A stretch of 37,420 nucleotides of DNA from an uncultured Oscillospiraceae bacterium (lineage in GTDB: Bacteria > Bacillota > Clostridia > Oscillospirales > Oscillospiraceae): positions 1-37,420 of the forward strand of contig CANQVL010000027.1 of NCBI GenBank assembly GCA_947627285.1, in the 5' to 3' direction. Position numbers and translations under genes: made by a program. The notes beneath the pieces were generated by a model. The model was not told the origin of the DNA. It worked only from the letters and a program-made list of their open reading frames with translations, and made no database searches. Shown one piece after another: positions 1 to 37,420 of the stretch; the first letter of the stretch is position 1; every line of letters begins with the position of its first letter.

Positions 1-82
1 TGAGCTTTTCCATGTCATCCTTCACCTCAGTTGACATAATAGCATAAAGGTCCAGAAAAGTAAATGCTGTTGCCGTGATCAT
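1..82 (-). other. Possible partial reading frame at the left edge
   Basis: A minus-strand frame opens at an ATG at 80-82 and stays open to the window edge (27 codons, beginning MITATAFTFLDLYAIM). No convincing ribosome binding site precedes it and no family is recognisable. It may be the start of a gene or a chance frame. Confidence 0.2.
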
Positions 83-103
83 TATAAGTTTTCTTTTTGG
101 GGA

Positions 104-132
104 TTGACAAAGAGAATACTTCGCGATATGAT
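104..132 (+). promoter_or_regulatory. Sigma-A-type promoter of the PadR operon
   Basis: TTGACA at 104-109 and TATGAT at 127-132 are separated by exactly 17 bp. Transcription would start near 139, leaving a leader of about 18 nt before the AGGAGG at 145-150. The AT-rich stretch over the -10 could hold a PadR operator, since PadR proteins often repress themselves, but no clear dyad is visible. Confidence 0.75.
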
Positions 133-156
133 ATATTCCATGATAGGAGGTATGGC

Positions 157-477
157 GTGGATATTCAGTTGAAGCGAGGTCTGTTGGATGTGTGCGTTTT
201 GGCGGCAATCAAAAGCAAGGATTCGTACGGCTACCAGATCATGAAGGATATGAAGCCATATCTTGAGCTTTCCGAATCTACCTTATATACCATTCTGAAA
301 CGCCTGGAAACAGCGGATTTGCTGACCGTTCGCACTGTAGAGCACGGAGGCCGCCTCAGAAAATATTACCATATCACCGGCGCGGGGCTAAAGCGAATTG
401 AGGATTTCAAGGGCGAATGGAAGGAAATACTGTCTATATACCGATTCGTGACAAAGGGAGATGATGAAAATGAATAA
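157..477 (+). CDS. PadR family transcriptional regulator
   Basis: This is a small PadR-type winged-helix repressor of about 106 residues. The N-terminal motif (LKRGLLDVCVLAAI, then SYGYQIMKD) and the helix SESTLYTILKRLE, followed by a GGRLRKYYHIT wing, are typical of PadR. The start is placed at GTG 157 because a perfect AGGAGG lies at 145-150, 6 nt upstream. A TTG at 97 in the same frame would lie upstream of the predicted -35 and is rejected. The stop overlaps the next gene by 8 nt, so the genes are translationally coupled. In many Firmicutes PadR genes sit before DUF1700 and DUF4097 genes and respond to envelope stress or drugs. The ligand is unknown. Confidence 0.9.
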   Translation: MDIQLKRGLLDVCVLAAIKSKDSYGYQIMKDMKPYLELSESTLYTILKRLETADLLTVRTVEHGGRLRKYYHITGAGLKRIEDFKGEWKEILSIYRFVTKGDDENE

Positions 478-1063
478 GCGGGAGTTTCTTGCCCGGCTTC
501 GCCGCGGCTTGTCCGGCATTCCGCGGGATGATATAGAAGAACGGCTGATTTTTTACAGTGAAATGATCGACGACCGCATGGAGGAGGGGCTCTCGGAGAC
601 GGAGGCGGTGGCATCGATCGGAACGGTGGACGAGGTTGTTTCGCAAATATTGGCGGATACTCCGCTCACAAGACCGGTCAATGAGAAAACCAGGCCGGGC
701 AGACACATGAGAGCGTGGGAAATCGTGCTTCTTGTGTTGGGGTTTCCGGTATGGCTTCCTCTTTTGATCGCCGCCTTTGCCGTGATCCTCGCGGTTTTTA
801 TTGTCATTTGGTCGGCGGTCATTTCGCTGTGGGCAGTAGAAGCGTCCCTTTGCGCCGGCGCCCTTGGCGGAGCGATTTCGGCTTTGACTGCTCAGGGCAA
901 CGGGAATAGAGGAATCGTGATGCTCTCAGTCGGCCTTTGCTGTGCCGGTCTGACTATTTTTCTATTCTTCGGGTGCAAGGCTGTGACAAAAGGAAGCTTT
1001 AAGCTGACAAAAGGGGCGGCATTGCGGTTCAAATCTTTGTTCGTCGGAAGGGAGGCGGCATGA
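470..1063 (+). CDS. DUF1700 (HAAS-type) membrane protein
   Basis: This protein of about 197 residues begins with the helical DUF1700/HAAS signature (NKREFLARLRRGLSGIP, then a segment ending EEGLSETEAVASIGT). Three or four hydrophobic segments follow between roughly residues 75 and 175, the first preceded by a basic patch. The start is set at ATG 470, 9 nt after AAAGGGAG; ATGs at 461 and 464 lie too close to that site. It overlaps padR by 8 nt and the DUF4097 gene by 4 nt. This family usually accompanies PadR regulators and is thought to help PadR sense or act at the membrane. The exact role is not known. Confidence 0.85.
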   Translation: MNKREFLARLRRGLSGIPRDDIEERLIFYSEMIDDRMEEGLSETEAVASIGTVDEVVSQILADTPLTRPVNEKTRPGRHMRAWEIVLLVLGFPVWLPLLIAAFAVILAVFIVIWSAVISLWAVEASLCAGALGGAISALTAQGNGNRGIVMLSVGLCCAGLTIFLFFGCKAVTKGSFKLTKGAALRFKSLFVGREAA

Positions 1064-2028
1064 TGAGAGACACGGTAAAAATATGGCTGACAGTCGCGGC
1101 GGCTTTAGTTACGCTTGGCGTGATTCTTTTTGTGGTCGCGATGATGGAAAACGGTTGGGATTTCAACAGGCTCGGTACTGTTTCATATACAACCAACATT
1201 TATGACGTAGACGGTGATTTTGAAAGCATATCCATCGACGTGGAAACGACCGTGATCGAGTTTGCTTCCGCCGACAACGGGCGGTGCAAAATCGTTTGCT
1301 TTGAGGATGAAAAGGTGAGACATTCCGCTTCCGTACAAAACGGTACGCTGGTGATAGATACGGCGGATACCCGCAAATGGTATGAGCATATTTCCATTTC
1401 TTTTGACCAACCGAAGATGACCGTATATCTGCCGCGCAATGAGTACGACTCACTGTTCATAGAGACGGATACGGGAGATATTGCGATCCCGAAGGATTTT
1501 TCCTTTGAAACGATTAAAATTGACGGCGATACCTCCGATGTGGATTGCTCCGCGTCCGCCTCACATGGCATTGAGATCAAATTGAGCACCGGCGATATAC
1601 GGTTGGAAGAGATCGGGACAGAACAGCTGAAGCTGACAACGGACACAGGCAGGATCCGGGTAAATAAAGCGGATGTCGGCGAAAGTATCTCAATTGTAAC
1701 GGATACGGGAAAGGTGGAGCTTACGGATACCTCCTGTAATGACCTTTATGCTGAAAGCGATACAGGTTCCATAACATTAAATAGTGTGATCGGGGCAGGA
1801 AGCTTTACAATTGAGAGCGATACCGGAGACATAGTATTCGACCGCAGCGACGCCGCTGAGATATCCGTCGAAACCGATACAGGAGACGTTACAGGCACTT
1901 TGCTTTCCGATAAGGTTTTCCTGACCGAAACCTCCAGCGGGCGAATTTCTGTGCCGAAAACAATAACGGGCGGTAAATGTGAGCTCAAAACGTCCACGGG
2001 AGATATTAAAATTGAGGTAACAGCCTGA
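1060..2028 (+). CDS. DUF4097 beta-repeat envelope protein
   Basis: The 322-residue product has an N-terminal membrane anchor (about residues 8-29) followed by an extracytoplasmic domain. That domain is built from at least eight repeats of about 20 residues, each centred on a T/S-D-T-G or T-G-D motif (TDTGDI, TDTGRI, TDTGKV, SDTGSI, SDTGDI, TDTGDV, TSSGRI, TSTGDI). This is the DUF4097 pattern, expected to fold as a right-handed beta-solenoid. The gene follows the DUF1700 gene with a 4-nt overlap and a GGGAGG site, closing the operon. The family is linked to envelope stress responses in Firmicutes; no enzymatic residues are evident. Adhesin or scaffold roles are possible. Confidence 0.85.
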   Translation: MMRDTVKIWLTVAAALVTLGVILFVVAMMENGWDFNRLGTVSYTTNIYDVDGDFESISIDVETTVIEFASADNGRCKIVCFEDEKVRHSASVQNGTLVIDTADTRKWYEHISISFDQPKMTVYLPRNEYDSLFIETDTGDIAIPKDFSFETIKIDGDTSDVDCSASASHGIEIKLSTGDIRLEEIGTEQLKLTTDTGRIRVNKADVGESISIVTDTGKVELTDTSCNDLYAESDTGSITLNSVIGAGSFTIESDTGDIVFDRSDAAEISVETDTGDVTGTLLSDKVFLTETSSGRISVPKTITGGKCELKTSTGDIKIEVTA

Positions 2029-2046
2029 CTTAAAATAAATAGCGGA

Positions 2047-2739
2047 TCATTTGACTATCTGACTGTCTGTGGAAATAGTCACAACGCTCCACGGGATAAG
2101 CTTGCCGCCGGATTGCAGGGCGCGCTTTACCGCGTTTTCAATGCCGCCGCAGCAGGGGACCTCCATTCGGACGACGGTCACGCTTTTGATGTTGTTCACG
2201 GCGATGATCTGCGTCAACTTCTCGGCGTAGTCCACCATATCCAGCTTTGGACAGCCAATCAGGGTGATTTTGTTTTTGATGAAATCATTGTGGAAACTGC
2301 CGTAGGCGTAAGCGGTGCAATCGGCGGCGACCAGCAGATCTGCGCCGTTGAAATAGGGCGCGCTTACGGGAGCGAGCTTGATTTGCACCGGCCACTGAGA
2401 AAGCCGGCTGTGGACTTTAACATTTTCAGCCTGCGTTTCTTCGCGGCGGATCGCCTTTGAGACTGTACCGGGGCAGCCACAGGGCAGCTTTTCAGCGCTT
2501 TTTTTCAGCTTTGCCGCCTTTACCGCGGCTTCGTTGTATGCCTGTGCTTCACGTTCCTCAAAGGTGATCGCTCCCGTCGGGCAGGCGGGCAGGCAGTCGC
2601 CGAGGCCGTCGCAGTAGTCCTCGCGCATAAGCCTCGCCTTGCCGTCGACGATACCGATAGCCCCCTCGTGGCAGGCATCGGCACAGATCCCGCAGCCGTT
2701 GCACTTGTCTCCGTCGATTTTGATGATTTTTCTAAGCAT
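2047..2739 (-). CDS. 4Fe-4S ferredoxin-type iron-sulfur protein
   Basis: The 230-residue product starts with a two-cluster ferredoxin domain. The first set is CNGCGICADAC at residues 14-24; the second is CDGLGDCLPACP, with a longer gap between its first two cysteines. A C-terminal domain of about 150 residues carries further cysteines in CGCPG, in GCPKLD and in PCCGG, which may hold another metal site. AGGAGG precedes the ATG at 2739. This architecture is common in anaerobic Clostridia as an uncharacterised electron carrier or redox sensor. The gene converges with the PadR operon, the two stop codons lying only about 18 bp apart. The redox partner cannot be told from the context. Confidence 0.85.
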   Translation of the reverse strand: MLRKIIKIDGDKCNGCGICADACHEGAIGIVDGKARLMREDYCDGLGDCLPACPTGAITFEEREAQAYNEAAVKAAKLKKSAEKLPCGCPGTVSKAIRREETQAENVKVHSRLSQWPVQIKLAPVSAPYFNGADLLVAADCTAYAYGSFHNDFIKNKITLIGCPKLDMVDYAEKLTQIIAVNNIKSVTVVRMEVPCCGGIENAVKRALQSGGKLIPWSVVTISTDSQIVK

Positions 2740-2820
2740 GATATGTTCCTCCTGTTCTGAAATGCCTTGCCGTGTAATTTTAAATTATTAGTAGAATATA
2801 CTGGTATTTCATTGAGCAAT

Positions 2821-2853
2821 AAGCGGTCCTGTGTACAAAACGCAGGACCGCTT
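2821..2853 (-). terminator. Hairpin downstream of the LTA synthase gene
   Basis: A perfect 11-bp inverted repeat (AAGCGGTCCTG / CAGGACCGCTT) with an 11-nt loop lies 22 bp past the LTA synthase stop. The U-tract is weak on both strands, so it is a probable but not ideal intrinsic terminator. Confidence 0.55.
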
Positions 2854-2874
2854 GCTGTTGGATTTTGGGGTTGG

Positions 2875-5097
2875 TCAGTTGAAGACTTTGGCGAAATAAT
2901 CCTGGGAGATCATCGCTTTGGAGTATTGGATCTTTCTGGTGACCAGGTTTTTGACGCGGCTCACGTAGTCGTCGGAGACGGTGATGCCCTCGTTGGGGGT
3001 GAAGGTCTTGGTGGACGCCTCGTAGGTGCCGGCGGCGGTTATCCAGCTGTTGCCCTGCTGGTGGTTGTTGGCGAACACCACAAGGGGCATGGAGTCGGAG
3101 TATTCGTCCGCCTTATAGTTGGTGGCGAATATGTCCCTGCCGGAGTAGAGGCGTGAGTCGTACTCAAGCCCAAAGAGGTTTGCCACGGTGGGGACGATGT
3201 CGCAGGAGTAGCAGGGGGTGTCCACCACGGTGCGCTCAATGGAGCCGGACCACATGAGGAGGGTGTTTTTATAGCGGCTGGTGACCAACTCGGAGTCCTC
3301 GGGGTTGCCGAAATATCTGTTGAGCTCGTTGTAGTAGTCAACGGGGTCATTTTTGTTGTTATTGCCGCTGGCGAGGAAGTAGGGGTAGTGGTCTGCCGCC
3401 ATGACGATGAGAGTGTCATCGGCTATTCCGGCGTCCTCCAGCTTTTTTACAAGCAGCTCAAGCGCCCGGTCCAGGTCGATGTTTGAGGCGATATACGCCT
3501 GACAGGGCTCGGAGAGGTCGGGGTACTTCGCCTGGACTATGTCCTTGTACTCCGCCGCCCGGTGGTTTTTGGCAAAGGACCAGTTGCCGTGACCGGAGAT
3601 GGTCATGTAGTAGGCGTGGAAGGGCTTGCCCGTCTCAACATACTCGTTTATATAGCTGTCGCAGGTGGCCTCGATCATCTCCCTGTCGGAGCGGGGCCAA
3701 GTGTCGATCTGGAGGTCAAGTCCGCCGCCTTCCTCGCCCTTGAAGTCATAGCCGTAGGTGGCAAGGTACTGGTTCCGCTTGTAGTAGGTGTACTCGCCGT
3801 TGTGCCAGGCGGGAGTGGAGTAGCCTATGGAGCGGAACATATTGCCCAGGGTGGTGGGCATGGAATTGCCGATGGAGGCGATAGCGGAGTGCGAGCTGCC
3901 TTTGATCCAGTTGGGTATGATGCCGGTGGTGACGGAGAACTCGCCGCCGCAGGTGGAGAGCGTCCAGTCGGGCTGGTAGAAGTTGGTGAAAACGAAGCCC
4001 TCCTCCTGGGTGAGGCGGTAGAGGGTGGGCGTCAGCTCCTTGTCGATCACGTAGTCGTCAAAGGACTCAGCGCAGAGGAGAATGAGATTCTTGCCCTTGA
4101 ATAGGCCGGTGTACTCATTTTGCTGTGTGGGAGTGGCGGAGGCGTAAAACTGGCTCATAGCCTTCACCGTATTGTCCGAGGCTGAGGCGGCTATGGCGTC
4201 AAAGTCGATATCCAGGACGTTGAAGCCGTATTCAACGGGCTTTTCCGGCACCTGTCCGCCGCCGTCGGGTCCCTGTCCCTCGCCGGAGCCCTGGCCCTCA
4301 CCCCCGGCGTTAGTCTCGCCGGAGCCCTGGGGATCGTTCCCGTCATTACCGTCGTCGGGGACGCCGGAGTTGTTTTCGTCCTCGCCGGCGGGTATGTCGT
4401 CAAGGATGGAGTTGTCAAATTCCGGCGCGCCGAACATGGCGTACTGGAGCTCCAGCCGCACGCTGGTGGCAAGGCCGAATTTGGAGACGCCGTTGTTGAC
4501 GGAGAAGTCGTAGGTGTAAATCGCCTTGGTTTCGCCCAGATTTGCGAACATGAAGCCGAAGAGGAAGCACATGGCTCCGAAGAAGCCCGCCATTGTGCGG
4601 GGGAACCAGGTCTGCCCGCCGTCGCGCAGTACGGTTTTGCGCAGGATAATAAAGAGGACGAGGGGGACGAGCGAGAGAAGGATAAACGGAATGAGCCCGA
4701 TCACGGTGCTTACAGTGGTGTCAAAAAAGTTGCCCACCGCGTCGCCGGCTGTGGCTGCCGCGGCGAGGACGCCGTAATACATGGAAAAGGTGATCTTCAT
4801 GCCGCGCTCAACGCACAGAACCACAAGGTACGCGCCCATCAGGACGCCGCCGAGGATACGGGAGAAGGTTTTCCAGGGTATGAGGTCCAGAATAAGGAAC
4901 AAAATAAAGCCGACAGAGAAGGAAAAGAGCAGGACGGTGAACAGTGAGCCGGAGAAAAACCTCACGTCACTGTCAAATGCGCGCAGAAGGAGCTCGTGGT
5001 AAATGAGCGCCAATGGGAAAAAGAGGACAGAGAGGAGCGGTGACCCTGTACGCCTTCTGCGTTTTTGATTTCTACCGTAGCTTTTGCGGTTATCCAT
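2875..5097 (-). CDS. LtaS-type lipoteichoic acid synthase / phosphoglycerol transferase
   Basis: This 740-residue membrane sulfatase-fold enzyme should build polyglycerol-phosphate chains at the outer membrane face from phosphatidylglycerol. Five hydrophobic segments occupy about residues 20-190. A disordered Gly/Asp/Glu linker runs from about 233 to 287, and the extracellular sulfatase domain spans about 335-700. The expected LtaS metal and catalytic residues are visible: Glu344 in CAESFDD, the nucleophile Thr382 in STCGGEF, and Asp569-His570 in MAADHYPYF. GGAGG precedes the ATG. The gene is divergent from addB. A close relative with another phosphoglycerol or ethanolamine-phosphate transferase role cannot be excluded. 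The linker is longer than in classic LtaS and absent from the Staphylococcus enzyme. Confidence 0.85.
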   Translation of the reverse strand: MDNRKSYGRNQKRRRRTGSPLLSVLFFPLALIYHELLLRAFDSDVRFFSGSLFTVLLFSFSVGFILFLILDLIPWKTFSRILGGVLMGAYLVVLCVERGMKITFSMYYGVLAAAATAGDAVGNFFDTTVSTVIGLIPFILLSLVPLVLFIILRKTVLRDGGQTWFPRTMAGFFGAMCFLFGFMFANLGETKAIYTYDFSVNNGVSKFGLATSVRLELQYAMFGAPEFDNSILDDIPAGEDENNSGVPDDGNDGNDPQGSGETNAGGEGQGSGEGQGPDGGGQVPEKPVEYGFNVLDIDFDAIAASASDNTVKAMSQFYASATPTQQNEYTGLFKGKNLILLCAESFDDYVIDKELTPTLYRLTQEEGFVFTNFYQPDWTLSTCGGEFSVTTGIIPNWIKGSSHSAIASIGNSMPTTLGNMFRSIGYSTPAWHNGEYTYYKRNQYLATYGYDFKGEEGGGLDLQIDTWPRSDREMIEATCDSYINEYVETGKPFHAYYMTISGHGNWSFAKNHRAAEYKDIVQAKYPDLSEPCQAYIASNIDLDRALELLVKKLEDAGIADDTLIVMAADHYPYFLASGNNNKNDPVDYYNELNRYFGNPEDSELVTSRYKNTLLMWSGSIERTVVDTPCYSCDIVPTVANLFGLEYDSRLYSGRDIFATNYKADEYSDSMPLVVFANNHQQGNSWITAAGTYEASTKTFTPNEGITVSDDYVSRVKNLVTRKIQYSKAMISQDYFAKVFN

Positions 5098-5153
5098 AAT
5101 TATCCTCCACGCGCCATATAGGCTTTCGGTAAATTCAGGTTTACAATAAACGT

Positions 5154-5233
5154 ATTATATACCAGTCCTCGACAAAAATAAACAGGCAAGTGTTAAAAAT
5201 GTGTAACAAATTACACACCTGCTATGGTATAAT
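5154..5233. promoter_or_regulatory. Divergent promoter region ltaS-like / addB with a palindrome
   Basis: Towards addB there is an extended -10 (TGG then TATAAT at 5228-5233) with a poor -35. Towards the LTA synthase gene a minus-strand TATAAT lies at 5159-5154, with TTTATT 17 bp upstream. Between them, over the addB -35 position, lies the perfect dyad TGTGTAA-CAAA-TTACACA at 5200-5217, a candidate operator. The regulator is unknown. Confidence 0.55.
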
Positions 5234-5286
5234 ACAGCTATAACAAAAGCAAACGCCGCAGGACGGCGGGGGGAGGATGACGGAAT

Positions 5287-8200
5287 ATGCTGAGGCTTTA
5301 TCTGGGCCGCGCGGGGAGCGGGAAGACGTCGTACATACTCAGGGAGCTGGCGGAGAAGGCGGAACAGCGGCAGGGGGAAAACGTGCTCATAATCCCGGAG
5401 CAGTATTCCCACGACTGCGAGAGAGCGCTGGCGGCGCTGGGGGACACGGTGTGCCTCTATTCGGAGGTTCTGAGCTTTACGCGCCTGGCCTCGCGGGTTT
5501 TTGCCGAGACGGGCGGGATCGCCGCGCCCACGCTGGACGCGGGAGGGCGTATACTTGCCATGAGCCTTGCCTGGATGTCGGTGGCTCCGCAGCTGAAGGT
5601 CTACGACGTGGGCGGCAGGAGGCCGGACTTTATAAAAAGCCTGCTTGCCGCCTACGACGAGCTTCGGTGCGCGGGGGCGCGTACGGACGCGCTGTCCGAC
5701 GCCGCCGGTAAGGCGGAGGGGACGCTTGCCGGGAAGCTTGAGGACCTGGCGCTAATCTTCGAGCGGTTCGAGGCGGTGAAGGAACAGTGCGGCGCCGACG
5801 CCAGGGACACTGTGGAGCGGCTGGCGGACCAGATAGGGGAGAGCTCCGTGGGCGCGGGGGGCGTGTGGATAGACGGGTTCACCGATTTTACCCGCCAGGA
5901 GCTCAGGGTCATCGAGGAGCTTCTGCGGCGCGGCACAGACGTGACGGTGTGCCTGGGGACGGACGACCTTTTAAACCGCGAGCTCACCTTCAGACTGCCG
6001 GTAAAGACCGCCCACAGGCTTTTGGAGCTCGCCGGGGAGCACAACACCCCCACGGAGCTTAAATATTTTGCCAAGTCAAAGGACAGGGACGCGGCGCTTT
6101 CGTATATGGAGTCTGCCCTGCTGGACTACTCGGCTCCGCCCTGGGAGGGGGAGTCGGGGAGCGTGGAGATCTACGCCGCCGGAAGCGTCTCGGAGGAGTG
6201 CGCCGTTGCCGCCGCAAAGACCTTGGAGCTGGTGAGGGGCGGCGCCAGGTTCAGGGACATAGCTGTTGTGTCGCCCTCATTTTCGGAGTACGCGCCGATA
6301 CTTGAGGGCGTGTTCGCGAAATACGGCGTGCCCGTGACGAGCACCGAGAAGAGCGACATACTTGAAAAGCCCGCCATGGCCTTTATCACCGGCGCGCTGG
6401 ATATAATAACCGGCGGGTGGGACTACCAGAGTGTGTTCAGATACCTGAAGACGGGGCTTTCCGGGCTTTCACTGATGCAGCTGGACGCGCTGGAAAACTA
6501 CGTGCTCAAGTGGAACATTCGGGGAGCAGGAGCCTGGTCGCGGGAGTGGACCATGCCCCCGGGGGGATACACCGACACCGTTTCCGAGGAGGACAAGGCG
6601 GTGCTGAAGGCGCTGAACGCCTTGCGGGAGCGGGTGGCGGCGCCGCTTATAAGGCTCTCCGAGGCGATGAAGGGCGCGGAAAAGACCATCGGTAAGGCGA
6701 GGGCCGTGTACTCCTTTATGGAGGAGACGGAGCTTTACGGGAAGCTTTATATAAAGTCTGGGGAGCTAAAGGACCAGGGAAGGGCTGAGCTTGCCCAGGA
6801 GTACAGGCAGCTTTGGAGCGCGCTCACCGGGGCGCTTTCGCAGTTTTCCGCCATCATGTGGGATACGGAAATCTCCACAGAGGAGTTTGTAAGGCTTTAT
6901 AAGCTGGTGCTGGGGCAGTACAAGGTGGGCGTCATACCCTCCTCGGTGGACAGCGTCAGGGCGGGGGGCATGACGAGGCTCAGGGCGAGGGGGATAAAAC
7001 ACCTCATAGTCCTGGGGGCTGTGGACGGCGCTTTGCCGGTGAGCGCGGCGGGGAGCGGCGTTTTCTCCGACGCGGAGCGTGAGGAGCTGAGGGAGCTGGG
7101 CATTGACACGCTGGACGACAGGGAGGACTCTCTGGCGCGGGAGCTTTCGGGGGTGTACGTCTCGCTGACGGTGCCCACCGAGAGCCTGACCTTCACCTAT
7201 CCCGTGACGTCGAGGAGGTCATACATAGTCTCCAGGGCGGAGAAGCTTTTCGGGATCGCGGCGAGGACGCCGGGGGAGGAGATATGGACCGCCGCGGCGG
7301 AGCCATGCTTTGAGCTTGCCGCCTCCGGAGATGGGGACGCGGCGAAGCGGGCGGTGGCGTATTTTCAGGGGAAGCCCCAGTGGAAGCCGCGCCTCGAGGC
7401 CGTCAGGGAGGCGGCAAGGACAGGCAGGGGGAGCCTGACGCCCGAGACGGCGGGGAAGCTTTACGGGAAGAGGCTGAGGCTGTCGGCGTCCCAGATAGAC
7501 AGGTTCTACTCCTGCAGGTACGCGTACTTTTTGCAGTACGGGCTCAGGGTCAAGCCGAGGGGCGAGGCGGCGCTGGACGCGCCGGAGTCCGGGACGTTCA
7601 TACATTTCGTGCTGGAGCGCGTCGCGAGGAAGGTGAAGGAGGACCCCAAGGGGTTCCACTCTCCCGCCGTTACGGAGGAGTACGTCAGAGGTCTGGTGGA
7701 CGGCGCCGTCAGGGAATATGTGGACGGGCGCCTGGGCGGACTTGAAAATAAGGGCGGCAGGTTCAAATACCTTTTCAAGCGCCTCTCCGACGCCGCTGTG
7801 GAGATCGCGCTGTCCATGCGGGAGGAGCTGTCGCGCTCGGATTTCGTGCCGCTGGACTTTGAGCTCAGGTTTGCCGAGGACGGGGACCTGCCGTCGGTGC
7901 AAACAGCCGCCGGGGACAGCGTCGTGGGCGCTGTGGACCGGGTGGACGGCTGGGAAAAGGACGGAAAGCTCTATCTGCGGGTGGTGGACTACAAGACCGG
8001 GAAAAAGGCTATGGACCTGCGGGATGTTTTTTACGGCGTGGGCCTCCAAATGCTCATATACCTCTTTGCCCTTCAGCGCGAGGGGAGCGGCAGGTACGGC
8101 GGGCGGGAGATCGTCCCGGCGGGTGTGCTCTACTCCCCGGCGAGGGACGCCATCGTATCCGCAAAGACCGACCTTTCGGACGAGGAGCTCAGGGACGAGA

Positions 8201-8607
8201 GGGAGAAGCTTATAAAATATTCAGGGCTAATTCTGGCTGACAGCGAGGTCATCGCCGCCATGGACAGCGGCTCGGGAAAGAGACTGCCGGTCACCGTTTC
8301 CTCCAGGACCGGGGAGCTCACCGGGAGCCTCGCCAGCGCCGAACAGCTGGGAAAGCTGGGAAGGACTGTGGACAGGCTCATCGGGGAGATGGCGGATGAG
8401 GTGCGGCGCGGCGCTATAAACGCCAACCCGTATTTAAAGGGGAAGCTGGAGAGCGCCTGTATGTTCTGCAAGTTCCACGACGCCTGCCATTTTGCCGACG
8501 GGACCGGCGGCGAGGGCTTCAGGCGTTTTTCCAAGCTTCGTGACGCGGAGGTCTGGGAGCTTATCGACAAGGAAAACGGCGGACAAGAGGAAGGGGGAGA
8601 TGAGTGA
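5287..8607 (+). CDS. addB: ATP-dependent helicase/nuclease subunit AddB
   Basis: This 1106-residue protein is the AddB half of the AddAB helicase-nuclease, which resects double-strand breaks for RecA loading. The N-terminus carries a Walker A motif, GRAGSGKT, at residues 7-14. The C-terminal nuclease domain shows the RecB-type motif VVDYKTGKK (near residue 900). Cysteines in FYSCRYAYFLQYG and in ACMFCKFHDACHF match the four-Cys 4Fe-4S staple of AddB. A GGGGGAGG site precedes the ATG. Its stop overlaps the addA start by one base (TGATG), so the two subunits are translationally coupled. The length is normal for the family (about 1,100-1,200). Confidence 0.95.
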   Translation: MLRLYLGRAGSGKTSYILRELAEKAEQRQGENVLIIPEQYSHDCERALAALGDTVCLYSEVLSFTRLASRVFAETGGIAAPTLDAGGRILAMSLAWMSVAPQLKVYDVGGRRPDFIKSLLAAYDELRCAGARTDALSDAAGKAEGTLAGKLEDLALIFERFEAVKEQCGADARDTVERLADQIGESSVGAGGVWIDGFTDFTRQELRVIEELLRRGTDVTVCLGTDDLLNRELTFRLPVKTAHRLLELAGEHNTPTELKYFAKSKDRDAALSYMESALLDYSAPPWEGESGSVEIYAAGSVSEECAVAAAKTLELVRGGARFRDIAVVSPSFSEYAPILEGVFAKYGVPVTSTEKSDILEKPAMAFITGALDIITGGWDYQSVFRYLKTGLSGLSLMQLDALENYVLKWNIRGAGAWSREWTMPPGGYTDTVSEEDKAVLKALNALRERVAAPLIRLSEAMKGAEKTIGKARAVYSFMEETELYGKLYIKSGELKDQGRAELAQEYRQLWSALTGALSQFSAIMWDTEISTEEFVRLYKLVLGQYKVGVIPSSVDSVRAGGMTRLRARGIKHLIVLGAVDGALPVSAAGSGVFSDAEREELRELGIDTLDDREDSLARELSGVYVSLTVPTESLTFTYPVTSRRSYIVSRAEKLFGIAARTPGEEIWTAAAEPCFELAASGDGDAAKRAVAYFQGKPQWKPRLEAVREAARTGRGSLTPETAGKLYGKRLRLSASQIDRFYSCRYAYFLQYGLRVKPRGEAALDAPESGTFIHFVLERVARKVKEDPKGFHSPAVTEEYVRGLVDGAVREYVDGRLGGLENKGGRFKYLFKRLSDAAVEIALSMREELSRSDFVPLDFELRFAEDGDLPSVQTAAGDSVVGAVDRVDGWEKDGKLYLRVVDYKTGKKAMDLRDVFYGVGLQMLIYLFALQREGSGRYGGREIVPAGVLYSPARDAIVSAKTDLSDEELRDEREKLIKYSGLILADSEVIAAMDSGSGKRLPVTVSSRTGELTGSLASAEQLGKLGRTVDRLIGEMADEVRRGAINANPYLKGKLESACMFCKFHDACHFADGTGGEGFRRFSKLRDAEVWELIDKENGGQEEGGDE

Positions 8608-11600
8608 TGGCTTTTGAGCTTACAAACGAGCAGAGGGCGGCAGTTGAGAATGAGGGCGGACAGCTTTTGGTCTCCGCCGCCGCCGGGAGCGGCAAGACGA
8701 GGGTGCTGGTGGAGCGGCTTTTGCGGCGTGTAGACGCCGGGGAGGACGTGGACAGGTTCCTGGTCATTACCTTCACCAACGCCGCCGCCGCGGAGCTGCG
8801 GGGGCGGATCATGGACGCCATTCTTGAGAGGGTGGCGGCGGACCCGTCGAATCTGCGGCTCAGGCGCCAGGCGCAGCTTTTGGGGCGGGCGCACATAGGG
8901 ACGATACACTCATTCTGCGGCTCGGTGATAAGGGAAAACGCCCACAGGCTCAGACTGCCGCCGGACTTTCGCGTGTGCGACGAGAAGGAGGCGGGGATAC
9001 TCAAGCAGTCCGCGCTGGCGGACCTGCTGGACGAGCTTTACGACGCCGGAGACCGGGAATTCAACGCCCTTGCCGACGAGATGGGCGCGGGACGGGACGA
9101 CTCAGGGCTTGTGAGGGTGATACTTGACACACATGTAAAGCTCCTGAGCCATCCCTCGCCGGAAAAATGGGCAAAGGAGCAGCTGAAGGCGCTCGATTTG
9201 GAGGATATTGCTGACGCCGGGGAGACCGTGTGGGGACGCGTCATACTTGAAAGGATACATGAGAGCGCCGGATACTGGGCCTCTGAGCTCAGAAGGGTGC
9301 TTCGTGGGACCGTCGGTGCGGAGAAATTCCGAAAGGGCTACGGAAGGTCAATAGAAGTGACGCTCACGGGGCTCAATGAGCTTTACGCCTCGGCGGAGCT
9401 CGGCTGGGACGAGACGAGGCGGGCGCTTGCGAATGTGGAGTTCCCCCGCGCCTCCGGCGCTCCGGGGTTTGAGCGGGAGATCGCCATTCGGAACGCCTGC
9501 CGTGACGCGGTGCGCAAGCTGCCGGAGCTTGTCTGGGACAGCTCGGAGAAGGCGCTGGAGGATATGCGCGCCACGGCGCCGGTGGTGAGGTCGCTTTTGA
9601 GGACGGTGCTGGAATTTGACCGGCGGTACTCGGAGCTCAAGCGCAAGCGGGGCGTGCTGGACTTCTCCGACCAGGAGCACATGGCACTGAGACTTCTTGT
9701 TGACGGCGAGACGGGCAGGCCTACCGAGACGGCGAGGGAGATCGCCGGAAGGTTTACGGAGATAATGGTGGATGAGTACCAGGACGTGAATGAGATACAG
9801 GAGGAGATATTCGGGGCGGTGTCAAGGGACGGAAATAACATCTTCATGGTGGGAGATGTGAAGCAGTCCATATACCGCTTCAGGCTGGCGGACCCGACAA
9901 TATTTTTGAGAAAGTATACAAGCTTCCCCGACGCGAAAGGCGCGGAGGAGGGAGAGCCGCGAAAGGTGGTCCTCTCCAGGAATTTCCGCTCCTCACCCGG
10001 CGTGCTTGAGGCGGTAAACTTTGTGTTTGAGAACCTGATGAGCCCGGGACTTGGCGACCTGGAATACGGTCCCGGCGAGAGGCTTTATCCGCCTGAGGGG
10101 GCGGCGGACGCCGGGGAGCCCGCGATGGAGCTGGACGTTCTCAGCGTGCGGGAGCCGGCGGTAGACGGCAAAAAGACAGATAAAAAGGACGCGGACGACG
10201 ACGGAGACGGCGGCGACAAGACGGTCACAGAGGCGCTTTTTGCCGCGAGGCGAATTAAGGAGATAGTGAAAAAGGAAACCCTTCCCGACGGGCAGGGCGG
10301 CAGGAGGCCCGTGACCTGGGGCGACTTTGCCGTGCTCATGCGTTCCCCGAGCCTGTCGGCGGAGGTGTGGCAGCAGGTCTTCGCGGCGGAGGGAGTGCCG
10401 CTCTCCTCGGCGCAGAGCGCGGATTTCTTTTCCCAGGAGGAGGTGTCGCTGGCGCTGTCGATGCTGTCGGTCATAGATAACCCGAGGCAGGACATTCCGC
10501 TCATAACCGTGCTTCGCAGTCCCGCCTTCGGCTTCTCCTCCCAGGAGCTGGCGGAGATACGGCTTGCTGACAAATCTGGGGACTTCTGGCAGGCGCTGAA
10601 CGCCGCGGCGAAGGAAAACGACAAGTGCAGGGACTTTTTGGAGAAGCTCCAAAGGCTCCGGGAGCTGGCGCCGGACCTCACCGCCGACGGGATGTTGTGG
10701 CAGGTTTACACCGACACGCGGCTTTTCGCCGTTGTCAGCGCCATGCCTGACGGACAGGGAAAAAGGGAAAACCTCATGCTCCTTTTGGAGCTGGCGCGCT
10801 CCTGCGAGGGGGCGGGCTACCGGGGGCTGTTCGGCTTCATGACCTGGGTGAGGAGACTGCGGGAGCAGAACGCTGGACCGGAGGTGGAGACGAGGGCGCA
10901 GGACAACTCGGTGAGGCTCATGAGCATACACAGGTCCAAGGGGCTGGAGTTCCCAATCGTCATAATCGCCGGACTCTCCAGAAGGTTCTCCAACGAGGAC
11001 GCCAGGGTGAGGCTCCCCATACACCCCCAGCTCGGCCCGGGCCCCAAGCGGACCGACGTCAAGCGGAGGATAGAGTACAACACCATCGCCAGGCGAGCGG
11101 TGTCGCTGAAGCTGCGGCGGGAGATGCTCTCCGAGGAGCTGCGGATACTCTATGTGGCGATGACCCGTCCCAGGGAGAGGCTCATAATGCTGGTGTCCTA
11201 CGCCGACGCCTTCAAGGGCACGGAAAAGCTTATGAACGTCTCCGTTCCGGCGTCGCCGGAGGTGCTGGGCTCCATGCTCACCATGGCGGACTGGCTGATG
11301 GTCCCGGCGCTGAAAAGACCGGAGAGCAAGGAGATACGCTTCGGAAGGGCGTGCGAGATGACCGGCGCGGGGAGAGACTGGGACGTGAGGCTGATAACTC
11401 CCAAATGGTTTGAAAACCAAACAGGGGAGATTCCTCGCGAGGTCAGCGCGGAGGCGGAGGAGATCAAAGCGCCGCCGGAGCTTGCGGAGAGGCTGGAATT
11501 TGTATATCCCTACGCCAAAGCGGTGCATATGCCCTCGAAGGTCACCGCAACGGAGCTCAAGGGCACCGCCGCCTCGGAGGACGCCGCGCAGGAGGCGCGA

Positions 11601-12251
11601 AGCCTCACACCGCGCCCGGAGTGGGCCGACAGGGAGGCTGAGAGCGCCGCAGAGGAGCTTCCAGGCGGTGAACGAAATAAGACGCGCGGTTTTATCTATC
11701 CGCCGGAAAAGCCCGCCTTTATGGACGGCAGGGGCGGTCTTACCGCCGCGGAAAAGGGCACGGCGACGCACCTATTCATGCAGTACGCGGACTACTCGTA
11801 CTGTAAGGACGCCGCCGGCGTGAGGCGGGAGCTGGAAAGGCTCACGGAAAAGCGCCTGCTCAGCTCCGAACAGGCGCGGGCAGTTGACCCGAACGTGATA
11901 GCCCGTTTCTTCGCCTCTTTCCCCGGAAGGCTCATTCTTGGGGCTGAAAAGCTCCACAGGGAGCTTAAATTCTCGCTCCTGGTGAACTCCGAGGAGCTCC
12001 CCGGCTTTGAGGCGGGGGAGAAGATCCTGCTCCAGGGGGTGGTGGACTGCTGCGTGGAGCGGGGAGGTAAGCTCACCGTCATAGATTTCAAAACCGACCG
12101 GGTCACGGAGAGGACGATAGGCGAACGGGCGGAATATTACGCCGGACAGCTTCGCACCTACGCCCTGGCGCTGCGGCGGATGTTCGGATTGCCTGTGGAG
12201 AGAAAAATACTGTGCTTTTTGACCGCCGGCAGGTTCGTGGAGACAGAGTAA
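8607..12251 (+). CDS. addA: ATP-dependent helicase/nuclease subunit AddA
   Basis: The product, 1214 residues, is a UvrD/Rep-type superfamily 1 helicase fused to a RecB-type nuclease. Seen in order are the Q-motif region (LTNEQRAAVE), Walker A AAAGSGKT near residue 25-32, a Walker B/DExx box VDEYQD near 390, motif III-VI segments such as GDVKQSIYRFR and MSIHRSKGLEFP, and the nuclease motif VIDFKTDR near the C-terminus. With AddB it forms the Chi-regulated end-resection machine. The start is ATG 8607, with AAGGGGGAG 8 nt upstream; a GTG three bases earlier is less likely. An acidic stretch rich in Asp and Lys lies around residue 520. Confidence 0.95.
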   Translation: MAFELTNEQRAAVENEGGQLLVSAAAGSGKTRVLVERLLRRVDAGEDVDRFLVITFTNAAAAELRGRIMDAILERVAADPSNLRLRRQAQLLGRAHIGTIHSFCGSVIRENAHRLRLPPDFRVCDEKEAGILKQSALADLLDELYDAGDREFNALADEMGAGRDDSGLVRVILDTHVKLLSHPSPEKWAKEQLKALDLEDIADAGETVWGRVILERIHESAGYWASELRRVLRGTVGAEKFRKGYGRSIEVTLTGLNELYASAELGWDETRRALANVEFPRASGAPGFEREIAIRNACRDAVRKLPELVWDSSEKALEDMRATAPVVRSLLRTVLEFDRRYSELKRKRGVLDFSDQEHMALRLLVDGETGRPTETAREIAGRFTEIMVDEYQDVNEIQEEIFGAVSRDGNNIFMVGDVKQSIYRFRLADPTIFLRKYTSFPDAKGAEEGEPRKVVLSRNFRSSPGVLEAVNFVFENLMSPGLGDLEYGPGERLYPPEGAADAGEPAMELDVLSVREPAVDGKKTDKKDADDDGDGGDKTVTEALFAARRIKEIVKKETLPDGQGGRRPVTWGDFAVLMRSPSLSAEVWQQVFAAEGVPLSSAQSADFFSQEEVSLALSMLSVIDNPRQDIPLITVLRSPAFGFSSQELAEIRLADKSGDFWQALNAAAKENDKCRDFLEKLQRLRELAPDLTADGMLWQVYTDTRLFAVVSAMPDGQGKRENLMLLLELARSCEGAGYRGLFGFMTWVRRLREQNAGPEVETRAQDNSVRLMSIHRSKGLEFPIVIIAGLSRRFSNEDARVRLPIHPQLGPGPKRTDVKRRIEYNTIARRAVSLKLRREMLSEELRILYVAMTRPRERLIMLVSYADAFKGTEKLMNVSVPASPEVLGSMLTMADWLMVPALKRPESKEIRFGRACEMTGAGRDWDVRLITPKWFENQTGEIPREVSAEAEEIKAPPELAERLEFVYPYAKAVHMPSKVTATELKGTAASEDAAQEARSLTPRPEWADREAESAAEELPGGERNKTRGFIYPPEKPAFMDGRGGLTAAEKGTATHLFMQYADYSYCKDAAGVRRELERLTEKRLLSSEQARAVDPNVIARFFASFPGRLILGAEKLHRELKFSLLVNSEELPGFEAGEKILLQGVVDCCVERGGKLTVIDFKTDRVTERTIGERAEYYAGQLRTYALALRRMFGLPVERKILCFLTAGRFVETE

Positions 12252-12281
12252 TATTTTTAAAGCGTAAAAGCAAAAAATATG

Positions 12282-12311
12282 TTGACAAGACAAGTCGCGT
12301 TGTGCTAAAAT
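12282..12311 (+). promoter_or_regulatory. Promoter of rpmE
   Basis: TTGACA at 12282-12287 and TAAAAT at 12306-12311 are spaced by 18 bp, about 45 bp before the rpmE start. This gives rpmE its own promoter, separate from addAB. Confidence 0.75.
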
Positions 12312-12355
12312 ATCCTTTGCGTGAAAACGAATGACTGAAGAAAGAGGTGAACGCA

Positions 12356-12556
12356 ATGAAGGAGGGCATCCATCCCAAGTACGAGCAGACCACTATCAGG
12401 TGCGCCTGCGGCGAGGTCATTGAGACCGGCAGTACAAAGAGTGACATCAAGGTCGAAATCTGCTCTAAGTGTCACCCCTTTTATACCGGCAAGCAGAAGC
12501 TTGTCGATACCAGCGGCCGCGTGGATAAGTTCAACAAGAAGTTCGGTCTGAAATAA
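12356..12556 (+). CDS. rpmE: 50S ribosomal protein L31
   Basis: This 66-residue protein is L31 of the large ribosomal subunit. It begins [12 protein letters not shown] and has the expected core ([15 protein letters not shown], then [11 protein letters not shown]). It is the zinc-binding (C+) form, with cysteines in RCACGE and in CSKC. The start is ATG 12356, 6-8 nt after AGAGGTG; an in-frame GTG nine bases upstream overlaps that site. A strong terminator follows at once, so it is monocistronic. Zn-bound L31 is usually replaced under zinc starvation by a Cys-less paralogue elsewhere in the genome. Confidence 0.97.
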
Positions 12557-12560
12557 GAAA

Positions 12561-12598
12561 AAAGAAGCCTCACGTTTTCCCGTGAGGCTTCTTTTTTC
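12561..12598 (+). terminator. Intrinsic terminator of rpmE
   Basis: A perfect 14-bp stem (AAAGAAGCCTCACG / CGTGAGGCTTCTTT) with a TTTTCC loop is followed by a T-run. It starts 5 bp past the rpmE stop and is nearly symmetric, so it could also act on the minus strand. Confidence 0.95.
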
Positions 12599-12619
12599 CA
12601 AAAATCCAAAATTTCAATA

Positions 12620-12749
12620 TTTTTCCGACGGCATGTACGTCGGAAAAATCACCTATTGTCGCGCAAGTGTGCCGCCTCCGGCGGCGCGCGCCGCGCGACA
12701 GCAGGGAAGTCCCCGTGAAAGGTCCGCAGACCTTTCACGGGGACTTCCC
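12620..12749. repeat. Three consecutive inverted repeats (hairpin cluster)
   Basis: Hairpin one has perfect 11-bp arms (12620-12630 and 12638-12648, TTTTTCCGACG). Hairpin two has 8-bp arms TGTCGCGC / GCGCGACA (12657-12664 and 12693-12700) with an inner GCCGCC-TCC-GGCGGC. Hairpin three has perfect 21-bp arms at 12704-12724 and 12729-12749 with a CGCA loop. No coding potential is seen. They may be REP-like or MITE-like repeats or a structured RNA. Confidence 0.75.
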
Positions 12750-12764
12750 GCACGTATTCCCCTT

Positions 12765-12833
12765 CAAAAAAAGGGCTCTGCCCTTTTTTTGAGCTCGTTT
12801 CTCCCTTCAAAAAAGGGCACAGCCCTTTTTTGA
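12765..12833. terminator. Tandem terminators between rpmE and the SLH-like gene
   Basis: Two near-identical hairpins lie in tandem: 12-bp arms at 12765-12776 / 12780-12791 and at 12807-12818 / 12822-12833. Both have an A-run on one side and a T-run on the other (CAAAAAAAGGGC / GCCCTTTTTTTG), which makes them bidirectional. The second ends 1-2 bp from the stop of the minus-strand gene and is its likely terminator. Confidence 0.8.
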
Positions 12834-12834
12834 C

Positions 12835-13791
12835 TTACTTTAGCCACCCCGTGAGCGGATCGGTGTTTCGGCGCTCCATGAGCTCCATGGCACGGGCGAG
12901 AAGGCGCGCGGCGTCGGAGCGGGTGACGGGGGCGGCGGAGACTCCCTGGGCGACATCGGGGAGCATGTCGCACGATGCCAGGTTCGAGCTGGCCTGGTAA
13001 GCCCAAGCGGGGGCGGCGGGCTCGGATCCGTCAAGATACACGTCAGTTATTCCAAGGGCGTTATTGAGCAGTACAGACGCCTGAGCAAAGGTTATCGGCT
13101 CGTCGGGAGAGAATACCAGGTGCCCGTCGAGAGGGGAGCCGGTGATGAGATCTCCCATAACTGCCGTTGTAACGTAGGGCTTCTGCCAGACCGGTATGGA
13201 GCCGTCGTCAAAAAATCCGGTGCTCTTTACATCCATGAGCTCAGCGCCGGTGACGCTCATGCACATCACAAGAAATTCCCCGCGTGAGACGGTATCGGCG
13301 GGGCGGAAAAGGTACTGCCCGCCCATGCTCTCGCCGACGAATATTCCCTTTTCCGCCAGGAGCGTGGCGGGGTACGCGTCGGCGGCGGATACGTCGGAGT
13401 ATGTGACGGAGGTCTTCTGCTTTTTGATGTTTACGGTGACGGTTGCGGCGTTGGAGACGTTGCCCTTGTCGTCAGAGGCGGTGTAGGTGAAGGTGTCCTT
13501 GCCCTTCTTGCCGTCGGCGGGGGTGTAGATAAAGGTTTCGCCGTCAGTCTCAACGGCGCCTTTTCGGGGAGCGTCAAGAACGGCGTATACCACGGGGTCT
13601 CCCTCAGGGTCCAGGCTTTTAAATGTCCCCTCCACAGGGACGGAGCGGTAGGTGGTGAGCTCAAGGTTTTCCGCCACGGGGGAGGAGTTGAGCTTCGCGT
13701 CGGCGGGATACCAGAGGGCGGAGACGGGCAAAGCGGTGACAAAAGCGGCGATGACCGCAAGGGTGAGTATGACAGCGTGTGTTTTTTTCAT
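12835..13791 (-). CDS. Secreted Ig-like/SLH-like cell-surface protein
   Basis: The product, 318 residues, starts with a signal peptide (MKKTHAVILTLAVIAAFVTA, cut probably after VSA). Next comes a bacterial Ig/cadherin-type domain, about residues 30-130. Its core includes LDPEGDPVVYAV, GKDTFTYTASDDKGNVSN and ATVTVNI. The C-terminal half has three degenerate SLH-like repeats (for example YLFRPADTVSRGEFLVMCM and LVFSPDEPITFAQASVLLN) that would bind secondary wall polymers. The ATG at 13791 is preferred because it follows GGAGG by 8 nt; a longer frame begins at the ATG that contains that GGAGG. It stands alone between terminators and the divergent tRNA. The ligand is unknown. Confidence 0.8.
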   Translation of the reverse strand: MKKTHAVILTLAVIAAFVTALPVSALWYPADAKLNSSPVAENLELTTYRSVPVEGTFKSLDPEGDPVVYAVLDAPRKGAVETDGETFIYTPADGKKGKDTFTYTASDDKGNVSNAATVTVNIKKQKTSVTYSDVSAADAYPATLLAEKGIFVGESMGGQYLFRPADTVSRGEFLVMCMSVTGAELMDVKSTGFFDDGSIPVWQKPYVTTAVMGDLITGSPLDGHLVFSPDEPITFAQASVLLNNALGITDVYLDGSEPAAPAWAYQASSNLASCDMLPDVAQGVSAAPVTRSDAARLLARAMELMERRNTDPLTGWLK

Positions 13792-13884
13792 TGTATATAC
13801 CTCCATTCAGGGTTGGAATTATTTTGCGGAGGAGGCAGGGGAAATATACCTGAAAACATTTTTAAATAAAAATGAAAAAAGCTG

Positions 13885-13914
13885 TTGACAAACACCGCCA
13901 GCATTTAGTATAAT
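13885..13914 (+). promoter_or_regulatory. Promoter of tRNA-Val
   Basis: Perfect consensus hexamers TTGACA (13885-13890) and TATAAT (13909-13914) have an 18-bp spacer and lie 42 bp upstream of the mature tRNA 5' end. This is typical of a strong stable-RNA promoter. Confidence 0.88.
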
Positions 13915-13955
13915 AGCTCTTGCGTTGCGGCAAGGGAGTTCGCCTCCCGAAAATC

Positions 13956-14029
13956 GGGAGTATAGCTCAGCTGGTTAGAGCGCCTGCCTTACAAGCAGGA
14001 GGTCACAGGTTCGAGCCCTGTTACTCCCA
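13956..14029 (+). tRNA. tRNA-Val (anticodon TAC)
   Basis: The 74-nt cloverleaf can be drawn in full. The acceptor stem GGGAGTA pairs with TACTCCC and the D arm is GCTC...GAGC. The anticodon stem CCTGC/GCAGG holds the loop CTTACAA. The T arm is ACAGG-TTCGAGC-CCTGT and the discriminator is A. The anticodon TAC reads GUA and other valine codons. The 3' CCA is not encoded (the bases after the discriminator are TCA), so it would be added enzymatically. Confidence 0.97.
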
Positions 14030-14149
14030 TCAAAGGCTCAATTGCGGCACGTTAGTTTTAGCATCAAAAGGCTTTTTATGGTTTTAATAGAAGCTTGGAT
14101 TGTTCAGCTTGTTACAGCTAACAGAATAATTCAAATTAACAAAATTTAA

Positions 14150-14297
14150 AGCTTGTGCGCAAGTGAGAACTCAATAGATTATTGTGGATTTTGACTATGT
14201 TCTTGTAAGAGCTTGGTAAGCTCTAAAACAATAATACATCTTTTGTTTTGCGGTCTGCCTTCTGACACGTGAGGTCATGAGGGCAACTATTTTTTTG
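14150..14297 (+). ncRNA. Structured non-coding region after tRNA-Val
   Basis: No gene is visible from 14030 to about 14550, but this part is rich in stems: CTTG-TGCG-CAAG (14152-14163), CAATA-GAT-TATTG, and AGAGCTT-GGT-AAGCTCT (14208-14224). The last is a long stem, TGCCTTCTGAC (14256-14266), paired with GTCA-T-GAGGGCA (14274-14285) and followed by seven Ts, which looks like an intrinsic terminator. GAAC near 14167 can also pair with GTTC near 14199. It could be a small RNA, an attenuator or an extended tRNA 3' region. No known riboswitch class was recognised. Confidence 0.4.
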
Positions 14298-14322
14298 CCT
14301 AAAAACACTCTCTTTAACTAAT

Positions 14323-14357
14323 AGCTCACTGCTATCATCAAGGCAGAGAGCTTTTTT
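14323..14357 (+). terminator. Intrinsic terminator
   Basis: AGCTC-A-CTGC (14323-14332) pairs with GCAG-A-GAGCT (14343-14352), giving nine pairs around one A:A mismatch with a 10-nt loop. It is followed by a run of six Ts. It lies upstream of the recombinase region and ends whatever transcript enters from the tRNA side. Confidence 0.75.
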
Positions 14358-14556
14358 GTTTATTTGGATCAGACAAAGCTACAATGGCACCTTCCGTGAA
14401 AAAACCGGAAAAGATTTGACATTTTTTCAGCTGTTTTGCGTATTACAAAATAGAATGTTCAAAAAGGGGGATAATTTATCGGGAAATTTTGCATATGTGA
14501 TTGCAGTTGCATTAAAGAATCAAAAATTATAACAGATGATAAGGAGTATGAAAATT

Positions 14557-14637
14557 ATGTCAAATAAATTTGTTTTCCCAGCTGATGATGAGCCTATCAA
14601 TGCGTTGCCGGCTCGGAGTGACCCACGGACTTGTTAA
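14557..14637 (+). pseudogene. Short ORF, probable N-terminal gene remnant
   Basis: A 26-codon frame starts with MSNKFVFPADDEPINALPAR and ends at TAA 14635. AAGGAG lies 10 nt upstream, so it has a plausible translation start. It looks like the beginning of a protein whose remainder has been replaced after about codon 18. No family is recognised. A short leader peptide is the alternative. Confidence 0.35.
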
Positions 14638-14986
14638 ACCCGGCTTCTTTATGCTGGCTGCCGTACATAACGGAGATATCCTTGCTGCCGGCTTCACCTC
14701 TGACAGTTGCTTCGTTTCTTCCGTCGACGTAGATGCCCTCAGACCTATCTGCAATGCCGGTTTCCCGGATACCATTGGTGACCTGCCGTGGATATGCTGC
14801 GACTCGCCTGAAGAGCTTGCAGGATTCTTCCGTAAGTATCCTAATAAACATTACAAAATAATTACTCAACGCTCTCCATTGCCACAATGTTGTTTAAAAC
14901 GCTTCGACAATGATAAAATACCAAAATGTTTTACCAGACGTCCATGGAATATAATAATTCAAAAAACTACAAAGGAGCGAAGCGGT
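14638..14986. other. Non-coding or decayed stretch before recombinase 1
   Basis: Frames are open on both strands here (one runs into the recombinase), but none has a credible start, ribosome binding site or known domain. The corresponding region before recombinase 2 is unrelated except for the promoter block near 14880-14920. It is probably a remnant of an older insertion. Confidence 0.4.
14890..14919 (+). promoter_or_regulatory. Conserved promoter of recombinase 1
   Basis: TTGTTT (14890-14895) and TAAAAT (14914-14919) are spaced by 18 bp. The block CAATGTTGTTTAAAACGCT and the TAAAAT recur before recombinase 2 at 36284-36317. Conservation of just this block between otherwise different upstream regions supports a promoter. 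Confidence 0.65.
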
Positions 14987-15802
14987 ATGGAAAAGGAGCT
15001 TGCGGGGTTTGACGCGATGCTGCGCGATAAGGAGCGCTCGCGGGGGACGCGGGAGCAGTATCTGCGCGCGGTCGCGAGGTTTTTGCAGGATTTAGGCGGC
15101 GGGGAGCTGAGCCGCGAGACTGTGGCGGCGTGGCGGGACTCGCTCACCGCCCGGGGTTACAGCGCCGTGACGGTGAACTCCATGCTATCCGCCGTCAACA
15201 GATACCTCACATACGTAGGAAGGCCCGAGTGTCGGGCGAGCTTCCTCAGCGTCCAGCGCCGCGTCTTTCGGGCGAAGGAGCGGGAGCTGACGCGGGAGGA
15301 GTACGAAAAGCTCCTTGCCGCCGCGCCGGAGAGGACGGGGCTCATCATGGAGACTGTCTGCGCCACGGGCATACGCGTCAGCGAGCTTCGGTATATTACC
15401 GTGGAGGCTGCGCGGTCAGGCTGCGCGGAGATACGCTTAAAGGGGAAGATCCGCACGATACTTCTCCCCGGCAAGCTCTGCCGGAAACTATTGAAGTACG
15501 CCAAAAAGCAAAAGACCGCCTCCGGCGAGATATTCCTCACCGGAAACGGCAAGCCGCTGACCCGAGGTCAGATCTGGGCTGAAATGAAAGCGGTGTGCAA
15601 AAAAGCGGGGGTGGACCCGCGAAAGGTCTTCCCCCACAATCTGCGCCATTTGTTTGCCCGAACCTTCTACCGCGTCACACGGGACATAGCGAAGCTGGCG
15701 GACGTGCTGGGCCACAGCTCCATCGAAACCACCCGCATCTACCTCATCTCCACCGGCGAGGAACACGCGCGGGTGCTTGACCGATTGGGGCTTGTAAGTT
15801 AG
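14987..15802 (+). CDS. Tyrosine site-specific recombinase 1 (putative inversion switch)
   Basis: The 271-residue protein is a complete XerC/D-like tyrosine recombinase: an N-terminal core-binding SAM-like domain (about 1-90) and a catalytic domain (about 98-271). All six catalytic positions are present: Arg130 (TGIRVSEL), Lys154 (LKGKIRT), His217 and Arg220 (PHNLRH), His243 (LGHSS) and the nucleophile Tyr252 (TRIYL). ATG 14987 is chosen because AAAGGAG precedes it and recombinase 2 starts at the matching residue, giving the same length. A longer in-frame extension is rejected. The stop lies 1 bp before an inverted repeat that bounds the promoter segment of the next SLH gene. It most likely inverts that segment. 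Confidence 0.9.
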   Translation: MEKELAGFDAMLRDKERSRGTREQYLRAVARFLQDLGGGELSRETVAAWRDSLTARGYSAVTVNSMLSAVNRYLTYVGRPECRASFLSVQRRVFRAKERELTREEYEKLLAAAPERTGLIMETVCATGIRVSELRYITVEAARSGCAEIRLKGKIRTILLPGKLCRKLLKYAKKQKTASGEIFLTGNGKPLTRGQIWAEMKAVCKKAGVDPRKVFPHNLRHLFARTFYRVTRDIAKLADVLGHSSIETTRIYLISTGEEHARVLDRLGLVS

Positions 15803-15803
15803 G

Positions 15804-15821
15804 ACAAAATTACAATTTTGT
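15804..15821 (+). repeat. Inversion site L of locus 1
   Basis: ACAAAATTACAATTTTGT begins 1 bp after the recombinase 1 stop. It is itself a dyad, CAAAAT-TACA-ATTTTG, like the paired arms of a tyrosine recombinase core site. Its reverse complement recurs at 16045-16062 with 17 of 18 bases matching, so the two copies are inverted and recombination would flip the DNA between them. Confidence 0.85.
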
Positions 15822-15868
15822 ACCCTACATAGGAAAACGTACATGGTCTAAAAGTCTTATACATGAGG

Positions 15869-15897
15869 ATTTTATCACGGTAATCCGAAAATGTAAA
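15869..15897 (-). promoter_or_regulatory. Promoter inside invertible segment 1 (OFF orientation)
   Basis: On the minus strand TTTACA (15897-15892) and TAAAAT (15874-15869) are 17 bp apart. As assembled it fires towards the 3' end of recombinase 1, away from the SLH gene. Flipping the segment would put the -10 near 15992-15997, with a leader of about 145 nt before the SLH start. Confidence 0.7.
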
Positions 15898-15930
15898 GTC
15901 GTTTGACAAAGAAAATCGCAAAAAATTGCA

Positions 15931-15975
15931 CAACGAACAGGACCGCAAACGAAAAAATTTCGTCGGTCCTCGTTG
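15931..15975. terminator. Large hairpin inside invertible segment 1
   Basis: CAACG...AGGACCG pairs with CGGTCCT-CGTTG and encloses an inner ACGAAA/TTTCGT stem. Lying within the segment, it may block read-through from the recombinase promoter into the SLH gene in either orientation. The T-rich side faces the minus direction. Confidence 0.55.
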
Positions 15976-16044
15976 TCATGCCAAAAATCAGCCTAAAAGC
16001 CGGACGATTACCAATTATTGGCGTTGCTCCGCACGACGCTCAAT

Positions 16045-16062
16045 ACAAAATTGTAATTTCGT
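16045..16062 (-). repeat. Inversion site R of locus 1
   Basis: ACAAAATTGTAATTTCGT is the inverted partner of 15804-15821 (17 of 18 bases after reverse complementing). Its centre TGTA is the complement of TACA. It lies 86 bp before the SLH gene start. Confidence 0.85.
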
Positions 16063-16148
16063 ATTGAACGTCACGGAAGGAGGCGGCGCGCGACAGGTGG
16101 AGTTAAAATCGGTTACTCAATTATAATTTTTTGAGGAGGTTATATATT

Positions 16149-19130
16149 ATGCGAAAAATTTTACCGATTCTGCTGGCGGTGGCTTTGCTGTTTTCTCTCG
16201 TCCCGTGCGCGTTGGCGGAGGAGGGACCTGACGCGCAGGCCAATGAAAACCTAGATGATATTTGGCTTCTTGTCTATTTTGAAGGTGAAGATGTGCCGAC
16301 CGTCGTTAGATCTGACAAGCTTATGGAGAATGATTTTAATTTTAACGGAGTTAGCGTTAACTGGTATGATTATCAATTTGGCGAAGGCACCGGATATGGC
16401 AGATGGAAGATTTCGACACTTACAGCTTTATTTGAGGGACTTTCCAAGGGCTCCTGTACAATTGATGACTCGCAGAAAAAGATAGATATTTCAAAACCGA
16501 TTGAGTTGCATTTCTTTAACAAAGACGGAGCGAACAAGACAATTGGAAAAAAGCTGGTCTTTGCCTCCACGTCAGAAAAGCCCGATGATGCCGCAGTCGC
16601 GGCTGTGGATGAGAGCGACACCATCACCATCTACACCGACGATTTTAAGTTTGTGAACGATTCGACGGCCATTCCCGCCGGTTTGGACGTTTCAAGTCAA
16701 GATTATGAAAATAACACAATCACCTTTGAAAAAGGTTTGGAAATCAAGAGCGGCGCTTCTGTGAAATTTTCCCATAATGCAAATAAAAAATACAAAAACC
16801 AAAGCCGATCCTGGGTTTCCGCGCAGATGACCTGCGTCTTCGGCGGTGATCTCGTGGTGGACGAGGGCGGAAATCTGTCGGTGGAAGGGCACAAGGCTCC
16901 TCCGGAATGGACGGTCACCACGCCTGGCGTTGACCAGAAGCCGTACAGAGGTTATGATGATGACGGCACAATCTTTGAATTCAGCGGCACACAGTTCCAA
17001 AACAGCGGAGACGTTACCCTGACCGGCGTTCATGTGAAGGGTGAGAACATGAACAACGAGCCTGTCATGGTAAATAACGGGAGCCTGACGTTGGAGGAAA
17101 GAAAAACAACGTCGGGAGAGGGGGCCCGGAACACCGTTACGCTGGTGGAGACGGACAGCACCGCCACCGCCGCCATTGAGTGCGGCGAAAGCTCCACCCT
17201 CACGGTGAAGGATGACAGCCAGATAAAGTCAAACTATAAAAAGGCGGCAGACCTGGAAGCCGGTTCCACCTTCTCCGACGGCACTACCACGACAAAAGTG
17301 GGAGAGGGTTATGCTGAATCCTACGTTGACAACACCGGCAGTCTTGTCCTGAAAGCCAACGAGGACGATATGGTGTCCAAGGTGGATAAGCCCAGTGTGG
17401 AGGCGAATGTTGATAAAGTCAGCGGAGAAGATGGAGATAAGCAAGCGTTGACCGAAGCCCTCGGCGGTATCACGGCGGACCTGCCCATGGTGGAGCAGAA
17501 CGACGCCGCCAGCGAATGGGCGAACGAGAGTAAGACCGGGACTGTCAAAGAGCAGATGAAGGGTGCCACCGGAAAAGAACCTGAAGCCATTGAGGAGGTC
17601 TACATCCACGTTCTGACCATTGTCGAAACAACGGTGGAGGCATACGACAAGGACGCCGGCGTCCTCACGCTGGACATCACACCGTATTATGAGGTCGTAG
17701 CTACTACGGCGGAGGATAAGGACAAAATTGTTCTGCCGGAAGAGGCAACGGAGGACGAAACCATCAACGCCGTTGAACTTGACAAAAAGCCTTTGCAGGT
17801 CGAAGCTGATGTACCAATGACGATCAAATTGCCCGACGGCTTCGGAGGCGGATTGGACGGAAGCGCTAAAATAATTATTGTCCATGACCATGACGGACAA
17901 GTTTACCGTTATAACGGGACAATTGACTTCCCAAATAAAACGGTGAGCTTTACCGCGAAAGGTTTTTCAACCTTCACGGTAGTCTTGCTTAAGAACGGTA
18001 TGCTCACCGAGCTGGAATCCTCGGAAGGAACTATGGGAACGTTTATCCCCAGCACAACGGATTATACCGTCAACGTCCCCTACAACGTTTCCGACCTGAC
18101 CCTCACCGCGACGGCGGCGGTAAAGGGAGACAAGGTTGAAGCAAAATTCGGAGAAAGCCCGTTGACACCCGTCAAAGGCGAGGATTCGGATAAGGATGTT
18201 TACACCATCTCCGTCAGTGACCTTGTGGTTGGCGAGAACAAGGTTGAGATTACGGTGACGCACGGCAGCGGTGATCCCACCACCTACACCGTCACCATCG
18301 TCCGCGCGGCGTATGTGCCGCCTGCGCCTTCGACTTACTCTGTGAAGGTCGAGGAGGTGGAGAACGCCGAGGTGGAGCTTTCCGCCACGAGTGCCACGGC
18401 AGGGACGGAAATCACCGTCACCGTGACCCCCGACGAGAATTACCACGTCTCCGGCGTCACCGTCACCGCCGCCAACGGCGCGGCAGTCGCTGTCACGGAC
18501 AACAAGGACGGCACCTACACCTTCACAATGCCCGCCTCCAACGTCACCGTCGCGGCGGAGGTCTACGAGTGCCCGTCGCTGGCGTTCCCCGACATCGACT
18601 TGACGGAATGGTATCACGAGGGCGTGGACTACGCCATAGCCCACAACCTTATGCGCGGCATTGACGTTGGCGTGTTCGCACCCGAAAAGACCGTCACCCG
18701 CGCGGAAATGGCGGGGATCCTCTGGAACCTTGAGGGTCAACCCGAGGTCGAAGCCGAGATCCCCTTCCCCGACGTTGCTGAAAACGAGTGGTACACCGAG
18801 GCGATCCGCTGGGCGGCAAGCGCGGGCATAATCAAAGGCTACGACACCGGCAATTTCGGGCCCAATGACACCATCACCCGCGAGCAGATGGCGGCGATGC
18901 TGTACTTCTACGAGCAGAAGATCGGCTCCGGCGGCTTTGCGGAGGACGATACGTTTGACCTGACCTTCGACGACGCCGCGGAGATCTCCGACTGGGCGCG
19001 GGAGGCGGTGGCTTGGTGCACGATTAAGGGCGTCATCACGGGCAGCGAGAACAAATTCAACCCCGCCGACACGTCCAAGAGGTCGGACCTCGCCACTATC
19101 CTGGCGCTCTACGATAAACTCGCGAAATAA
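16149..19130 (+). CDS. SLH-domain surface protein, putatively phase-variable
   Basis: The 993-residue product is a secreted cell-wall protein. A signal peptide (MRKILPILLAVALLFSLVPC, cut after ALA at about 23) precedes a variable N-terminal region to about residue 610 with beta-helix-like and adhesin-like stretches. A cadherin-like beta-sandwich repeat covers about 612-720. A beta module with GTYTFTMPASNVTV follows at about 730-806. Three SLH repeats end the protein (807-993: AFPDIDLTEWY, PFPDVAENEWY, DFDD-like), and these anchor it to pyruvylated wall polymer. GAGGAGG sits 9 nt before ATG 16149. No promoter is convincing between site R and the start, so expression should depend on the invertible segment. 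The codons for about residues 30-220 are more AT-rich than the rest, which hints at a mosaic origin. Confidence 0.85.
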   Translation: MRKILPILLAVALLFSLVPCALAEEGPDAQANENLDDIWLLVYFEGEDVPTVVRSDKLMENDFNFNGVSVNWYDYQFGEGTGYGRWKISTLTALFEGLSKGSCTIDDSQKKIDISKPIELHFFNKDGANKTIGKKLVFASTSEKPDDAAVAAVDESDTITIYTDDFKFVNDSTAIPAGLDVSSQDYENNTITFEKGLEIKSGASVKFSHNANKKYKNQSRSWVSAQMTCVFGGDLVVDEGGNLSVEGHKAPPEWTVTTPGVDQKPYRGYDDDGTIFEFSGTQFQNSGDVTLTGVHVKGENMNNEPVMVNNGSLTLEERKTTSGEGARNTVTLVETDSTATAAIECGESSTLTVKDDSQIKSNYKKAADLEAGSTFSDGTTTTKVGEGYAESYVDNTGSLVLKANEDDMVSKVDKPSVEANVDKVSGEDGDKQALTEALGGITADLPMVEQNDAASEWANESKTGTVKEQMKGATGKEPEAIEEVYIHVLTIVETTVEAYDKDAGVLTLDITPYYEVVATTAEDKDKIVLPEEATEDETINAVELDKKPLQVEADVPMTIKLPDGFGGGLDGSAKIIIVHDHDGQVYRYNGTIDFPNKTVSFTAKGFSTFTVVLLKNGMLTELESSEGTMGTFIPSTTDYTVNVPYNVSDLTLTATAAVKGDKVEAKFGESPLTPVKGEDSDKDVYTISVSDLVVGENKVEITVTHGSGDPTTYTVTIVRAAYVPPAPSTYSVKVEEVENAEVELSATSATAGTEITVTVTPDENYHVSGVTVTAANGAAVAVTDNKDGTYTFTMPASNVTVAAEVYECPSLAFPDIDLTEWYHEGVDYAIAHNLMRGIDVGVFAPEKTVTRAEMAGILWNLEGQPEVEAEIPFPDVAENEWYTEAIRWAASAGIIKGYDTGNFGPNDTITREQMAAMLYFYEQKIGSGGFAEDDTFDLTFDDAAEISDWAREAVAWCTIKGVITGSENKFNPADTSKRSDLATILALYDKLAK

Positions 19131-19145
19131 CTCAGCTTTCTTCTT

Positions 19146-19206
19146 TATCACCTCAAATTCCCACCCCCGGGTCGGCACCCCCGACCCGGAGGAACGGGGA
19201 AGAAAA
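19146..19206 (+). repeat. SLH 3'-UTR module, copy 1
   Basis: The stretch that starts TATCACCTCAAATTCCCACC and contains a GGGTCGG/CCGACCC stem recurs after the second SLH gene at 36153-36215. In both copies it starts within about 16 bp of the SLH stop and leads into a terminator hairpin. The two SLH genes therefore share a duplicated unit that extends past the coding sequence. Confidence 0.7.
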
Positions 19207-19210
19207 ATCC

Positions 19211-19240
19211 CACGGGCAGCGGTAAACACCGCTGCCCGTG
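19211..19240 (+). terminator. Terminator hairpin of the SLH gene
   Basis: Perfect 13-bp arms CACGGGCAGCGGT / ACCGCTGCCCGTG enclose an AAAC loop. The T-run is poor. A smaller stem, CCCCGG-TTCTA-CCGGGG, lies at 19273-19289. From 19241 to 19386 nothing else is seen. Confidence 0.65.
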
Positions 19241-19386
19241 TTACGTTGGTGCATTTATGCGTGGAAAACAATCCCCGGTTCTACCGGGGGGTAGAAAAAG
19301 GGCGAAGCCAAAAAATAATCGGCGAGCTAAATGCAAGCCGATACAATGAGTAATTGGTAGAAATAAAACACACTGCATTATGCTGA

Positions 19387-19727
19387 TTGTGCAAGACTAG
19401 GTATGGAACCGGGTGCCGGTCAACCGTGCGGAAAAGAAGTCCACGCGCTACAGTTGTCTATGAGAACAACGGTGAGGGAAATTCTGAATATACGTTTGAA
19501 CCGGTGAGAGGAATTAAGTATTTACGCTTTGAGAATAACGGAACGTACTACAACATTTCTTTCACGCCTGAATTTAATAGTTATAATTTCAGCGTGGACA
19601 GCAATGTTGAACGCCTGACACTCACACCCCAACTTGCGTCGCGCGAAACACAAAAAGTGATCTAATACTGCACCGTGAAGGTAAACGGCGAAGTAAAGTC
19701 TTCTGCCGGCATTGATACCCCATATAC
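19387..19727 (+). pseudogene. Fragment of a surface protein (cadherin-like repeat)
   Basis: An open stretch to 19665 includes YTFEPVRGIKYLRFENNGTY and FTPEFNSYNFSVDSNVERLT. The second part matches the consensus of cadherin-like beta-sandwich repeats in gut surface proteins. After the stop at 19663-19665 another frame continues with TVKVNGEVKSSAG, the usual next strand of that domain, so a stop or frameshift has broken the gene. No signal peptide, ribosome binding site or wall anchor is present. It is a leftover of a surface protein gene. Confidence 0.5.
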
Positions 19728-19934
19728 TTGGTCAATCTTGTTGACAACAGTGTGAATATGTACGTCAATATCGTCAATATCGTCAATATCCTATACGTTG
19801 GCGCCAATGGGCTTGTGGCGGAACGGTGTGATATTTCCTACGACAACTTGGATGGGAACGAGCTTTGCCGCATTAAGGACCTCCCTGCGGAGATTGAAAA
19901 GGTCCTGTCAACAAAGGATATGTCTGCCTGTTGA
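19728..19934 (+). pseudogene. Fragment of a mobile-element protein
   Basis: This 68-codon frame has three exact 9-bp repeats of CGTCAATAT (19763-19789), encoding VNI units, then DISYDNLDGNELCRIKDLPA. No start with a ribosome binding site is seen. The next frame (HAD fragment) overlaps its stop, which suggests both belonged to one longer mobile-element protein later frameshifted. The family is not certain. Confidence 0.35.
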
Positions 19935-20365
19935 GGCATAATTCAAATACGGATAGGCACGTGCGCCGCTTGTTCGTGGATATGGATGGCACCATTTGTG
20001 AGTGGAAGCCTGCGGAAAGATTTGAGGATATGTATGAGCCTGACCGGTTCTCACACATGTCCCCCAATATACCTTTCTTAAACGCATTAAAATGCCTCTA
20101 CAAGACAGGACGGTGTGAGATATATATTCTTTTCGCCGTCCTTTCAGACAGCCCATACGCACAAATAAAAAAGGATTCATGGCTTGACAAACATTTTCCT
20201 GACATAGACGCAGAAAAAGCAATCGTAATCAAATATATGAACGGAATCAACGGCACGGGTGGAACCTGGAAGAGTAGGGAAGGAGCGGTTTTGGATGGCT
20301 GCGCCTCTGAAAAAACAATTTTTGAAGAACTAATACACCAGATAAATAATAGGGCCTCGCCGTAA
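19931..20365 (+). pseudogene. Truncated HAD-type 5'-nucleotidase-like protein (ICE cargo)
   Basis: Residues RRLFVDMDGTICEWKP carry the HAD motif I (DMDGT), and the body resembles the small 5'-nucleotidase-type HAD proteins common in integrative elements of gut Firmicutes. Compared with that family the part that should carry the later acidic motif (a DD-type segment) seems to be missing between AIVI and KYMNGINGTGGTW. The catalytic site is then probably incomplete. The frame starts only at a TTG that overlaps the preceding stop, and its last codons run into the loop of a terminator hairpin at 20349-20377. It is read as a decayed fragment. Confidence 0.5.
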
Positions 20366-20377
20366 GCGAGGTCCTAT
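20349..20377. terminator. Bidirectional terminator hairpin
   Basis: ATAGGGCCTCGC pairs with GCGAGGTCCTAT (one G-T pair) around a CGTAA loop. It lies 3 bp past the stop of the minus-strand nuclease gene. T-rich DNA flanks it on both sides. Confidence 0.7.
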
Positions 20378-20380
20378 CAT

Positions 20381-21379
20381 TTATATTGATTTTGCTTTTT
20401 GCGCTTCCTTCAGAAAGCTTTCACGTTCTTCGGTAGGTATTTTGAGAAAGTTTAAAGCTTCTTCCGATGTCCAATGGTGTTCGTTTAGCATTGACCAATA
20501 CAGGTTGATTTGAGTTTCCTGTCTACCTTGTTGCCTGCCTTGCTGAATGCCTCTTTTTACACCTATTTGAATCCCGCGGTCTTCGATTCCCTGGCTCAAG
20601 TTGCACATTGCTGTGACCTCCTTTTCAACTTCACGCGTCATGGGGATATTGTACTCATTTGTCAGAATATCCCGCTTCTCGTTTTCCTTCATTTTCCCCG
20701 ACAGAAGAACTCCCAGCATTCTAAGGAGCTTATCCGTGCCAGGTTCCTCCGGATCGCCGATATTCAGCATGATGACTGTCAAGAGATCATAATGCTCGAC
20801 CGGCTCAACGGTCCTGCCGAAGACGTCTCTTTTTTGTATGGCGTATTGCGTGATCGTGTTCGCCTTTTCCTTAGGCGGGTCCATGCATATCCAGATCGAG
20901 TATACCTTTTTCAGCCTCTCATAGTGCGATTCCACAAATTCCTGTCCGTACTGGGAGGAGATCATGCGGGCGCAGTAGTATATTCCGCGCATGGTCAGCG
21001 GATACCCGGGGTTATATTTGTTCTGGGCCTCGATGTTTATGATAAGGCTCAGCCTGTCATCCGTGCCGGGGATCAGGGCTTGAAAACGGATATCGTAGGT
21101 GACCGTTCCCTCGCTCACGCTTTTGTCGCTGGTATCCTGACCGCGAATTATCGGGGACTGTCCGTCGGGGAAAACCGGCACCTCGCCGACCTGCGGCGTT
21201 CCCTCGATGTAACGCGTCTCAATGTCCTCGACACTGCAATTTAAGTATTCGGGGACACAGCGCCGCATGATCCTGGCGAGAATGGATTTCTCGGATAAAA
21301 GCCTTTTGCACGCGGCGTCATATCTGGCTTTGTCATCGGCGGAACGTATCGCCTGAGCTGTAGTTGTCTCTATGTCCAT
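20381..21379 (-). CDS. Rpn family nuclease / PD-(D/E)XK transposase-like protein
   Basis: This 332-residue protein resembles the Rpn (YhgA-like) recombination-promoting nucleases. The region VTYDIRF...LIINIEAQN (about residues 93-116) supplies the Asp and the Glu-X-Gln of a PD-(D/E)XK active site. A GYPLTMRGIYYCARMISSQY helix follows, usual for the family. Near the C-terminus lies a Gly/Gln/Arg-rich low-complexity stretch (GIQIGVKRGIQQGRQQGR). AAAGGG precedes the ATG at 21379. It stands alone between two hairpin terminators. Such genes are often numerous and move between loci in gut Clostridia; the in vivo substrate is not known. Confidence 0.85.
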   Translation of the reverse strand: MDIETTTAQAIRSADDKARYDAACKRLLSEKSILARIMRRCVPEYLNCSVEDIETRYIEGTPQVGEVPVFPDGQSPIIRGQDTSDKSVSEGTVTYDIRFQALIPGTDDRLSLIINIEAQNKYNPGYPLTMRGIYYCARMISSQYGQEFVESHYERLKKVYSIWICMDPPKEKANTITQYAIQKRDVFGRTVEPVEHYDLLTVIMLNIGDPEEPGTDKLLRMLGVLLSGKMKENEKRDILTNEYNIPMTREVEKEVTAMCNLSQGIEDRGIQIGVKRGIQQGRQQGRQETQINLYWSMLNEHHWTSEEALNFLKIPTEERESFLKEAQKAKSI

Positions 21380-21449
21380 ATTTTTATCCCTTTCTGCGGA
21401 TTTATTATATCATACTCTTTTATAATAGTCCACGTATTTTTTTGAAATA

Positions 21450-21478
21450 ATAGGGTCTCGCGCGCTGCAAGACCCTAT
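21450..21478 (-). terminator. Terminator of the decayed small-gene cluster
   Basis: ATAGGGTCT pairs with AGACCCTAT around an 11-nt loop. On the minus strand it is followed by a T-rich run. It lies 5 bp past the stop of the gene fragment at 21484 and its stem resembles the hairpin at 20349-20377. Confidence 0.65.
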
Positions 21479-21483
21479 AACGT

Positions 21484-21707
21484 TTACATTTCTCCTATGT
21501 TGCCCGCATAGACTCTGTAGAAGAATCCATCGGAGATGTTATCGTAGTCGTATTCGTTGTTTTTAAACTGCTCCCAGGTATATCCCGTAAGCTGTTCATA
21601 CGCCTTTGCCATTTCCTCCTCCGTGAGAAAAACATAGATTCGGTCATCAGGCAGCTGTCTACATCCTCTCCGACAAGCGCATAATAGGGTATCTTCTGAC
21701 CTTCCAT
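21484..21707 (-). pseudogene. Frameshifted small hypothetical gene
   Basis: Translation starts at ATG 21707 with AGGAGG 7 nt upstream (MEGQKIPYYALVGEDVD). The plausible continuation lies in another frame (QLPDDRIYVFLTEEEMAKAY, then TGYTWEQFKNNEYDYDN to the stop at 21484). A frameshift near 21660 separates the halves; the intact protein would be about 74 residues. The family is not recognised. The gene overlaps the end of the preceding small gene, as in an operon. Confidence 0.5.
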
Positions 21708-21718
21708 CACGTAGCCTC

Positions 21719-22236
21719 CTACAACTTGACCCGCACGTCCAGCGCGGTCCACGCCATGATGTCAAATATCTCCCAGGCATTAGAGTTTTTTCTTGAGTAG
21801 GTTATGTACTCGAACTCATGCAGCGCCAGAAGGTGTGTTATGCGAGCATAGCTGGGACGGGAGTCAGGGGAGACCAGGAAGTAATCATACATCCCTTCCT
21901 CACCGTTATTGACAACGATACACTCATATCCCTCGCAAACTTTTTCCGCAGAGAAACTGTCGGTTATCTCAAGACTCATTTCAGATTTGCCGAGAGCTTC
22001 GGCAAGATACTCCCCCGACTCCCTTCTGCTTCTCTTGCGAATCTCTGAGCAATCTCCCACATATCCGCTGTAGACAAGTCGCTTGAGGAGTATATGCGGT
22101 GCGCGCTCGACCAGGAGTTAAGCGCGCCCTCGATAACGACGTAGTTGGGACGTTAATCGGGGGAAGTGCGGAGCCAGTCACCGGAGCCGAGCACACCTTC
22201 ATCTATTTGCTCTGCTATGTACCCCTTCTTCTCCAT
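21719..22236 (-). pseudogene. Tandem paralogous small genes, degraded
   Basis: From ATG 22236 a frame (MEKKGYIAEQIDEGVLGSGD) hits an in-frame TAA at codon 28 (22153-22155), then continues RPNYVVIEGALNSW. A second frame ending at 21719 contains MYDYFLVSPDSRPSYARITH. The pairs DWLRTSPD*RPNYV and DYFLVSPDSRPSYA, and later MWEIAQRF and AWEIFDIM, align, so these are two diverged copies of one small domain. The second frame has only a GTG start (22060) without a good site and may be joined to the first by a frameshift. Function unknown; possibly immunity-type repeats. Confidence 0.45.
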
Positions 22237-22280
22237 GCCGGCGATAAATTTGTCTACCTCAATATAACTGTAGAATTTAT

Positions 22281-23510
22281 GGGAAGGCACTGATGGAGGA
22301 GATCAACGCCGACCGGGAGGCCAATGGGAAGAAGCCGTTCGACGACGATGACAACGGAGATTCGGACAGCGGAGAAGTTATCCACAATGAGGGCGACAAC
22401 AGCTTTGAATAGAGCGAAACGAGCGGCGAAACCGAAGAAGTTATCCCAAAAAAGAGTGCCAAGGGAAAGCTGAATCCCAACACGTCCAAGAAGAAGCGCA
22501 AGCACCGCAAGGCCAGCACCGTGGACCCGGAGAGTGGATGGTTTGAGAAGGGAGAACACAAGCATGTATTCGCGTACTCAGTCCAGACGGCCTGCGATAA
22601 GGACGGCGTGGTGTTGGGTTTCAGCGTCCACCCGGGGAACGAGAACGACGGCAGGACCTTCCCGGAGCTCATGAAGGAGCTGGAGTGGCTTCCGGTGGAG
22701 ATGATCGTGGGAGACACAGCGTACAAGACGCCGGCGATAGCGAAGCTACTCAAGGATAAGAAGATAAAACTGCTGAGTACATACAAAAGACCGCAGACGA
22801 AGAAGGGGTATTTCAAAAAGACGGACTATGTTTACGACGAGTATTACGACTGCTACATCTGCCCAAACAATGAGGAGCTGAAGTACAGCACGACGGACAG
22901 GGATGGTCTCAGGGAGTACAAGAGCGACCCGAAAAAGTGCGCGGAGTGTCCATACCTCTCCCAATGCACTCAGAGCAAAAACCACCAGAAGGTAGTGACA
23001 CGCCATGTGTGGCAGGAGTCGTTGGAGGATGCGATAGAGAACGAGTACACACCCGGACTGCGGGAGGTCTACAAGCGGAGGCAGGAGACGATCGAGCGCG
23101 TGTTTGCGATGGCGAAGGAGCTCCACGGGTTCCGCTACACGCAAGAATACGGCAGAGCGAGGCAGCGAGTCAAGGCCGCGCTCACGTACGCGTGCATGAA
23201 TTTAAAGAAGCTGGCGAGGAAACGCTGGAGCGACAAGTGGAGAGAGTACTACCGCTCCCTTGCGTCGCTCTTGGCAGGGCCTTTTTTCGGAATATACAGA
23301 ACAGCACACCGCCCCTCATCTTGGGGCGGTGTTTGTCGACAGGCTGAAAGCCACCTACTATTGAATGAGTACGGGAATTACAATCGAAACAGACAGCTTT
23401 ATGCTGAGTCCGAGCATAAAGGACAGAAATGTGAATTTTATTGTTGTATAGGACTTTTTTTTCAAAAGTCTGCAACCTGCGTACCAAAAAAGTCACAAGG
23501 TCATTTATAA
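22281..23510 (+). pseudogene. IS1182-family transposase, 5'-truncated with internal stop
   Basis: The frame carries the middle and C-terminal part of an IS1182-type DDE transposase: EEINADREANGKKPF, HVFAYSVQTACDKDGVVLG, the second Asp in VGDTAYKTPAIAK, the zinc-like CPYLSQCTQSKNHQKVV block and the catalytic Glu in QETIERVFAMAKE. The N-terminal third is missing and TAG at 22410-22412 interrupts the frame, so it cannot be active. The reading frame runs past the natural end through a CACCGCCCC/GGGGCGGTG hairpin (about 23308-23334). The IS terminal repeats could not be defined. The insertion adjoins the decayed small genes. Confidence 0.85.
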
Positions 23511-23527
23511 TGATCTTGTGACTTTTT
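23487..23527 (+). terminator. Strong hairpin before the HTH gene
   Basis: AAAAAGTCACAAGGTCA pairs with TGATCTTGTGACTTTTT (one G-T pair, 17 positions) around TTTATAA, with a T-run. It terminates upstream transcription 25 bp before the HTH gene start, or it acts as an attenuator of that gene. Confidence 0.75.
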
Positions 23528-23552
23528 CCTTTACGGAACAGGGGGCGGAGAA

Positions 23553-24191
23553 ATGATAGATTTTGGACTGTACTGCCGGATAGCGGAGTACATTGATAAG
23601 CTGAGGGAGTTCTCCGGCCTTGGCGACGACGCTGAGTTGTTCATACAGTATCTGGTAGAAAAGGACGAGGGAGAGAGGGCGGTCCGGGAGTTCATTTGCG
23701 GCTGTGACCGGCGGACTGTCCTGCAGCTGATGGATTATTTCGGACCAGACCCAAAGGTGAGTGGGCTCCTGAAGGGGCGTCTCAAGGAGCTTGACGGCGG
23801 AACGGAGCTGGTTGTCGGCGGCGAGGGGCCCGGAAGCATCCGACCTGAGGAGCCGTCGTTTTATCAGTATCTCTGCCAGATGATAGAGAGGCACGGCTTC
23901 AGCTCCGAGGCGGAATTTTACAAGCACATATCCATGTCCCGGCAGACCTTTGCGAAGCTGAGAAGTCCCGACGCATCTATCAGTCGAAACCACGCGCTTC
24001 TCATGACCGTGGGGCTGAGGCTCAATTACCAGGAGGCAATAGAATTTATGAGACACGCCGGCTATGTGTTCCGTGGCAGTGACAAGAGGGAGTGCATCAT
24101 CCTCTATGTCATCAGGAACGTAAATTATACGCTCTCCCTTATGGAAGAGATCCTTTGCAGCTTCAATCAGAGACCGCTTGTGGACTATTGA
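23553..24191 (+). CDS. HTH-domain protein, first gene of the dynamin cluster
   Basis: The 212-residue product has a poorly conserved N-terminal half and a C-terminal helical HTH-like domain (about residues 98-205). Its key segments are FYQYLCQMIERHG, EAEFYKHISMSRQTFAKLRS, HALLMTVGLRLNYQEAIEFM and RHAGYVF. This XRE-like fold is often found beside TerD, macro-domain and other stress or defence genes in Firmicutes, and may bind RNA or DNA or act as an adaptor. The ATG follows GGGGGCGGAG. It is read in the same direction as the M48 and dynamin genes, 120 bp upstream of them. Its target is unknown. Confidence 0.65.
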   Translation: MIDFGLYCRIAEYIDKLREFSGLGDDAELFIQYLVEKDEGERAVREFICGCDRRTVLQLMDYFGPDPKVSGLLKGRLKELDGGTELVVGGEGPGSIRPEEPSFYQYLCQMIERHGFSSEAEFYKHISMSRQTFAKLRSPDASISRNHALLMTVGLRLNYQEAIEFMRHAGYVFRGSDKRECIILYVIRNVNYTLSLMEEILCSFNQRPLVDY

Positions 24192-24196
24192 TAATT

Positions 24197-24213
24197 GTCG
24201 CCGAAAAGGCGAC
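24197..24213 (+). promoter_or_regulatory. Small hairpin between HTH gene and M48 gene
   Basis: GTCGCC-GAAAA-GGCGAC forms a 6-bp stem 5 bp past the HTH gene stop. It lacks a T-run, so it is more likely an RNA-processing or attenuation element than a terminator. No clear promoter is seen in 24214-24311. Confidence 0.4.
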
Positions 24214-24311
24214 CACATGACCCCCCGGCGATGATAGTATTTACGTCAGGAAGGGGGAAAGAGAGCAGGAAGACTTGAAATAACCAAGCAGACAGAAAAG
24301 GAGACAGAGCA

Positions 24312-25217
24312 ATGAATACAGAGAAATTTTATGTGGAAGCGCCGGAATTTGATGAATCCTTCGGCACCGGAAAAAGCAAGGGACCCCGGAGGGATTACGC
24401 CCATCAGATGGATGGCGCGATCATCAAGATGTTGAACAATAAGACCGTCAACAACGCCATGCGGCAGGTGGTGGATCTGCTGGCAAACCTGCCTGAGACG
24501 GCGGAGAAGATCGCCAGCGGAGTGCCCATATCCCCGAGAAGCTATCCGGACATGTCAAGTATACTGAAGGAGTGTACCGAATATCTTGGCATTGAGACCC
24601 CCAGGGCCTACATATCCAGCAGCCTTCCCGGTCTCAACGCCGCCACCTTCGGAAGCGACGAGGAGCCTTATTTGTTCATAAGCCCCCTGCTTGCCAAATC
24701 CATGAGTAAGCAGCAGCTTAAGTTCGTTATCGGACATGAGTGTGGGCATATCGCCATGGGGCACATGATGTACCACACGCTTGTAAACTACGCCACGCTG
24801 GCCTCCTCGCTGATCCCGATGGTGGGACCAATCATCGGCACCGTTGGCACGCTCCCGTTGAACGCATGGTCAAGACGGTCCGAAATCACGGCGGATAGGG
24901 CGGGATTCCTGTGCTGCGGCGACCTGGAGACAGCCAAGAGGACCCTGTTGCAGCTCCAGATGCCCTTCATGGAGGCCGCCGAGGTGGACATGGACGAGTA
25001 TGTCAGAAACTCCGAGAAATATCTGAAGGGAAGCGCCATCCGTCGACTTGGAGAGTACAACGACGCCCATCCAATCATCCCTAAGAGGATGCACGCCCTT
25101 GACGAGTTCGCGTCCAGTCAGCTCTATTACAGCGCCATCGGCGAGGATGCGCCCCGCGGCGCTATTGACGACGCCGAACTCAACAAAAGGATCGAGGAGA
25201 TCGTTAAAGTTATTTGA
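24312..25217 (+). CDS. M48 family metallopeptidase (OMA1/HtpX-like)
   Basis: The 301-residue protein has the zinc metallopeptidase signature HECGH at residues 142-146 and the third ligand Glu191 in SEITADRAG, with Asp195. This is the M48 pattern shared by HtpX, OMA1 and BepA-type peptidases. A moderately hydrophobic stretch follows the active helix (about 157-185), so it may sit at the membrane. There is no N-terminal signal peptide. GGAG lies about 8-10 nt before ATG. It precedes the dynamin genes with a 23-bp gap. By analogy with OMA1 it may process a partner protein under stress; the substrate here is unknown and could be a dynamin-like neighbour. Confidence 0.9.
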   Translation: MNTEKFYVEAPEFDESFGTGKSKGPRRDYAHQMDGAIIKMLNNKTVNNAMRQVVDLLANLPETAEKIASGVPISPRSYPDMSSILKECTEYLGIETPRAYISSSLPGLNAATFGSDEEPYLFISPLLAKSMSKQQLKFVIGHECGHIAMGHMMYHTLVNYATLASSLIPMVGPIIGTVGTLPLNAWSRRSEITADRAGFLCCGDLETAKRTLLQLQMPFMEAAEVDMDEYVRNSEKYLKGSAIRRLGEYNDAHPIIPKRMHALDEFASSQLYYSAIGEDAPRGAIDDAELNKRIEEIVKVI

Positions 25218-25240
25218 TTTAAATGATTGGAGGAATAAAA

Positions 25241-26881
25241 ATGTTTGAAGACATTTCTGAGAGGCTCACAGAGCTTGCTTCCAACTCCGGCAGTGAAGAG
25301 CTGATTTCCATCGCGTCCCACGCCGGTGAAAAGCTGACAGAGGACCACAAGAGAAATATAGCCGTTGTCGCCGATGCCTACGCGAAAAGGACCATCGCTA
25401 GGCTCGTGGAGGACGTGACAGGGATCAAAGTCCCGATGGACATCCTTCCGGAGGGCAGCGCGCCGGTACTTATCAGTTTCAAATACGCCGAGAATGCCGC
25501 CCCTCCGACGGTGGAGGAGTGCGTCGAAGGCGAATACGCATATACGATCGTCTCTTTCACCGGCGGCGCGGAGGTGTTGAAGGAATCAGATATCTCGACT
25601 TGGTGCGGGGTGGACCTGAAGGTGATAAAGGAGAACAGTCTGGAGGATACGGATTATCTGTTCCTTCTGACTAACGCCACAATGGCCCTGCCGATGTATG
25701 AGCTTGATTGGCTCAGGGAGACCGTCGCGAAGGTCTTCGGCTGTGACCGCACAGCAATTGCTGTATATAACCTGGACCTTCTGAACACCGATGAGGATGT
25801 GGAAGCGGTAATGGAGGGTCTCGCTTCGCGGACCGCAAAGGTGAGCGGGGATATCCGCATCCTGGGCGACGCCGCGCAGCTTGCCGGAGAGGTGGCCGCC
25901 GTCGCATCCATCCCGGAGCTGGGCGAAAAGAGGGGCAGATCCATATTGCGCAATGCCGTTGACGCCATGGAGAAGTACGTAGACGGACAGCTGGTCATGG
26001 GCGGCATAGACTTGGAGAAGCTGCGCACGGGCGTGGAGAAGATAGAGCGCGAGCGCAAGAATATTGAGCTGTCGGGAAAGGTGACCGTTGAAAACACCGT
26101 CGAAAACCTCTACGAGCGGTTGAGGTATGAGATCGTCAACGCCGCCGGCGAGTACAACAACGAGCTTGTGGAGAACATCACCCGGAAACTGAACGCCTCC
26201 GGCGATCCCGCCGCCGACGCGGAGCGGGTGCCTGAATACCTGAAATCGGCGTGGCACACCTTTGAGCGGAGGGCGGACAAACGCATATCCGACCGCAACG
26301 AGGAGATTTCCCTTGAGCTTTCCGGGCAGATAGAGCAGGACTGCCGCTCACTCCTGCGTCTCATAGAGATCCCGGAGCTGGAGAAGGTCATCTCTGAAAG
26401 GCTTGACACCTCCCTCTCTGTTCCCACCGGCGGAACGAAGTCTGAAAAGGAGGAGCGGACAAAGCTCAACGACAAACTCATCAAGGGCGGCGTATACGCT
26501 GTCAGCTTCATTCTAGCCCTGTCCCATCCGGTGCTTGGCATCGGCGCTATGATTGCCGAGTCCACCAGCGGCTTTGTAAGCAAAAGGCTCTTCGGCGTCG
26601 GTGGGAAGACCGACGATAAGGAACGGCTGACCGCGCTCATCAGAGAGGTGGAGCGGACATGCGGCGAGATCAAAAAGCAGGTCGTCAACAGTGTAAACGA
26701 GTCAATCGGAAACGTCTCCGGCGAAGCGAAGGAGAACGTGGGTCGGGTATATGTTCAGGTGATCGGAACTCTGGTCAAGGAGATAGAGTCCACGGCAAAA
26801 AAGGTCGAGAGCGTCAAGGCGCGTCAGGAAGAGCTGGGCGCGTTGGCCAGGAACATTTCCGAGATTAGAAGTTCGCTGTAA
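25241..26881 (+). CDS. Dynamin-related protein lacking a P-loop (pseudo-GTPase)
   Basis: This 546-residue protein has the layout of a bacterial dynamin: an N-terminal globular domain, a long helical stalk (about 195-400), a hydrophobic paddle-like stretch (about 414-441, YAVSFILALSHPVLGIGA), and C-terminal coiled helices. The globular domain keeps the alternating strand pattern around DTDYLFLLTNATMAL and AIAVYNLDLLNTDEDVE, which aligns with the NKxD region of the neighbours (VFLINAV, ITRIDCVN). No GxxxxGKS/T or DxPG motif is present. The fold assignment is inferred. The start is ATG 25241, 9 nt after GGAGG; the frame opens 18 nt earlier. It probably acts as a regulatory or structural partner of the two true GTPases. 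Confidence 0.65.
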   Translation: MFEDISERLTELASNSGSEELISIASHAGEKLTEDHKRNIAVVADAYAKRTIARLVEDVTGIKVPMDILPEGSAPVLISFKYAENAAPPTVEECVEGEYAYTIVSFTGGAEVLKESDISTWCGVDLKVIKENSLEDTDYLFLLTNATMALPMYELDWLRETVAKVFGCDRTAIAVYNLDLLNTDEDVEAVMEGLASRTAKVSGDIRILGDAAQLAGEVAAVASIPELGEKRGRSILRNAVDAMEKYVDGQLVMGGIDLEKLRTGVEKIERERKNIELSGKVTVENTVENLYERLRYEIVNAAGEYNNELVENITRKLNASGDPAADAERVPEYLKSAWHTFERRADKRISDRNEEISLELSGQIEQDCRSLLRLIEIPELEKVISERLDTSLSVPTGGTKSEKEERTKLNDKLIKGGVYAVSFILALSHPVLGIGAMIAESTSGFVSKRLFGVGGKTDDKERLTALIREVERTCGEIKKQVVNSVNESIGNVSGEAKENVGRVYVQVIGTLVKEIESTAKKVESVKARQEELGALARNISEIRSSL

Positions 26882-26918
26882 ATAAAAAACCAAAAAAAAG
26901 AAAGGAAAGAGGACAGAT

Positions 26919-29033
26919 ATGAGCAGTTATCAGAATACACAGACGATGGTCGACGGTGTCATAAGGGACATCGAATCCTTCCGCGATCTCATCGGCGCGA
27001 AGGACCCGGCAAAGAGCGGGGCCTACGGCTTTGTGCCGGGTCTCGACATGACCAATGAGGCCAAGGCCCTGGAGGAGCAGGCCAGAAAGCTGAGGGAGGG
27101 CGTCTTTCAGGTGCTTTTCACCGGCGGCTTCAGCAGCGGCAAGTCCACGCTTCTCAACGCCCTGATGCGCAAGAATGTTCTTCGCACCGGCATCAATCCC
27201 GAAACAGCCGTCATCACGAAGATCATTTTCGGCGCCGAGGAGAAGGTCATCGTTTATAAAAAGGCCATCGACAGCGTCTCCGGCGTGCAGAAGAGCGAAA
27301 CACTGTCCGTTTCCGAGTTTTTCAGGAAATACAGAGTGGATCAGGACGACCCTGAGCTCTTTGCCGACGTGGATTATGTACAGCTCCAGCAGCCGGAGGA
27401 GGGCATAGCCGGACGCCTTGTCCAGTTCGTTGACTCCCCGGGGACCCAGAACAGCAAGGCCGACGACAAGGCTGCCCGTGACTTTGCCCAGAAGGCCAGC
27501 GCCGTGGTATTTCTCATCAATGCAGTCAAGCCCTTTGAGCTCGATGAGAAGGAGTACATAAAGGACCACTACGAGGACAAACACCTGAAAAACCTCTTCT
27601 TTGTCATCACGCGCATCGACTGCGTCAACGAAGGCGAGATCCCCGATCTGGAGTCCAACGTGAAAAAGCAGCTGTCCAAGGTGTTCACCACCGATACCGG
27701 CAGCTTTGACGAGAAGCTTTTCAAAAATCGCGTGTTTTATGTCAACGGTTATGGATCCATGACGGCTCGTTGCGGCATACAGACAAAGCATCCCGTGCAG
27801 GACGAGGAGACCGGGGTGCCTGAGTTCGAGGACGCTCTGGGTCAGTATCTCACCGACAGCGACAGGGACAAGGACTCCATCGCCGCTTATCTGCCCAAGC
27901 TTTCCACCTTCTATTTCAACGCCGCCAGGCGTGTGGAGGAACAGGAGAAGCAGTATGAGGGCGGCATCGAGAAGGTCCAGAACGCCAAGAATGAGCTGGA
28001 GGACAACATCTCCCGCATAAACGCCATCATCTCCAACATCGAGACAGCCTGCCAAACGGCGGCTGAGCGCGTGATCCAGGGCACCAAGGAGGCTTACGAC
28101 GACTTCGTGTCCAGCGTCGACAACGAGTGGGAAGAGCATTTCACCGCTAACTGTCCGAAATTCGGGGTGACAGATGTGATCTCCGTGGCAATTTCCAAGG
28201 ACGAGGAGAAGAAGCGCCTCAAGCTCAAGCCCATCACCGACGCCGTGCAGAATTATACCAAGGGCAAGCTGGATACGGTTCTGGCGCCCCGGCTTTCCTC
28301 TGTGTACACCGACACCATCAACAAGCTGCAGAACCAGCTGACCAGCTATCAGGAGCAGCTTTCCTCACTGGGCGCCAATGTGGGCGTGGAGGACATCCTG
28401 AAGAAGGTCTACAGCTCCGCCATGGGCGTGGACACCTCCGGATTGGGATTCAAGCCCAACATGTTCCAGCTCTTCCTGGGGCTTGTGGGCAGCGACCTGG
28501 ACGTGATGGCGGGCGCTATGTCCGGTCAGAGCACCAACATGGAGATGGTCAAGAAATTCGTGCTCAATACGGCCTTGGAGTTTGTGGCCCTCTATGTGGT
28601 GGCGTGGCCTATCGGCATCGCCATGCTCATCGGGCGCTTTGTAATGATGGTCAAAAGCATTGGCAAAACGGGCAGCACCACGGCGATCAACCTCATTAAC
28701 GGGATGCGCGCCGACACCGTCAAAGCTCTGAAGGAGGGCAAGACCCAGGTCGTCATGGACAGCGAGACGAACATCGGCGGCGCCATTATCCGCGCGGGTG
28801 TTGCCATTGCCGAGAGCTTTAAGAACGAGCTCGCAGACAAGCAGACATCCCTCGAGACGACCATCGCCAACCTCAGCCGCGAAGGCTTCGATTATGAGGA
28901 GGAGAAGGTCCGCACCGATTCCATCCTTAAAAAGCTTTTGGAGCTTATCAACGATGTGAGCGTACGTGTCACCGGCAGAAACATGGATCTCCGGCGCATT
29001 GAGCAGCTTGCGGAGGGCAGCGCCGAAAAATGA
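26919..29033 (+). CDS. Dynamin family GTPase 1
   Basis: The 704-residue protein is a bacterial dynamin-like GTPase. The G1 loop is GGFSSGKS at residues 69-76. G2 Thr96 lies in INPETAV, G3 is DSPG at 172-175, and G4 is TRID at 231-234. A stalk rich in long coiled helices follows (about 310-545). Hydrophobic segments at about 548-580 (ALEFVALYVVAWPIGIAM) make the membrane paddle. AGAGGA precedes the ATG. It is flanked by a GTPase-less relative and a small membrane protein. Bacterial dynamins commonly work as unequal pairs; this one may pair with the neighbour at 29599. Membrane fusion, fission or surveillance is the likely role. Confidence 0.88.
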   Translation: MSSYQNTQTMVDGVIRDIESFRDLIGAKDPAKSGAYGFVPGLDMTNEAKALEEQARKLREGVFQVLFTGGFSSGKSTLLNALMRKNVLRTGINPETAVITKIIFGAEEKVIVYKKAIDSVSGVQKSETLSVSEFFRKYRVDQDDPELFADVDYVQLQQPEEGIAGRLVQFVDSPGTQNSKADDKAARDFAQKASAVVFLINAVKPFELDEKEYIKDHYEDKHLKNLFFVITRIDCVNEGEIPDLESNVKKQLSKVFTTDTGSFDEKLFKNRVFYVNGYGSMTARCGIQTKHPVQDEETGVPEFEDALGQYLTDSDRDKDSIAAYLPKLSTFYFNAARRVEEQEKQYEGGIEKVQNAKNELEDNISRINAIISNIETACQTAAERVIQGTKEAYDDFVSSVDNEWEEHFTANCPKFGVTDVISVAISKDEEKKRLKLKPITDAVQNYTKGKLDTVLAPRLSSVYTDTINKLQNQLTSYQEQLSSLGANVGVEDILKKVYSSAMGVDTSGLGFKPNMFQLFLGLVGSDLDVMAGAMSGQSTNMEMVKKFVLNTALEFVALYVVAWPIGIAMLIGRFVMMVKSIGKTGSTTAINLINGMRADTVKALKEGKTQVVMDSETNIGGAIIRAGVAIAESFKNELADKQTSLETTIANLSREGFDYEEEKVRTDSILKKLLELINDVSVRVTGRNMDLRRIEQLAEGSAEK

Positions 29034-29059
29034 GCTGTCCGTGAAGAAAGGAAAAAAGA

Positions 29060-29578
29060 ATGAAATACTCGGAAACATTTCAGTCACAGTGGGACAGGCT
29101 CGTTGAGGACTTCCGTATCAACTTTAACGGTGTCCCGCCGGCGGCCATGGACCAGCAGAGGCTTGCCAAGTGGTACCGCTCCAATACCTATCGCTGGGCG
29201 AGCATGGTGGAGCCCGAGGCCAGGATCCTTGGCGAGCAGGACCGGGGACTTCGAGAGGAGCTGACGGACGCCATGGGCACCTTCCGCTTTTCCGCTGTGG
29301 AGCTGCCGAAAAAGCCCAACGTCCCGATTCCCGCCGCTGTGGGAGCCGCCGTGGCGGTCTGCGCGGGACTGGTACTCTGGCATTTTAAAAGACTCTTCTG
29401 GTGGACCGCCCTTCTGGACGCGGTCATCTGCCTCGTGGCGGTGCTGGCCTATATTGCCTCCAGCCTTGACAGGTATGAGAAGAGCTCCAGAAAGGCAGTC
29501 ATGGATGGGTATGCTTCACAGCTCGATGCATTTGGCAGATCGCTTGTGGACATTTGCCTCCGCCATGAGAACGGCTGA
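29060..29578 (+). CDS. Small two-helix membrane protein of the dynamin cluster
   Basis: The 172-residue product has a soluble N-terminal helical part (1-85) and two closely spaced membrane helices (about 90-108 and 111-135) forming a hairpin, then a basic, amphipathic C-terminal helix. No known family is recognised. AAAGGA precedes the start. It lies 26 bp after dynamin 1 and 20 bp before dynamin 2. A hairpin next to dynamin genes suggests a membrane anchor or receptor for the GTPases, by analogy with helper proteins in other bacterial dynamin operons. This is inference. Confidence 0.75.
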   Translation: MKYSETFQSQWDRLVEDFRINFNGVPPAAMDQQRLAKWYRSNTYRWASMVEPEARILGEQDRGLREELTDAMGTFRFSAVELPKKPNVPIPAAVGAAVAVCAGLVLWHFKRLFWWTALLDAVICLVAVLAYIASSLDRYEKSSRKAVMDGYASQLDAFGRSLVDICLRHENG

Positions 29579-29598
29579 GCGGACTGGGGAGGAGAGAT

Positions 29599-31224
29599 AT
29601 GCCGCGGACAGATGACATCTCCCAGCTGCGCTTTGCCCTAAAGGATATTCTGAATCAGATTGCCGGGACGGGAGGCCCCGGCGGCGATAAGGAGCTGGAG
29701 AAGGCAGAGGATCTGCTCAAAGCGACACAGGCAGGCACCAGGGGAAGAGATAATTTCACGATTGCCTTCTGTGGCGTGTTCTCGTCGGGAAAAACCTCCA
29801 TAATCAACGAGCTTTTGGACTACCCCGGCTTCAAGCTGCCGGTGGGCATCAATCCCGTCACAAAGCTTGTGACCCATATAAGCTACGGCGACGATCTGTC
29901 GTTTTATTACCACACCGACATAGGCAGGACCTATCTGCCCCGGAAGAAGTTCAACGAGCTCGTGACCGGCGAGACATCGCTTCCGGACGACCGGCGGGAT
30001 ATATATGTTACCATGCCCGCAAAGGTGCTCTCCAATGGCGTTGTTTTTATGGATACGCCTGGCTACAATGACGAGCTTGAGCTGGAGGAGACAAGCCGCG
30101 CCGCGGTGCTGGATTCCGACTTTGTGGTGATGTGTACCAGTGCCCTCCAGTTCGGAAAGATGTTTGAGCGGGAGTACATGCGGGAGCTGAGTGACAGTAT
30201 AGGCAATTTCTGCCTAGTGATCAACAGGATGGACGGTCTCAACACCTCCGAGGACGAGGCGGATATATGTGCCAGGGCAGCCAAGCTCATGAATGGGATG
30301 GGAGGACCGACCGTCAGATCCTATCCCGCCGGCGGGTGCTTTTTCACCACCGCCAGCGGGCAGTACCGCAATCTGGGAGGCTTGGATGTTTTCATGAATC
30401 TTGTCATTTCCGAGCCGAACAGGAGGAACATAACCGCCTCAACCATGCGGAATCTGCGCCGTTACACCTGCGGTCTTCTTGCTGACAGGGCGAATCAGAG
30501 GCACAGTGAGCTGCTTCAGAGATATTCTGAATTGTTGGAGCTCCATGAGAAGAAGGCAGCCAACCTGCGCAACAAGAACGCCATTGCCGAATCAAGCTTG
30601 GAGAACAAGATCAACGAGACGGTCAACTACTATACCACCATGAGCCAGGACAGAGAGCGTAAGCTCACCTCTGCGGCGGCGGACGCCGAGAAGCAAGGGA
30701 AGTACAAGAGCTTCCAAGAGGACATGAAGCGCCAGGTGAGTACCGAAGTTCCCGCACTGGCCGGGGATATGAGACCAAGGCTTCCCCAGGGCGCCTCAAG
30801 GCTTCAGGATTCCCTCGCCGGCGCGGCGGGCGGATTCACTGTGGACGAGCCCAGGGGCGTCTCTAAACGTGTGGTCAGCTTCGGACTATCGGATATCTTC
30901 ATTGCCTGTCTCCTTTTTCCGTTAACCATCATCCTTATGGTCTGCAACCTCCTTTCCGGCGAAAACCTCTTCAAGGGCATCTTCGTCAACGACGTGACGG
31001 AGTACAGGGGTTATGCGTCCAAGTTCTCCGATAAGGTCCACAGGGCGCTGATGCCCAAGGTTCGCCAGCTTGGCGAGGAGGAGATACGCCGACAGTATGC
31101 CTTGACCGCGCCGAAAAAGGATATCAAGACGGGCTTTGAGCTCGAGCTGAACTGCCTCAATACGGACATGAGACGCTGGAGCGGCGTGGAAAACTCCGCC
31201 AGAGCGCTGCTGGAAAAGCTATGA
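29599..31224 (+). CDS. Dynamin family GTPase 2
   Basis: The 541-residue product has a complete G domain: G1 GVFSSGKT at 59-66, G2 Thr88 in INPVTKL, G3 DTPG at 152-155, and G4 NRMD at 209-212. The helical stalk includes a long coiled coil around residues 290-370. A hydrophobic segment at about 429-452 (IFIACLLFPLTIILMVCNLL) should insert into the membrane. It is shorter than dynamin 1 and only distantly similar, so it is not a recent duplicate. GGAGGAG precedes the ATG. The pair of unequal dynamins plus a small membrane protein resembles the two-component bacterial dynamin arrangement. Confidence 0.88.
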   Translation: MPRTDDISQLRFALKDILNQIAGTGGPGGDKELEKAEDLLKATQAGTRGRDNFTIAFCGVFSSGKTSIINELLDYPGFKLPVGINPVTKLVTHISYGDDLSFYYHTDIGRTYLPRKKFNELVTGETSLPDDRRDIYVTMPAKVLSNGVVFMDTPGYNDELELEETSRAAVLDSDFVVMCTSALQFGKMFEREYMRELSDSIGNFCLVINRMDGLNTSEDEADICARAAKLMNGMGGPTVRSYPAGGCFFTTASGQYRNLGGLDVFMNLVISEPNRRNITASTMRNLRRYTCGLLADRANQRHSELLQRYSELLELHEKKAANLRNKNAIAESSLENKINETVNYYTTMSQDRERKLTSAAADAEKQGKYKSFQEDMKRQVSTEVPALAGDMRPRLPQGASRLQDSLAGAAGGFTVDEPRGVSKRVVSFGLSDIFIACLLFPLTIILMVCNLLSGENLFKGIFVNDVTEYRGYASKFSDKVHRALMPKVRQLGEEEIRRQYALTAPKKDIKTGFELELNCLNTDMRRWSGVENSARALLEKL

Positions 31225-31334
31225 GCCTCTGAGTAATGAATTGGCCTGTGGATGATTAAACGCGTAAAGGCTTTGCACGATTGAGCAGAGATCGTTAACA
31301 AAGCTGTGTGCCATCGCCGTCGCAGCCCTTCTCC

Positions 31335-31357
31335 AATAAAAAGTCTGCTTTTTTATT
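31335..31357 (+). terminator. Weak terminator after dynamin 2
   Basis: AATAAAAAG and CTTTTTTATT form an AT-rich imperfect stem around TCTG in the 186-bp gap after dynamin 2. The HD gene may also have its own promoter in this gap, but no clear hexamers were identified. Confidence 0.4.
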
Positions 31358-31410
31358 ATAGAAATAAAGAATTGTTTCGGTGTTTGGGCTCATAAAAAAG
31401 GGGGAGTTAA

Positions 31411-32028
31411 ATGTCCAAATCAGTATTCAACGCGGAGAAGATGTACACCTACATCCGGGGCTTTGCCGCAGGTGCGCATATGTCCGAGACCACACAGGCG
31501 CTGAGCTTTGCCAGAGAAAAGCACGCGGGACAGCTCCGTAAAAGCGGTGAGCCGTACATCATCCACCCGCTGACTATGGCCTGCAACGCCTTGAGTCTGG
31601 GCATCCGGGACGACAGGATCATCGCCGCCATTCTCCTGCACGACGTCTGCGAGGACTGCAATGTGAGCCTTGCGGAGCTGCCGGTCAACGATACGGTCAA
31701 GAACGCCGTAAGGCTGCTGACCTTTGACGTTCAGGAGGGCGAAACAAAGGAGACGGCCAAGGTCCGCTATTATAATGCCATCGCGGAGTGCCGCGAGGCG
31801 TCTGTCACAAAAATTATAGACCGCTGCCACAACGTTTCCAGTATGGCAGGGACCTTTTCCGAGGAGAAGCTGCGGACGTATATCGAGGAGACGCGGCGTT
31901 TCGTCCTCCCGCTCCTCAAAAAAACAAAGGCACGTTACCCGGAGTACGCGGACATCCTCTTTGCCCTCAAATACCACATGGTCAGCGTCGTGGACTCCAT
32001 CGAGGCCGCCATGCTGGTGTACAGCTAA
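31411..32028 (+). CDS. HD-domain small alarmone hydrolase (ppGpp hydrolase-like)
   Basis: The 205-residue protein is the hydrolase half of a RelA/SpoT enzyme (MESH1-like) without a synthetase domain. The motif [17 protein letters not shown] carries His38 and His52; LLHDVCED carries His77-Asp78 and Glu81-Asp82; IIDRCHN carries Asp137 and Asn141. The spacing matches the Mn-dependent ppGpp pyrophosphohydrolase site. It would degrade (p)ppGpp or related nucleotides. The coding region may be cut short: a +1 frame continues [20 protein letters not shown] to TGA 32122, as if a frameshift near 32020 detached about 30 residues. GGGGGAG precedes the ATG. It sits with the dynamin genes, an unusual context. 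Confidence 0.8.
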
Positions 32029-32137
32029 AGAATACCTGAGTTTCGACAGTGACAGGACAAAGACAGAGCTTAAGCGGTCGATAGAAGCATTCTCCAGACT
32101 GGACAAAACAGAAAAACCTTGAACGGAGGCAGATTTC

Positions 32138-32860
32138 ATGCTGGAATACGCAAATAAGCCCATTATCGCCATGCTTCACCTGATGGGGCGTGGAGGCCGG
32201 GACATTCTGGAGCGGATGATTCGGGAAGCGAACGTCTACTATGAGAACGGAGTGGACGCCGTGATGGTGGAAAATTACTTCGGCGGCGTGGAGGACTGTG
32301 AGGCAGGACTTGCGTGGCTTTTGAAGAATTTCCCGGATAAGCCCTACGGGGTGAACATCCTGGGGGACTATGAGCGCGCCTTCGCTCTAGCGAAGGAGTA
32401 CGGTGGGAGCTTCGTGCAGATAGACTCCGTCTGCGGCCACTTACCTCCGGAAAAGGATAAGTTATACGCCGAAAGGCTTATGGAGAGTGCCAGTGACCGG
32501 ACATTTGATATCCTGGGAGGCCTGCGCTTCAAGTACCAGCCGGTCCTGAGCGGCCGCTCACTGAAGGAGGACGCGAGGCTGGCCGCCATGCGCTGTGACG
32601 CGGTGGTGACAACGGGCAGCGGAACAGGGGAGGACAGCCCCACGGATAAGCTCATTGAGTTCAAAAAAATCCTTGGAGCTAAGCCGTTGATTGTCGGCGC
32701 CGGCGTGACCTCAGAGACGGTGGCGGAGAAGCTTCGATACGCCGACGGTGTGATTATCGGAAGCTGGCTAAAGACCGGTCACACGGCCTACGCGGAGGTG
32801 GATCCGCAGTATGTAAAGGACTTTATGGAGCGAGTGAGGCTAATCCCACGGGGAATGTGA
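32138..32860 (+). CDS. BtpA/SgcQ family TIM-barrel protein
   Basis: The 240-residue protein matches the BtpA/SgcQ family. The seen landmarks are PIIAMLHLMG, the ENGVDAVMVENYFGG strand, VVTTGSGTGEDSPTDKL near residues 164-180, and PLIVGAGVTSETVAEKLRYA with DGVIIGSWLK. This is a phosphate-binding TIM barrel. BtpA affects photosystem I biogenesis and SgcQ occurs in sugar-phosphate operons; the reaction is not established. GGAGG precedes the ATG. The gene lies 15 bp after the extended frame of the HD hydrolase, so they may be cotranscribed. A nucleoside- or sugar-phosphate role is a guess. Confidence 0.85.
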   Translation: MLEYANKPIIAMLHLMGRGGRDILERMIREANVYYENGVDAVMVENYFGGVEDCEAGLAWLLKNFPDKPYGVNILGDYERAFALAKEYGGSFVQIDSVCGHLPPEKDKLYAERLMESASDRTFDILGGLRFKYQPVLSGRSLKEDARLAAMRCDAVVTTGSGTGEDSPTDKLIEFKKILGAKPLIVGAGVTSETVAEKLRYADGVIIGSWLKTGHTAYAEVDPQYVKDFMERVRLIPRGM

Positions 32861-32912
32861 GGACCATTGTTATTCACGCGAGACCGTTGGGACGGACAAA
32901 AGGATGTTGATA

Positions 32913-34268
32913 ATGGTGAACGGTCTGATAAAAAAACTCTTGCGTATGCGTCAAGGCAGCATGCCACCACATAAAAGGGAGGAGCCGTGGTCCAATATTC
33001 TGACTGGGAAATCGGCTGTTTCTGTTATCGACGGATGCCTGGAGATTCCGGAGGGTACGACAGAAATTGGTCTCCGGGCGTTTGAAGGGAGACGGGAGCT
33101 GGTTTCCGTCTCCGTCCCCGCATCGGTGAAGAGAATCGGCGAGGGGGCCTTCTCCGGGTGCGCAAATCTGGAGCGGGTGATGCTACGGGAGGGGTTGGAG
33201 AGCATCGGTAGATTCGCGTTTTCCGACTGTCCAAAGCTCAACAAGCTGGTTATCCCAGACAGCGCGGCGGATGTGAACGGACGGTCGTTCGAGGAAAGCC
33301 GCATCCGGTTTCCGGTGCTGAACGCCTCCCGCGACACACTTTTCTACTGCCCCGCCGAGGCGGCGGGGTCCGAATTCACCGTGCCCGAGGGCGTCCGAAG
33401 AATCGGGACTTGGGCTTTTCTAAACCTTTCGGACCTCAAAAAGGTGCATCTTCCCCAAACGTTGGAGCGCTTGGACGACATGGCTTTTCTGGACTGTGGC
33501 TTGGAATCTGTTGTTATCCCCGCCGGGGTGAGGCGGATAGGGAACCAAGCCTTTTGCGGCTGTATGAGTCTGGGAGAGGTGCGCGTGGAGAGCGGGGACG
33601 ACCCCGTTCGTACCGCCGTCGTCACCTTCCGCGTTCATGGGACGACATTTTTGGCGCCCATCCGCTGTTTACCGCCGGAGAGCAGCACCTATTGGCTGGA
33701 CCGGGAGTTCAGAGCCCTGGCGGAGACCTGCGGTACGGGAAGTCCGGAGGCCATGGATAAGATGGCGGCGTTTTTCGAGGAGAAGCACTGGACCGCCCCG
33801 GACGAGCCATATTACCCCCTGGCGTCCAATTTCTGGCGGTATCGGGCATACGAAAATGGGAGTCTCAAGCATAGAGAATGGCTTGAAAGCTGGATTAAGG
33901 CGTCGCCGGGGAAGCGCCTGCCCTCTGCGTGTTTGGATGAAAGGCTTTGCGGCACCTTTTCGGGCCGTGCGCTGAACGCCCTCGGGTTTCTGTTTTTTGA
34001 TACCAACAGGGAATACTCTCTGGCAGGTCTGGACGGGGAAGGGGTGGTGGAGGTCTCAGCCTATGAAAGCGAGGACGGTCCCGACTCGGACGGCTACGGC
34101 AGGGAGACCTACTATGACTGGTGGTATCTGGACAGCAGCCTGCGTCCTGTGCCGGGGGCGGACTGTCTGCACGGATATTCAAACATAGACAGGCGTATTC
34201 CCGAAGTCAAAGAGCGCTTTCAAAAATGCCATGAAACAGCGGCAAAGGCAGTCTCCAGAGAAAAATGA
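32913..34268 (+). CDS. Leucine-rich repeat protein (BspA-like) with unknown C-terminal domain
   Basis: The 451-residue product has LRR_5-type repeats (about 36-226) such as EIGLRAFEGRRELVSV, RIGEGAFSGCANLERVML and RIGNQAFCGCMSLGEV. A C-terminal domain (about 253-442) follows. Its segments GFLFFDTNREYSL, GVVEVSAYESEDGPDSD and YDWWYLDSSLRPVPGA are conserved-looking, and it has Sel1-like helices at its start. No signal peptide is present, so the protein is cytoplasmic. AAAGG lies 10 nt before ATG 32913; an ATG three codons earlier sits on that site. A terminator follows. The repeats probably bind protein. Its link to the dynamin cluster is only positional. Confidence 0.75.
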   Translation: MVNGLIKKLLRMRQGSMPPHKREEPWSNILTGKSAVSVIDGCLEIPEGTTEIGLRAFEGRRELVSVSVPASVKRIGEGAFSGCANLERVMLREGLESIGRFAFSDCPKLNKLVIPDSAADVNGRSFEESRIRFPVLNASRDTLFYCPAEAAGSEFTVPEGVRRIGTWAFLNLSDLKKVHLPQTLERLDDMAFLDCGLESVVIPAGVRRIGNQAFCGCMSLGEVRVESGDDPVRTAVVTFRVHGTTFLAPIRCLPPESSTYWLDREFRALAETCGTGSPEAMDKMAAFFEEKHWTAPDEPYYPLASNFWRYRAYENGSLKHREWLESWIKASPGKRLPSACLDERLCGTFSGRALNALGFLFFDTNREYSLAGLDGEGVVEVSAYESEDGPDSDGYGRETYYDWWYLDSSLRPVPGADCLHGYSNIDRRIPEVKERFQKCHETAAKAVSREK

Positions 34269-34307
34269 GGTTGCGGCGCTTATTTAAAACACATATCATT
34301 ATTTGCC

Positions 34308-34341
34308 AACGGGCGTCTGACCGCAGTCAGACGTCCGTTTT
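34308..34341 (+). terminator. Terminator of the LRR gene
   Basis: AACGGGCGTCTGAC pairs with GTCAGACGTCCGTT around CGCA, with one G-T pair, and is followed by TTTT. It should also be bidirectional for the minus-strand hydrolase gene that ends at 34369. Confidence 0.8.
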
Positions 34342-34368
34342 AAGTGACACGCGTCATTCTACCGCCGC

Positions 34369-35271
34369 TCATATGCAGCGGTAGATGCGGCGCAACAGCT
34401 CCGGATGCAATTGGGCGCAGTTGGGGAGGTAGTTGAGGACGTGCTGGACGTATAAGACGCTCGATCGTCTCTTGGGCTCAATCACCGCCAACGCTCCTGC
34501 CGCGCCGTCCCAGCCGAACTCCCCCTTCGGGAACTCGTCGTCGACCAGGTGGACGCGCATACCCAGTGCGTAGCCCTCGGCCTCGGAGGGCTTCATGGTG
34601 TCGTGGTAGTCACGGAGGGGCTGGCCAGAGAGCTGATTTTCAGTCATTATCGTGACTGTTTCGGGCTTTAATATCCGTGCTCCGTTTGCTCCCTTACCGC
34701 CGCAGGCCAGGGCATCCAGGAGGGGGATGTAGTCCTCCGCCCGGCAACAGATGCCCGCGCCGCCGGAGTCGTAGTCCGGGGTCAGCTGGTGGGTGTTATC
34801 CCAATCCACCTCAAACATGTAAAGCTCCTTATCGTGCCAACACAGCTGCGTGGGCATCCGGGTCATTTGAGCCGTGTTTGGCCGGAAGGTGACGCCGGTA
34901 ACACCCAGGGGGGCAAAGATGTGGTTTTGGAGGTAGTCGGAGAACCGCTCCCCGGAGACGGCCTCGATGACAGCGGCCATCACGTCGTGGCACATGCTGT
35001 AGCGGAAATGGGTACCGGGGTCGAACTCCAGGGGTTCTTCGGCCAGCATATGTATCAGCTCCCTTGTCCCGGCGTTCTTCGCCTTCGCCCTTTGGATGGA
35101 TGGTAGTGTCTGGTCATAGCTAAGACCGCCGGTCATGGTCATGAGGTTGCGGATGGTCATAAGGCTTTTTGCGGGGCGAATCGAGCCGCTTTCCCTGACC
35201 TTCATGTTGGCGTACTCAGGCAGATATTTTGATACGGGGTCATCAAGACCGAGGAGCCCCTGTTCCCACAA
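34369..35271 (-). pseudogene. Serine hydrolase (beta-lactamase family), N-terminally truncated
   Basis: The frame of about 300 residues is homologous to class C beta-lactamase/D-alanyl carboxypeptidase-type hydrolases from LWEQGLLGLDDPVSKYLPEY on. The conserved N-terminal part (roughly the first 70 residues) with the catalytic Ser-X-X-Lys is missing. The Tyr motif appears as FRYSMCHDV (YSN expected) and the KTG-like block as FGWDGAAG. The only in-frame start is a TTG at 35271 directly after a TAG, with no ribosome binding site. Without the nucleophile it cannot be active, so it is called a pseudogene. The break lies at the junction with the 5'-truncated SLH gene. Confidence 0.75.
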
Positions 35272-35274
35272 CTA

Positions 35275-36138
35275 CATTGTGGCGGTCATAAGTATTACGA
35301 CACCCTCCAAGATGCCGTTAATGCCGTGCAGGACGATCAGACCATCACTCTCAACAAAAATTGCGACAAAGACGTAAACGTCAGCCGCACAGTCAAATTT
35401 AAGCTTGACACTGACGGCAAAGAATTCACCGGCGAGATAAAGGGCTCCGGCTATTATGCAGTTACAAAGGGCGAGCCGGATGGCACCACGGTCGAGTATA
35501 CCGTCTACTACGCCGGCCCCTACACCTACTCTGTGAAGACCGAGGCGGCTGAGAACGTGGAGCTCAAGGTCTCCGCCACCAGCGTCCCCGCCGGCGAGAC
35601 CGTCACCGTCACCCCGGCCCCCGCCGAGAACTACCACGTCTCCGCCGTGACCGTCACCGCCGCCAACGGCAAGGATGTTGAGGTCACCGACAACAAGGAC
35701 GGCACCTACACCTTCAAAATGCCCGCCTCCAACGTAACCGTCACAGCAACGACCTACGAGTGCCCGTCCCTGGCGTTCCCCGACATTGACCTCACCCAGT
35801 GGTATCACCCCTACACCGACTACGCCATAGCCCACGACCTCATGGTGGGCACCGACCTGGGATTCGAGCCCAACGACATCATCAACCGTGAGCAGATGGC
35901 GGCGATGCTCTACTTCTACGAGCAGAAGCTGGGCGCCGGCGGCTTCACCGGCGACTGGATGTTCAATCTGCCCTACGACGACGCTGCCGACATCTCCGAC
36001 TGGGCGTTCGAGGCCGTGGCCTGGTGCACCATGAAGGAGGTCATCAAGGGCGACAACAACAAATTCAACCCCGCCCACACCTCCAACAGGGCCCAGCTCG
36101 CAACAATCCTCTCACTCTACGACCAGTTGACAAAGTAA
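35275..36138 (+). pseudogene. 5'-truncated SLH surface protein (paralogue of the 16149 protein)
   Basis: The 287-codon frame is open from the junction, with the sequence GGHKYYDTLQDAVNAV typical of repeats in gut surface proteins. It has no start codon with a ribosome binding site and no signal peptide. It then has the beta module NYHVSAVTVTAANG and GTYTFKMPASNVTV and an SLH region. The last part is closely related to the 16149 protein but has only two SLH repeats, because the first half of the first joins the second half of the second (at FEPNDIINREQMAAM). The 3'-UTR module is also shared. It is a silent remnant, or a cassette that needs rearrangement for expression. Confidence 0.75.
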
Positions 36139-36152
36139 CACAAATTCTTCCA

Positions 36153-36215
36153 TATCACCTCAAATTCCCACCCCCGAGTCGGTACTAGCCGACACGGAGG
36201 CACAGGGAAGAAAAC
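36153..36215 (+). repeat. SLH 3'-UTR module, copy 2
   Basis: Second copy of the block at 19146-19206, with the same start TATCACCTCAAATTCCCACC and the same order of elements before the terminator. Bases differ at scattered positions, so the duplication is not recent. Confidence 0.7.
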
Positions 36216-36217
36216 TC

Positions 36218-36243
36218 ACGCCCCGCACGCGCGGGGCGTTTTT
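36218..36243 (+). terminator. Terminator of the second SLH gene
   Basis: ACGCCCCGC pairs with GCGGGGCGT around an ACGC loop, followed by TTTTT. It is a strong intrinsic terminator, 80 bp after the SLH stop, and it shields recombinase 2. Confidence 0.88.
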
Positions 36244-36287
36244 GTATCCCAAAATCCGGGTGAAAAATTCTCCAATTGACCTCAATG

Positions 36288-36317
36288 TTGTTTAAAACGC
36301 TCCGCCGATGTTAAAAT
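36288..36317 (+). promoter_or_regulatory. Conserved promoter of recombinase 2
   Basis: TTGTTT (36288-36293) and TAAAAT (36312-36317) are 18 bp apart. The hexamers, their spacing and the intervening AAAACGCT match recombinase 1's upstream block. Confidence 0.65.
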
Positions 36318-36356
36318 ATTTAATGTGATATATTAAGTAAAAGGAGCGATAATTGT

Positions 36357-37172
36357 ATGATAAACGATCTTATGGGGTTTGAGGCGGAGCTGAGGGGGAA
36401 GGAGAGGTCGCAGGGGACGCGGGAGCAGTACCTTCGCGCGGTCGCGAGATTTTTGACGGATATGGCAGACGCACCCCTGACACATGAGGCTGTGGCGGAG
36501 TGGCGCGACGGGCTGCTGCGTGAGGGGTACGCCGCGGCAACCGTCAACGCCATGGTCGCGGCGGTGAACGCGTATTTTGACTACCTCGGTTGCCCCGAGC
36601 TGCGCGTGAAGGCCATTCGCGTCCAGCGCAGCGCCTTCCGGGAGCAGGCGAGGGAGCTTACCCGCGAGGAGTACGAGCGCCTCCTGGACGCCGCCTCCGA
36701 GCGCCTGAGACTGATCATGGAGACGATATGCTCCACAGGAATTCGCGTCTCGGAGCTCAGATATATAACCGTCGAAGCCGCGAGAGCAGGGGAGGCGCGC
36801 ATAAGCCTGAAAGGGAAGCTCAGAACAATACTCATGCCGTGCAAGCTATGCCGGAAGCTTTTGAAATACGCCAAAAAGCAAAACACCGCGTCCGGCGAGA
36901 TATTCCTCACCGGACGCGGAAAACCGATCACGCGCCGACAAATCTGGGCGGAGATGAAGGCCTTAGCCAAAAAAACAGGCGTGGAGGCTACAAAAATCTT
37001 CCCCCACAACCTGAGACATTTATTCGCGAGAACCTTTTACCGCGTCTGCCGCGATATCGTAAAGCTTGCCGATGTCCTTGGACACAGCTCCGTTGAAACC
37101 ACCCGCATCTACCTCATCACCACCGGCGCAGAACACCGCCGCGCGCTGGACAAGATGAAGCTCGTTATATAG
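36357..37172 (+). CDS. Tyrosine site-specific recombinase 2 (paralogue of 14987)
   Basis: This 271-residue enzyme has the same length as recombinase 1 and is clearly paralogous. The catalytic residues sit at the same numbers: Arg130 (TGIRVSEL), Lys154, His217 and Arg220 (PHNLRH), His243 and Tyr252. The N-terminal 90 residues, which contact DNA, diverge more than the catalytic domain. The ribosome binding site AAAGGAG precedes ATG. An inverted-repeat site begins 2 bp after the stop. It presumably flips the adjacent promoter segment. XerC/D-type chromosome resolution is unlikely, as there are two local copies, each tied to its own repeat. Confidence 0.9.
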   Translation: MINDLMGFEAELRGKERSQGTREQYLRAVARFLTDMADAPLTHEAVAEWRDGLLREGYAAATVNAMVAAVNAYFDYLGCPELRVKAIRVQRSAFREQARELTREEYERLLDAASERLRLIMETICSTGIRVSELRYITVEAARAGEARISLKGKLRTILMPCKLCRKLLKYAKKQNTASGEIFLTGRGKPITRRQIWAEMKALAKKTGVEATKIFPHNLRHLFARTFYRVCRDIVKLADVLGHSSVETTRIYLITTGAEHRRALDKMKLVI

Positions 37173-37174
37173 TC

Positions 37175-37193
37175 ACAAAATAATCATTTTGCC
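37175..37193 (+). repeat. Inversion site a of locus 2
   Basis: ACAAAATAATCATTTTGCC lies 2 bp after the recombinase 2 stop. It contains the dyad CAAAAT-AATC-ATTTTG. Its perfect 19-bp reverse complement is at 37344-37362. Confidence 0.88.
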
Positions 37194-37277
37194 CTCGATT
37201 TGCGGCTCCGTTACCCCGTAATTTCATTCGTTAAAAAAATTTTTTCAAAAAAATGTTGTTTTACCGATGTAAACCCC

Positions 37278-37306
37278 TTGATATTTTTTACGGATAATGC
37301 TATACT
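37278..37306 (+). promoter_or_regulatory. Promoter inside invertible segment 2 (ON-type orientation)
   Basis: TTGATA (37278-37283) and TATACT (37301-37306) are separated by exactly 17 bp on the plus strand. It points out of the window, away from recombinase 2, presumably towards a third SLH gene. Transcription would start near 37313 and pass through sites b and c. Confidence 0.75.
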
Positions 37307-37343
37307 GAGCGCAGTCGAGATCCGTTGTGCGCCCTTATGTAGA

Positions 37344-37362
37344 GGCAAAATGATTATTTTGT
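37344..37362 (-). repeat. Inversion site b of locus 2
   Basis: GGCAAAATGATTATTTTGT is the exact inverted partner of site a. Flanking bases ATGTAGA (37337-37343) recur before site c and resemble the ATGTAGGG block that follows the promoter on the minus strand at locus 1. Confidence 0.88.
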
Positions 37363-37399
37363 CCCAAGCAGCCCTTTCCTTTTTTAATACTATATAATC

Positions 37400-37420
37400 A
37401 TGTAGAGGCAAAATGATTAT
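37400..37420 (-). repeat. Inversion site c of locus 2 (cut by the window edge)
   Basis: Bases 37400-37420 repeat 37337-37357 exactly (21 bp, 63-bp period). It is a third copy of the site in the same orientation as site b; the last five bases lie outside the window. It offers a second possible partner for site a. Confidence 0.75.

Follow-up and report, generated by a model that had tools for sequence, protein, structure and literature searches.

Putative invertible promoters beside tyrosine recombinases, upstream of SLH and pilin-like genes in an uncultured Oscillospiraceae bacterium

Background

Invertible promoters adjoining tyrosine recombinases are an established kind of genetic switch. 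In the fim system, the level of fimE mRNA is said to depend on the orientation of the switch (PMC2784873). The cwpV switch of C. difficile, whose target is a cell-wall protein, has 21-bp imperfect inverted repeats 195 bp apart, and RecV is described as a master recombinase for several sites in that organism, the cwpV and flagellar switches included (PMC2784873, PMC5903667). A study from 2025 tied inverton group 139, in which 32 of 33 invertons come from class Clostridia, to invertase group 35; inversion was detected there from reads, and the authors suggest co-evolution of invertases and repeats (PMC11892184).

The locus described here lies in a window of 37,420 nt, by which is meant the whole stretch of DNA that was analysed (contig CANQVL010000027.1 of assembly GCA_947627285.1, from an uncultured Oscillospiraceae bacterium). 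Judging from its sequence, the locus is very probably a phase-variation switch in which an invertible promoter is carried by a 259-bp segment that flips. Among the best-matching open-licence PMC titles and abstract starts, no report of a recombinase-SLH or recombinase-pilin switch family was found.

Anatomy of the locus

The features of the locus, in order along the window, are as follows.

14987 to 15802, plus strand: tyrosine recombinase of 271 aa, the presumed invertase (Pfam Phage_integrase at 1.2e-24, and SAM_1)
15804 to 16062, no strand: presumed invertible segment, promoter-away as assembled (presumed OFF)
15804 to 15821, plus strand: left recombination site, core TACA between arms ACAAAAT and ATTTTGT
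15897 to 15869, minus strand: sigma-A-type promoter, TTTACA-17-TG.TAAAAT, facing the recombinase as assembled
15920 to 15981, minus strand: terminator-like hairpin (GGACCG..CGGTCC followed by GTGCAATTTTTT), upstream of the promoter by about 28 nt and on its strand
16045 to 16062, minus strand: right recombination site, inverted, core identical to the left one, one arm mismatch
16149 to 19130, plus strand: target gene for a 993-aa surface protein with Cadherin-like, Flg_new_2 and three SLH domains, and a signal-like N-terminus by eye

The left site, ACAAAATTACAATTTTGT, starts 1 bp past the recombinase stop codon, which ends at 15802, and the right site, which in inverted reading is ACGAAATTACAATTTTGT, ends 86 bp before the ATG of the SLH gene at 16149. 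The original prediction had described two inverted 18-bp sites with 17 of 18 positions matching, spaced in just this way from the tyrosine recombinase and the SLH gene, and both the match and the spacing hold when checked against the sequence, the coordinates and a repeat search, which returned arms of 19 nt at 15804-15822 and 16044-16062 that are 95% complementary. The site pair scored 16, against at most 12 in 20 shuffles of the 1300 nt downstream of the recombinase. By eye, the right site also sits within a longer, 38-bp imperfect palindrome (16035-16072), which is not seen at the left site, and just past it, at 16075-16083, there is a GGAAGGAGG box that recurs in several group A loci (defined below) and lies well upstream of the SLH gene's own ribosome site.

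Tyrosine recombinases share the catalytic set R-K-H-R-H-Y and require identity of the core between recombining sites. The window's recombinase, which can be aligned to XerC-like proteins and XerD, has this set intact (R130, K154, H217, R220, H243 and Y252), and every catalytic column is conserved in 105 or 106 of 106 family members. The sequence features expected of an inverton switch with a neighbouring tyrosine recombinase, namely flanking inverted repeats, the catalytic set, an internal promoter and identical inverted cores, are all found here.

A family of putative switches in this genome and its relatives

A search of the window's genome (2.8 Mb in 95 contigs) with the recombinase returned 16 members with identities of 43-100% and a further two that are remote. 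The 16 fall into three groups: A, with eight loci including the window's, B, with three, and C, with five. At 16 of 16 loci the best inverted repeat behind the recombinase scored above each of its 20 shuffles, the weakest pair being that of C70 (score 12, shuffles up to 10). Group B, whose downstream genes are mostly hidden by contig ends, includes a second locus at the far end of the window:

36357 to 37172, plus strand: second tyrosine recombinase of the same family, group B (recombinase search and Pfam)
37175 to 37420, plus strand: second switch, with sites at 37175-37192 and 37345-37362 and a third site cut by the contig end
37278 to 37306, plus strand: promoter of the second switch, TTGATA-17-TATACT, between its two sites

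The promoter of this second switch is directed away from its recombinase, an ON-like arrangement. The second switch and its paralogue C56, each with an extra site, are inverted relative to each other in the outer piece (41/45 identical) and collinear in the promoter piece (141/151), a difference that would need two inversions. Neither this second switch nor the set of about 16 is mentioned in the original prediction.

Beyond this genome, the family is present in 19 of the 34 genomes of the genus, the window's own included (E 1e-30), and in 50 of 200 sampled genomes of Oscillospiraceae (1e-60). Among the best 80 of 123 relatives, Oscillospiraceae, Pseudoflavonifractor, Agathobaculum, Hungatella, Robinsoniella and Christensenella appear in the titles of named genomes. 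An inverted repeat scoring at least 14 was found behind 95 of 135 recombinase frames and behind one of 135 shuffled ones; these 135, from a total of 166, are the frames with at least 400 nt downstream, and include about a dozen remote second recombinases. No repeat scored 14 at the other 40 loci, some of which have a site pair in the separate site tally.

A phage origin of the family was considered and set aside, as one remote relative, at 25% identity, turned up when viral contigs were scanned with the recombinase. At eight loci (L119, L120, L132, L135, L137, L205, L207 and L239) another recombinase frame, more distantly related, is found nearby (76-103 bits), and at L132 this frame is followed by a protein that by eye resembles a polysaccharide chain-length regulator.

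Conserved arms and locus-specific cores

The recombination sites consist of inverted 7-bp arms flanking a 4-bp core. Because the pair finder that defined 106 of the loci demands matching cores, those loci are no test of core matching, and the arms were also searched for with the core masked, in overlapping scans that covered 143 of the 166 frames and kept loci with exactly two sites. With ACAAAAT arms, inverted matching cores were found in 48 of 48 two-site loci; 33 distinct cores occur among them, one of the 48 cores is palindromic, and permuting the partners gave a mean of 1.8 matches. Cores matched in 46 of 48 loci with ACATTAT arms and in 55 of 61 with ACATAAT arms, the three scans sharing some of their loci. 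The eight mismatches comprise three pairs separated by just 32-35 bp and five that, by eye, look off-register.

Left and right arms of a locus differ in up to about one-fifth of cases at some positions, and never at positions 6-12, in a tally of 109 of 117 rows (at least 10/14 arm matches) that is conditional on the repeat search. Across 5565 pairs from the 106 loci, arm identity followed recombinase identity (Spearman 0.44) and core identity hardly did (0.05), with the qualification that the pairs are non-independent and that the site finder favours four arm motifs. Different cores occur between recombinases that are 94-96% alike, and among 22 recombinase pairs at least 95% alike the core is common to 73%. 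Cores are not perfectly private to loci, since TACA is common to the window's locus, C1b and C26, the segments of which are 97% identical, and TGAT to three group C loci. This pattern of arms and cores is what inversion by a tyrosine recombinase predicts, with protein contacts in the arms and strand pairing in the core, and cores that match within loci while differing between them need continuing exchange or selection.

At three loci (15780-16090 in the window, L058 and L061) the switch segments are 97% identical although the recombinases are 84-93% like the window's, a hint that loci have exchanged segments or undergone gene conversion.

Both orientations among paralogues

In 288 homologous pairs drawn from 109 segments, each oriented relative to its recombinase, 240 pairs have the same orientation and 48 are inverted; the latter go back to about seven flipped segments, so that they do not count as 48 separate events. 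L194 and L232, from one congener, are the clearest example: the recombinase ends (562/600) and the 300 nt past the right site (286/299) put the flanks at 94-96% identity and the 150-bp segment between them is 145/150 identical only when inverted. Two pilin loci from the genome of the window, C37 and C33, are alike over 384/397 positions past the site, and their segments agree at 269/287 when one is inverted, with recombinases identical at 534/781 nt (68%); the C33 recombinase frame runs into its site, and the C33 segment was compared with hand-set sites. These opposed orientations, like the anatomy of the loci and the matching of their cores, are direct observations on assembled sequence. The two-orientation cases are paralogues or relatives of the window's locus, at which inversion is presumed to occur as well.

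A third case, G019:C92 from a congener, has a segment that matches the window's in the opposite orientation over 120 bp at 72%, followed by a frame of only 114 aa. It was rejected as a natural example of the ON form because its promoter direction is ambiguous (17.0 vs 17.5), and is counted only as an inverted segment. Its recombinase is in two frames (L075, L235), and a split recombinase beside an inverted segment may mean that the switch is locked, unless this is an assembly error.

By promoter direction, 83 of the 106 loci (related ones being non-independent) are OFF, 18 are ON and five have no clear direction. The window's genome is OFF at 12 of 16 loci, including all eight of group A, that is, the window's locus and its seven nearest paralogues, a uniformity also expected from a locked system. 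If assemblies show the majority form, OFF would be the common state in the sampled populations. The label OFF for the window's switch is itself taken from the direction of its promoter.

Promoter and hairpin within the segment

A promoter scan of 14900-16300 found five promoters, compared with a shuffle mean of 0.7, and the one inside the segment has the top match count, 10/12. Inversion would put its start near 16004 (computed as 31866 minus the coordinate), pointing toward the SLH gene. On the plus strand between the right site and the SLH gene (16063-16148) the scan found no promoter. Among six aligned group A segments the -35 element is invariant and the -10 nearly so, and the best promoter score is at least 18 in 73% of the 106 segments, against 1.7% of 530 shuffles.

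The hairpin stem at 15928-15981, on the minus strand, is folded at -26.1 kcal/mol (z -4.2, with 1/200 shuffles as good) and is followed by a T run. GGACCG..CGGTCC with TGCAATTTTT or TGCAAATTTT close after it recurs in 13 of 15 segments examined among the window's kin, a comparison that left out C8, where the hairpin is different. The original prediction's minus-strand promoter (TTTACA-17-TAAAAT), its lack of a convincing promoter before the SLH gene and its large hairpin are all confirmed by these scans, and for the hairpin the better reading is an intrinsic terminator with the same direction as the promoter.

In the window, a terminator was scored in the segment on the minus (promoter) strand and none on the plus strand, nor did the scan find a plus-strand terminator anywhere between the recombinase and the SLH gene. 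A rule that the terminator lies on the promoter strand only was considered; it fits the window and several of its near kin and fails across the family, where of 101 loci 62 have terminators on both strands, 23 on the promoter strand only, eight on the opposite strand only and eight on neither.

The one-sided terminator of the window's segment invites a reading modelled on C. difficile cwpV, for which there is precedent (PMC2784873): an upstream promoter, such as the one for the recombinase, would be the real one, and the hairpin would block read-through in one orientation only, so that ON and OFF would be reversed. The missing plus-strand terminators agree with such a switch. However, the segment itself holds, by sequence, a strong promoter with the conservation just described, even if a further one may lie upstream. 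Terminators on both strands in 62 of 101 loci fit an insulator better than an orientation-specific block, and L194 and L232 exist in both orientations with no strong terminator on either strand. A terminator switch is unlikely, and the invertible promoter is retained as the preferred reading.

Surface proteins as presumed targets

In group A the first gene encodes SLH domains in 7/8 loci by coordinates, and the eighth, C29, has an SLH frame further downstream. The five group C loci lie upstream of pilin-like genes. Pfam was applied to 21 first genes from loci nearest the window's and 26 from ACATTAT-arm loci, out of 78 first genes found, with the remaining 31 outside the scan. SLH was present in 12 of the 21 and absent from nine, and InlB-type, cadherin-like and beta-helix domains also occur among these genes; the type IV pilin N-terminal methylation motif was found in 26/26 of the second set.

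The whole 2.8-Mb genome has 92 SLH domain matches, of which 24 lie within the eight group A loci by coordinates. Behind five switches of this genome, C11, C2, C37, C40 and C33 (L066-L070), lie genes for long proteins resembling type IV pilins; two of the five are assembled ON and three OFF. The leader between right site and gene at a group B locus, L232:1938-2136, is folded at -94.6 kcal/mol (z -6.6 vs shuffles) with no Rfam match at the gathering threshold, and is possibly an undescribed structured 5' leader; a search for known RNA elements in leaders from 10 sources (Rfam, gathering thresholds) gave a tRNA only.

These targets bear on a second alternative, in which the promoter mainly serves the recombinase, with an antisense RNA that sets the rate of switching and control of the SLH gene secondary. 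The promoter lies about 60 bp from the recombinase stop codon and faces it, no minus-strand terminator was found between them in the scan, and of the 101 loci whose promoter direction could be called, 83 have the promoter toward the recombinase as assembled. But the OFF geometry alone makes any promoter in the segment face the recombinase, minus-strand terminator-like stems within the recombinase gene (15620-15605 and 15550-15515) would shorten an antisense RNA, and the SLH and pilin-like first genes (12/21 and 26/26) indicate that the surface gene is the controlled item. An antisense role as the main one is improbable, a little more so than a terminator switch. The least probable alternative by some distance is that the sites are static, serving only for binding by, or attachment in, a domesticated integrase or integron-like system that has lost inversion: palindromic sites and a hairpin do adjoin a tyrosine recombinase, and most assembled loci (83/106) are in one orientation, but the matching of cores inside loci and not among them calls for continuing exchange or selection, and conserved flanks surround oppositely oriented segments.

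Proposed mechanism

The promoter-inversion reading of the original prediction is supported by the anatomy of the locus, the catalytic residues, the matched cores and the paralogues in opposite orientation, all of them read from sequence. The recombinase at 14987-15802 would bind the arms of both inverted sites, and strand exchange inside the matched core would flip the 259-bp segment; here as at the other loci, recombinases are presumably matched with the sites that they adjoin. As assembled, transcription from the promoter would run away from the SLH gene and enter the recombinase gene at its 3' end (OFF). After the flip the recombinase would be followed first by the terminator, then by the promoter and then by the SLH gene; a transcript from near 16004 would carry the surface-protein gene (ON), so that expression of the SLH gene would presumably follow the orientation of the segment. 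Units of this kind would number about 16 in the genome; every one has a recombinase to itself, many have a private core, and the targets are of the SLH type and the type IV pilin-like type.

It is possible, as a more tentative extension, that these are about 16 independently addressable, sealed units, each made of recombinase, arms, core key, terminator, promoter and surface gene. Paralogous recombinases would retain almost identical arms, but the core key would drift and be re-matched within the locus by inversion, with the consequence that duplicated units would stop recombining with one another. The units might also regulate themselves. In the assembled form the recombinase gene and the promoter point toward each other, and the recombinase strand has no scored terminator; the recombinase mRNA would acquire a terminator only in the ON form and an opposing promoter only in the OFF form. 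ON cells would then make more recombinase and fall back to OFF, giving the excess of OFF (83 to 18). The change in gene order between the assembled and flipped forms resembles orientation-dependent control of fimE and would explain this excess; since terminator strands are mixed across the 101 loci, orientation-dependent control of the recombinase is put forward as a hypothesis only.

Implications and comparison with known systems

If this reading is true, a gut Oscillospiraceae bacterium combines about 16 on/off surface genes, and one clone could display many surface coats. The family would also supply about 100 naturally occurring recombinase-site pairs whose arm recognition varies independently of their core pairing, a resource for studying how cross-talk between paralogous recombinases is avoided and a source of compact switches. 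Furthermore, cores that drift and yet stay matched in plain assemblies would be usable evidence of inversion without read data.

The apparent novelty lies in the scale: every switch has a recombinase to itself, the cores are matched and specific to their loci, and the targets include SLH proteins as well as pilins. By description, the E. coli fim switch (FimB/FimE) is like the window's locus in having the promoter inside the segment, recombinases nearby and a surface structure as target (PMC2784873), but it has two recombinases for one switch, whereas here one stands beside each of many paralogous units in a genome. In C. difficile, cwpV has its promoter outside the segment and RecV is not encoded beside the switch, whereas here the promoter is inside and the recombinase adjacent. 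Bacteroides likewise has many invertible regions per genome, seven polysaccharide loci included, but a single serine recombinase, Mpi, is described for at least 13 regions (PMC5903667), unlike the tyrosine recombinase found here beside each segment. The main text of the study that defined inverton group 139 and invertase group 35 makes no mention of S-layer, SLH or pilin, and the passages compared do not describe locus-specific matched cores; compared by description only, that group shares with the present family the placement of inverted repeats near the gene of a tyrosine-type recombinase (PMC11892184).
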